Assembly (NCBI GenBank): GCA_026134085.1
Contig: JAOQIN010000009.1
Coordinates: 1 to 45,912 of the forward strand
Reading direction: 5' to 3'
Source of the DNA: Candidatus Methanoxibalbensis ujae
GTDB taxonomy: Archaea; Halobacteriota; Syntropharchaeia; Alkanophagales; Methanospirareceae
DNA: 45,912 bases
This document shows positions 1 through 45,912 of this stretch, piece by piece. Each line of letters starts with the position of its first letter. Position 1 is the first letter of the stretch. The notes under the pieces were generated by a model. That model saw only the letters and a list, made by a program, of their open reading frames with translations, was not told where the DNA came from and did not search any database. The position numbers were made by a program, and so were the translations under genes.

Positions 1-77
1 CCTTCTTCGTTGGTGAATCTTATATCCTCACCATTACTTTGAGCATGCGCAAAGTTGAAATTCGTGCTGTTGAGTTC
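1..77. repeat. 77-bp terminal inverted repeat, left copy
   Basis: These 77 bases are the exact reverse complement of the last 77 bases of the window. Just inside, identity drops to partial but clear similarity, because both copies lie inside related DUF2341 coding sequences. The exact length of 77 is a usual assembler k-mer size, so the repeat probably marks the point where the assembly stopped at a longer inverted repeat. Confidence 0.95.
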
Positions 78-209
78 AACGAGAACCTGATAGTCTGTCA
101 AATTATTTCCACTCCGCTCTGTGATATAGATCGAGCGATAATATTTGAAAGCTGGTGCTGCTCTTATCATAATAGATATTACACCAGATGCCGCATCCCC
201 CTCGCTCAT
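1..209 (-). CDS. DUF2341-domain surface protein, N-terminal part only (runs off the left end)
   Basis: Read on the minus strand from the ATG at 209, about 69 residues are visible before the window ends. The first residues (MSEGDAASGVISIMIR) match the N-terminal tag of other surface proteins here, at 18282-19622 and 33722-34063. The rest contains ITERSGNNLTDYQVLVEL, the opening of a DUF2341 domain, which is usual in archaeal extracellular proteins. The C-terminal part is missing. From about residue 27 the sequence nearly equals the gene at the right end (45629-45912) in opposite orientation. A probable virion or attachment protein; the truncation is due to the window edge. Confidence 0.8.
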   Translation of the reverse strand, partial: MSEGDAASGVISIMIRAAPAFKYYRSIYITERSGNNLTDYQVLVELNSTNFNFAHAQSNGEDIRFTNEE

Positions 210-241
210 ATTGTTAGATATTTTCCTAACAATATAAATAA
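209..241 (-). promoter_or_regulatory. Minus-strand TATA region with 9-bp inverted repeat touching the start codon
   Basis: TATTGTTAG at 209-217 and CTAACAATA at 226-234 are a perfect 9-bp inverted repeat with an 8-base spacer. A minus-strand TATA-like stretch (TTTATATT) lies at about 234-241, some 28 bases before the ATG of the DUF2341 gene. The repeat therefore sits between the TATA box and the start, where an operator would block initiation; a 5' mRNA hairpin is the alternative. Confidence 0.55.
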
Positions 242-306
242 ATGTTGCGTAGGCAGGGGGCGGGGGTTTGGCAGGCGCTCCTCCCCCACCAACGATGATA
301 TGAGTG

Positions 307-320
307 ATATATTTATATAA
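307..320 (+). promoter_or_regulatory. TATA box for the AbrB-like gene
   Basis: ATATTTATATAA is centred near 315, about 25 bases before the ATG at 341. This is the archaeal distance from TATA to transcription start, so the mRNA is probably leaderless. Confidence 0.6.
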
Positions 321-340
321 TGATTTTGGAATATTGTAAC

Positions 341-523
341 ATGAGGATGAGAGAGATAGTTAGGGCGCGGGTCGCGGGGAACAGCATAGTGATAACCATA
401 CCGCGCAGCATTGTTGAAATGCTGAATGTGAGAAATGGGGACTTCTTTGAGATAGGTGTTGAAGGCAGAGAGATAAAGTTAAGGAGATTGCGGCTGATTA
501 CGGATACTGTGGAGGAGGGATAG
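341..523 (+). CDS. SpoVT/AbrB-type DNA-binding protein
   Basis: A 60-residue protein with the swapped-hairpin AbrB pattern: a short basic strand, then GNSIVITIPRSIVEMLNV, RNGDFFEIGVEG and a basic strand. The family usually acts as a dimeric transcription regulator or antitoxin. ATG 341 is chosen because a TATA box sits 25 bases upstream and the domain starts there; the longer frame from 320 overlaps the TATA box. It is followed 6 bp later by the gene at 530 in the same direction. It may regulate this small operon or the divergent DUF2341 gene. Confidence 0.85.
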   Translation: MRMREIVRARVAGNSIVITIPRSIVEMLNVRNGDFFEIGVEGREIKLRRLRLITDTVEEG

Positions 524-529
524 AGGAGG

Positions 530-1459
530 ATGACTGTTGAATTATATGTCCCCGCGAGTATAATGAAAGACTACGTGGAAGAGGGCACAGTATTCAAATA
601 TTCAATGACATTAGATCATCACACAACAGTCAATCTTCCATCATTTTTATCCTTTAAATTACGTCTTGAGATTCAAAAAGCACTCAGTTCAAATGTTGAA
701 TTTGTTTATAAACCAAAAGAATATGTGCCGCTTAGGCAATCAACCCTGTTCATGGACGAGGAGGAGTTAGATATTCCATCTCTTAAAGGGCGTATAACAA
801 CTGTAAGAGTGGCTTCACGCTATGTGATAACTGATTTAATCATGAGATCTGTGTATAGAATAGCTGATTATCTGAAGAGCATAGGGCTTGAAAATTTATT
901 AAAGATGAGAGCCGAGAGATTGATGGAATACGGCAGCAAGGGATCTATTGAAGCTTCAAAAATTAAAAATATGTTCGGCGCTGTCAGATTTCCACTTGTA
1001 TCAGACACAAGAGTGATAAATATATTTCTACCTTACAGAGTTGCAGGATTATCATTCTTTGATCTGCCTGTCGTCTCACTCTCAAATTTTCTCGCATTCG
1101 CATTAGCTGAGCGCTTCAAAGATACTTTCTCACCTCTTGAGCAACTTAGCATTCAGAAGGCCATATCAACATTCTATGAGCAATTAACCAATACCTTACA
1201 AGAAGCTTCTATGATCGTAGAAGGTCCCACTAATCCTCAATCTCTGAAAGAGTTGATCATTAAATATGCGGAACAACATATTGAACTAACCCCCATAGAT
1301 CTGGGGACTGTTGCAAGACTCGCATGGTCCTATAAATTGATCGAAGGAGAGAGAGCGTATCCAGCAGTGTGGGATGTAGTTCAACAATTAACAGAAGAGG
1401 GCTTGCTTATATATAATAAGTCCCAGAACTTGTGGAGGTTCAAGAAAACTAAGCTGTGA
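530..1459 (+). CDS. Unknown 309-aa protein with winged-helix-like C-terminus
   Basis: I do not recognise a family. The start follows a GAGGAGG ribosome site. The protein is soluble and mixed alpha/beta. The last 45 residues or so (YPAVWDVVQQLTEEGLLI, then a basic tail) look like the recognition helix and wing of a winged-helix domain. It lies between the AbrB-like gene and an SMC/OLD-type ATPase, with a 1-base gap to the latter, so the two probably work as a pair. A role in superinfection exclusion, defence or DNA handling is possible but not shown. Confidence 0.75.
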   Translation: MTVELYVPASIMKDYVEEGTVFKYSMTLDHHTTVNLPSFLSFKLRLEIQKALSSNVEFVYKPKEYVPLRQSTLFMDEEELDIPSLKGRITTVRVASRYVITDLIMRSVYRIADYLKSIGLENLLKMRAERLMEYGSKGSIEASKIKNMFGAVRFPLVSDTRVINIFLPYRVAGLSFFDLPVVSLSNFLAFALAERFKDTFSPLEQLSIQKAISTFYEQLTNTLQEASMIVEGPTNPQSLKELIIKYAEQHIELTPIDLGTVARLAWSYKLIEGERAYPAVWDVVQQLTEEGLLIYNKSQNLWRFKKTKL

Positions 1460-1460
1460 C

Positions 1461-2429
1461 ATGATAGGAGGTATGGAGGTGGATAGGAGAGAGGAGAGAG
1501 GGCAGGATATGGTGGTAGAAATGGAATTAAGGATATTAAATTGGAGATGCATAGCAGATGAAAAAATAGAATTAAGCAAAAAAATCAATATATTCTTTGG
1601 TAAAAATTCCACAGGGAAATCCAGCGTCGCTTATGCGATTTATATGCTCGGTCGTTTGCATGAAAAAGATCCAGAGAGTTTAGTAAGTTCTTTATTTGGG
1701 GAGAGATTGCAATCTCTTGTAAGAATTGAGAACGGAGATAGGAAGTATCCTTTAGAGCTTTCGTTGAAATCCGATGATAGGGAATCCTCTATAATTCTCG
1801 ATTCTGATGGACTGAAGGTGAAAAAGAAAGACCAAATTTGGAGCGAGACGTATATGGCAATAGCTGGAAGATACGGTTTACTACTAACCTACAGCGCATT
1901 GTCAGATTTTCTCAGTTCTGTTATGAAAGATGAAGTGTCAAAAGAAGAGAAGAAAAAGACCATCAAGCTTCTTTCAGCATTTTTATCAGCTATTAATCCA
2001 TCTCTCAGATCATCTCTTTTGGCTACTTATCCAATATCTGAGGTGAAAGATTCTCCATCAGGACTTGTGGATTACACAATCTTAAACCTAATGGTATCAA
2101 AAGCAAAAAATAATTCATTAATTGTGATAGAGGAACCTGAATCTCATAAAAATCCTGTAATGCAAATAGAGTTGATGAAGAATCTAATTAAAGCCGTGAA
2201 AGAGAAGAATTTGACATTAGTTCTTACCACTCACTCTGAGACAATAATACATACAGTTTTAAAGGAAATTGAAGAAGGGTATATAAGTTCCGATGATGTG
2301 AAGTTTCATCACTTCATCAGAAGTGAGCAAAAATCATGGACAGAGATAAAAGAGATAAATGTGCATGAAGATGGAAGCTTGGAAGAACCATTGGAGGATT
2401 TCATAGAAGCTTTCGTTGAGCTATTTTAA
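1461..2429 (+). CDS. AAA/ABC-type ATPase of the OLD/RecF-like group
   Basis: The N-terminus has the 'local descriptor' seen in RecF/OLD/SMC ATPases: LRILNWRCIADEKIELSKK, then the Walker A sequence FFGKNSTGKSS at about residues 46-56. Near the C-terminus LIVIEEPESHKNP is the Walker B/D-loop region and LTLVLTTHSE the H-loop. At 322 residues it is close to a bare ATPase; no TOPRIM nuclease domain follows, unlike full OLD proteins. The start is uncertain: ATG codons at 1461, 1473 and further in all keep the ATPase core. It pairs with the unknown 309-aa protein just upstream. Confidence 0.8.
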   Translation: MIGGMEVDRREERGQDMVVEMELRILNWRCIADEKIELSKKINIFFGKNSTGKSSVAYAIYMLGRLHEKDPESLVSSLFGERLQSLVRIENGDRKYPLELSLKSDDRESSIILDSDGLKVKKKDQIWSETYMAIAGRYGLLLTYSALSDFLSSVMKDEVSKEEKKKTIKLLSAFLSAINPSLRSSLLATYPISEVKDSPSGLVDYTILNLMVSKAKNNSLIVIEEPESHKNPVMQIELMKNLIKAVKEKNLTLVLTTHSETIIHTVLKEIEEGYISSDDVKFHHFIRSEQKSWTEIKEINVHEDGSLEEPLEDFIEAFVELF

Positions 2430-2462
2430 TTGGGTAATAGATGGATGGGCGAGTGTAGGCAG

Positions 2463-2474
2463 GTATTTATATAA
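2463..2474 (+). promoter_or_regulatory. TATA box before the secreted-protein genes
   Basis: TATTTATATAAC lies about 25 bases before an ATG at 2491 and 35 bases before the preferred start at 2506. It probably starts transcription of the 2506-4258 group. Confidence 0.55.
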
Positions 2475-2505
2475 CTTACCTTATTCTACTATGGGGGAGG
2501 GTTTG

Positions 2506-3000
2506 ATGAAGCAGAGGGGGAAGCGGATATGCATTGCGTTGATACTGCTTTTAGGAGGCACAGCAACCTTTCCAGCGATTCAGTTTTTGAATTATACCAG
2601 TGTTTATGGAGTGGTTCAACCGTTGAACGCAAATGTATCTTACATAGAGTTACATCTTAGAGGATTACAAGGAGAGTATGAGTTTTCAGAGTGGTATGAA
2701 GAAGTGATCCGAACAGATGTTCCTTGCAATTTAACTGTGCACTTAGATGTTCTCTCCCTGAGTGATGCTGAAATTGATGCCTTAGGAAATCCACATCTCA
2801 CAGTGTATATTAGGAAGAACAACACTGTGTTCGGCATGCTCGGAGGAAATCTGAGCAGTTGGTATTCTCCTATCAATTTCACAGGTTCCTATCCCGTAGA
2901 TGCAGGGAATTATGACATAGGTATTGGTTTAATAGGTAAAACAGGTGTGCCCGTCAGTGAGGAGATAGACTTCAGAATGATCGTTGAACTTAAGGGGTGA
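2506..3000 (+). CDS. Secreted or membrane-anchored protein, 164 aa
   Basis: ATG 2506 is preferred because GGGGGAGGG lies 5 bases upstream and it begins with a classic signal or anchor: positive residues (MKQRGKR), then about 18 hydrophobic residues. The rest is beta-rich with several N-x-S/T sites (NYTS, NVS, NLT, NNT, NLS, NFT), as in archaeal extracellular glycoproteins. No family recognised. It heads a group of beta-rich probable virion or surface proteins. Confidence 0.7.
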   Translation: MKQRGKRICIALILLLGGTATFPAIQFLNYTSVYGVVQPLNANVSYIELHLRGLQGEYEFSEWYEEVIRTDVPCNLTVHLDVLSLSDAEIDALGNPHLTVYIRKNNTVFGMLGGNLSSWYSPINFTGSYPVDAGNYDIGIGLIGKTGVPVSEEIDFRMIVELKG

Positions 3001-3001
3001 T

Positions 3002-3535
3002 ATGATTATGAGGATAGGAGATATAACAGTGGAAAAGTGTGATACAATCTTCAACCCCTCCTCCACTCCTGCATTAGAGGTGTGTGATACAATCTCCAAA
3101 CCCTCCATCCCTCCTGCATTAGAGGTTCAACCAGATGATCCCCTTGAATGCAAAATATATTTCAAGAATCATAAGCTACAAGAAGACACTTTAATTTATG
3201 TTGGGGTTGTTTTTGGCAAAGATAGTGGAGGATTCAACATTGCAACATACACAAAGAATTCAACAATATATGCATATGGGACGCATGGTGTCGGAAGAAC
3301 AAAAGCACAAGGAGAAGAAAATTCGCTCACAATCCTTACACGCGCACTATCCAGTGCGCACACCATCACATTAGATGCTTTTATTTTTGTAGGGCCAATC
3401 CCTGAAGAACGTTTTGATATTGATACAAGATATGGCCGTCAAATCGGTATAAATTATGAAGATCTTATGGCCTTTTTACCTACTATATATGACCATGCAA
3501 TATATGAGGAGGTTCTCACAATAATAATAGATTGA
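3002..3535 (+). CDS. Beta-rich virion/surface protein, paralogue of the next gene
   Basis: 177 residues from ATG 3002, which has AGGGGTGAT just upstream. After a 15-residue tandem duplication (about residues 12-42) comes a beta domain that aligns with the next gene: P-x-LE-x(2)-P, G-x-x-FG, GF-x(4)-Y, ST-[IV]-Y and GEE-x-S-[LI]-TI. The two are clearly duplicated. No database family recognised; an Ig-like or jelly-roll fold is a guess. There is no signal peptide, so it is more likely a virion component than a secreted one. Confidence 0.7.
   Translation: MIMRIGDITVEKCDTIFNPSSTPALEVCDTISKPSIPPALEVQPDDPLECKIYFKNHKLQEDTLIYVGVVFGKDSGGFNIATYTKNSTIYAYGTHGVGRTKAQGEENSLTILTRALSSAHTITLDAFIFVGPIPEERFDIDTRYGRQIGINYEDLMAFLPTIYDHAIYEEVLTIIID
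3037..3126 (+). repeat. Two tandem 45-bp in-frame repeats
   Basis: Two copies of a 45-bp unit (3037-3081 and 3082-3126) begin with GTGTGATACAATCT and end with GCATTAGAGGT. They encode CDTIFNPSSTPALEV and CDTISKPSIPPALEV. The phase is in frame, so the protein is lengthened, not broken. Confidence 0.9.
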
Positions 3536-3564
3536 AAAAAGAAAGAAAAGGGGGCAGTCACAGA

Positions 3565-4080
3565 ATGGCTGAAAAAAACATAAAAGTTAGGAAAACAATA
3601 TTTCCTCAACTTGAAACTGAGCCAGGAGATATAATAGAAGGAAAAATATCATATATAAACAATAACCTACCATCAGGGACAGAAATAACGATTGGCTATA
3701 TGTTCGGCTATTATAAGGAGGAGGGATTTGTATTGCAAGCTTATCGCGCAGATTCCACTGTATATGTCTGGGGTGCCGTTAAGGATACAGGGTTACCATC
3801 ACCAGGTGAAGAATCGTCAATCACGATACCTTCCGCAGTTGTTATTGAACCATCAGAATCTAAAACATACGGCGTTTTTGTTTGTGTATCTCCTAAAACC
3901 TCCTTGATAACTCATACATGGACAATAGACAGTTCTACATATGTTGTAGGTATAGAAGAAAATTCTATGTATAACTGGATAGGTAATGTATATGATAGTG
4001 AAATATTTACGGATCAAATAACTGTGTCTCGCCCCGTGCCAGAAGTAGAAGTTACGGGATTTTCTATAACAAAGTCATAA
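3565..4080 (+). CDS. Beta-rich virion/surface protein, paralogue of the previous gene
   Basis: 171 residues from ATG 3565 (MAEKNIKVRK). The frame is open further upstream, but the upstream part is a basic stretch holding the ribosome site (AAAGGGGG). Residues 10-90 align with the preceding protein, including P-x-LE-x(2)-PGD, IG-x-x-FG, GF-x(4)-Y, ST-VY-x-WG and GEESSITI. It lacks the 45-bp duplication of its partner. A tandemly duplicated structural gene is the simplest reading. Confidence 0.7.
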   Translation: MAEKNIKVRKTIFPQLETEPGDIIEGKISYINNNLPSGTEITIGYMFGYYKEEGFVLQAYRADSTVYVWGAVKDTGLPSPGEESSITIPSAVVIEPSESKTYGVFVCVSPKTSLITHTWTIDSSTYVVGIEENSMYNWIGNVYDSEIFTDQITVSRPVPEVEVTGFSITKS

Positions 4081-4096
4081 TATAGATAGGTGAAAG

Positions 4097-4258
4097 ATGC
4101 AAAAAGAGACGGTTGCGGGGGCGATTATTGTTGCAGGGATGAGCGCCTCATTGTTGTGGATAATCTCTGAACTAACAAAGGCAGGTTATGTTAGCGGTGA
4201 TAGAGAGGAGGGAATTCCTGTGGAGATTAAGAGGATTACCTTTTCCAAGCCCGACTGA
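4097..4258 (+). CDS. Small single-pass membrane protein, 53 aa
   Basis: A short frame after a TAGGTGAAAG ribosome site. Residues 5-25 are a hydrophobic helix (VAGAIIVAGMSASLLWII) followed by a charged, soluble tail. It ends the 2.5-4.3 kb group. No family recognised; small membrane proteins of this kind are common in archaeal viruses as virion or envelope components. Confidence 0.55.
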   Translation: MQKETVAGAIIVAGMSASLLWIISELTKAGYVSGDREEGIPVEIKRITFSKPD

Positions 4259-4374
4259 GAAGTGATGCTTGCACTCTCTCTCCTCTCCCCCATCCATCCA
4301 TCAACATATTTATTTATTAAATTATTTATTAAAGAAAGAAAGAAAGAAAGAAGATGTGAAGCGGGATGGAGGTG
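4259..4374 (+). promoter_or_regulatory. Pyrimidine-rich terminator region followed by a TATA region
   Basis: CT-rich stretches (CTCTCTCTCCTCTCCCCC near 4273) would end the upstream transcript. They are followed by ATATTTATTTATTAAATT near 4305-4330, an AAAG tetranucleotide run, and GATGGAGGTGATG, the ribosome site of the gene at 4375. This is the probable promoter of the replication operon. Confidence 0.5.
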
Positions 4375-4527
4375 ATGCGTGTGAGGGGGTTTGTATCTCT
4401 TCTTATACATGAAGACATCAAAGAGCGTCTCGTATCCCTCAAGGAGCGCAAGAATTTCGGCACGTATCGTGAGCTGTTTGAATATCTGCTGGATCTCGCT
4501 GATGGTGATCAGGATGACAGACGATGA
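4375..4527 (+). CDS. Ribbon-helix-helix / VapB-like small DNA-binding protein
   Basis: 50 residues starting after a perfect GGAGGTGAT site. The pattern is a short beta strand (FVSLLI) followed by HEDIKERLVSLKERK, a turn (NFGTYREL) and FEYLLDLADG, matching CopG/MetJ-like or VapB-type ribbon-helix-helix proteins. It overlaps the start of the helicase gene by 14 bases, so the two are translationally coupled. A role as autorepressor of the replication operon fits its position. Confidence 0.65.
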   Translation: MRVRGFVSLLIHEDIKERLVSLKERKNFGTYRELFEYLLDLADGDQDDRR

Positions 4528-6139
4528 CATATCTAAGATCAAGCAGGAGATTATTGCAGCATACAGCGATGAAGTTAGCGAAGAATATGAGGATAAAATA
4601 TTTCAATCATATCCTTTTGAGAGAGCGAGACTCCATCACAATAAAGCTATTTCAGAAATTCTCAGTTCTGATTTCAGCATACTCAGCGCGCCGACTGGCA
4701 CAGGAAAGACTGCTGTATATCTGACTGCTGCGTATGAAAGTGGCTTACCTTCAATTGTTATAGTCCCGCGCAACGGACTTCAGATACAGATCTCATCATA
4801 TGAGATGCCTTTTCTCTTAATTCCTCTGTTTGAGCGCTCAAAAGAGTGCAACAAGCGTGAGGGAGAGGTGTCTCCATGTGCAGCAAAATTTCGCAAGGAT
4901 GGTAGGTGGTATTTCCTCCTGAACGGGGAATATAAGGAATACCCTTGTGATGATTGTCCATATGAAAAGAAGAAGTATAAGATAAGCGAGCTTTTAAAAG
5001 ATGCAAATTGCTGTCCTATCCTCAATCAAGGAAACTTCTTCAGATTTTTACATGATGCTGAGTTTATAATAGTGGATGAGGCTGATGAAACCTTAAAATC
5101 CATACAATCTGCAATCTCTCACAAAATCTCTCACAAAATCTCTCACAGAGAGGAAGATGTTGATGTTGTGCTTGATATAATTTACAATGAAACACGTGAG
5201 GAATGTGAGCATCTGATCTCTCTAATGGAGGAAGAGAGAGATTCTGACACATTAGTCAAGTTGAACGCAAAGTTGAATAAATTGACCAGAAAGCTTAGAA
5301 AGATTGAATTTTTCACAAGATATTACGAAAGTTGTGGTAATTTAATAACATATATCAGAGGAAATAGAACATATGTAGAGATTTTTGAAGATCCTATTGA
5401 GACAGCACGGAGAATTTTTGCAGGTAAAAAGGTGTGTCTCGTTAGCGCTACATTGAAGAGTGAGCATGCAAAAGAGGTATATTTTGAGCATCCGTTCAGG
5501 CAGCGTGTAATATCTGCCAAAATTGCAAATTTAAGCATGAGATCTGTTTCAAAAGATAATAATGTGCTGAAGAAAGCTGCATCCTTTATAGAAGAGATCT
5601 GCGATTTTGTTTCAAATTTAACATCTGTTAGAGTAATAATTCATGCAGGTAATCTACACACACATGGCAAATACATATATGATATGTTGAAAGATCGCAA
5701 AGCCATCTTAATGGAGCGAGGTAAGCAGACAGAAGCAATCACAAAATTTTTGAAAGGGGATTATGATATTTTGATAGGAGTGGCAATGGAACATGGATAT
5801 GATTTATCTGAAGTCGCACTACAATTTGTGCTTAAAGTGCCATATTCTGATTTGAAAGATCCACGAATTGCTGCGATAAAGAAAAAATTGAAAAACTTTG
5901 ATGAATGGTATTGCCTTGATGCTTTACATAGATTAATACAAGCTTGTGGTCGTAATGCGAGATCTCCTAATGATTTTGCCATCACTATAATTGTTGATGA
6001 GTGTTTTGAACGACTATACAAACAATTTGAACACAAGATACCTGAGTGGTTTAAGAAGCGTGTTGTCTCAGTTGAGAGAGGTGATGATAATGACAAGATA
6101 TGGGAGTGGTGTTATCCCACTGAGGAAAATAACAGTTGA
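4514..6139 (+). CDS. XPD/DinG-like superfamily 2 DNA helicase
   Basis: 541 residues from ATG 4514. Motif I is LSAPTGTGKT at residues 57-66. Between motifs I and II lie four cysteines spaced C-x9-C-x22-C-x2-C, the place of the iron-sulphur domain of XPD/DinG helicases. Motif II is IIVDEADE, motif III CLVSATL, and motif VI QACGRNARS, followed by an IIVDECF strand. Such enzymes unwind DNA 5' to 3'. The start is supported by the overlap with the upstream gene; the frame before it is a shadow. The primase gene overlaps its 3' end by 50 bases, so it probably serves genome replication. Confidence 0.9.
   Translation: MTDDDISKIKQEIIAAYSDEVSEEYEDKIFQSYPFERARLHHNKAISEILSSDFSILSAPTGTGKTAVYLTAAYESGLPSIVIVPRNGLQIQISSYEMPFLLIPLFERSKECNKREGEVSPCAAKFRKDGRWYFLLNGEYKEYPCDDCPYEKKKYKISELLKDANCCPILNQGNFFRFLHDAEFIIVDEADETLKSIQSAISHKISHKISHREEDVDVVLDIIYNETREECEHLISLMEEERDSDTLVKLNAKLNKLTRKLRKIEFFTRYYESCGNLITYIRGNRTYVEIFEDPIETARRIFAGKKVCLVSATLKSEHAKEVYFEHPFRQRVISAKIANLSMRSVSKDNNVLKKAASFIEEICDFVSNLTSVRVIIHAGNLHTHGKYIYDMLKDRKAILMERGKQTEAITKFLKGDYDILIGVAMEHGYDLSEVALQFVLKVPYSDLKDPRIAAIKKKLKNFDEWYCLDALHRLIQACGRNARSPNDFAITIIVDECFERLYKQFEHKIPEWFKKRVVSVERGDDNDKIWEWCYPTEENNS
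5111..5146 (+). repeat. Short 12-bp tandem repeats inside the helicase gene
   Basis: ATCTCTCACAAA is repeated nearly three times, giving three ISHK/ISHR units in the helicase. The repeat is in frame and lies after the DEAD box, probably in a loop. Confidence 0.75.
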
Positions 6140-7100
6140 AGAAGTATGGGGGCGCCCACCTACGGAGGAGGAGTGGTCGTATTTGTATAAAAGAGTGGAT
6201 TATCTCAATTTTCTCATAGGTATTTATGATACAGAACTTCAATGTCAAGATCACCTTAAAAGATATTCTCGCCTCTTCAGATACGGCGATGAGAGAATGT
6301 ATGCCCCCTTTCTGTATTATAGAGTGCTCCCAAACGAGCTTGTATTTGATATAGATTGTAACTCCGATGATGATTGGGACTCTGTTAAGTCATTGAAGAT
6401 CGCAAAGTCTATCTTAGAGTCATGGAAGGTTGCAAAGTCTATCTTAAAAACATTATCAATTTTTAGAATAAAACCAGTCATGGGATTTAGTGGCAGGAGA
6501 GGTTACCACATACACGCTTTTTTCAGTGTTGAAAATGCAAATGTAAAGGAGTTTGCTCATTCAAAAGAGGTGGATAAACTACGCAATTACTTATTTGATA
6601 AAATATTAAATCTGACAAAGGAGAGAGACCATATAGATACATCTGTCGTGAAAACTAAACATACAATAAGATGCTTTTACTCCATGCACCCAGACACCAT
6701 GAATTGGAAAATTCTTAATCCAATTATTCTTAATACAAAACCCTCTGTGACAATATTTAGCAGGAGCTTTCTTCGTCGTTTATATGAAGAAATGAAGCGT
6801 AGAGAGGAGCATGAGTTGGCTGTTGAGAATGCGTTGCGTGATGATGTTGATGAAGTCAGGTTTGGTAGTGATGACGAAATCCTTAAAAATATTTTACCTC
6901 TTTTAAAATACAAGGATCGTGGCAGATATATTCAAGTGCAGTGCCCGTTCCATCCTCCTGATAATAACCCCTCACTAACAATATTTAAACCTTCAAGCAA
7001 ATATCCTTTCTACCTCGTGGTAGATTGGCACACAGGTGAAAAGATGAGCCTCAGAAAATTTGCATCACTTCTTGACAGACTTCTTGACCACAATCACTAA
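6090..7100 (+). CDS. Archaeo-eukaryotic primase (AEP) with C-terminal CHC-like element
   Basis: 336 residues from ATG 6090, preceded by GAGAGGTGAT. The AEP motifs are present: ELVFDIDC at residues 83-90 with metal-binding D87 and D89, SGRRGYHIH at 134-142 (sxH motif), and KHTIRCFYSMHPDT near 190-203, the third basic/His motif. The C-terminus has CPFHPPDNNPSL, like the zinc element of CHC2/DnaG-type proteins, and ends with WHTGEKMSLRKF. The enzyme would make primers, possibly longer DNA. It overlaps the helicase upstream, forming a replication unit, and its end overlaps the convergent gene at 7097 by 4 bases. Confidence 0.9.
   Translation: MTRYGSGVIPLRKITVEEVWGRPPTEEEWSYLYKRVDYLNFLIGIYDTELQCQDHLKRYSRLFRYGDERMYAPFLYYRVLPNELVFDIDCNSDDDWDSVKSLKIAKSILESWKVAKSILKTLSIFRIKPVMGFSGRRGYHIHAFFSVENANVKEFAHSKEVDKLRNYLFDKILNLTKERDHIDTSVVKTKHTIRCFYSMHPDTMNWKILNPIILNTKPSVTIFSRSFLRRLYEEMKRREEHELAVENALRDDVDEVRFGSDDEILKNILPLLKYKDRGRYIQVQCPFHPPDNNPSLTIFKPSSKYPFYLVVDWHTGEKMSLRKFASLLDRLLDHNH
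6403..6448 (+). repeat. 30-bp imperfect in-frame duplication inside the primase gene
   Basis: GCAAAGTCTATCTTA occurs twice, 30 bases apart, encoding AKSILESWKV then AKSILKTL. It lies between the first and second catalytic motifs, so it lengthens a helix without touching the active site. Confidence 0.8.
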
Positions 7101-13741: not shown

Positions 13742-14016
13742 CCATCCTCACCTATATCAATTAATATAACTCCGTCTTTTACAATCTTCAGTCGCAGCGA
13801 TGCTACTGTCCAGGGGGTGTCATATTCGTCGTAGATGATGGCACTATCCTCTGCCGTGAAGAATGCCACCAAGTTCTCGATATTATTAAAAACATATCTG
13901 AGGTGCTTTGCAGAGTCAATCTGTGGATCTAAGCCACCTGCATATCTTGTGAAGATTGACCTTCTCTTCTCCTTATCCCAGAAAAATTCAGTTGACATCT
14001 CCTCTCTATTATTCAT
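13708..14016 (-). CDS. Unknown soluble protein, 102 aa
   Basis: ATG 14016 overlaps the end of the previous gene by 8 bases; another ATG at 13998 has an adjacent GAGGAG. Mixed alpha/beta with no motif I recognise. It belongs to a translationally coupled trio with the genes on either side. Confidence 0.6.
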   Translation of the reverse strand: MNNREEMSTEFFWDKEKRRSIFTRYAGGLDPQIDSAKHLRYVFNNIENLVAFFTAEDSAIIYDEYDTPWTVASLRLKIVKDGVILIDIGEDGWRGRSGQNGK

Positions 14017-14629
14017 CTTTGATTTCCAGCAAAACAATTTTTCCTCTCTTAAACGGAGAGAGACTGCATACCTTCTCCTTGTTTGCAAGGATTTCTACAT
14101 TTACTTTCTCATCTGCTTCAAGCTGTATTATATGAAGTCTCTCAGCAAGCACCCTCCTAACTTTGTATTTCAACCTACTCTCCTCTATCTTCCCTTCTCG
14201 GATGCGGTTGATGGTTTCCTCATCACATACTCTCAGCTCCCATTTCATTGGTAACAATCCAAAGATATCATACTGGCAATGGAGATAGTATGTGGCTTCA
14301 TCATAGAGCCATTCTGGTTTTTCTTTCTCATCTGAGGAGCACTTACCAAGTATGGTATATCCAAGCCACCACATTATGTATCGGCACTTCTTCCATTCAT
14401 CTTTTTGGTCTTCTATCACAATCTTTCTGGTTGTTGCTGGTGCCCCCCATATAAACACTGCATGTATTGTGAAATAACCCACTACCTCTACACAATTATC
14501 AGATTCCCACAAACTCCCGTATCGCTGATAACGCTTGTCAAATTCCTCTGAAGTTATTATTTCAAACTCAACACCTCTTTTCTCGCCCTTCCTTACAACC
14601 CCTTCTTCCTCCATCACCCTATCACTCAC
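14009..14629 (-). CDS. Unknown soluble protein, 206 aa
   Basis: The start has AAAGGAGGTGAG upstream and a TATA-like element (CATATATGATATAATAAAG) before that. The protein is tryptophan-, tyrosine- and charge-rich (CRYIMWWLGYTILGK, YYLHCQYDIFGLLPMKWEL), predicted alpha/beta, without membrane helices or recognised motifs. It heads the minus-strand trio ending at 13436. Confidence 0.65.
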   Translation of the reverse strand: MSDRVMEEEGVVRKGEKRGVEFEIITSEEFDKRYQRYGSLWESDNCVEVVGYFTIHAVFIWGAPATTRKIVIEDQKDEWKKCRYIMWWLGYTILGKCSSDEKEKPEWLYDEATYYLHCQYDIFGLLPMKWELRVCDEETINRIREGKIEESRLKYKVRRVLAERLHIIQLEADEKVNVEILANKEKVCSLSPFKRGKIVLLEIKDE

Positions 14630-14754
14630 CTCCTTTATTATATCATATATGGTTCTATCACAGTGCGTTCTAGAAACGGGACTTACTTTATAGGTGAAAG
14701 AATTATACTGCTGTAAGAGTTGTCATCCTTTCTTCTATTATATTATATCTCCTC

Positions 14755-15093
14755 TTACATTATATACCAGCTTTCACCATCGGTAGTCAGCCAGACCTCT
14801 TCAAACTGCTTTTTTAGCACTATTTTCCCTTTACCTTCTTTTAAGGTAGGTGCAACAACAACGACTTCGTTATGAGTCGCATCAACTTTCTTGACATAAA
14901 CATACATACTCTCTACAATCTTCATGTAGTCTTTCAATCTGCTGAGCTTATCGCAACTTGGGAGAAATTCTATGAGGTTTATAGGAGCAGGTAGCACGAC
15001 TGTTATGCTTCCGCTCTCCGCATTGGCGAGCACGCAGTCTCCATATTCTGCGTGATACTCCTGCCCTACTACTTCAACTATACCCATCATCAC
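14755..15093 (-). CDS. Virion beta-domain protein, 112 aa
   Basis: The whole protein aligns with the C-terminal domain of the genes at 44641 and 45197: YHAEYGDCVLANAESGSITVVLP, then VYVKKVDATHNEVVVVAP and a final TDGESWYIM. That pattern (LAD-x-S-x-ITITLP ... VKKTDSS-x-NTVTV ... SDG-x-NWY) is common in phage tail-fibre and spike proteins. A TATA box (ATATTTATATATA, 15110-15122) gives it its own promoter. A 10-residue or so insertion follows ITVVLP. Confidence 0.7.
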   Translation of the reverse strand: MMMGIVEVVGQEYHAEYGDCVLANAESGSITVVLPAPINLIEFLPSCDKLSRLKDYMKIVESMYVYVKKVDATHNEVVVVAPTLKEGKGKIVLKKQFEEVWLTTDGESWYIM

Positions 15094-15129
15094 ACTTCTT
15101 TTTATTTTTTATATATAAATATGCGCAAA

Positions 15130-15309
15130 TCAAGATAACCCAATTGGCTCCTTCGTCACAGCACGCAGGATCAGGTTAATCACGCCTAATAGAGCTGCCT
15201 GCTCCTCAGGTGAAATCACAAACCCGAACTGCGTCTGCGTCATTATCCCTATCACTGCTATGAGGTTTACCCAGAATGTTTTTGAGCGCCAAAATGGTTT
15301 TTTCCCCAT
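15130..15309 (-). CDS. Holin-like small membrane protein, 59 aa
   Basis: After GAGGTGATAG the ATG at 15309 opens MGKKPFWRSKTFWVNLIAVI, a second hydrophobic segment (GFVISPEEQAALLGVINLIL) and RAVTKEPIG. This 'SKTFWVN...AVINLILR-VTK-PI' arrangement resembles small phage proteins often annotated as holins or holin-like. If it is a holin it would act at the membrane in release; archaeal viral release is poorly known, so the role is tentative. Confidence 0.65.
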   Translation of the reverse strand: MGKKPFWRSKTFWVNLIAVIGIMTQTQFGFVISPEEQAALLGVINLILRAVTKEPIGLS

Positions 15310-15371
15310 TCTATCACCTCAGCGCCTTTTTCTTTTTATGTAGTAATATAATCCCCCAGCCACAGATATTA

Positions 15372-15656
15372 CTATTGATAGGGGTTTTTCTCTTCCCTGT
15401 CTCGCAGCATATCTTCTATTATCAGCACTTCCCCTCTATATAGGTCAAGACAGCGTGCTGCTTTATCATGTGCTTCTCTTAAAAGCGAGAATAGCTCTTC
15501 AAGCGTTTTCCTCGCTCTTTTATAATCACCACTATCCACCTCTAACTTGGCAAATTCTGTGAGAGTTACAGCCTCCCTTGTCATAGATCTTAATTCCTTT
15601 ATATCGCATTCCAACCCTCCAATTACCGCTCTCCTCTCTTCCATCTTTTCTACCAT
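15372..15656 (-). CDS. Helical coiled-coil protein, 94 aa
   Basis: A purely helical soluble protein (DIKELRSMTREAVTLTEFA, TLEELFSLLREAHDKAA). The start follows AAAGAGAGGTGATGGG and a strong TATA box near 15683-15697. It resembles in style the small helical proteins of 9.0-10 kb and 21.6-22.2 kb. Function unknown. Confidence 0.65.
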   Translation of the reverse strand: MVEKMEERRAVIGGLECDIKELRSMTREAVTLTEFAKLEVDSGDYKRARKTLEELFSLLREAHDKAARCLDLYRGEVLIIEDMLRDREEKNPYQ

Positions 15657-15682
15657 TTAACCCATCACCTCTCTTTATATTT

Positions 15683-15697
15683 ATTATATATAAATAA
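15683..15697 (-). promoter_or_regulatory. TATA box for the minus-strand gene at 15372
   Basis: On the minus strand this reads TTTATATATAATAAA, about 30-40 bases before the ATG at 15656. Confidence 0.5.
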
Positions 15698-15738
15698 AAA
15701 TTATATTTGCGGAGGTATGCTATTGAGATTTTTGTATC

Positions 15739-16209
15739 TCAGCTCTGGCAGGGTAATAATTCAAACTCAACAACATCTTTACATGAATCCCCTCCATATG
15801 CCTCTGCTTTAGTTAATGTATCTGATAAGTCCTGCACTCTGAAACCACTTACCCAGAATAATCCGTTATGCTCAATAGCAATACGATGATAGATCCCATA
15901 TTCGCCCATTTTAAAGGGAGTTGCTAAAATGTGTAATGAACATGTTAGTGCAACAATTTCTGAACCTGGATGACAAATTGGAAAGTGCCCTCGCAATGTC
16001 TCAGTTTTTGAAGGGGCAGAGGTTAGCACATCTGATGCTATACCAACATAATAATCATAATTGTTGTGCTCAAATATTAAGGGATTGCCATATTTATCAA
16101 AATAAAAAATTACTATCTGAAATTCTTTACCTACATCTGTGCATGTATATTTGACGGTGACTTCATACAGATCATCCGTTATTATCTTTATCTTATCTGG
16201 ACATATCAT
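15739..16209 (-). CDS. Beta-rich soluble protein, 156 aa
   Basis: No signal peptide or membrane helix. Beta strands alternate with turns (YEVTVKYTCTDVGKEFQIVIF, then GYGNPLIF-like turns), with six cysteines in all. It follows the membrane-anchored gene at 16213 with a 3-base gap, so it is the last member of the minus operon 19622-15739. Possibly a virion protein; family unknown. Confidence 0.6.
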   Translation of the reverse strand: MICPDKIKIITDDLYEVTVKYTCTDVGKEFQIVIFYFDKYGNPLIFEHNNYDYYVGIASDVLTSAPSKTETLRGHFPICHPGSEIVALTCSLHILATPFKMGEYGIYHRIAIEHNGLFWVSGFRVQDLSDTLTKAEAYGGDSCKDVVEFELLPCQS

Positions 16210-16212
16210 TTT

Positions 16213-16701
16213 TCACACCATAGGCACTGTTTTTATATCTAAACTGTTGAATATTATTAGATCAGGAGTTTTATTTAATTCAATTTTAAGGGGGGTGGAT
16301 GTGCATGCGATAATCTCTTTTGGGCAGACAGAGCATGTGTATCCTTCCTTTATCACATTAATTGAGTATTTTTTACCTGTCATCAGTATTAGAGAGCACT
16401 CCCCCCTCTCATTCGTTATGCATGATCCCACACCATAGGCACTAACTTTAGCATATTGCACTGCGTTACCTTCCTCATCTACGATCTTAAATGTCTGAGT
16501 GCATAATTCTGGAGGTAGTATGAATGCTTCTCCTGTAAGAAGAGTATAAATTGCATAACCCGCTGGAATAAATGAACATAACTGCATAGCTAATCCTGCA
16601 TTTTTATTATATTTACTGATATAATCTCCTGCTATTAATAGTGCAGTTGCAGTAACTCCTGCTGCTATTGTTTCTATCTTAGGTATCATCTTAACTTCCA
16701 T
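16213..16701 (-). CDS. Membrane protein with carboxypeptidase-regulatory-like beta domain
   Basis: 162 residues from ATG 16701; a TTG at 16728 is an alternative, but the GGAGGAGG ribosome site lies between the two. Two hydrophobic helices (about 10-26 and 36-56) are followed by a beta domain, TFKIVDEEGNAVQYAKVSAYG then TNERGECSLILMTGKKYSINV, the prealbumin-like/carboxypeptidase regulatory pattern common on archaeal surface proteins. Cysteine pairs suggest disulphides. Probable envelope protein. Confidence 0.65.
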   Translation of the reverse strand: MEVKMIPKIETIAAGVTATALLIAGDYISKYNKNAGLAMQLCSFIPAGYAIYTLLTGEAFILPPELCTQTFKIVDEEGNAVQYAKVSAYGVGSCITNERGECSLILMTGKKYSINVIKEGYTCSVCPKEIIACTSTPLKIELNKTPDLIIFNSLDIKTVPMV

Positions 16702-16711
16702 CTGTGTCAGA

Positions 16712-17812
16712 TCACACACCTCCTCCAAAATATTTTACAACATCACTTGGCATATTTGTTATCAAATCAAGCCATCCAACATTTAGACCCATTCCTGCGA
16801 ATACTGATGACGCCCACATCGCACATGCTGCCTCATCCCCTGGGAGAGGTGTCAATAGTGTAAATGCAAGAGCTGCCGTGACTCCGATTATTGTTGCAGT
16901 TTCAAGCGGATGTTCCTGCATCCATTTGACCGTTGTCCCAAGCATGGCGGCGATTAGAGACAGTATTGATATAGGGGTGGTATCAACAATATCCTGCGGG
17001 TCTTCGTCTGGTAGAGGTTCCCCTGTCATTGGGTTTGGTATAGGATCAAGAGTATATCTGTTTATAACAGGATCCGTGCCTGGCACAATTTCAATAATAT
17101 CTGTTATTCGTTTAAAACCTTCTGCAAATATATTTATCACATGATTTCCATGTTTAAGTGGAAGTTCAAGATTTCCAGGATAATCAGAGGTGTATAACAC
17201 ACCATCAATTTCTGCTTTGAAATTAATGCTGTTGTTGTTATGATCAAGCACATTAAATATCTTTGTGCGTTTTGGCGGAGAGATTTTCTTAATTTTCCTG
17301 ACAAATTCTGGTATTTTTCCTTTCCAGAAGAGCAGTAGTGTCCCTGCTGGCAGTAGAACCCACACACCGAACGATAATAACCCCTCCCATAACTGTTTAT
17401 ACCAGGGGGGGTTATACCACCATGCAAGATTTCGTAGTGCAGAGTGCGTTGCGTTTTTCAGATATAGAACTTTCTCTTCGTTTGACATAGTTTCATATTT
17501 TGGTGGCAGTTCTATTGGAGAAACACCTATTGATTGTAATTCTTCGTTAGTATATTCAAGCTTGGGTAAGTAAATTGATTCAATGATTTCAACATCTTTA
17601 TCAGTTATCTCCTCACCTTTCCGTATTTTATCAGTTTCTTCAGAGATATCAGCAGCCGTAGCCATAGCTTCTCGCTCAAGCCACTCTATCATAGGGCTTT
17701 TTTCTTTTTCAAAGAAATATTTGTAAATTAAATAACCTCCTATTGCACATGCACCAACACCCACCCCGAATTTCAGACCTGATATTATATCTTCCCGCTC
17801 TGCCATTTCCAC
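16712..17812 (-). CDS. Multi-pass membrane protein, 366 aa
   Basis: Hydrophobic helices at about 13-30, 144-163, 280-296 and 304-321, possibly one more at 329-349. Between the second and third lies a beta domain (residues 183-255; KIFNVLDHNNNSINFKAEID, NVINIFAEGFKRI), again of the carboxypeptidase-regulatory kind. It is followed by a proline/acidic linker (NPMTGEPLPDEDPQD). Largest membrane protein here and a candidate envelope or virion membrane protein. It overlaps the reading region of the next gene. Confidence 0.65.
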   Translation of the reverse strand: MEMAEREDIISGLKFGVGVGACAIGGYLIYKYFFEKEKSPMIEWLEREAMATAADISEETDKIRKGEEITDKDVEIIESIYLPKLEYTNEELQSIGVSPIELPPKYETMSNEEKVLYLKNATHSALRNLAWWYNPPWYKQLWEGLLSFGVWVLLPAGTLLLFWKGKIPEFVRKIKKISPPKRTKIFNVLDHNNNSINFKAEIDGVLYTSDYPGNLELPLKHGNHVINIFAEGFKRITDIIEIVPGTDPVINRYTLDPIPNPMTGEPLPDEDPQDIVDTTPISILSLIAAMLGTTVKWMQEHPLETATIIGVTAALAFTLLTPLPGDEAACAMWASSVFAGMGLNVGWLDLITNMPSDVVKYFGGGV

Positions 17813-17832
17813 CCCTCTCTTATCCTTTTATC

Positions 17833-18285
17833 TTATCCTTTTATCAAAGTAGCGCGCACTTCATTTGATTGTGATGGTTTATATGCAGATGAGCCTCTGA
17901 ATCTGAATGAGATCACAAATGTCACCTTATCCTCATGCAAATCCTCTGGAGAGAGGACCCATACAATCCCGCATCTTCCATCGGCATCTGTTTTCAGAGT
18001 GTCAATTGTGTATCCTTCGTGTAGAACATCAACATCATAACCTTGTAATGGATAACCCTTGCTTGTATATAACCATGCAAACACATGCAGGGCGCATGGA
18101 TTTGTTTCTGTGCATGTCATCGTGTGCACTACCCCCAAAACAGGGTTCTCTTCATCGCTTACAAGAATTCTCGCAATCATTGCCGTCTCCTCTCTCGTGT
18201 CTCTGCTAAACTCTACGAAGTAATAATACGCACCAAAGAGCGCAGCTGCAACCATCCCTCCTCCGACTATGACATTCCACTTCAT
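17833..18285 (-). CDS. Membrane-anchored Ig-like protein, 150 aa
   Basis: One N-terminal hydrophobic helix (residues 4-24), then an Ig-like beta domain with two cysteines (TMTCTETNPCALHVFAWLY) and a DADGRCGIVWVLSP turn. It ends ...NEVRATLIKG. Same general plan as the proteins at 8079 and 33278. It overlaps the end of the DUF2341 gene by 4 bases. Confidence 0.65.
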   Translation of the reverse strand: MKWNVIVGGGMVAAALFGAYYYFVEFSRDTREETAMIARILVSDEENPVLGVVHTMTCTETNPCALHVFAWLYTSKGYPLQGYDVDVLHEGYTIDTLKTDADGRCGIVWVLSPEDLHEDKVTFVISFRFRGSSAYKPSQSNEVRATLIKG

Positions 18286-19622
18286 TTCTCTGGAGGTCTC
18301 GGAGTTATCTCTTCCCCTACTATAACAGAAGGCTCTGGCTCTGTATAAGGTCTAACAATAATTTTATCAATACGCCCCCAGTCATAGTTCATAAAGAACT
18401 TTAAAGTATTCACGTTGTAATCTGTTGATGCAGTCCCAGATATAGTTGTTCCGCCTACATCTGCGCTTATAGAAGTGCCAAACTTCTTGAAACACACTTC
18501 CTTCCACACATCTGTCGGGTTTGGTGGGTTATCCTTCCTGGCGATCCAATATGGGGGTTTTGATTCAACGAGAGCATAACGTGAGCTTGATAGCTCAAGA
18601 GACACATAATCTGCGCCCGCGTATAGATTCGTATAAAACACACCACCGTCCGTCCTTAGATATGTTTCTAAATACGAAGCAAATCTGACTTCTACGTTTG
18701 ATGGTATTTGCTTCTTTGATGCAAGCTCACCATATATTCTCAGATAGTATGCCCCTTCAAATCCATCCTCCTTTCGCTCATAATTCTGAGGGAGATCCCA
18801 CAGCTCTTCATTTAGTCCCTCTTCAAATCCGTCGTATATTGTGAATGTGTCCGCATCATTGGGATGTTCTACGCCAGATCCATACTTCATCTTTATCGTT
18901 TTAGTTTCATTCGCAGCGATATTCACTCTAACCCATATCTTAGCCTTTTCACCAACAGTATCAAATTCCTCTATAAATCTCTTTAATTTTGTATCTCCAT
19001 CATAAAATACAATGTCCTTACCATCTTCGCGAGTTTTTGAATAGTCAAATGATTCATCTAATTCTATGAGAACTGCATAATCTTCTAAATCATTACCTGA
19101 CTGCTCAGTTATCGTAATATCTCTTGAGTAAGGCGCCTCCGCAGGTTTGTAAATAAAATATGCAATTTTAGGGGACAGGGTCTTAGAGGTCTCAGGAACC
19201 CAGTTTTGTGCATCATAGTCATACTCATATACACATCCGTCAATGACACTACCTTCATAATCAACAGCATCCTTCCCTACCCCTACTAAAGCCCATGAAT
19301 TTTCGCTCATGTTTTCAAAAATTGTTATTAAATCGTTGAGAGTCACATCACAGTAATTACCTTTGAAAGTATATGAGCCCTCAGAAACAGGTCGTATTAA
19401 GTATCCTTGCCCACAAACAGGGGTTTCATCACGTGCGGAAATCCATCTCTGCTCATCAATACTCCAACGCCACACTTCATCAGCATCTTCAAGTATGTCT
19501 GAGAACTTGCGAGAATTAGCGACAGGTATTGATACATAGTTTGATCCTTCCCGCAAATCAAGAGATTCCTCTGGGACGCGTATCGTTATAGAGATCACAG
19601 AGGAGGCGGCATCTGCTGTCAT
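18282..19622 (-). CDS. Large surface protein: tag, S-layer-like, DUF2341 and lectin-like domains
   Basis: 446 residues. The N-terminal tag MTADAASSVISITIR matches other virion proteins here. Next is a 'L-x-EGSNYVSIPV' domain, repeated weakly near residue 90-160, as in archaeal S-layer-type proteins. Then a complete DUF2341 domain (ITITEQSGNDLEDYAVLIEL through IWVRVNIAANETKTIKMKYG), followed by a concanavalin-like region (FTIYDGFEEGLNEELWDL, then YGELASKKQ). DUF2341 plus lectin-like domains suggest glycan binding. The start is leaderless: a TATA box lies 25 bases upstream. Likely host-attachment protein. Confidence 0.8.
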   Translation of the reverse strand: MTADAASSVISITIRVPEESLDLREGSNYVSIPVANSRKFSDILEDADEVWRWSIDEQRWISARDETPVCGQGYLIRPVSEGSYTFKGNYCDVTLNDLITIFENMSENSWALVGVGKDAVDYEGSVIDGCVYEYDYDAQNWVPETSKTLSPKIAYFIYKPAEAPYSRDITITEQSGNDLEDYAVLIELDESFDYSKTREDGKDIVFYDGDTKLKRFIEEFDTVGEKAKIWVRVNIAANETKTIKMKYGSGVEHPNDADTFTIYDGFEEGLNEELWDLPQNYERKEDGFEGAYYLRIYGELASKKQIPSNVEVRFASYLETYLRTDGGVFYTNLYAGADYVSLELSSSRYALVESKPPYWIARKDNPPNPTDVWKEVCFKKFGTSISADVGGTTISGTASTDYNVNTLKFFMNYDWGRIDKIIVRPYTEPEPSVIVGEEITPRPPEK

Positions 19623-19639
19623 ATGTTATAAATAATGCT

Positions 19640-19668
19640 GCTTTATAAAAAAGCATTATGATTTAAAA
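19640..19668. promoter_or_regulatory. Two divergent TATA boxes
   Basis: TTTATAAAAAAGC at 19641-19653, read on the minus strand, is 25 bases from the ATG at 19622. GATTTAAAAG at 19659-19668 is about 26 bases before the ATG at 19691. Both genes would be leaderless. Confidence 0.6.
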
Positions 19669-19690
19669 GAACCTATACTTAGTTGAAAAC

Positions 19691-20626
19691 ATGGATCTAC
19701 TTAGGGTGTGGAAGGCTGATTATATAACCGCGCGGGCTTGCCCCGCGAAGCTGTCAATCAAAACGATGGGGTTAAGAACGAGAACGACGACGACCTCGCG
19801 ACGAACATGGGCTCCGCTCATCGGGGCATATGCTGAAGAACTTGTTGTAAATCTACTTGCAACTTATCAGCCAGTCAGAGTTGATAGAAGAATCAGACAT
19901 TTTAACAGTTTTGACGAAGCTGTGAAATACACCCGCTCAAAATATCCTTTCCCAGAGCTTGATGCGAAATTTGCAAGAATTGAAAGTGGCTTCACAAAGG
20001 AGTTCAGGGAGAGGGTCATAGATAAACTCGGGGATTTCAACTCTATAAAAACACAATCGCGTGGGAGTTACATTTACACGACTTTCGCAATTTATAAAGA
20101 TTTTAAAGAAGTTATCGTTGAAGTAAAAGCGTGGACCCCTAAACAATACGACTATCTCCCATATCAGTATAGAAATCTGAGGATGGAGGCAGAATTCCTC
20201 TCATCAATAGAGGATAAAAAGTGTTTCGTGATATTACCGCTCGTTCAGAAAATATTAGAACACGAACCCTCCTTCTCCAAAGATGATGAGAGAGTCGTCA
20301 GGGAATGCGTTTATGCAAAATACGCCGCGATGCAGGGTCGCACACTTGCTCCTTCTGATGACAGCGCAGACTGCAAACGCTGCCGATATCGCGAGTTGTG
20401 CGAGAAAATACCATTCGTTGAGTTTGATGAGATAGATATATTACCTCTCCCCGTTGAGTTCGTTTCAGCAAAAGTGGAGGAGAGGGAACCTGCTTTATGG
20501 GCAGATATATCAGAGAATCAGATGATGTCAGCAATCTATGACTTGCGATTGTCATACAACAAAATGAATAAATCATCAATTGAAAGAATAAAAAGAGCGA
20601 AAAAGTGGTGGAAAGTCAGAGCGTAA
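19691..20626 (+). CDS. Cas4-like PD-(D/E)XK nuclease with iron-sulphur cysteines
   Basis: 311 residues. C17 (ARACPAKLS) near the N-terminus and C-x2-C-x5-C near residue 235 (ADCKRCRYRELCEKI) form the four-cysteine iron-sulphur set of the Cas4/AddB/Dna2 group. EVIVEVKAW supplies the E-x-K motif and YQYRNLRMEAEF the following Gln/Tyr motif. The catalytic Asp expected about 12 residues before E-x-K is not obvious (TTFAIYKDF). Viral Cas4-like proteins act in DNA repair and recombination or counter host spacer uptake. There are no other cas genes here. Confidence 0.85.
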   Translation: MDLLRVWKADYITARACPAKLSIKTMGLRTRTTTTSRRTWAPLIGAYAEELVVNLLATYQPVRVDRRIRHFNSFDEAVKYTRSKYPFPELDAKFARIESGFTKEFRERVIDKLGDFNSIKTQSRGSYIYTTFAIYKDFKEVIVEVKAWTPKQYDYLPYQYRNLRMEAEFLSSIEDKKCFVILPLVQKILEHEPSFSKDDERVVRECVYAKYAAMQGRTLAPSDDSADCKRCRYRELCEKIPFVEFDEIDILPLPVEFVSAKVEEREPALWADISENQMMSAIYDLRLSYNKMNKSSIERIKRAKKWWKVRA

Positions 20627-20897
20627 TTGCAGTAACAACAAGTGCGGAAATTAAAGAGCAGATCAATGTGAAAATGAGAAGATTAACTCTCTTCAAATTT
20701 TTTACTTCTGTTTTTAATACTTCAACAGATATGCGTAATTTATCAATCTGCTCAGACATACGTTCAATCTGCTCAGACATGCTATCAACTCTATCAGATA
20801 GAGTGTGCACCTCTACGACGATCGTTGAAACATGGTTTTTTAGATACTTTATTTCATCTTTCAACTCATTATCGTCATGGTGATGTGTCATGGACAT
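20616..20897 (-). CDS. Coiled-coil protein with C-terminal membrane anchor, 93 aa
   Basis: A long coiled coil (about residues 10-68) with a near repeat SEQIERMSEQIDK, then KRVNLLIFTLICSLISALVV as a tail anchor. This is the plan of small phage lysis-associated or tail-anchored proteins. Start at 20897 or 20891; a minus-strand TATA-like run lies at about 20918-20928. The first codons overlap the divergent gene at 20890. Confidence 0.7.
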   Translation of the reverse strand: MSMTHHHDDNELKDEIKYLKNHVSTIVVEVHTLSDRVDSMSEQIERMSEQIDKLRISVEVLKTEVKNLKRVNLLIFTLICSLISALVVTAITL

Positions 20898-21654
20898 AAA
20901 TGAATTGATCTCTTACATATATATATTTCTACAAAATGAGCCAGCCTATCTTGCAGAACTTTGTCGCAGAACTAAAGAGAGCGCACGTAAAGTTAGCGAT
21001 GCATTACATATCCTTTTGAAGAATAAACAAATTCATATGATAAGTGATTTAATATATACTCCACGCTACTTAAAATATTCTCCAAAGGAGTCGTATATCA
21101 AAAAGAATGTTGTTGAAATCACCACTACCCCCCAGCCATTCAAAATATATTACACAGACAGCAGTAAATACAGACTACAAGCGAAGAAATCTGTTATAAG
21201 AGATATGCTGATGGTCGGGGACGCACAATGGAAAATCGCTGAGGATGTTTTATATGCAGCAGCACGCGAATTGTATGGAAGAGGTGTTGAGAGATCAATA
21301 TATAATTCAAGTGCCTGTGATGTTATAGTGCATAAAAAAGAGTTACTGATTGAAATTTCAATAAGAGTTGAGAACCCTTTAACTGAATCATATATTATGC
21401 AGAAAAAAGAGTTCAGAGATACCAATTATCCTGACTACAATCTAATCATCATCGGAAATTTCTCAAAATATACATATGAAAAATATCGTAAAGGTAGAAA
21501 TTATATTTTTGCTCGCTCAATTTCGTCAAAATTCCCACTGTTTCATGGTTGGTATCTCTATGAATTCGCGTTTAAAAGAAATGCAAGAGATGTGGTTAAA
21601 ATTACAAGAAATGAATTCAAGGAAAAAATAAAGAAGATCATTAAATCATTCTGA
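20890..21654 (+). CDS. Winged-helix protein with possible PD-(D/E)XK nuclease-like domain
   Basis: The N-terminus is a winged helix (PAYLAELCRRTKESARKVSDA, LHILLKNKQIHMIS). The middle has WKIAEDVLYAAARELYGRG followed by SACDVIVHKKELLIEISIRV, which resembles a restriction-fold core: a helix with a glutamate, then D-x(11)-E-x-S. The usual lysine is replaced by serine, so the nuclease reading is only tentative. The C-terminus is basic. It may be a DNA-binding regulator or an endonuclease-like protein and lies 264 bases after the Cas4-like gene. Confidence 0.6.
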   Translation: MDINELISYIYIFLQNEPAYLAELCRRTKESARKVSDALHILLKNKQIHMISDLIYTPRYLKYSPKESYIKKNVVEITTTPQPFKIYYTDSSKYRLQAKKSVIRDMLMVGDAQWKIAEDVLYAAARELYGRGVERSIYNSSACDVIVHKKELLIEISIRVENPLTESYIMQKKEFRDTNYPDYNLIIIGNFSKYTYEKYRKGRNYIFARSISSKFPLFHGWYLYEFAFKRNARDVVKITRNEFKEKIKKIIKSF

Positions 21655-21900
21655 TATGTCTATCCTATCATGTGCTTCATCAATGACTATTATGCGCGTT
21701 ATGTGCAGTCTCATCATCATCTCAAAAACATCGTTTACGTTTCTGTATTCTGCGAATAGTCTTTGTAATCGCTCTTGAAGTACCCTCCTAAATGAACGAT
21801 CACTTGTGTTACTGAGCAGGTATTCAGTCTCTTGTATGTCTTTGTATATGTTTCGCATTGTGAATAGAAGTATGTCAAGAGTGATCTGCCGTTTGATCAT
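21646..21900 (-). CDS. Small helical protein, 84 aa
   Basis: ATG 21900 follows AGGGTGATAGAG. Helical and basic/acidic mixed (RRVLQERLQRLFAEYRNVNDV), ending VIDEAHDRIDISE. It converges on the gene ending at 21654, overlapping by 9 bases. Function unknown. Confidence 0.6.
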   Translation of the reverse strand: MIKRQITLDILLFTMRNIYKDIQETEYLLSNTSDRSFRRVLQERLQRLFAEYRNVNDVFEMMMRLHITRIIVIDEAHDRIDISE

Positions 21901-21905
21901 CTCTA

Positions 21906-22178
21906 TCACCCTATCAATCCATATACATAGTCAATGAGCGCACGCCGCAAGCTGTCCATGTCTCCGTTTAAGTAGGATGCTGTATCGCTGATTAAATCAA
22001 GCAGCTCGTTGAGCTTTGTTTCTATTTCATCAACATCTTCTGTTTCTTCTGTTTCTTCTGTTTGAAGTTTTTGAAGTTTTTGCACGTGATCTCTCATCGC
22101 AATAATGATGTCTCTCAGTTCACTGAGCTCAAAGCTTAATTGTTTACATAGTCGCTCAAATTCTTCAGATTTCTGCAT
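21906..22178 (-). CDS. Coiled-coil protein, 90 aa
   Basis: Two long helices separated by an acidic repeat (QTEETEETEDVDE) that comes from a TTCTTCTGT repeat in the DNA near 22036-22060. The following LQKLQ repeat is also an in-frame duplication. Soluble; function unknown. It precedes the gene at 21900 by 5 bases. Confidence 0.65.
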   Translation of the reverse strand: MQKSEEFERLCKQLSFELSELRDIIIAMRDHVQKLQKLQTEETEETEDVDEIETKLNELLDLISDTASYLNGDMDSLRRALIDYVYGLIG

Positions 22179-22224
22179 TTCTATTCCCTCCCCTCTTTTT
22201 TAACACCTTCTTTATACATCCATC

Positions 22225-22404
22225 CTATCTTTCTTCAGGTGTCTCTCTTTCTTCAGGAGAGGCACAATCCCAACAAATCGCTTCCATTCCAAGCGAGCGC
22301 TGAAATGGTGACATTACCTTTATGTATTTCTCGCCAACCTGTATGATCCGCCCGCAGCGATAGCAGACAGTTTCCTTTCTCGCTTTTGTTACCTTAGTCA
22401 GCAC
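22225..22404 (-). CDS. Zinc-ribbon protein, 59 aa, GTG start
   Basis: GTG 22404 lies 7 bases after a perfect GGAGGTGAT. The product has VCYRCGRIIQVGEKYIKV and EAICWDCASPEE, two CxxC pairs 24 residues apart, so a zinc ribbon. It lies in the minus-strand run 23467-21646. Function probably DNA/RNA or protein binding. Confidence 0.65.
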   Translation of the reverse strand: MLTKVTKARKETVCYRCGRIIQVGEKYIKVMSPFQRSLGMEAICWDCASPEERETPEER

Positions 22405-22419
22405 ACCTTCATCACCTCC

Positions 22420-22611
22420 TCACTCTTTCTTCCGCTTGTAGAGCAAGAACCAGTCCTCCTCTTTCTTTACTACCCTCACATAGTATCCTTGTTTACGAAG
22501 TTCCTTCGCAACTCTTTGTGCCTCTTCGCTCTCGTATCCTCCATGCAACTCATACATCTTACCACCAAACTCTCTCCTCTTGCAGGGAGCATAATATTGC
22601 CATATAGGCAT
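22420..22611 (-). CDS. Small basic protein, 63 aa
   Basis: Starts directly at the stop of the SWIM gene. It reads MPIWQYYAPCKRREFGGKMY, then a helix EEAQRVAKELRKQGY and a beta strand YVRVVKKEEDWFLLYKRK, an alpha/beta sandwich-like pattern. Probably a small nucleic-acid-associated protein; family unknown. Confidence 0.65.
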   Translation of the reverse strand: MPIWQYYAPCKRREFGGKMYELHGGYESEEAQRVAKELRKQGYYVRVVKKEEDWFLLYKRKKE

Positions 22612-23070
22612 TTATCTCACCTCCTTCATCACTTCCACTGCAACTTTCTTCGTTGCCTCTTTTACTTCGTTGATCACTTTGCTTTCATCGCGGACTCTTC
22701 GGGCGAGCGCCGCCATCATCACATGGCGGCAGTTTCTCATATACTGACCAGCGGGACAGGAGCACTCTGTTCTTCCGTTGAATAGTATTTCATATCGTCG
22801 TCGTCGGCGCCCATCTATGATCCTCTCTATGCTCACACTTTCATCGCCATGGCGAAGTCTGTAAACCGCCATGTTGGTGCCAGCGGCGATAATAACAATG
22901 TCGTCGTCGTTTAGCAAATCTCGCAGCGAGTTTAGATCAACTGACAGGTTAAACAGCACTAGGTCTATCTCATCCGCAGTCGTCCATTCGCGGCGTTCTT
23001 TCTCGTGTGGTTCGGGGGCGCCACTCCCCAAACCCTTTTTATCCATACTATCCATTCTATCAATGGACAT
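22612..23070 (-). CDS. SWIM zinc-finger protein, 152 aa
   Basis: The SWIM motif C-x-C-x(n)-C-x-H is clear: TECSCPAGQYMRNCRHVMMA near residues 110-130, after a beta region with SIERIIDGRRRRRYEI. SWIM domains bind DNA or proteins and occur in archaeal and viral proteins. ATG 23070 is preferred because GGTGAT precedes it; this leader contains a tandem TATGGTGATGC repeat and further starts upstream are possible. A 13-bp hairpin lies 30 bases before the start. Confidence 0.8.
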   Translation of the reverse strand: MSIDRMDSMDKKGLGSGAPEPHEKERREWTTADEIDLVLFNLSVDLNSLRDLLNDDDIVIIAAGTNMAVYRLRHGDESVSIERIIDGRRRRRYEILFNGRTECSCPAGQYMRNCRHVMMAALARRVRDESKVINEVKEATKKVAVEVMKEVR

Positions 23071-23099
23071 AGGCATCACCATAGCATCACCATAGCGGG

Positions 23100-23131
23100 G
23101 CTGGCGCCTCGCATGAGGGCGAGGCGTCAGC
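23100..23131 (-). promoter_or_regulatory. 13-bp hairpin in the leader of the SWIM gene
   Basis: GCTGGCGCCTCGC (23100-23112) pairs with GCGAGGCGTCAGC (23119-23131) over 13 bp with one G-T pair and a 6-base loop. On the minus strand it comes after a T-tract (23132-23146) that could terminate the upstream gene, and before the SWIM ribosome site. It may be a terminator partner or a 5' stabiliser. Confidence 0.7.
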
Positions 23132-23152
23132 AAAAAAAAAGAAAAGAAAAAT

Positions 23153-23467
23153 TCATGCATTCACTTTGATTCTCTGCTTCTCTAATTCTCTCTTTATAAT
23201 TCTCTGCAAGTGCTTAACTCGTTGTTTTTCACGATGTGTCAGATATCTCTCAACAGTAAGAGCGACTGGAAATGCAGTGAAATCAATATCTTCTCGCTCG
23301 CTGACTTGTTTTATAATTGTAGATAATTCTTTCTGTGCTCTTGCAAGTTTGCTCATATATTTTTTTCGCGCTATCTGACGCCATGCACGCGCGCACTCTC
23401 TGAACTCGTTTGAGATTTTCTGCCTCTTCTTTGCCCGCCTCAGCCTCTTTCTCCTCTCTTCCTCCAT
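23153..23467 (-). CDS. Highly basic helical protein, 104 aa
   Basis: ATG 23467 follows GGAGGTGATG; the ATG at 23482 only covers this ribosome site. The N-terminus is strongly basic (RRKRLRRAKKRQK), and most of the protein is helical with many Arg and Lys (HREKQRVKHLQRIIKREL). Such proteins usually bind nucleic acid. It is driven by the minus side of the 56-bp divergent promoter. Confidence 0.65.
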   Translation of the reverse strand: MEEERRKRLRRAKKRQKISNEFRECARAWRQIARKKYMSKLARAQKELSTIIKQVSEREDIDFTAFPVALTVERYLTHREKQRVKHLQRIIKRELEKQRIKVNA

Positions 23468-23502
23468 CCTCATCACCTCCATCCCTCTATTCTCTCCCCT
23501 AT

Positions 23503-23558
23503 TTAAAAGACTTTCGCTATTCTAAAAAATTTTTTCAATAAACGAAAAATATTTAAAG
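23503..23558. promoter_or_regulatory. Divergent promoter, copy 1 of a 56-bp repeat
   Basis: 56 bases match 24727-24782 with a single mismatch. The centre is AAAAAATTTTTT; each side carries CGAAA plus a TTTAAA TATA-like core pointing outward, so it can drive the gene at 23467 leftward and that at 23594 rightward. Flanking ribosome-site sequences are similar too, so more than the core was copied. Confidence 0.85.
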
Positions 23559-23593
23559 AGAAGGAGGGAAGAGATGAGTGGAGGTGATGCGGC

Positions 23594-24244
23594 ATGAAGA
23601 GAGTAATAAAGGACTATGAGGAGAGTGCTGTAAACCCCTCCACTCCCACTGCCTCTGCGAGGTGGTGGGACAAGGAGTGGATAGAGAGTGACAGTGAGTA
23701 TGTCATTCATACAAAGACGAAGGGCGTTGTTCATGAGTGTGCATTTACAGCAATTGAAGACAGACAAAGCGAGACAGAGAAGAGAGTAAAGAGATTACCT
23801 TTCAACCTGCCGATTATCCCTGTCTGCGAGGATGAAATAAAAGTTGTTGAGCGCGATAATATCGTTGCGATCTATCTTCCGATTGTAGATGAAAGCAGTG
23901 AGTTCTATTCATACTATCAATACAAGCGAGTGGACTACGAGGTCACTGAGGGAGAGCTCATCGCAGACATCATAGTTGAATTATACAAACATTCATGGTT
24001 CAGGGATCACAACCATGGCAGTAACAAAACAGGGACAAGGGTTCTTGTATTCAGAAAAGGCGGTGAGATCAAGATACTTGAAAGGTATCAATGGAGGGAC
24101 GATGCCTTATCCGTAAACAAAATTCTCTACGAGAATGAAGAGGGAGAGGTAGAGTCATACTACCCTCCAACGAGGGGCGGATACACAGCGATAATCAGCT
24201 ATCCTCCACTCTCGCGAGAGATTATTGAAGAATATGAAGAATAA
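23594..24244 (+). CDS. Unknown protein, 216 aa
   Basis: Starts after GTGGAGGTGATGCGGC. Mixed alpha/beta, acidic, with a histidine-rich spot (WFRDHNHGSNKTG) and many tyrosines (EFYSYYQYKRVDY). No family recognised. It is under the plus side of the duplicated divergent promoter, so it is probably coregulated with the genes at 23467, 24690 and 24817. Confidence 0.7.
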   Translation: MKRVIKDYEESAVNPSTPTASARWWDKEWIESDSEYVIHTKTKGVVHECAFTAIEDRQSETEKRVKRLPFNLPIIPVCEDEIKVVERDNIVAIYLPIVDESSEFYSYYQYKRVDYEVTEGELIADIIVELYKHSWFRDHNHGSNKTGTRVLVFRKGGEIKILERYQWRDDALSVNKILYENEEGEVESYYPPTRGGYTAIISYPPLSREIIEEYEE

Positions 24245-24348
24245 TTCTTCTTTCTTCTCTTTATATTTTTTATAAAGAATTCTTCAGTTATTAACTATAT
24301 ATAAAAAAAAGAAAAAAGAAGGGGTTATCTGTTATTCTTCTGTTATGC
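24245..24348. terminator. Convergent T-rich terminators
   Basis: TTCTTTCTTCTCTTTATATTTTTT follows the plus gene from 24245, and the run AAAAAAAAGAAAAAAG near 24303-24320 is a T-tract for the minus gene ending at 24349. No hairpin is evident. Confidence 0.5.
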
Positions 24349-24690
24349 TTATTGCTCAATTTCACCTCTCGCGAGGCTCAACAACTTCTTGTATTCTTCC
24401 CACTCCTCCTCTTCCTCTACCGTAAGCTCATCGCTCGGGTATTGGTATGCTGCGGTATATAGCGCTTCAGGTTCGCGGAGTCTGAGTGAGTGCGCTTTTA
24501 CAAATCTTCTTATGTCATCCATCGTTGACCTCTTTAGCACGTTTGTCACCCGCGTGAATGGGTGCACCCTGCCTTTCAGCAGTAAGTATTTAGGCTGGGG
24601 GTCGTATTCATAGAGATACTGATCAGAGGGAGGCGGAACGATCGCAACAATCCGCGAGGGGTCGCTCGTTTTCATAAACCATACCCTCAT
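24349..24690 (-). CDS. Unknown protein, 113 aa
   Basis: ATG 24690 follows GGAGGTGATGCAA. The protein has a beta-rich first half (VWFMKTSDPSRIVAIVPPP) and an acidic helical end (TVEEEEEWEEYKKLL). The upstream five codons resemble the leader of the gene at 23467 because the promoter region is duplicated. Function unknown. Confidence 0.65.
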   Translation of the reverse strand: MRVWFMKTSDPSRIVAIVPPPSDQYLYEYDPQPKYLLLKGRVHPFTRVTNVLKRSTMDDIRRFVKAHSLRLREPEALYTAAYQYPSDELTVEEEEEWEEYKKLLSLARGEIEQ

Positions 24691-24726
24691 TTGCATCACC
24701 TCCATCCCTCTATCCCCTCCCTCATC

Positions 24727-24782
24727 TTAAAAGACTTTCGCTATTCTAAAAAATTTTTTCAATGAACGAAAAATATTTAAAG
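24727..24782. promoter_or_regulatory. Divergent promoter, copy 2 of the 56-bp repeat
   Basis: Identical to 23503-23558 except A/G at one base. It drives the gene at 24690 leftward and the one at 24817 rightward, with the same CGAAAAATATTTAAAG element on the plus side (24767-24782). Confidence 0.85.
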
Positions 24783-24816
24783 AAGGAGAGGGAAGGAGAG
24801 AGTGGAGGTGATAACC

Positions 24817-24981
24817 ATGCAGAAGCTCAGAATTTCACGGGAGAAGAGAATATATAAAAAGGCAAGGGATTTACAGAAGAGGATAGAGAGTGAAATACAA
24901 ACGATTTCCATTTCACATCTGAAGCAAAAGCTCGGAGAAATGCTCAGGAAGTTGGACAAAATTCTGAAGAAAGGCATCTAA
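24817..24981 (+). CDS. Small basic helical protein, 54 aa
   Basis: Begins after GTGGAGGTGATAACC. The product is a lysine/arginine-rich helix (REKRIYKKARDLQKRIESEI, LKQKLGEMLRKLDKILKK). Possibly a nucleic-acid-binding or coiled-coil protein. It is under the plus side of promoter copy 2. Confidence 0.6.
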   Translation: MQKLRISREKRIYKKARDLQKRIESEIQTISISHLKQKLGEMLRKLDKILKKGI

Positions 24982-24982
24982 T

Positions 24983-25003
24983 AGTTTTTTGATTTTTTTC
25001 CTT
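24983..25003 (+). terminator. T-rich terminator
   Basis: AGTTTTTTGATTTTTTTCC directly follows the stop of the 54-aa gene and would end its transcript; transcripts that read through enter the hairpin pair at 25016-25052. Confidence 0.5.
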
Positions 25004-25015
25004 TTTCTCCTGAAA

Positions 25016-25052
25016 GGGAGGTAGTGAATGAAGCTACCTCCCCAGGAGGTAG
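25016..25052 (+). promoter_or_regulatory. Mutually exclusive hairpins covering the ribosome site of the anti-CRISPR operon
   Basis: Three segments: GGGAGGTAG (25016-25024), CTACCTCCC (25034-25042) and GGAGGTAG (25045-25052). The middle one pairs perfectly either with the first (9 bp, 9-base loop) or with the third (8 bp, 3-base loop). The third holds the ribosome site AGGAGGT, 8 bases before the ATG at 25059. So one fold frees the site and the other hides it. This is the layout of a translational switch; no ligand-binding part is seen. Confidence 0.65.
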
Positions 25053-25058
25053 ATAGGT

Positions 25059-25319
25059 ATGGAAAAACGCAAGATGTGCGAAGATTGCGATCTTAGAAAG
25101 CGCTGGTCGGAGATAGAGAGGAAGGTCAAGGAAAATGAGGAGCTTCGTAACAAAATCGCAAAACTTCTTGAAGAAAGAGCACGAAGTCTTCAATACGCAG
25201 AAACAGTCATAGATGTCGTTGTAATCTTAGTGAATCTATTAAACGATCTTACATGTGCGCTCAAGGGAGAGAATGTGGATGAAGAAGGGGAGAAAATAAG
25301 AGGGGGGGGAAGGCAGTGA
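25059..25319 (+). CDS. Small CxxC coiled-coil protein, 86 aa
   Basis: MCEDCDLRKRW gives one CxxC pair near the start, followed by a coiled coil (EIERKVKENEELRNKIAKLL) and a hydrophobic helix (VIDVVVILVNLLNDL). First gene of a three-gene operon that includes the ring nuclease. Function unknown; may be a partner of the anti-CRISPR genes. Confidence 0.65.
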   Translation: MEKRKMCEDCDLRKRWSEIERKVKENEELRNKIAKLLEERARSLQYAETVIDVVVILVNLLNDLTCALKGENVDEEGEKIRGGGRQ

Positions 25320-25334
25320 GGGAGGTGGTGAGTG

Positions 25335-25649
25335 ATGATATATGTAATGAACAGCCCGATTTTAACCGCCTATGGCAGATATACATATGAGCGAATAGAT
25401 GTAGCGCAAGCTCGCCAACTACTAAAAAAACCGTTTGAATCAGCCATCGGACATGAAGCTACCGCTAAATTCCTAAGCAAATTGGTAGGCGTGGAGGTTC
25501 CAGTTAACAGAGTGAGCATAGCGATGCGTCCTGGCGATGTTGCGGTGATCTTCAGAGTTAAGCAGAGGTTAGAGGAAGGAAAAGTGCTTACGGAGGGGGA
25601 GCTGCGAAAAGTCCCATACGAACTCGGCCTTTTAAGGAGGGAGGAGTGA
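25335..25649 (+). CDS. acrIII-1: DUF1874 / AcrIII-1 viral ring nuclease (anti-CRISPR)
   Basis: 104 residues from ATG 25335, preceded by GGGAGGTGGTG. It carries the whole family pattern: an N-terminal MNSPILTAYG, SAIGHEATAKFLSKLVGV with the catalytic His (H40), VPVNRVSIAM, GDVAVIFRV and RLEEGKVLTEGEL, then YELGLL. AcrIII-1 proteins cleave cyclic tetra-adenylate, the second messenger made by type III CRISPR effectors, and so switch off Csx1/Can1-type immunity. Family length is about 100-115, so this one is complete. It overlaps the following gene by one base. Confidence 0.92.
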   Translation: MIYVMNSPILTAYGRYTYERIDVAQARQLLKKPFESAIGHEATAKFLSKLVGVEVPVNRVSIAMRPGDVAVIFRVKQRLEEGKVLTEGELRKVPYELGLLRREE

Positions 25650-25942
25650 TGGCAGTAATAGTAGATAAGGGGAAGAGAGCGGTGGATTTAAAACATGCAC
25701 TAACACTGAGGATTGACGGAGACTATCTGATATGCGACTTAGGCGAGAGAGTGGAACTATTCGCTATACAAGAGGATACCGATGAGGCAAGCCTTATATT
25801 TTATCTCGCTCAGGTTAAGCACAGGGATATAGTGGTTCCATACGAGGAGCTGCTGAAAGACTGCCAGCGGAGAGAGGACAAAGTAAAGCAGTTGGAAGAG
25901 GAGGTTAAGAGGTTGCGCGAGGAACTAAAGCGATATAAATAA
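25649..25942 (+). CDS. Unknown protein with C-terminal coiled coil, 97 aa
   Basis: ATG 25649 overlaps the stop of the ring-nuclease gene (TGATG), so the two are coupled. The first half is a small beta domain (LRIDGDYLICDLGERVELF, FYLAQVKHRDIVVPY), and the last 35 residues form a coiled coil (DKVKQLEEEVKRLREELK). Coupling suggests a role next to the ring nuclease, but none is known. Confidence 0.65.
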   Translation: MAVIVDKGKRAVDLKHALTLRIDGDYLICDLGERVELFAIQEDTDEASLIFYLAQVKHRDIVVPYEELLKDCQRREDKVKQLEEEVKRLREELKRYK

Positions 25943-25998
25943 CTCTCTATTTTTCTTTCTATTTTTTCCTTTCTGCAAGAGAGGTGAGGGAGGTAATG

Positions 25999-26164
25999 AA
26001 ACTCTTTATTGTTTTGTCAGGGTCGTCACTTGATAGAAAATTTCGGCATCAAGCTTTCTTTTCTGAGGGATTTAACGATTTTCAAGAGCGTTGATTCATT
26101 TGACACAGCAGCGTGGACCCATCAGGGAAACGGCAGGAGATATGCACGCAATCAGGAAGAATAG
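25999..26164 (+). pseudogene. Possible remnant of a TGT/DpdA-like gene
   Basis: In the 25943-26255 gap no full gene is found. One frame has no start codon but reads RHLIENFGIKLSFLRDL, TIFKSVDSFDTAAWTHQGNG and RRYARNQEE before its stop. 'VDSFD-x-AAW' followed by a basic GR-rich turn resembles the C-terminal part of tRNA-guanine transglycosylase-type proteins such as DpdA. A good ribosome site and ATG at 25996 lead into another frame that stops after 32 codons, so a frameshifted remnant is plausible. The match is short. Confidence 0.3.
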
Positions 26165-26255
26165 AGAAAGAACTATGAGCGATACATTGAGAAACTATCT
26201 GCTGTGATACATTCAAATTCTTCGCAGTTGGATTTTACGCTTTTTTCGCAGGCGC

Positions 26256-26456
26256 TCAGCGGCGGCGAATAAATAAAACTTCAGTCATGAGCTTCCCGTA
26301 TATTTTCGCTGTTTGACAGTGCTCGCAGAAATAACCCACCGCAACCCATTTTGTCTTGATCTTGTAGTTGTTCTCGTCAAACTCATGCTTCTCTGAAACC
26401 CGCACATACAGCGTTCTTGCAATCTTCCCACATACCTCACATCTCACACGTGGCAT
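26256..26456 (-). CDS. Zinc-ribbon protein, 66 aa
   Basis: MPRVRCEVCGKIARTLYVR and YFCEHCQTAKIYG supply two CxxC pairs about 35 residues apart, so a zinc ribbon; the end is basic (LFIRRR). It resembles the small zinc proteins often encoded by archaeal viruses. It lies downstream of the RuvB-like gene on the same strand. Confidence 0.7.
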   Translation of the reverse strand: MPRVRCEVCGKIARTLYVRVSEKHEFDENNYKIKTKWVAVGYFCEHCQTAKIYGKLMTEVLFIRRR

Positions 26457-26488
26457 TGTAGCTCATAATAGTTATTGTATATATATAA

Positions 26489-27442
26489 CTATCTCTCCGC
26501 CCCGAAACCCCCCAATGTTTTTTGTAAAATCCTTCTCCCTCTGTTTGTTAAAGAACGCCCTTTTGTAGTAATTTTCAGAAACCCTTTCTCAAGTAAGATA
26601 GGTTCTATATCTTTTGTTACTGTATTTTCACTAAGATTCAACATACTACTTAATGCTTTAAGAGAGAGTGTGCCGTATTTATATAACTTTTTCATGTATG
26701 ATATATGTATATCATCAAGTCCCTGGGCATATTGGAATGTTTTAAGGGCGTTTACTACAATATCATAACTAAGTTTTTCTGCGTCTTGAGTTATTGCATA
26801 ATCGCATGCGAATTTAAGCAGAGAGATGGCGTCGCGAGGATTTTGAGCATGATAAGCTATAAGTTCAAGTGCTGCATCATCGTATTCATTTTTAAATTTA
26901 TCCATAATTTTTTTCAACAGCATAGTTATCTCATGTTTTGAGTAATCTTGCAAATAAATTCGTAAAAATCTGCTTCTGAATGAGTTTAGAAGGCGGTGGG
27001 GGTCGGTAGTTGCGGCGACTAATGAGAAAGGAGGAATTTCCACAACAATTTCTTTCATCTTATTATTTTTACGAATCAGTGTTGCAAATGTGAAATCTTG
27101 AAGAACAGAATTAAGCAGAGACTGTAATGCAGGTTTTAGCTCATGTATTTCATCTATGAATACTATATTATACTCTCTTATTGAGAATATTATGCGCAAC
27201 AGTTTTTCTTTTGAGAGGTCTGCGGCGTTGAATGGACCGCGCAGCTCTGTATTCAGATAAGAAGCGATACATCTTGCGATTGTTGTTTTACCTGTTCCTC
27301 GTGCGCCCAGTAACAAGATATGGGGGGGATTTGTGCCAGTCCGCGCAGCAGCACTAAGTGTTGTTAAAATTTTCTTTTTAATTACCTCTTGTCCGACCAC
27401 ATCATCAAAGGAAGATGGTTGCCAATCTGTTATACGATACAT
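26489..27442 (-). CDS. RuvB-like AAA+ ATPase (branch migration/clamp-loader type)
   Basis: 317 residues from ATG 27442. FDDVVGQEVIKKKI is the N-terminal RuvB/RFC box, GARGTGKTT the Walker A (about 46-54), IVFIDEIHELKP the Walker B, AATTDP sensor 1, and SFRSRF the arginine-finger region. The C-terminus is a winged helix (SLKALSSMLNLSENTVTKDI, then LEKGFLKITTKGR), as in bacterial RuvB. Domain order and length match RuvB better than RFC. RuvB drives Holliday-junction branch migration; archaea normally lack it, so it is of interest here. No RuvA is seen. ATG 27442 is supported by a TATA box 25 bases upstream. Confidence 0.88.
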   Translation of the reverse strand: MYRITDWQPSSFDDVVGQEVIKKKILTTLSAAARTGTNPPHILLLGARGTGKTTIARCIASYLNTELRGPFNAADLSKEKLLRIIFSIREYNIVFIDEIHELKPALQSLLNSVLQDFTFATLIRKNNKMKEIVVEIPPFSLVAATTDPHRLLNSFRSRFLRIYLQDYSKHEITMLLKKIMDKFKNEYDDAALELIAYHAQNPRDAISLLKFACDYAITQDAEKLSYDIVVNALKTFQYAQGLDDIHISYMKKLYKYGTLSLKALSSMLNLSENTVTKDIEPILLEKGFLKITTKGRSLTNRGRRILQKTLGGFGAER

Positions 27443-27473
27443 ATTTTTATTTAGCACACTTATGATATATTAA
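27443..27473. promoter_or_regulatory. Overlapping divergent promoters, both leaderless
   Basis: The minus-strand TATA region (ATTTAATATATCATAAG, 27459-27475) lies over the start of the plus gene, and the plus-strand TATA region (ATATTTTTATTTAG, about 27440-27453) lies over the start of the minus gene. Each is about 25 bases from its own start codon, leaving only 31 bases between the two genes. Confidence 0.65.
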
Positions 27474-28181
27474 ATGAGACGAGAAGAAATTGAGCGACTG
27501 ATAGAACTTGATGATGAGGCATTAGAGAACGAATTTAGAGAAAATTCTGAGTTGCGTAATATTATAGAGGAGATAGCGCACACAAACTTTTACGGAGAAA
27601 CTCCGAGCGCAGCGGTAATCAGGAGTGCGTTGAGGAGATTTTTAGATTTAGATGACGATGTTAGAGAGTCTATTTCAGAAAATGAAAATACAGAGCATGA
27701 AACTGAGAGTGGAAGTAATTATGATTATGGGGATTGTGATGATGATTTTGACTATAATCCTATCAACATTAACAATCATAACGGTTTATATTTGTTAGGA
27801 TTTCCCGCTGATGAGCGCAAGCTTCAAGCATTAGATGAGCAGTTACAGTTGCTTAACCTCAGAGACCTGACGAGGGAGGCAATCATTACACATTTGATGA
27901 TAGAATCTTTGGGGTGGACTATTTACAAACGATACATTTCTCTCGCTCTTGAGCGGCGAATTCCGCTCGGGCGCTTCATAGACGATGCGGTGAAATGGTA
28001 TTTAACCAACGAAGATGTTGCTGAAAAAATGTCAAGAATGAGGATTATGTTACAGATACTTGTTGAATGTTTACGTAATGTCAGAAAAGTTTGTGATTCA
28101 TTCGTTGAAGATTATATTAAACTTGCTGCGATAAAGATATTAATAACAGATACTGAAGAGAAATTGAGGGAGGTGATATAA
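27474..28181 (+). CDS. Acidic helical protein, 235 aa
   Basis: Leaderless ATG 27474. An acidic helical N-terminus (EIERLIELDDEALENEF), a low-complexity acidic linker (DYGDCDDDFDYNP, with IININNHNG) near residues 80-100, and a helical C-terminal half with YISLALERRIPLGRF. No family recognised. It starts the operon running to 31045, which carries coiled-coil and membrane proteins; a virion assembly role is possible. Confidence 0.7.
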   Translation: MRREEIERLIELDDEALENEFRENSELRNIIEEIAHTNFYGETPSAAVIRSALRRFLDLDDDVRESISENENTEHETESGSNYDYGDCDDDFDYNPININNHNGLYLLGFPADERKLQALDEQLQLLNLRDLTREAIITHLMIESLGWTIYKRYISLALERRIPLGRFIDDAVKWYLTNEDVAEKMSRMRIMLQILVECLRNVRKVCDSFVEDYIKLAAIKILITDTEEKLREVI

Positions 28182-29467
28182 TGCAAGAGCTAAAACAGAA
28201 GAAATATCGTGGATCAATCAAAGGCACATCCATTCCCGTATCTGCGCCTGGGGTCGATCTCAACAAGGTGGAGGACCTCTGGAAAGAGACGGTAAGGAAA
28301 ACTGCCGAGTTGCTTGGAGTTTCTGAGGAAGAAGCGGCTGAGATTTTATCACAGACTCATGTAAGGCAACAACATCAAGATGTGATGGAAGAAGACTCTG
28401 TTGATAGCATACTTAACGAATTGAGGGCATTTTCGAGAAGCAGCATTGATCACTCATTAAGTGAGATGAGTGCATGGATTGGTCGTGCATATTTTTTGAA
28501 AGTTATGCACAAGCTTATGCATGAAGATGGAGGAGGAGATGGCAATCTGATGAACATGTTTAAAATGTTCATGGATCATCAGCAACAATTAGAAACAGTT
28601 AAGAGTCAGCATCAAATCAAATTAGAAGAGTTGAAGAAAGAACACGATATTGAGATTGAAGCGCTGAAAAATGAGTTGATCAGATGGAGAGAAGAGCGCA
28701 CAAAGCAGGAAACGACAGAAGCGCTTGAAAAGCTAACTGATGTTTTAGATGAGTTAAAAGATGCAGCATCAAAAAAATCATTTAAGGATATAGAAGAACT
28801 TGCATCTTATGTTGATAGGGCATACGAACTCGCTTCAAAACTGACAGGTATCGAGAAGGATAAATTGCTTGAACTTTCAGGCAAAGGTCCTTCTGCGATT
28901 GACAAGATCAAGGGGGTTATTGATGCGGTTGTGACTGGCTTGTTCGGAGAGGAGAGAGCAGCAGCGCTTGTCTCGTATCTGAAAGAGCGTGAAAAGACAG
29001 CTCAGCAGCATGCGACAATGAAAGGAGAGATTGAGCGACGCATTGAAGCACAGCGGCGCATTTTGGAGCAGACATATGAGCAGCGCATAAAAGAACTTGA
29101 GCAGAAATTACATGAACGAGATGAACTTGTCAAAAAGCTATCTGAAGAGTTAAAGCGAGGTGTAAAAACAAGAACTGAAAATAATGAGGGAAGTGTCGTG
29201 ACTGAAGAGAATAAAGAGGAGAAAACAGATACTGAAGATAAGAAAGCAGATACTAAGACGGAGAAGGCAGAGACTGAAACTGAAAATACAGAGGGTAAAA
29301 CTGAAGATATAGAGAGTATTTTGAGTGGTAAGAAGTATATATACGACTTCAGTGCTGATGAGTTAAACACACTAATACGTGCTGCTGGTTCAAAGACAAA
29401 GGCATTTCATCTCTTGAGGGAGCGTGGGATAAAGGGGATCTCCCGTCTTTTTGATGTAGCAGGGTGA
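28181..29467 (+). CDS. Long coiled-coil protein, 428 aa
   Basis: A short N-terminal basic region, a helical domain (KTAELLGVSEEEAAEIL), then long coiled coils (about residues 140-190 and 270-325), followed by a low-complexity Glu/Thr/Lys stretch (TENTEGKTEDIE) and a compact helical end (YDFSADELNTLIRAAGSK, AFHLLRERGI). The start overlaps the previous stop by one base. Probably a structural scaffold or filamentous protein; a repeat-rich linker suggests fast length change. Confidence 0.7.
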   Translation: MQELKQKKYRGSIKGTSIPVSAPGVDLNKVEDLWKETVRKTAELLGVSEEEAAEILSQTHVRQQHQDVMEEDSVDSILNELRAFSRSSIDHSLSEMSAWIGRAYFLKVMHKLMHEDGGGDGNLMNMFKMFMDHQQQLETVKSQHQIKLEELKKEHDIEIEALKNELIRWREERTKQETTEALEKLTDVLDELKDAASKKSFKDIEELASYVDRAYELASKLTGIEKDKLLELSGKGPSAIDKIKGVIDAVVTGLFGEERAAALVSYLKEREKTAQQHATMKGEIERRIEAQRRILEQTYEQRIKELEQKLHERDELVKKLSEELKRGVKTRTENNEGSVVTEENKEEKTDTEDKKADTKTEKAETETENTEGKTEDIESILSGKKYIYDFSADELNTLIRAAGSKTKAFHLLRERGIKGISRLFDVAG

Positions 29468-29474
29468 TGGCGAG

Positions 29475-29909
29475 ATGAGTCTGCTCATTACGATCATACG
29501 GATGGTAGGCTGGAAGCGTGTGGATTCATTTTTAAGTGTCTTTTCATCAATATTAAGAAAAAAGGAACAAGAATTTTTAGAGAAGCTTGCGAATGCAATA
29601 AATAGGCATGAATCAGCGATTCCTTTACTTGTTGAAACCTTTGCTGAGCACAAAGAAGAAGCAGATAAAATTTTAGAAATATTATCTCCATTACTTGATT
29701 CGCTAACATCTGAGAGTAATCGCCAATTTCTATTTGGTAAGATAAATGTGAAAGCGGATGATGATGCAACTGTCATATCTACACAGGGTAAAACAATGAT
29801 TTTCAACAGCTCTCAAGTAGAAATAGAGCACGAGAAGGGGGAGATAGAGAAGATCATTGAGTTTCTAAAAAATTACGGAAATTATAGAACTTCTAAGAAA
29901 TTGAAATGA
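29475..29909 (+). CDS. Unknown protein, 144 aa
   Basis: The N-terminus is slightly hydrophobic (MSLLITIIRMVGWKRV), followed by helices (FSSILRKKEQEFLEKLANA) and a beta end (TVISTQGKTMIF, SSQVEIEH). ATG 29475 follows GTGATGGCGAG. It overlaps the first small membrane protein gene by 4 bases, so it is coupled to it. Function unknown. Confidence 0.65.
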   Translation: MSLLITIIRMVGWKRVDSFLSVFSSILRKKEQEFLEKLANAINRHESAIPLLVETFAEHKEEADKILEILSPLLDSLTSESNRQFLFGKINVKADDDATVISTQGKTMIFNSSQVEIEHEKGEIEKIIEFLKNYGNYRTSKKLK

Positions 29910-30112
29910 GCGGGAGTGAGCTGACGACAGAGGATATTGTAGCAATCGCGCTGACAGGTGCTTTACTATCATTCGGAGGTAGTTTACTGATCTGGTCTTT
30001 ACGTAATAAATATGGGCCAGACCCTCTGCTGTTAGGGGGGGTTGGAGCGATATATAGTGGATTTTCAACAGCAGTTGTGTGGAGTGTTCGCAATCTTGTT
30101 GTAAAGAGGTGA
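29906..30112 (+). CDS. Two-helix hydrophobic protein, 68 aa; possible spindle-type capsid protein
   Basis: Two hydrophobic helices (about 11-30 and 41-59) joined by a short polar turn (RNKYGPDP), with a basic C-terminus. Major capsid proteins of spindle-shaped archaeal viruses have just this size and shape. It is followed at once by a second such gene. The identification rests on form, not sequence match; it could also be a small membrane accessory protein. Confidence 0.6.
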   Translation: MSGSELTTEDIVAIALTGALLSFGGSLLIWSLRNKYGPDPLLLGGVGAIYSGFSTAVVWSVRNLVVKR

Positions 30113-30116
30113 TATA

Positions 30117-30308
30117 ATGAGGATAAGTGCAATTTTAGGATTGTGTGCTGCGGGAGCGGCTGCGACATCGGTATTACTAAATGAATCTGCACTGCTTAAA
30201 GAAGACGCATTTGCTGCGATGAATCAAGTGCATCTCGCAGAGGGTGTTGGGGTAATGGCATTAATCATGGGGGGTGCTGCAATAGTAACATATGCGCTTG
30301 GAAAATGA
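30117..30308 (+). CDS. Two-helix hydrophobic protein, 63 aa; possible spindle-type capsid protein
   Basis: Hydrophobic helices at about residues 4-20 and 40-60 with a charged segment between (LLKEDAFAAMNQ). GAGGTGATATA precedes the ATG. The stop overlaps the glycosyltransferase start (ATGA). Together with the gene at 29906 and that at 38302 it is one of three small two-helix proteins in this genome. Confidence 0.6.
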   Translation: MRISAILGLCAAGAAATSVLLNESALLKEDAFAAMNQVHLAEGVGVMALIMGGAAIVTYALGK

Positions 30309-31045
30309 TTTCTCAGACTGGAGGTTTCAGTCTATCCGTTCTGGCAGGAGTTCCAGCAGTTATCACCACATTGAGCAGGATTAATCCTCAGGCACGGGTA
30401 GATGCAACAATCGCTGTGATAGCATATAATGAGGAAGGATTTATTGAGAGAATGCTTGCAACGTTAATAACTCAAGATTATTTTGAATATGCCGACAACT
30501 ATGAAATTATACTTGTAGATAGTGGTTCAACAGATAAAACAGTTGAAATTGCATCTAAATATGTTGATAGGGTTATTCAAGCAAAGAAAGGTAAATTATC
30601 TGCAAGAAATCAAAGTGTAAAGGAAGCGAAATATGATATTGTGGTTAATTTAGATGCAGATATATTCTTATTTAGAAACACTTTATCGCATCTTCTGAAA
30701 CCTTTTGAAGATGACAATGTTGTTGCCACAACAGGAATACTGTTTGAAGGTGTGAGAACATGGGCATGGATAATCACAAGACTGTTCGCGCCTCGCATAA
30801 TAGGCACGATTTCGGCGGTAAGGAAGGAAGCGTTCGTAGGTTTTGACGAGAGTATAGATCAACTCAACAGAGAACTCATGATCATGGAGGAGGAGATACG
30901 ATTTATGAGGAGAATGAAGGCGCGTGGGAATGTCGTGCAGACGTTAGCTTGTGTCTTGCACCCTCCACGCAGAGCTATGTGCGTAATAGGAAGTGACACG
31001 TTCAAAAAGTATTGTGAAATGATTTATCACTCTGAGAGATTTTAA
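30305..31045 (+). CDS. Family 2 glycosyltransferase
   Basis: 246 residues. The GT-A fold motifs are clear: TIAVIAYNEEGFIERML, ILVDSGSTDKTVEIASKY, then KLSARNQSV and NLDADIF with the DxD-type motif. The C-terminal part is basic and may contact the membrane; a mildly hydrophobic N-terminus precedes the domain. It overlaps the small membrane-protein gene by 4 bases. It may glycosylate the virion proteins (many N-x-S/T sites are seen elsewhere) or modify host surface glycans. Confidence 0.88.
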   Translation: MISQTGGFSLSVLAGVPAVITTLSRINPQARVDATIAVIAYNEEGFIERMLATLITQDYFEYADNYEIILVDSGSTDKTVEIASKYVDRVIQAKKGKLSARNQSVKEAKYDIVVNLDADIFLFRNTLSHLLKPFEDDNVVATTGILFEGVRTWAWIITRLFAPRIIGTISAVRKEAFVGFDESIDQLNRELMIMEEEIRFMRRMKARGNVVQTLACVLHPPRRAMCVIGSDTFKKYCEMIYHSERF

Positions 31046-31066
31046 AATTTTTTAAACAAGAGTAAA

Positions 31067-31078
31067 GCTTTTAAATTG
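31067..31078 (+). promoter_or_regulatory. TATA box for the regulator at 31098
   Basis: CTTTTAAATTG is centred 25 bases before the ATG at 31098, so the mRNA is leaderless. T-rich TTTTAAAATTTTTT just before it may also end the upstream operon. Confidence 0.6.
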
Positions 31079-31097
31079 ATAGAGTTAATTTAGGAAT

Positions 31098-31550
31098 ATG
31101 GAAGTCGCTGAAGAGGTTAAGAGGGTTGGAGAGCGTGAAGAACAGAGTGTTGAAGAGAAAGTGGTAAAAGAGAATGAGGCAAAGGTGGCAGAGGAGAAAA
31201 TAGGAAAAGAAGAGGTAGGGGAGGGGGAAGAAGAGAGGAAGACAAGGAGGAGGAGAAAGAAGAAGAAGAATTGGCTAACTGTGAAGGAATATCTAAGAAC
31301 GGTCTGCGAATCATTACTTGTATGTTCCAGGGAGAAGGAGGTTTTAGGGATAAAAGATGTAGCAGAATATGCGGAGATAAGTCATCCCACTGCCATGAAG
31401 TATATTACGATACTGTGGCGGTGCGGAATCGTTGAAGTTAAAGTCATGGGTCGTGTTTATGTGCTGAGAGTTGATGAAGAGAGACTTCTTAAATTCATGA
31501 GCGAGTTACAAGAGATGAAACCGAGCGATGTTGCAAAGGTTTTTTATTGA
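31098..31550 (+). CDS. Helix-turn-helix regulator with charged N-terminal tail
   Basis: About 60 residues of low-complexity Glu/Lys/Arg (VKENEAKVAEEKIGKEEVG, then RRRKKKK) precede a winged helix: LGIKDVAEYAEISHPTAMKY, then ITILWRCGIVEVKVMG. A C-terminal helix follows. Probable transcription regulator of the virion genes downstream. The charged tail might bind nucleic acid non-specifically or mediate oligomerisation. Confidence 0.75.
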   Translation: MEVAEEVKRVGEREEQSVEEKVVKENEAKVAEEKIGKEEVGEGEEERKTRRRRKKKKNWLTVKEYLRTVCESLLVCSREKEVLGIKDVAEYAEISHPTAMKYITILWRCGIVEVKVMGRVYVLRVDEERLLKFMSELQEMKPSDVAKVFY

Positions 31551-31571
31551 ATCATCTATCTAATATAAGAT

Positions 31572-31889
31572 ATGGCAGTTACCAGCGAGCCTCTAAAGAT
31601 GGTGGTGTGGCGCGGAGAAATTGCTAATGAGGAATTCAGTATAGTTGATGTGAGGTTTGATAGTTATGAGAACCCACAATTTCTTAGAATTGCTCTAAGA
31701 AATCCAGAAGGCAACGCCTATAATTATGAACTCCGCATATATGTTGATACTTATGATACTTCGGAGGATCCTGTTAGAATATTAGAGGGTTCTATAAACC
31801 CGTATGACGCAAAGTTTGAAGAAACTCCAGTTGATTTCTTAGAAAGAGGAGAACATTTTGTGTATGTAGAATTGGTGAAGGTCACATGA
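31572..31889 (+). CDS. Beta-rich protein, 105 aa
   Basis: A single small beta-sandwich-like domain (MVVWRGEIANEEFSIVDVRF, YELRIYVDTYD, VYVELVKVT). ATG 31572 lies about 25 bases after a TTTTTATTG TATA-like element, so it is probably leaderless. No family recognised. It heads the run of probable virion genes and overlaps the next by 4 bases. Confidence 0.65.
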   Translation: MAVTSEPLKMVVWRGEIANEEFSIVDVRFDSYENPQFLRIALRNPEGNAYNYELRIYVDTYDTSEDPVRILEGSINPYDAKFEETPVDFLERGEHFVYVELVKVT

Positions 31890-32104
31890 GAATGGATTTC
31901 ATTGACATATATATACTGAATGGTATATGTTACTTCTCACTATTTCACATATTTAAACTCATATGTGATATAATGTATGCTGGTTTTTTTGCTGGGATGA
32001 TTTCTAATATTATAAGCACATCTCTTATCTTAATGAGCAATGAGAGAATGATAGACGAGAGGATGAGAAGAGAGGATGAAGGAGGTGTTTATAATGATGA
32101 TTGA
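31886..32104 (+). CDS. Small membrane protein, 72 aa
   Basis: Two hydrophobic stretches (about 7-28 and 29-50, with little turn between), then a charged tail (NERMIDERMRREDEGG). Start overlaps the previous stop (ATGA), end overlaps the protease-like gene. Possibly a membrane anchor or partner of the next protein. No family recognised. Confidence 0.6.
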   Translation: MRMDFIDIYILNGICYFSLFHIFKLICDIMYAGFFAGMISNIISTSLILMSNERMIDERMRREDEGGVYNDD

Positions 32105-33275
32105 AAGGGCAAAGAGGGAGATTTTAGAGAGGATGAAATGGAGTAAGATGCCAGATGATGCAATCCTCGTGCACCACTCATACAATGAAGAGAGGCGTCG
32201 TTATGTGTTTGAGTGGAAGCGTAAGGACAGTGAGCATGAGCGTATTTTAATTTGGCTGTCTGATGATGGCAAACCTTTAAAAGTTATTGTGAATTGGAAG
32301 GATAAACCACTTACTGCTGCAAGGATCCCCTCAGATGTTGAGAGAAAAGCACGCGAGCTTGGAGGGGTTGCGAAGGTTCAGAGGCTTAACAAGCGTGTCT
32401 GGGGGGATGATGTTGAGGAAGAGGGTTATGTGATCATAACAGATAAAGCGAAACATCTTGTTGATGAGAAAGGGAAGGTGAAGAAGTCCTTGATCATCCC
32501 ATACACACCCTCACTTGGGATAAGTGGCAGGACGTGGGGTCCTGATTCATGGGAGCCAGGAGTGGATCCATGCCGATCGTGGACTCCGACCTTCAGTGAA
32601 GGGTTAAGTAATTTTCCCAAAATGACAGTATTTATCAATCGAGATGTTCCTGTTGAAGTTAAAAATATGGATACAAACGAAATTGTAACTTGTGATAATT
32701 CAATTACTTATGAAAAATTTGAAGAACTGTTAAAATACCCTAAAATACTTTTTTTAGTCGCGCATGGGGCGTGGGCAGATTTTCATTTTGTTCCATATAC
32801 CGCTGATTCACACTATACAGCAGAGGATATTCATACATTGATGAGTGATCGCTCAAAAATGAGATTGGCATTTATCTATCACTGTGGATGTTGTGAACAG
32901 TATGGTGAAGGCACATTTGAGTATGAATACAGAAAAGGCTCTGATACAAATTCAATTGTGATATGCACAAGATATACAACCCTCTACTCATGGATAGAGG
33001 TTATAAATTTCACAAATGATCTTATTGAAGATTTGACGAAGAGGCTTGACGATCCAATTTATGATGTTTACACAGACTGGTTAGATACATACCCCTTCCT
33101 GAAGGGGCCATCTGAGGACTGTGATAAATTTACATCAAAAGACTCGTGTGAGCAAGCAAGCTGTTATTGGTATTACTCATATTGCAGGGATATGGGGGCG
33201 CATATAGATTTCAGAGGGGATACATCTCTGACTATGAGGCAAATTATAAATAGTGACATCGCATATATCAAGTAA
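32094..33275 (+). CDS. Caspase/CHAT-like (clan CD) cysteine protease candidate
   Basis: 393 residues. The N-terminal 120 or so are an alpha/beta region. The C-terminal half resembles a CHAT/caspase-fold domain: ILFLVAHGAW with H224, an 'YTAEDIHTLM' segment, LAFIYHCGCCEQYGE with C264, C266 and C267, then SIVICTRYTT. CHAT proteins have HG and SAC-x-SG at these places. A His/Cys dyad is thus present, although the SAC motif is replaced by H-C-G-C-C. A cysteine-rich end (FTSKDSCEQASCYWYYSYC) follows. In this position it could be a maturation protease for the virion, or a toxin-type effector. Confidence 0.6.
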   Translation: MMIERAKREILERMKWSKMPDDAILVHHSYNEERRRYVFEWKRKDSEHERILIWLSDDGKPLKVIVNWKDKPLTAARIPSDVERKARELGGVAKVQRLNKRVWGDDVEEEGYVIITDKAKHLVDEKGKVKKSLIIPYTPSLGISGRTWGPDSWEPGVDPCRSWTPTFSEGLSNFPKMTVFINRDVPVEVKNMDTNEIVTCDNSITYEKFEELLKYPKILFLVAHGAWADFHFVPYTADSHYTAEDIHTLMSDRSKMRLAFIYHCGCCEQYGEGTFEYEYRKGSDTNSIVICTRYTTLYSWIEVINFTNDLIEDLTKRLDDPIYDVYTDWLDTYPFLKGPSEDCDKFTSKDSCEQASCYWYYSYCRDMGAHIDFRGDTSLTMRQIINSDIAYIK

Positions 33276-33277
33276 AA

Positions 33278-33688
33278 ATGGTAGAGTCAAAGTATGTGTT
33301 ACTGGGGCTTGGTGTTGCAGCGGCGGGCGCAGCTGCGATGTATTTGACAATAGAGTATGCGAAAGCACAACAAGCAGTGCCTCCTCCATCTGTTCTGACG
33401 ATAAGTGCTGTGTGCGCGGACACGCCATGCATTGAAGGATCTTCAAAGATAACTGTGAGTGGAACTTTCTACAAGGAAGGAGTGCCTCAGCAGGGTGCTA
33501 CTGTCAGTGTTTACTACAAAGTTATAAGAACTGATGAGGGTTGTCCTGTGGAGGTCACGGAACACATAGCAGGTAGTGCGGTGACTGATGCAAATGGCAA
33601 TTACTCAGTGACATTCACTGCGCCATCCATACCTGCTGGCTATGGCAATGAGGCGATAGTATGTCTCCAAAGTAAGGTATTTATGTAA
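33278..33688 (+). CDS. Membrane-anchored Ig-like protein, 136 aa
   Basis: N-terminal hydrophobic anchor (residues 6-24), then an Ig-like domain: SAVCADTPCIEGSSKITVSG, QQGATVSVYYK, VTDANGNYSVTFTAPS. It is the paralogue of 8079-8441, with the same anchor, the same paired cysteines and the same TDANGNY turn. Its C-terminus (IVCLQSKVFM) departs from the 'FRAY' ending of the relatives, so the last strand may be altered by a frameshift. Confidence 0.75.
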   Translation: MVESKYVLLGLGVAAAGAAAMYLTIEYAKAQQAVPPPSVLTISAVCADTPCIEGSSKITVSGTFYKEGVPQQGATVSVYYKVIRTDEGCPVEVTEHIAGSAVTDANGNYSVTFTAPSIPAGYGNEAIVCLQSKVFM

Positions 33689-33721
33689 ATGGGTGTAAGA
33701 AGGAGAAAGGAGGTGGTGTAA

Positions 33722-34063
33722 ATGGCAGATACTGCGTCTCCTGTAATATCCATCACCATAAAGGCGGCAGTTCCAGCGCGCACATTTACAAATATGCATT
33801 TTGAAGATTCTGCGGGCACCACTGTGACAGAAGTGATGTCTGGAGAGGATTTCTACGTGTGCGGCAAACTCGTTGAAGATACAACAGGGGTATCAGGTGC
33901 TATAATATACACATATGTGACAGACAGTGCTGGAAGTGTTGTAGGTGATGAGAAAACCTGTATAACGGATGCAAATGGTAATTTTAAGTGTGGACCTTAC
34001 TCTTACAGTGTTACAGCTGACACAGTAATGTATTTCAGAGCGTTTGATGAAAAGCAGACATAA
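33722..34063 (+). CDS. N-terminally tagged Ig-like protein, 113 aa
   Basis: The tag MADTASPVISITIKA is followed by HFEDSAGTTVTEV and an Ig-like domain (FYVCGKLVED, TYVTDSAGS, TDANGNFKCG) ending MYFRAFDEKQ. It is the paralogue of 8448-8783, with HFEDAAGNTIT and YFRAYSADQ. AAAGGAGGTGGTG precedes the ATG. Probable virion surface protein. Confidence 0.75.
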   Translation: MADTASPVISITIKAAVPARTFTNMHFEDSAGTTVTEVMSGEDFYVCGKLVEDTTGVSGAIIYTYVTDSAGSVVGDEKTCITDANGNFKCGPYSYSVTADTVMYFRAFDEKQT

Positions 34064-34066
34064 AAT

Positions 34067-34990
34067 ATGCGGGAAATAGAGTGGTTAAGTAAGCATTATG
34101 ATTATCTTGACGAAGGCTTGAAGGCTGCTGCTGGAGCTGCATTAAAGAGGATAGATACGCAAGATGCCAAACAGTTACTACGCCGTATAATCTCTGACAT
34201 AGGGGAGCAGGAAATAGACAGGATACCAATACCTGTGGAAGAAAGAAAAAGAGCGGAGAGGGTAAGGAGAGTCAGTGCAGTAAGAGAAGTTAGAGCGGAG
34301 AGGGTAAGACTACCAGTTCCTGAGGTAGAGCTTTTAATAGATGAGAAAACAGGGCGTATGTTTTATGCGCCAAACTGGGAATCTCGCCGTGTGTTACATA
34401 CTGTGTTTGGAGTTCCTTTGGAATATATTGTAATGGACCCTATCCGCAGAATCAGGGAGGCAGGATACCCACCACAGCTTCACAAATATCTCAGTGCTTA
34501 CATTCTACATGCACCTCCCGCAATAAGAGAAAGATACACTCCTGAAGAGCTGGAATGGTTGGAGACTTTAAAGGATAAACTTGCAGCAGTTGAACTTGAG
34601 GAATATCCTGATGTGTATGAGGTTTTAAAGAAATTAGAAGATTATGTAAGAAACCTGATCAGAGAAAGGCTTGATGATATAATTGATAGAGGGATATTAG
34701 AGATAGCTGAGGAAGAGATAGACAAGATCAGAGAAGAAGTTGCGATATTTATCAGTCCAGCTGATGTTTTCAGCAAAGCAAAAGAGATAGTGCGCAGAGA
34801 GTTTAAAGTTAGAAATCCTCATCCTCCGAAGTGTGCCGCACAAACGATTCTTGAATCTTATACTGACAGCCTGCTGAAGTATGGAGTTGAAGAAGCTATG
34901 AGAGATGCCCAGTTTGCAATAGAATATAACTGCAAGGAAATACCGCCAGTTGAGGAGGTCAAAAAAGCTATAAAGGATTATCTGAAATAG
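34067..34990 (+). CDS. Unknown helical protein, 307 aa
   Basis: The N-terminal 90 residues are Arg/Glu-rich helices (EERKRAERVRRVSAVREVRA), followed by a mixed region (EKTGRMFYAPNWESRRVLH, with YAPNW) and a helical end with cysteines. It lies 4 bases after the Ig-like gene in the structural run. A scaffold, tape or internal virion protein is possible; no family recognised. Confidence 0.65.
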   Translation: MREIEWLSKHYDYLDEGLKAAAGAALKRIDTQDAKQLLRRIISDIGEQEIDRIPIPVEERKRAERVRRVSAVREVRAERVRLPVPEVELLIDEKTGRMFYAPNWESRRVLHTVFGVPLEYIVMDPIRRIREAGYPPQLHKYLSAYILHAPPAIRERYTPEELEWLETLKDKLAAVELEEYPDVYEVLKKLEDYVRNLIRERLDDIIDRGILEIAEEEIDKIREEVAIFISPADVFSKAKEIVRREFKVRNPHPPKCAAQTILESYTDSLLKYGVEEAMRDAQFAIEYNCKEIPPVEEVKKAIKDYLK

Positions 34991-34996
34991 TTATAT

Positions 34997-35446
34997 ATGG
35001 AAGAGGCAGGTGAGGAGGAAGTAGTTGAAGTTGATGCAAAATATGTTGAAGAAATACGCTCATTACTTGAAGAGCTTGCGGAAAATAATATAGAGCTTGC
35101 GGACATACTGATAAGCAAGATCAACAAAGAAATGAGAGAAGCAGGCATTCAGTTTGTATTGCGCAGAAAACCCCGTCCCTCTGTTTTCATACGCAAAGTT
35201 CCTTATGTCTATGATAATCCAACGATGGGGATGATTGAACATCGCATAAGATTCGGTGAAATCTCAAAAAAAATGAGAGGGATGCCTCGTGAGAAAGGTA
35301 TTGAGTTGCGTGAATCATTACTCAGAGGTAAAACTTCTACATTGCGTAAAGTAAAGGAAAAGAAATGGGAAACTGTAATGAAACCCTTAATTGAATTACA
35401 GGTAAAAACTCAACCAAAAGCTATATATAAAGAGGGGGAGAAATAA
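34997..35446 (+). CDS. Probable virion protein, 149 aa; paralogous domain with the next gene
   Basis: An acidic helical N-terminus, then FIRKVPYVYDNPTMGMIEHR and IRFGEISKKMRGMPREKG, which aligns with the next gene's NMPYTAWNPHPGQIETR and LVFGRYARDLRGVKG. The shared pattern is P-Y-x(3)-NP-x(2)-G-x-IE-x-R-x-x-FG. No known family; duplicated genes next to each other in a structural region suggest virion components. Confidence 0.65.
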   Translation: MEEAGEEEVVEVDAKYVEEIRSLLEELAENNIELADILISKINKEMREAGIQFVLRRKPRPSVFIRKVPYVYDNPTMGMIEHRIRFGEISKKMRGMPREKGIELRESLLRGKTSTLRKVKEKKWETVMKPLIELQVKTQPKAIYKEGEK

Positions 35447-35463
35447 AAAAGGGAGGTGGTAGG

Positions 35464-35901
35464 ATGGTAAGAATCGCTGGAGATGTGTTGGCAGATATTC
35501 TGTCAATGGGGCGCGGAAAACGAGCACAAGTGATAGGTCTCTCAGCAATGATGCAGATATCGAGGCTCCCAGAGTGGTCAAGACATAGAATGACGGTCAA
35601 AAACATGCCATACACAGCGTGGAATCCGCATCCAGGACAGATTGAAACACGTCTCGTATTCGGCCGATATGCGAGAGACCTCAGAGGAGTAAAAGGTAAG
35701 AAAGCACTGCCAGAGCCTGGTAGAAAAGTCTCAGCAGGAACTCTTGTGCCTGCGGTTGCAGCAGAGATGCAGTCTCGCATGAGAGGAACAACCGCATCAC
35801 AGAGGCTCTCTCCTGAGGAGTATCCGAGCAAGCGCAGATCACTCCGCACACTGGAGGAGCTGATGGAATATGCTGAGCAGATAGGGGCGCCAGTGAGATA
35901 G
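35464..35901 (+). CDS. Probable virion protein, 145 aa; paralogous domain with the previous gene
   Basis: Starts after GGGAGGTGGTAGG. The N-terminus (VRIAGDVLADILSMGRGKR) is followed by the shared NMPYTAWNPHPGQIETR domain and an Arg-rich helical C-terminus (EEYPSKRRSLRTLEELMEY). Basic overall, so possible contact with nucleic acid. Followed 13 bases later by the gene at 35915. Confidence 0.65.
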   Translation: MVRIAGDVLADILSMGRGKRAQVIGLSAMMQISRLPEWSRHRMTVKNMPYTAWNPHPGQIETRLVFGRYARDLRGVKGKKALPEPGRKVSAGTLVPAVAAEMQSRMRGTTASQRLSPEEYPSKRRSLRTLEELMEYAEQIGAPVR

Positions 35902-35914
35902 AGGAGGTGATAAA

Positions 35915-36466
35915 ATGGCATATCGCAAGGAAACATCAGACATGTTTGTGGAACTTGGCGTTTACGCAGGTTCTTCAGTCATAGTTCCAGCCGTGTCCAA
36001 AGCCATGCTTGACCTTCCAACAGCAATCGCCCTCAAAATGCACGAGGCGTGGATACAAGAACTTCTCGCAAACGGCTGGTCCACTGCATCTTCAACCGAA
36101 TGTGGAGCTCTCTCTGGGTTGGGAGAGTTCACAGAAGGTAAAACAGTTGAGCAGATAGGCACGATTATAACCGTTGATAAGAAAGATGCGATAATGAAGA
36201 ACCCTCAGGGGCAGTGCTGTTTAATCGGAATGCCAGAGTTCGTGGAGTGGTTGAATGATATAGGATTCAAGGGGCTATATTCAGTGATAAAGCCATCCAC
36301 ATCGCTGAGAGCGCTTATGGGTATTGTTAAGATCGCAGATGCAAAGATGAATTTCATTCAGCGAGGCAAATACGATGATGCATCAATGGTTACAGGAGTT
36401 GTAGATCTGCTTGGAGCAGTTCTTTCGGCGTTTAACATTAATCCAGCGAAGATGGTGATGCCGTGA
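35915..36466 (+). CDS. Probable virion protein, 183 aa
   Basis: Strong ribosome site GAGGAGGTGATAAA. The protein is moderately hydrophobic (YAGSSVIVPAVSKAM, then GVVDLLGAVLSAFNI), with three cysteines, and no clear signal peptide. Position and ribosome-site strength fit an abundant structural protein. No family recognised. Overlaps the next gene by one base. Confidence 0.65.
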   Translation: MAYRKETSDMFVELGVYAGSSVIVPAVSKAMLDLPTAIALKMHEAWIQELLANGWSTASSTECGALSGLGEFTEGKTVEQIGTIITVDKKDAIMKNPQGQCCLIGMPEFVEWLNDIGFKGLYSVIKPSTSLRALMGIVKIADAKMNFIQRGKYDDASMVTGVVDLLGAVLSAFNINPAKMVMP

Positions 36467-36771
36467 TGCCATTCAAATTGGTATCACGTAGTTATCGCAT
36501 CATACGACCGCGAGGTGCAGGGGGTAGCCAGATCAGATTAGTAAGAGCGCCAAAGGCAGCTCCCAAGCCTAAAGCTCCAAAGATAAATATCGCTCCAAAC
36601 CCCGCCCAAAAACCAGCCAAAACCAAGTTTGAGCAGGTATATCCGACGGTTAATAAGGCGACGCAGACGGTTAAGACGCAGAGTGGGCAGTTTGAGCAGG
36701 TATATCCGACGGTTAAGGCTGGAGGAGATGATATTAGGGTAAGGAATATATTGAGGGATCTTGGAATATGA
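36466..36771 (+). CDS. Repeat-containing linker protein, 101 aa
   Basis: Proline/lysine/alanine-rich (KAAPKPKAPKINIAPNPAQK) followed by two copies of FEQVYPTV separated by a threonine/glutamine linker, then a short acidic end. The DNA repeat (TTTGAGCAGGTATATCCGAC) occurs twice, 66 bases apart, in frame. Probably unstructured; perhaps a virion linker or a substrate of the protease-like protein. Confidence 0.55.
   Translation: MPFKLVSRSYRIIRPRGAGGSQIRLVRAPKAAPKPKAPKINIAPNPAQKPAKTKFEQVYPTVNKATQTVKTQSGQFEQVYPTVKAGGDDIRVRNILRDLGI
36629..36715 (+). repeat. In-frame direct repeats, 66-base spacing
   Basis: Two copies of about 25 bases beginning TTTGAGCAGGTATATCCGAC at about 36629 and 36690 encode FEQVYPTV twice. 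In frame; a sign of slippage or duplication. Confidence 0.75.
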
Positions 36772-36784
36772 AGGAGGTGATAGT

Positions 36785-37291
36785 ATGGCTGGAATAGAGA
36801 GTGTAATAAACGAGTTGAAGAGGCAGGGGTATGAAGTGCAGCAGGTGACTCTGACGAAGAAGGAGAGTGATATTGTTGAGTTCTCTGACACCTCAGGCAC
36901 AGCGGACGAGGTCTTTCTCACAATAACGCCGCCTGTTGGTGGGGCACTGCTCTTCCCTGGCAAGGAGCTTGTAGGGGAGGAGGATTCATCGCGGATCTTT
37001 CTGTCGCTGTATGACAGTGGAGGCGCGGAGATCTCAGAAGACAGCATGGTTTTCGCACACAAGGAGACCGCGCTTCGTGAGAGATCTTCAGCACTCATCG
37101 CGGCGCCGTATGGTAACTTCAACAAACCGAGCCGTGCAGATGTTTACAAGCTTGAAACCTCAATCAATCTCAGAGGATCAGCAGAGAGCTTGAAGTTTTA
37201 CACATCATCAGCTGTTGATGCAGATCAAGCCTCTACAAACTGCGCTATAACTGCCCTTCTCTACTACCAGCAGAGAGGAGTTCGCTTTTAG
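36785..37291 (+). CDS. Probable major virion protein, 168 aa
   Basis: ATG 36785 follows AAGGAGGTGATAGT, the best ribosome site in the region. After a helix (GIESVINELKRQGYEV) the protein is mostly beta strands (EVFLTITPPVGGALLF, SSRIFLSLYDSGG), ending ITALLYYQQRGVRF. A perfect 9-bp hairpin overlaps the stop codon, as expected for a highly expressed, stable message. A capsid or abundant virion protein is likely; no family recognised, and a jelly-roll fold is only a guess. Confidence 0.65.
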   Translation: MAGIESVINELKRQGYEVQQVTLTKKESDIVEFSDTSGTADEVFLTITPPVGGALLFPGKELVGEEDSSRIFLSLYDSGGAEISEDSMVFAHKETALRERSSALIAAPYGNFNKPSRADVYKLETSINLRGSAESLKFYTSSAVDADQASTNCAITALLYYQQRGVRF

Positions 37292-37299
37292 AACTCCTC
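37275..37299 (+). terminator. 9-bp hairpin at the end of the probable major virion gene
   Basis: GAGGAGTTC (37275-37283) and GAACTCCTC (37291-37299) are perfectly complementary with a 7-base loop. It spans the stop codon and is followed by a C/T-rich tract (CTCCCCTTCTCCTG). It could end part of the transcripts or protect the 3' end of the message. Confidence 0.65.
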
Positions 37300-37347
37300 C
37301 TCCCCTTCTCCTGTAATAGCAGCTGGACAGCAGGGTTAGTTGGGACT

Positions 37348-38277
37348 ATGGACGGCGGCAGAGCAGAAATGAACGGTAGAAGGATAGATGGGAATATTAG
37401 AAGAGCACTTGAACGCTTAGGTGTATTTGAAGCACCAGAGGCAAGAAGAGATGTAAGAGATGCCTTAGAGTATATTATAAAGATACTTGAAGATAGAATA
37501 GCACCGCGTCGCAAGTATTTTAGGATAGGGGTTATAGAAGAGGCAAAAGCAGCTGCGATAGAGAATAATACGTCACCACCAGCTTCAAATTATCAGATCA
37601 TTAATGTCTATGAAGAAATCTTGAGGACACCAGACTTAGAGATAACAAATTTTGGTCCTGGCAATCTATATGCAGTCATCTCCTATGCACAAGATCAATG
37701 GCTGATGAAGGAAGCCATCATTAACATCCATTCATCTCTTTCATTTCCAAATGTGCACTCTGTTGCATTGAGAGCAGACTGGGCTAACACGACATATATG
37801 ATCTCAGAGCGAAGATCAGCGTTACGCACTATAAACATAGATTACGGTGAGCGTATTTTCATTCTATCCTCAAATTCAACGCAGCATTTCACAGAATCAC
37901 TCTCACAAAATGAGCAAGAATTTGAGAATATATCAGGTATGGTATCAAACAAAGTATTCATACGAGGGGTGAACATACAAGCGATGCAGAATTTATATTT
38001 TAGAGTGATTTTCTGGTCATCAGCGGATGGGGCGTCGTCTGATTTGGATGAAGATTCATTTTTAGATTATGTTGATCTGGATCTCGCAACCACATCCTTC
38101 CAAACTCCAGGAACGCCGCAATACCGATTAAATGTGAACAATTTGAACATAGTGTATGAGGATCAAGATAAAACACGCACACTTCATGTCAGTTTACAGA
38201 ATCTATCATCAACAGATAAGCTCGCAGCACCAGATGGAGCGGTGCAAATTGATTTTAAGATGAGTCCGCGCTTGTAA
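37348..38277 (+). CDS. Probable virion beta protein, 309 aa
   Basis: The helical, basic N-terminus (RRIDGNIRRALERLGVFEAP) leads into a long beta-rich domain (LEITNFGPGNLYAVISYAQD, then YISERRSALRTINIDYG, FIRGVNIQAMQNLYFRVIFW), like a jelly-roll or ConA-type sandwich. No signal peptide. The start is uncertain; ATG 37369 is an alternative since no ribosome site precedes 37348. Probably an abundant capsid or spike protein. Confidence 0.65.
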   Translation: MDGGRAEMNGRRIDGNIRRALERLGVFEAPEARRDVRDALEYIIKILEDRIAPRRKYFRIGVIEEAKAAAIENNTSPPASNYQIINVYEEILRTPDLEITNFGPGNLYAVISYAQDQWLMKEAIINIHSSLSFPNVHSVALRADWANTTYMISERRSALRTINIDYGERIFILSSNSTQHFTESLSQNEQEFENISGMVSNKVFIRGVNIQAMQNLYFRVIFWSSADGASSDLDEDSFLDYVDLDLATTSFQTPGTPQYRLNVNNLNIVYEDQDKTRTLHVSLQNLSSTDKLAAPDGAVQIDFKMSPRL

Positions 38278-38301
38278 GATGTAGGGGGTGATGAGAGGAG
38301 T

Positions 38302-38463
38302 ATGGATGTAGATGAAGCAATTGTTGGAACGGCGGTTCTCGCAATATGTGGCGGGTGCTTGGGGTATATAATACGACACGACTGGAATGATGCTCTCGCT
38401 GGTGTGGGCGCAGGGGTAGCAGCAGGATTCTTCAATATATACACAAGCATAAAAAAGAGGTAG
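38302..38463 (+). CDS. Two-helix hydrophobic protein, 53 aa
   Basis: Too short for most gene finders. Hydrophobic helices at about residues 5-24 and 31-48 separated by a polar turn (RHDWND), and a basic end (IKKR). GGGGGTGATGAGAGG precedes the ATG. Same form as the genes at 29906 and 30117. Possible virion membrane or capsid protein. Confidence 0.6.
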   Translation: MDVDEAIVGTAVLAICGGCLGYIIRHDWNDALAGVGAGVAAGFFNIYTSIKKR

Positions 38464-38478
38464 GATAAAAAGAAATAG

Positions 38479-39222
38479 ATGGAGTGGGAAGATTTTATCC
38501 GTAAAGGGTTTGAAGATGCTGCTATAAAATACTCTCTCAACTGGAACAGAAAGGAAGACCGCAAACTTTTTCTTGAGTGGTTAAATACATGTGATGCGAG
38601 AGGTGGTTATCCTCTCCTGCGCACCTCCTATGGAGGGAAAAAGTTTAAGAGAAATCGTGTGTTTGGAGTCTGTTACGGAGGAGAGCGCTTAGATAAATAC
38701 ACATATCCAATTTTAGGATTGGGGGAGTGTGTATGGATTGAGAATGTCCCCCAACATGTAATTAAAAGAATAGAAGAAGAGACAGATTCCTATGAATGGT
38801 TGAAAAAACTGCTTGATAACCCTGGAAATCCTGGAGGTGGAGAGGGAATGAGAAAAACAACAGAAGTCCTACGAAAGATCGCAGAGAGAATTAGACCAGA
38901 TGTAGTTCAGCTGACTTCTTCTTTAAAAAATGTGATAGAGGCTCATGAGGAAGCATTAATGACACTCGGAGAGGATATAGATTCTCTTAGAGATGATGTT
39001 GCAGAGCTGAAAAAAGATGTGCATGACTTGAAAGAAGAACTAAAAAAGGAAACTGATTACGAGAAATTAAAAAGGAAGATAGAGGCGATAAAAAGAGATC
39101 ACAAAAATATAGATGAACTCTCAAAAATTATGGCAGATCTGGCAAAAGGTCGTTATGATGTGACAGAATCAGAGAAAAGAGTGTTGATGGATTTGATAAG
39201 AGAAACAATGATGAAAATATAG
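38479..39222 (+). CDS. Coiled-coil protein sharing a module with the PCNA-like protein
   Basis: The N-terminal 110 residues form a mixed domain (NTCDARGGYPLLRTSYGG, then VFGVCYGGERLDKYTYP). After a Gly/Pro linker (DNPGNPGGGEGM) comes a module from about residue 128: LRKIAERIRPDVVQLTSSLK and a coiled coil (DIDSLRDDVAELKKDVHDL). This is homologous to residues near 425-480 of the clamp-like protein at 39420. Shared modules suggest that the two proteins interact or bind a common partner. Confidence 0.7.
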   Translation: MEWEDFIRKGFEDAAIKYSLNWNRKEDRKLFLEWLNTCDARGGYPLLRTSYGGKKFKRNRVFGVCYGGERLDKYTYPILGLGECVWIENVPQHVIKRIEEETDSYEWLKKLLDNPGNPGGGEGMRKTTEVLRKIAERIRPDVVQLTSSLKNVIEAHEEALMTLGEDIDSLRDDVAELKKDVHDLKEELKKETDYEKLKRKIEAIKRDHKNIDELSKIMADLAKGRYDVTESEKRVLMDLIRETMMKI

Positions 39223-39234
39223 GAGGGAGGTGCT

Positions 39235-39417
39235 ATGAAAATATTGATTGACTGGTTCAAATATGAGTCAAAACTAAAAGATTTGAGTGATTTGGTGAAA
39301 TACGCAAAGTCAGCACATTTGGACGGAAACACAGGCATTTTGACAATTTATGAGCCTGACGCTTTTATTATCGGAGAGTTGAGGAGGCGCAAGATTAAAT
39401 ATACAAAAGTGAAGTGA
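39235..39417 (+). CDS. Small protein, 60 aa
   Basis: Starts after GGAGGGAGGTGCT. A short alpha/beta protein (ILIDWFKYESKLKDLSDLV, ILTIYEPDAFIIGEL) with a basic end. Its stop overlaps nothing but the next ATG is 2 bases on. Part of the clamp operon; function unknown. Confidence 0.6.
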   Translation: MKILIDWFKYESKLKDLSDLVKYAKSAHLDGNTGILTIYEPDAFIIGELRRRKIKYTKVK

Positions 39418-39419
39418 GT

Positions 39420-41618
39420 ATGTTTAAAGGGGTAATAAGTGTTAGGTTACTAAAAGAGATATTTGCACATTTTTCAGATGAGGCTTATGCAATAGTCAGT
39501 GACTATGTAAAACTATGCTATATTTCACCAGAATACACTTGGGGGATCTTATCTAATATAACAGCATGGAGTAAAATAGAATCAAAAGATGAATTCTTAA
39601 CAACTATCAAAGTTAAGCGCATATATCGCATTCTTCAAGCACTCAAAGGAGATATTGTTGTAGAGATAAGTAAAGAAAAAACTAAGATAATTTCAGGTAA
39701 TCTTGTATATGAAATACGAAACGAACCAGATATTGCCTCCAATAAAGAGATGATAAATAAGTTTGAAAATTTAGTATATAAAGGTATAAAACAACACCGA
39801 GCAATCTTGGCAGCAGTTCCAGCCAATCTGAAAAGATTTGCTAAAGGTAAGGATATTTTAGTCATAGGTGTGATAAATGGAGAGGGATTAATTTATGGGG
39901 ATACTGAAAAAATGGATTTAAAGGTAAAATCATATAAAGATGATGCTGTTTTTTGTATTTATGCATATAATATTGAACGGATTTTGAAGGGTACGAAGAA
40001 GGAAATCAATATTTACATAGGTAACAACACATCAGGGATTTTTGAATATCTATATGACGGTGTTAAAGTTGAAGTGATATGTGCACCTTTGGTGCCTAAT
40101 GAATCCAAACTAATTGAGATGGATTTACCAAGAAAGTTAATAGAGATGATTATAGGAGAAGTTGAAGAAGGAAGAGAGGAAGAAAAAGAGGAAAAAGAGG
40201 AAGAAAAAGAAAGAATTTCTGAAGGAGAAAGGATTATTGACATGAGTATATTATACTCAATATTTCATAAAAAATGGTGTTTATATTACAGTATTTATCC
40301 AGATCAATATGATTCAAAATATTTTGATAGTTTTGAAGAGCTTAAAGAATTTCTTAAAAAAGGTAAGGCTAAATTGTATGTAAGCAAGCAGAGAACAAAC
40401 ATTGATATAAGATGGGATCCAATAGATTTACCTGCGCCTAAATTTGAGCCAGATTCTAAATTTGAAGTCGGAGAGATAAGAATCCATCTAATTCACCCAG
40501 GATGGAGTTTGAGAGAAAAAAGATGGAACTGGTATGTGGAAATAACAGACAGAGAGACCGGGCATACAGAATATAAAAACATGAGTGAAAATGATGTAGA
40601 GATTTTACTCAAGAAAGCAAGGAAGATACCTGGGGAAAAACCTAAGATACCTGAGGAGAAACCCAAGATAGAGGAGAAACCTCCAAAATTAAAACACACG
40701 CGAGAAATTCTTAGGAGGATTGCTGAGCGAGTTCGTCCAGATGTAGCGCAACTTAGCACATCTCTTAGAGGTATTATAAACACGCATGAAGAAGCTATGA
40801 TGAAGGTAGCTGAAGAGGTTGATGAGCTTACGGATGATGTGAATAAGTTAAAAGTGGATGTATTAGGTTTAAAAGAGCGGATTAAAGGTAAGAGTATATA
40901 TGAGCTTTTAAAGGAGAAAATTGAAAGTGAACAAAATATTGATAGATTGGAAAGATTGGGGGGAGATTTACAGCTATACAAATTACCTGAAGATAAAGTT
41001 GTAGATCTGTTAAAGTTAATAGCAATAAAAGGATTAAGTATGGCAAAGAACGGGGATGAAGATAAATTAAAGAGAATACTTGATCTCCTAAAAGAGAAGG
41101 ATAAGGACACATACATAGAAATATTGAAGAAATATAAAGAAGAGAAGAGGCTTGAAGAAGAGGAGGTTGAGGAGGAAGTCCCTGTTGCTGTAAAATTTGA
41201 GAGATTGATAAGAATATTAGAAGATGCATTTAAAGAGGTTGCGAAAACATTAACAGAAGATGCAGAGCGTATGGCAAGAAAATTGGCAGATGATGTTCTG
41301 TTGAGGCGGATAACGAAAAGAGATGCTATAATTGAGATGAAGAAGCTCGCATATAAATATAAAATACACAGCTTACTTAAAAAGAAAACAAATATAACCA
41401 CTGTTAAGGTAGATGGGAAGGTTATGCCTGTTATTGAATCAGATGCAAAGCTAAGAGAATTTGAGGAATTACACAGAGAGATCAGCAGATTCTGTGATGC
41501 TGAGAATATAGATTGTGAAGATTTAGAGGAAGAGTGGAGAAAAGCATCTGATATATATATTGAAGCTGTTAATATGATAAACTCATTGCTGAAGCGAGCG
41601 GGCAGAGCGAGCAGATAA
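39420..41618 (+). CDS. PCNA-like sliding clamp fused to a long coiled-coil region
   Basis: 732 residues from ATG 39420 (MFKGVISVRLLKEIFAHF, the classic PCNA opening). The first 250 residues or so follow the PCNA pattern: KRIYRILQALKGDIVVEISK in the place of the DLxKxLKx-x-D region, ISGNLVYEIRNEP, and a second similar half (FEYLYDGVKVEVICAPLVP). After an acidic low-complexity linker comes a middle domain (YSIFHKKWCLYYSIYPDQY), a proline-rich repeat, the module shared with 38479, and then coiled coils (EKKDKDTYIEILKKYKEEK type). A normal PCNA ends near 250 residues. It may tether polymerases or the primase/helicase to DNA. Confidence 0.75.
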   Translation: MFKGVISVRLLKEIFAHFSDEAYAIVSDYVKLCYISPEYTWGILSNITAWSKIESKDEFLTTIKVKRIYRILQALKGDIVVEISKEKTKIISGNLVYEIRNEPDIASNKEMINKFENLVYKGIKQHRAILAAVPANLKRFAKGKDILVIGVINGEGLIYGDTEKMDLKVKSYKDDAVFCIYAYNIERILKGTKKEINIYIGNNTSGIFEYLYDGVKVEVICAPLVPNESKLIEMDLPRKLIEMIIGEVEEGREEEKEEKEEEKERISEGERIIDMSILYSIFHKKWCLYYSIYPDQYDSKYFDSFEELKEFLKKGKAKLYVSKQRTNIDIRWDPIDLPAPKFEPDSKFEVGEIRIHLIHPGWSLREKRWNWYVEITDRETGHTEYKNMSENDVEILLKKARKIPGEKPKIPEEKPKIEEKPPKLKHTREILRRIAERVRPDVAQLSTSLRGIINTHEEAMMKVAEEVDELTDDVNKLKVDVLGLKERIKGKSIYELLKEKIESEQNIDRLERLGGDLQLYKLPEDKVVDLLKLIAIKGLSMAKNGDEDKLKRILDLLKEKDKDTYIEILKKYKEEKRLEEEEVEEEVPVAVKFERLIRILEDAFKEVAKTLTEDAERMARKLADDVLLRRITKRDAIIEMKKLAYKYKIHSLLKKKTNITTVKVDGKVMPVIESDAKLREFEELHREISRFCDAENIDCEDLEEEWRKASDIYIEAVNMINSLLKRAGRASR

Positions 41619-41623
41619 TAACA

Positions 41624-41634
41624 TTTTTATATAA
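41624..41634 (+). promoter_or_regulatory. TATA box for the gene at 41654
   Basis: TTTTTATATAA is centred about 25 bases before the ATG at 41654, giving a leaderless mRNA for the probable virion spike genes. Confidence 0.6.
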
Positions 41635-41653
41635 GCTCTATCAATTATAAAAT

Positions 41654-42211
41654 ATGCCTCTTGAGACACGGGTAGAGGGGACTTATGCTGTTGTAGATGT
41701 AAGTGGTATATGGACCGCAGTGAAGGCTGCGAATGATTATGTGCTTGTCCCAAATGTGAGTGCGCTTCAGAAAAGTGATGAGAGCGTAATAGATACTGAG
41801 ATGCAGACTGAGCCAGGAGTGCATGCACGCAGAGACTACAAGCTATCCATCCCTGGATATATGGAAGGTGGAGGAATGATCGTGCTGTTCGGAAGCTCAG
41901 GAGCACTTAATTCTGTTGCATCAGATTCCAATGCTGCGAGAGTAAACCTAAAGGTATATCACGGTTCCCCAACAGGAGGAGATCTGCTTGGTTCTGCGAA
42001 TGGAACAGAGAGGACCCCAAACAACACATCTGAACAGTCATATACAGAGATAATAGCATGCACACTATCAAAATACAGGCTTTCAGGCGCTTCTTATCTG
42101 ACAATTAGAGTGGAGCTTGAGGTGACAGAGGCAGATGCAAATGGTATTCAGATGAAGTTATATGCAGATCCAGAAACCAAACCACTTTTGTTTTATGTAA
42201 ACATGCCTTAG
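41654..42211 (+). CDS. Beta-rich virion protein, 185 aa
   Basis: Leaderless ATG. A beta-rich domain of probable jelly-roll type (RDYKLSIPGYMEGGGMIVLF, VNLKVYHGSPTGGDLLG, SYLTIRVELEVTEAD) ending LLFYVNMP. No signal peptide. Followed 7 bases later by the beta-helix protein. Probable spike or capsid component; family unknown. Confidence 0.65.
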   Translation: MPLETRVEGTYAVVDVSGIWTAVKAANDYVLVPNVSALQKSDESVIDTEMQTEPGVHARRDYKLSIPGYMEGGGMIVLFGSSGALNSVASDSNAARVNLKVYHGSPTGGDLLGSANGTERTPNNTSEQSYTEIIACTLSKYRLSGASYLTIRVELEVTEADANGIQMKLYADPETKPLLFYVNMP

Positions 42212-42218
42212 AAGAGAA

Positions 42219-43523
42219 ATGCCGAGCGAATATGCTCTTTCATTGTATTCTGCGATAACTCGTCTAAATGTAGCAAAGAAAGGATATACTGCGCTGTATG
42301 TTCGTTCAGATGGAAACGACGCAGCCAATGGCTTAACGTGGGATACTGCACTGCGCACAATATCTGAAGCGTTAGATCGTGCGGAGCCCTGGACCACAAT
42401 TTTCGTATATCCTGGATCTTACGAAGAGGAGGTGGTAATATCCACTCCTGACGTCTCATTGATCTCTCCAGCATCTGATAGCACATTTATAAGAGCAGGT
42501 GAGGATAAAATACCGCTGACAATTGAAGAAAGCGTTACAAACTGCAATATTATAAACTTCACTGTTGAAGCATCAAAAACACCAGACAACACTGGAGCTA
42601 TTGAACTGAAAGGAACGCGATGCGTGCTCAAGAATATAGTAGTGGGGAACGATGGATGGAATATACACGTGTCAGGAAATTCTAACAAAATATCAAACAT
42701 ATCAGCAATACATAAAGCTTACGCTTCTGTCATATATATAGACGGGAATTATAATCAGATATATGGAAATGTTTTGAGTGGAGGATCTCAATGTCAGTAT
42801 GGTATTGTCCTTGCAAGTGGATCCTCTTATAATATAATATGCGATAATTATATAGCCTATTTCAAAATAGATGGACTTGGATCTGGTATTATAATATTCA
42901 GTGGGGCAACACAGAACGTGATCTATCACAATAACTTCGGTGGAAACGATGCGAATATCAAAAACTATGATACATCATCGGTGATCTATGAGAATTATTA
43001 TGCAGATCATTCAAACATAGATAATGGTGCTGGGATAGCAACTGAACCTTACTTATTTACAGATGGAGTAGATCAGCGGCCAATGGCGCAGATAGATGGA
43101 TGGCGAGGAGTCAATGCCCCATCAACAGCACATCAAGTATGGAAGTGGAGTGCTCTTGATTCTTATCAGACTGTGCAGGGCACATGGAGTTTATCAGCAG
43201 ACAGCTCACAGCATTTAGGAGTGCTTTTAACAAACACAAGCAACACAGTTAATGATGAAATAGCCATCCCGATGCTTGCATACTCAACAAATATGCCTCT
43301 CCATCTGAGATGTAAAACATCAGCAGACAGTGGAGTGATTTCAGTGATAATTGATGGAGAAGAACAGGGCACGATAGATCTATACAGTTCCTCAACATCA
43401 TATAATGTGCTAAAAACGATTAATGTTGCGCCACCGCGCAGAGGAATGTGTGCATTACGAATAAAGATAAGTGAGGCAGGCACAGGAGGAGGTGCCCGTG
43501 CATATATAAGTGAGGTATGGTGA
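42219..43523 (+). CDS. Right-handed beta-helix spike protein, 434 aa
   Basis: Residues 25-260 form a parallel beta-helix: 'YVRSDGNDAANGLTWDTALR' and TISEALDRAEPWTTIFVYPG as the N-terminal cap, then NosD/pectate-lyase-type turns (NKISNISAIHKAYASVIYID, NQIYGNVLSGG, NIICDNYI, NVIYHNNFGG). The C-terminus is a beta sandwich (residues 300-434). Such proteins are viral tailspikes or depolymerases that bind or cut glycans. It abuts the convergent gene at 43524 stop to stop. Confidence 0.85.
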   Translation: MPSEYALSLYSAITRLNVAKKGYTALYVRSDGNDAANGLTWDTALRTISEALDRAEPWTTIFVYPGSYEEEVVISTPDVSLISPASDSTFIRAGEDKIPLTIEESVTNCNIINFTVEASKTPDNTGAIELKGTRCVLKNIVVGNDGWNIHVSGNSNKISNISAIHKAYASVIYIDGNYNQIYGNVLSGGSQCQYGIVLASGSSYNIICDNYIAYFKIDGLGSGIIIFSGATQNVIYHNNFGGNDANIKNYDTSSVIYENYYADHSNIDNGAGIATEPYLFTDGVDQRPMAQIDGWRGVNAPSTAHQVWKWSALDSYQTVQGTWSLSADSSQHLGVLLTNTSNTVNDEIAIPMLAYSTNMPLHLRCKTSADSGVISVIIDGEEQGTIDLYSSSTSYNVLKTINVAPPRRGMCALRIKISEAGTGGGARAYISEVW

Positions 43524-44306
43524 TTATATCGGGAGCAGATATGAATCCTCTGCGCTGCCTCCTGTGTTATTAAACCTTACATTAGATCCGTCACTGAATA
43601 CATAGCCGATTTCCCCTACTCCTAATAAGTCATACCATGTTGTCCCATTATCTGGGGAATACTCCACTTTGGTGTTAGGACCGCATCTTGCGATGTAAGC
43701 ACCTTCATCTATTGTAGATGTTGAACCCGCACCAACGCTTACGGAGGATTCTGTCCCAAACTCAACTAAGACTTGTGAATAACGGAGATCGTCAGTCCCT
43801 ATTGCGTCATCTCCACCATATGCGTGTCTTGATGCGTGAGCTGTCAGATCAAGTCCTCCAAGCACTCCTATCGTTTCCCACGAAGATCCGTTATCGCGGG
43901 AAAGTTCCATAGTGTCTGTTGCAAGAAAGAATCTATTTTCAACTCCTGCGGCTGGACGGTTGGCAGCGGTATCTTGAATTAGAACCCCTACTACCTCATC
44001 ATCTCCTCCATATATATGTCTTGATGCGTGTGACTCAATATCCATCACCTCTGAATCTGTTGTATGATCCCAGACTTTCATGGTGCCTTCGTATTCCCTG
44101 ACGGACTTATCAGCACCATTCAGTTCAGTGCCTTCAAATCGTATGTAAGGTGTGGTTCCTGATATATGCCAGTAATTGTTGCCTGCTGCTATTGTTCCAC
44201 TACCAACTTTCAATCTGCGAAGATGTAGCTCTCGCCTCCTTGAAGAGATTTCAACGAGTTTTGCTACTATGTCCGCAATCTTCCCTATAATCTTCTCTAC
44301 TATCAT
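43524..44306 (-). CDS. Tail-fibre-like protein with HASRHAYGGDD repeats, 260 aa
   Basis: A hydrophobic N-terminal helix (MIVEKIIGKIADIVAKLVE) is followed by beta repeats. HASRHIYGGDDEV and HASRHAYGGDDAI are the phage tail-fibre motif that occurs at domain borders. Also seen are NRFFLATDTMELSRDNGSSW and a C-terminal GEIGYVFSDGSNV. Last gene of the minus operon 45535-43524. Probable host-binding fibre; its presence in an archaeal virus points to module sharing with phage. Confidence 0.8.
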   Translation of the reverse strand: MIVEKIIGKIADIVAKLVEISSRRRELHLRRLKVGSGTIAAGNNYWHISGTTPYIRFEGTELNGADKSVREYEGTMKVWDHTTDSEVMDIESHASRHIYGGDDEVVGVLIQDTAANRPAAGVENRFFLATDTMELSRDNGSSWETIGVLGGLDLTAHASRHAYGGDDAIGTDDLRYSQVLVEFGTESSVSVGAGSTSTIDEGAYIARCGPNTKVEYSPDNGTTWYDLLGVGEIGYVFSDGSNVRFNNTGGSAEDSYLLPI

Positions 44307-44319
44307 TAATCATCCCTCC

Positions 44320-44595
44320 TTATAATGAAAACAGCACAAATCTCCCTCCTTCTTCAATTATAAATTGGGCTCCATCTTCAATTATAAATTCATCATCATG
44401 CGTTAGTATTGCATACATAGTTTCTCCAGATTTAATCGTCAGTGATTCCCCACTACTTATCTTATTCTTAACAATACCCGCGCTCTTCTCAATGACTGAA
44501 TCCAAGTCTGAATCATACTGCTTATTGAGCGCTCCTTCTGACTCAAGCTTCTCTTTTATTTTAGCCCACTGCTTAGATAAGGGGATGTAGGACAT
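44320..44595 (-). CDS. Small fibre-associated protein, 91 aa
   Basis: Helical start (KQWAKIKEKLESEGALNK), then a beta repeat SGESLTIKSGETMYAIL, DDEFIIEDGAQFIIEEGGRF, resembling single turns of fibre proteins. Between two tail-fibre-like genes. A chaperone or a short fibre section is possible; no family recognised. Confidence 0.6.
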   Translation of the reverse strand: MSYIPLSKQWAKIKEKLESEGALNKQYDSDLDSVIEKSAGIVKNKISSGESLTIKSGETMYAILTHDDEFIIEDGAQFIIEEGGRFVLFSL

Positions 44596-44640
44596 ACCTC
44601 TCTCTCCCTCCCCTCTCTCCTCTAACTTCCAGAACGATCA

Positions 44641-45912: not shown

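Follow-up and report, generated by a model that had tools for sequence, protein, structure and literature searches.

The window analysed here, that is the whole stretch of DNA, covers one contig of 45,912 bases in full, taken from an archaeal assembly of 1.99 Mb. It carries a 77-bp perfect inverted terminal repeat at both ends (1-77 and 45836-45912), which points either to a linear element captured in full or to a fold-back made during assembly. The contig therefore probably represents, directly or as an assembly, a linear element resembling a virus or a plasmid. Among the ORFs scanned, none was recognised as a capsid gene. The 16S rRNA of the host matches the archaeal rRNA model, and its tail reads ATCACCTCCT.

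Several other genes of the contig deserve mention. A tRNA gene with an apparent intron (11346-11468; Rfam RF00005, 43 bits) was missed by ARAGORN, and is followed directly by a TROVE/Ro60-like gene at 11468-13060. The neighbouring sequences 38848-39321 and 39414-41618 encode paralogous proteins with 42% identity over 155 aa; the match at 38848-39321 crosses one TAG, which may be a real stop, a sign of a decayed copy, or a site of read-through. The gene at 1461-2429 encodes an OLD/GajA/AriA-like AAA ATPase (AAA_15; PADLOC profiles NsnB and AriA), a possible element-borne defence or counter-defence protein. The product of the gene at 26489-27457 is RuvB-like: it is an AAA+ protein and has a RuvB_C winged helix. 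RuvB is typically bacterial, whereas the present gene belongs to an archaeal element.

The features of the locus itself are listed in Table 1.

Table 1. Features of the acrIII-1 locus and of a second junction on the minus strand.
Feature	Sequence	Position	Strand	Remarks
Divergent promoter cassette (putative)	CGAAAAATATTTAAA (plus-strand part, 24767-24781)	24727-24812	.	90% identical over 86 nt to 23503-23588
First small gene, 54 aa		24817-24981	+	ORF; SD GGAGGTGAT 7 nt before ATG
U-rich tract after stop codon	TTTTTTGATTTTTTTCCTTTTTCTC	24985-25009	+	candidate internal archaeal terminator / aCPSF1 (FttA) site (PMC8716108, PMC10450193)
Segment A	TCTCCTG	25007-25013	+	pairs with CAGGAGG 25043-25049; directly behind U-tract
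Segment B	GGGAGGTAG	25016-25024	+	SD-like; 5 nt before possible leader ATG 25028
Segment C	CTACCTCCC	25034-25042	+	complementary to B and to D
Segment D	CAGGAGGTAG	25043-25052	+	SD of ORF 25059; D core GGAGGTAG at 25045-25052
Possible leader ORF from GTG, MNEATSPGGR		25024-25056	+	stop 2 nt before ATG 25059; predicted only
Alternative leader ORF from ATG 25028, 22 codons		25028-25093	+	predicted only
86-aa gene, CxxC motif, coiled-coil-like		25059-25319	+	ORF; SD maskable by stem; no relatives found
AcrIII-1/DUF1874 ring-nuclease-family gene		25335-25649	+	PF08960; own open SD at 25320-25331
Third gene, 97 aa, coiled-coil-like		25649-25942	+	ORF; no family
Second U-tract (23149-23132), then stem (23131-23100)	GCTGACGCCTCGC/GCGAGGCGCCAGC (stem)	23100-23149	-	between genes 23473-23153 and 23082-22612

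The earlier note spoke of an acrIII-1 operon, and this is supported: the gene at 25335-25649 matches PF08960 with 101 bits against a cut-off of 26 (E 3.5e-29). It aligns with the solved structures 2j6b (AFV3-109), 2j85 (STIV B116) and 6scf, and contains a SAIGHxATA motif whose histidine is aligned in AFV3-109 and STIV B116. Its membership of the DUF1874/AcrIII-1 family is thus well supported by sequence, with cA4 cleavage and type III CRISPR inhibition as putative functions. When expressed from its native promoter, the acrIII-1 of SIRV2 did not work as an Acr (PMC11065993), and an Acr role for the present gene should therefore not be assumed. The gene starts 15 bases past the stop codon of the 86-aa gene. 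The 54-aa protein at the head of the locus has no Pfam or NCBIfam match.

Both 86-nt cassettes (23503-23588 and 24727-24812) hold CGAAAAATATTTAAA on the plus strand, followed by an SD and a start codon. Their BRE/TATA-like sequence and their position point to a role as promoters. Each cassette has small genes in both directions, beside the acrIII-1 unit, and the pair recalls the regulatory sequences shared by early genes that have served to locate anti-defence genes in archaea (PMC11065993). Anti-defence functions are possible for the genes at 22612-25942, which are candidates for such a role.

A motif scan found no CGAAAN5TTWAA-like module on the plus strand between 24781 and 27991, and no TATA-like box was seen by eye between 24982 and 25058, other promoter types being possible. 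Because no promoter-like module lies between the 24817-24981 gene and ORF 25059, the 86-aa gene, acrIII-1 and the third gene would most simply be expressed by read-through from upstream. Such transcripts would have to pass the U-rich tract. Archaeal U-tracts serve as terminators jointly with aCPSF1, whose cuts fall downstream of the tract (PMC8716108), and internal terminators in archaeal operons give partial termination and lower downstream expression (PMC10450193). The stem described below was also considered as a classical terminator, of the kind with a hairpin followed by a run of U. This is ruled out: the T-run precedes the stem on the plus strand, and none follows it on either strand.

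The earlier note drew attention to three segments in a row, at 25016-25024, 25034-25042 and 25045-25052, and this description is exact. As it also stated, the middle segment pairs fully with either neighbour: the complementarity of B and C is 9/9 with a 9-nt loop, and that of C and D is 8/8 with a 3-nt loop. The third segment is indeed a ribosome site, D being the Shine-Dalgarno sequence of ORF 25059-25319, with AGGAGGT standing 8 nt before the ATG and fitting the host 16S tail. The hexamer ACCTCC is common to segment C and the 16S anti-SD. Segment A was overlooked in the note. The minimum-energy fold uses it as a fourth segment, and its pairing with CAGGAGG stacks onto the B:C stem, with a few bases bulged out.

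The same layout can be read at the level of DNA. Segments C and D contain a perfect dyad, CTACCTCC-3-GGAGGTAG, whose half-site centres are 11 bp apart, a one-turn spacing, with B as a third half-site; this would make it a putative target of a dimeric repressor. Acr operons elsewhere are under Aca repressors, and Aca8 is discussed at archaeal early promoters (PMC11065993). An operator is nevertheless improbable, since the dyad does not lie at a promoter and overlaps the SD, no further copy of the paired half-sites is present in the window or in 51 genomes of the family, and no HTH or RHH family was matched among the proteins of the unit.

At the level of RNA, where all energies given are computed, A, B, C and D make one stem of about -28 kcal/mol on read-through transcripts, and this stem hides the SD of ORF 25059. 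Pairing between the SD and A is predicted for all folded transcripts that contain A (24800-25330, 24980-25200, and shorter stretches). With A present, opening the SD costs 3.7-8.8 kcal/mol, varying with the stretch folded: it is 3.7-7.4 kcal/mol for stretches ending at 25120 and 8.75 for a shorter one (37 C), and the stability of the A:D part shifts in the same way. Among the 56 SD-supported starts in the window, ORF 25059 has the highest SD opening energy.

The position of the 5' end has a large effect on this prediction. Without A the opening energy is about 0.1-0.5 kcal/mol; a 5' end at 25011-25016 gives an open SD (0.5 kcal/mol) with B:C still formed. Without both A and B it is 7.5-9.4 kcal/mol, with C:D now masking the SD. 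Likewise, a 5' end beyond about 25019, or a ribosome holding B, lets C:D close the SD at a cost of 4.5-9.8 kcal/mol (37 C sweep).

These calculations bear on the mechanism put forward in the earlier note, in which B:C (on) and C:D (off) are alternative hairpins and the operon is gated by temperature, by the speed of transcription, or by an sRNA or protein. The full complementarity of C to both neighbours suits such a switch, as does the prediction that C:D forms when a ribosome or protein holds B, with an SD opening energy of about 9.7 kcal/mol. The two folds are however far from balanced. B:C has -17.4 kcal/mol against -11 to -13 for C:D, a gap of 5-6 kcal/mol, and it is made first during transcription. 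Whenever B is present, the summed pairing of C:D is about 0-0.02 at 25-80 C. Nor does one fold hide the site and the other free it, as had been proposed: with A in the transcript, the supposed 'on' fold masks the site too, through A:D. A balanced two-hairpin switch is thus very unlikely, and of the explanations considered it is the least probable. With regard to a possible RNA thermometer, the computed SD opening energy of 24985-25120 declines gradually, being 7.4 kcal/mol at 37 C, 4.8 at 60 C and 3.9 at 75 C. A search for riboswitches and other Rfam cis-elements gave no match at the gathering score, and only two chance matches far below it.

The gene affected would also not be the one proposed. 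The stem covers the SD of the first cistron only, and the acrIII-1 gene has its own SD, GGGAGGTGGTGA, which opens at 2.1 kcal/mol as compared to 9.3 for the 86-aa gene, and whose pairing with the 16S tail is the stronger of the two, at -14.9 kcal/mol as opposed to -11.8 for the SD of ORF 25059. Since this SD is both strong and open, a direct gate on acrIII-1 is not supported, and any gating by the stem would fall on the orphan 86-aa gene. The earlier reading is therefore partly supported: it was right to place a stem at a ribosome site, and wrong in the balance of the folds, in the fold said to free the site, and in the gene that is gated.

A further explanation is based on the leader ORFs. 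Ribosomes would load at B (here SD1), read a leader of 10 or 22 codons (from GTG 25024 or ATG 25028) through the stem, and re-initiate at ATG 25059. SD1 is similar to other SDs of the element (GGGAGGTRRTGA), and the stop of the GTG leader lies 2 nt before ATG 25059. However, SD1 is fully paired inside the B:C stem, and its spacing of 5 nt to ATG 25028 and 1 nt to the GTG compares poorly with the 6-10 nt seen at most strong sites. In addition, occupation of B by a ribosome is predicted to shut the main SD and not to open it. Control by a leader ORF thus appears unlikely. As regards an alternating-hairpin attenuator of the erm type, leader ORFs exist here; an occupied B closes the main SD, while a ribosome further on could open it.

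On the basis of these observations, we favour a different mechanism, to which we would give a probability of roughly 0.35. The spacer behind the 24817-24981 gene would hold an internal terminator, the U-rich tract, and after it the strong RNA stem, and the 86-aa gene and acrIII-1 would be expressed by transcripts that read through the U-tract. On this read-through RNA the A-B-C-D stem is predicted to hide the SD of the 86-aa gene, and would keep translation of the first cistron low as long as the mRNA remains long. Trimming of the 5' end behind the U-tract, for example by aCPSF1/FttA or by another nuclease, could then produce a stem-capped and translatable mRNA. With a 5' end at about 25011-25016, B:C would persist and leave the SD free; if B were missing or occupied, C:D would hide the SD instead. 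Because acrIII-1 has its own open SD, it would be affected only indirectly, through mRNA stability or polarity.

It is necessary to ask how far such a layout is expected by chance, which the earlier note had denied. For the palindrome the denial stands. Triplets of the form X/rcX/X, counted as 8-mers with gaps of at most 30 nt in simulated windows of the same composition, should turn up 0.05 times per window (3 of the 60 simulated windows contained one) and 0.001 times in the local 1.3 kb. Each of the two palindromes occurs once across 51 family genomes, both times at the present site. The 61-nt fold of -27.8 kcal/mol has a z of -4.67, was matched by none of 200 shuffles, and ranks third in strength among the hairpins of the window. 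It is also not a general host feature, which is ruled out by a comparison with 355 kb of the host assembly, where none of 161 SD-supported starts folds as strongly.

For masking of the SD alone the denial is weak. Of 1000 shuffles confined to the upstream sequence, with the SD left intact, 60 masked the SD equally well, because a pyrimidine-rich tract beside a purine-rich SD tends to pair. The perfect stem is thus unusual, and SD masking as such is only weakly so. The repetition of B and D is ordinary, since GGAGGTAG recurs in single copies at 16511, 29975 and (minus strand) 8784, and at 11 of the 48 SD-supported starts of the window another SD-like motif precedes the first by 20-60 nt or lies that far upstream of the start. 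The odd parts are the anti-SD segment C and segment A.

These figures lead to the main competitor of the read-through brake, which is nearly as likely: that the stem is inert. The spacer brings a pyrimidine-rich U-tract next to purine-rich SD-like motifs, and a short palindrome would have formed there by chance or through local templated mutation, leaving translation unaffected. This agrees with the shuffles that hide the SD and with the frequent doubling of SD-like motifs in the element. It also agrees with the existence of comparably strong stems in coding sequence, for example at 23636, and with five matches to the three-segment pattern in IMG/VR, which we rejected as related cases since they look like chance and two of them are copies of one stretch. 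Against it stand the perfect GC-rich 9-bp stem with its A:D extension, at the z value and shuffle count given above, the expectation of 0.23 GC-rich 9-bp palindromes per window, and the existence of a second junction of U-tract, stem and gene. The shuffles and the coding stems also weigh against the read-through brake, as do the variable stability of the A:D part, the second junction, whose stem covers no strong SD, and the finding of no related element that would give support from conservation or covariation.

The second junction lies on the minus strand (Table 1). Its U-tract follows the stop codon of the first gene of the other cassette, giving the same order of gene, U-tract, strong stem and next gene, and its stem is a GC-rich hairpin of 12 to 13 bp, the strongest of the window. 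Among 44 T-rich tracts, 24985-25009 and 23149-23132 have the strongest folds behind them. We estimate the chance of this coincidence at roughly 1 in 300 to 1 in 50, a figure that rests on small numbers, namely about three T-rich tracts between same-strand neighbours. The two stems differ in sequence and the minus-strand stem covers no strong SD, and therefore the feature they share is the U-tract plus stem, and not SD masking. One might generalise that such modules between genes are processing-controlled translation gates, in which uncut read-through mRNA would be silent for the next cistron and a cut by the terminator nuclease behind the U-tract would leave a stem-capped mRNA whose ribosome site is open. 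We regard this extension as doubtful.

No related element was found, by DNA or by protein, in phage records or IMG/VR, apart from the widespread DUF1874 gene. The 86-aa, 97-aa, AAA+, helicase and other element proteins gave only weak partial matches (IMG/VR, phage records, and genomes of the family and phylum). The following candidates were rejected. The one match to an element protein among the genome contigs (L029) is a false positive, caused by a coiled-coil stretch of a PAS/chemotaxis-type protein. A distant viral DUF1874 gene (L001) lacks the present leader. The similarity of a T-tract in a further sequence (G020) is explained by an SD plus ATG on the other strand. It is worth adding that a viral contig among the rejected IMG/VR pattern matches (L019, 6357-6400) has an SD, an anti-SD and an SD lined up ahead of a start codon, and that a short leader ORF runs through the three; it has no detectable relation to the present element.

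Stems that mask a ribosome site are an already known kind. The closest comparison is with the hairpins of phage T4 genes e, soc, 49 and I-TevI (PMC3014915, PMC2988022), where a stable stem hides the SD on long mRNA initiated upstream, as it does here in silico. RNA without the 5' arm has a free SD in T4, and the same is predicted here. In gene e and I-TevI, a late promoter yields mRNA without the 5' arm, whereas no promoter-like module was found here. The locus would thus resemble the e/I-TevI type in having a stem that pairs with the SD on long transcripts, with repression as a prediction of the folds, and would differ from it in the promoter for the short mRNA.

An archaeal parallel is provided by the long 5' UTRs of Methanolobus psychrophilus (PMC5378194), in which a predicted stem buries the RBS only in the longer mRNA, as here. 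In that organism the two forms come from different start sites whose use depends on temperature; at the present locus the long form would arise by putative read-through from the upstream gene. The U-tract behind the first gene would cut downstream expression by partial termination, in the same way as the internal terminators (ioTTS) of archaeal operons (PMC10450193; U-tract and aCPSF1, PMC8716108). Here a strong stem follows the U-tract; searches of the two papers by term gave no stem in that position.

In an anti-CRISPR operon, as here, a stem at a ribosome site also forms part of the Aca2 system. Aca2 reportedly binds a stem-loop at the RBS of acr mRNA and so controls it. The present case differs in that no Aca-like protein was found in the unit, and that the stem covers the gene before acr.

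If the stem works as proposed, an archaeal mobile element would possess a read-through brake of the RBS-masking type beside an anti-CRISPR ring-nuclease gene, and archaeal elements, like phage T4, may then separate transcription from translation for some of their genes by the position of the 5' end. If the stem is idle, the locus would show that a striking three-segment layout can stem from SD-like repeats beside a U-tract. Should the U-tract and stem modules prove to be gates, the termination and translation of counter-defence genes would be coupled.
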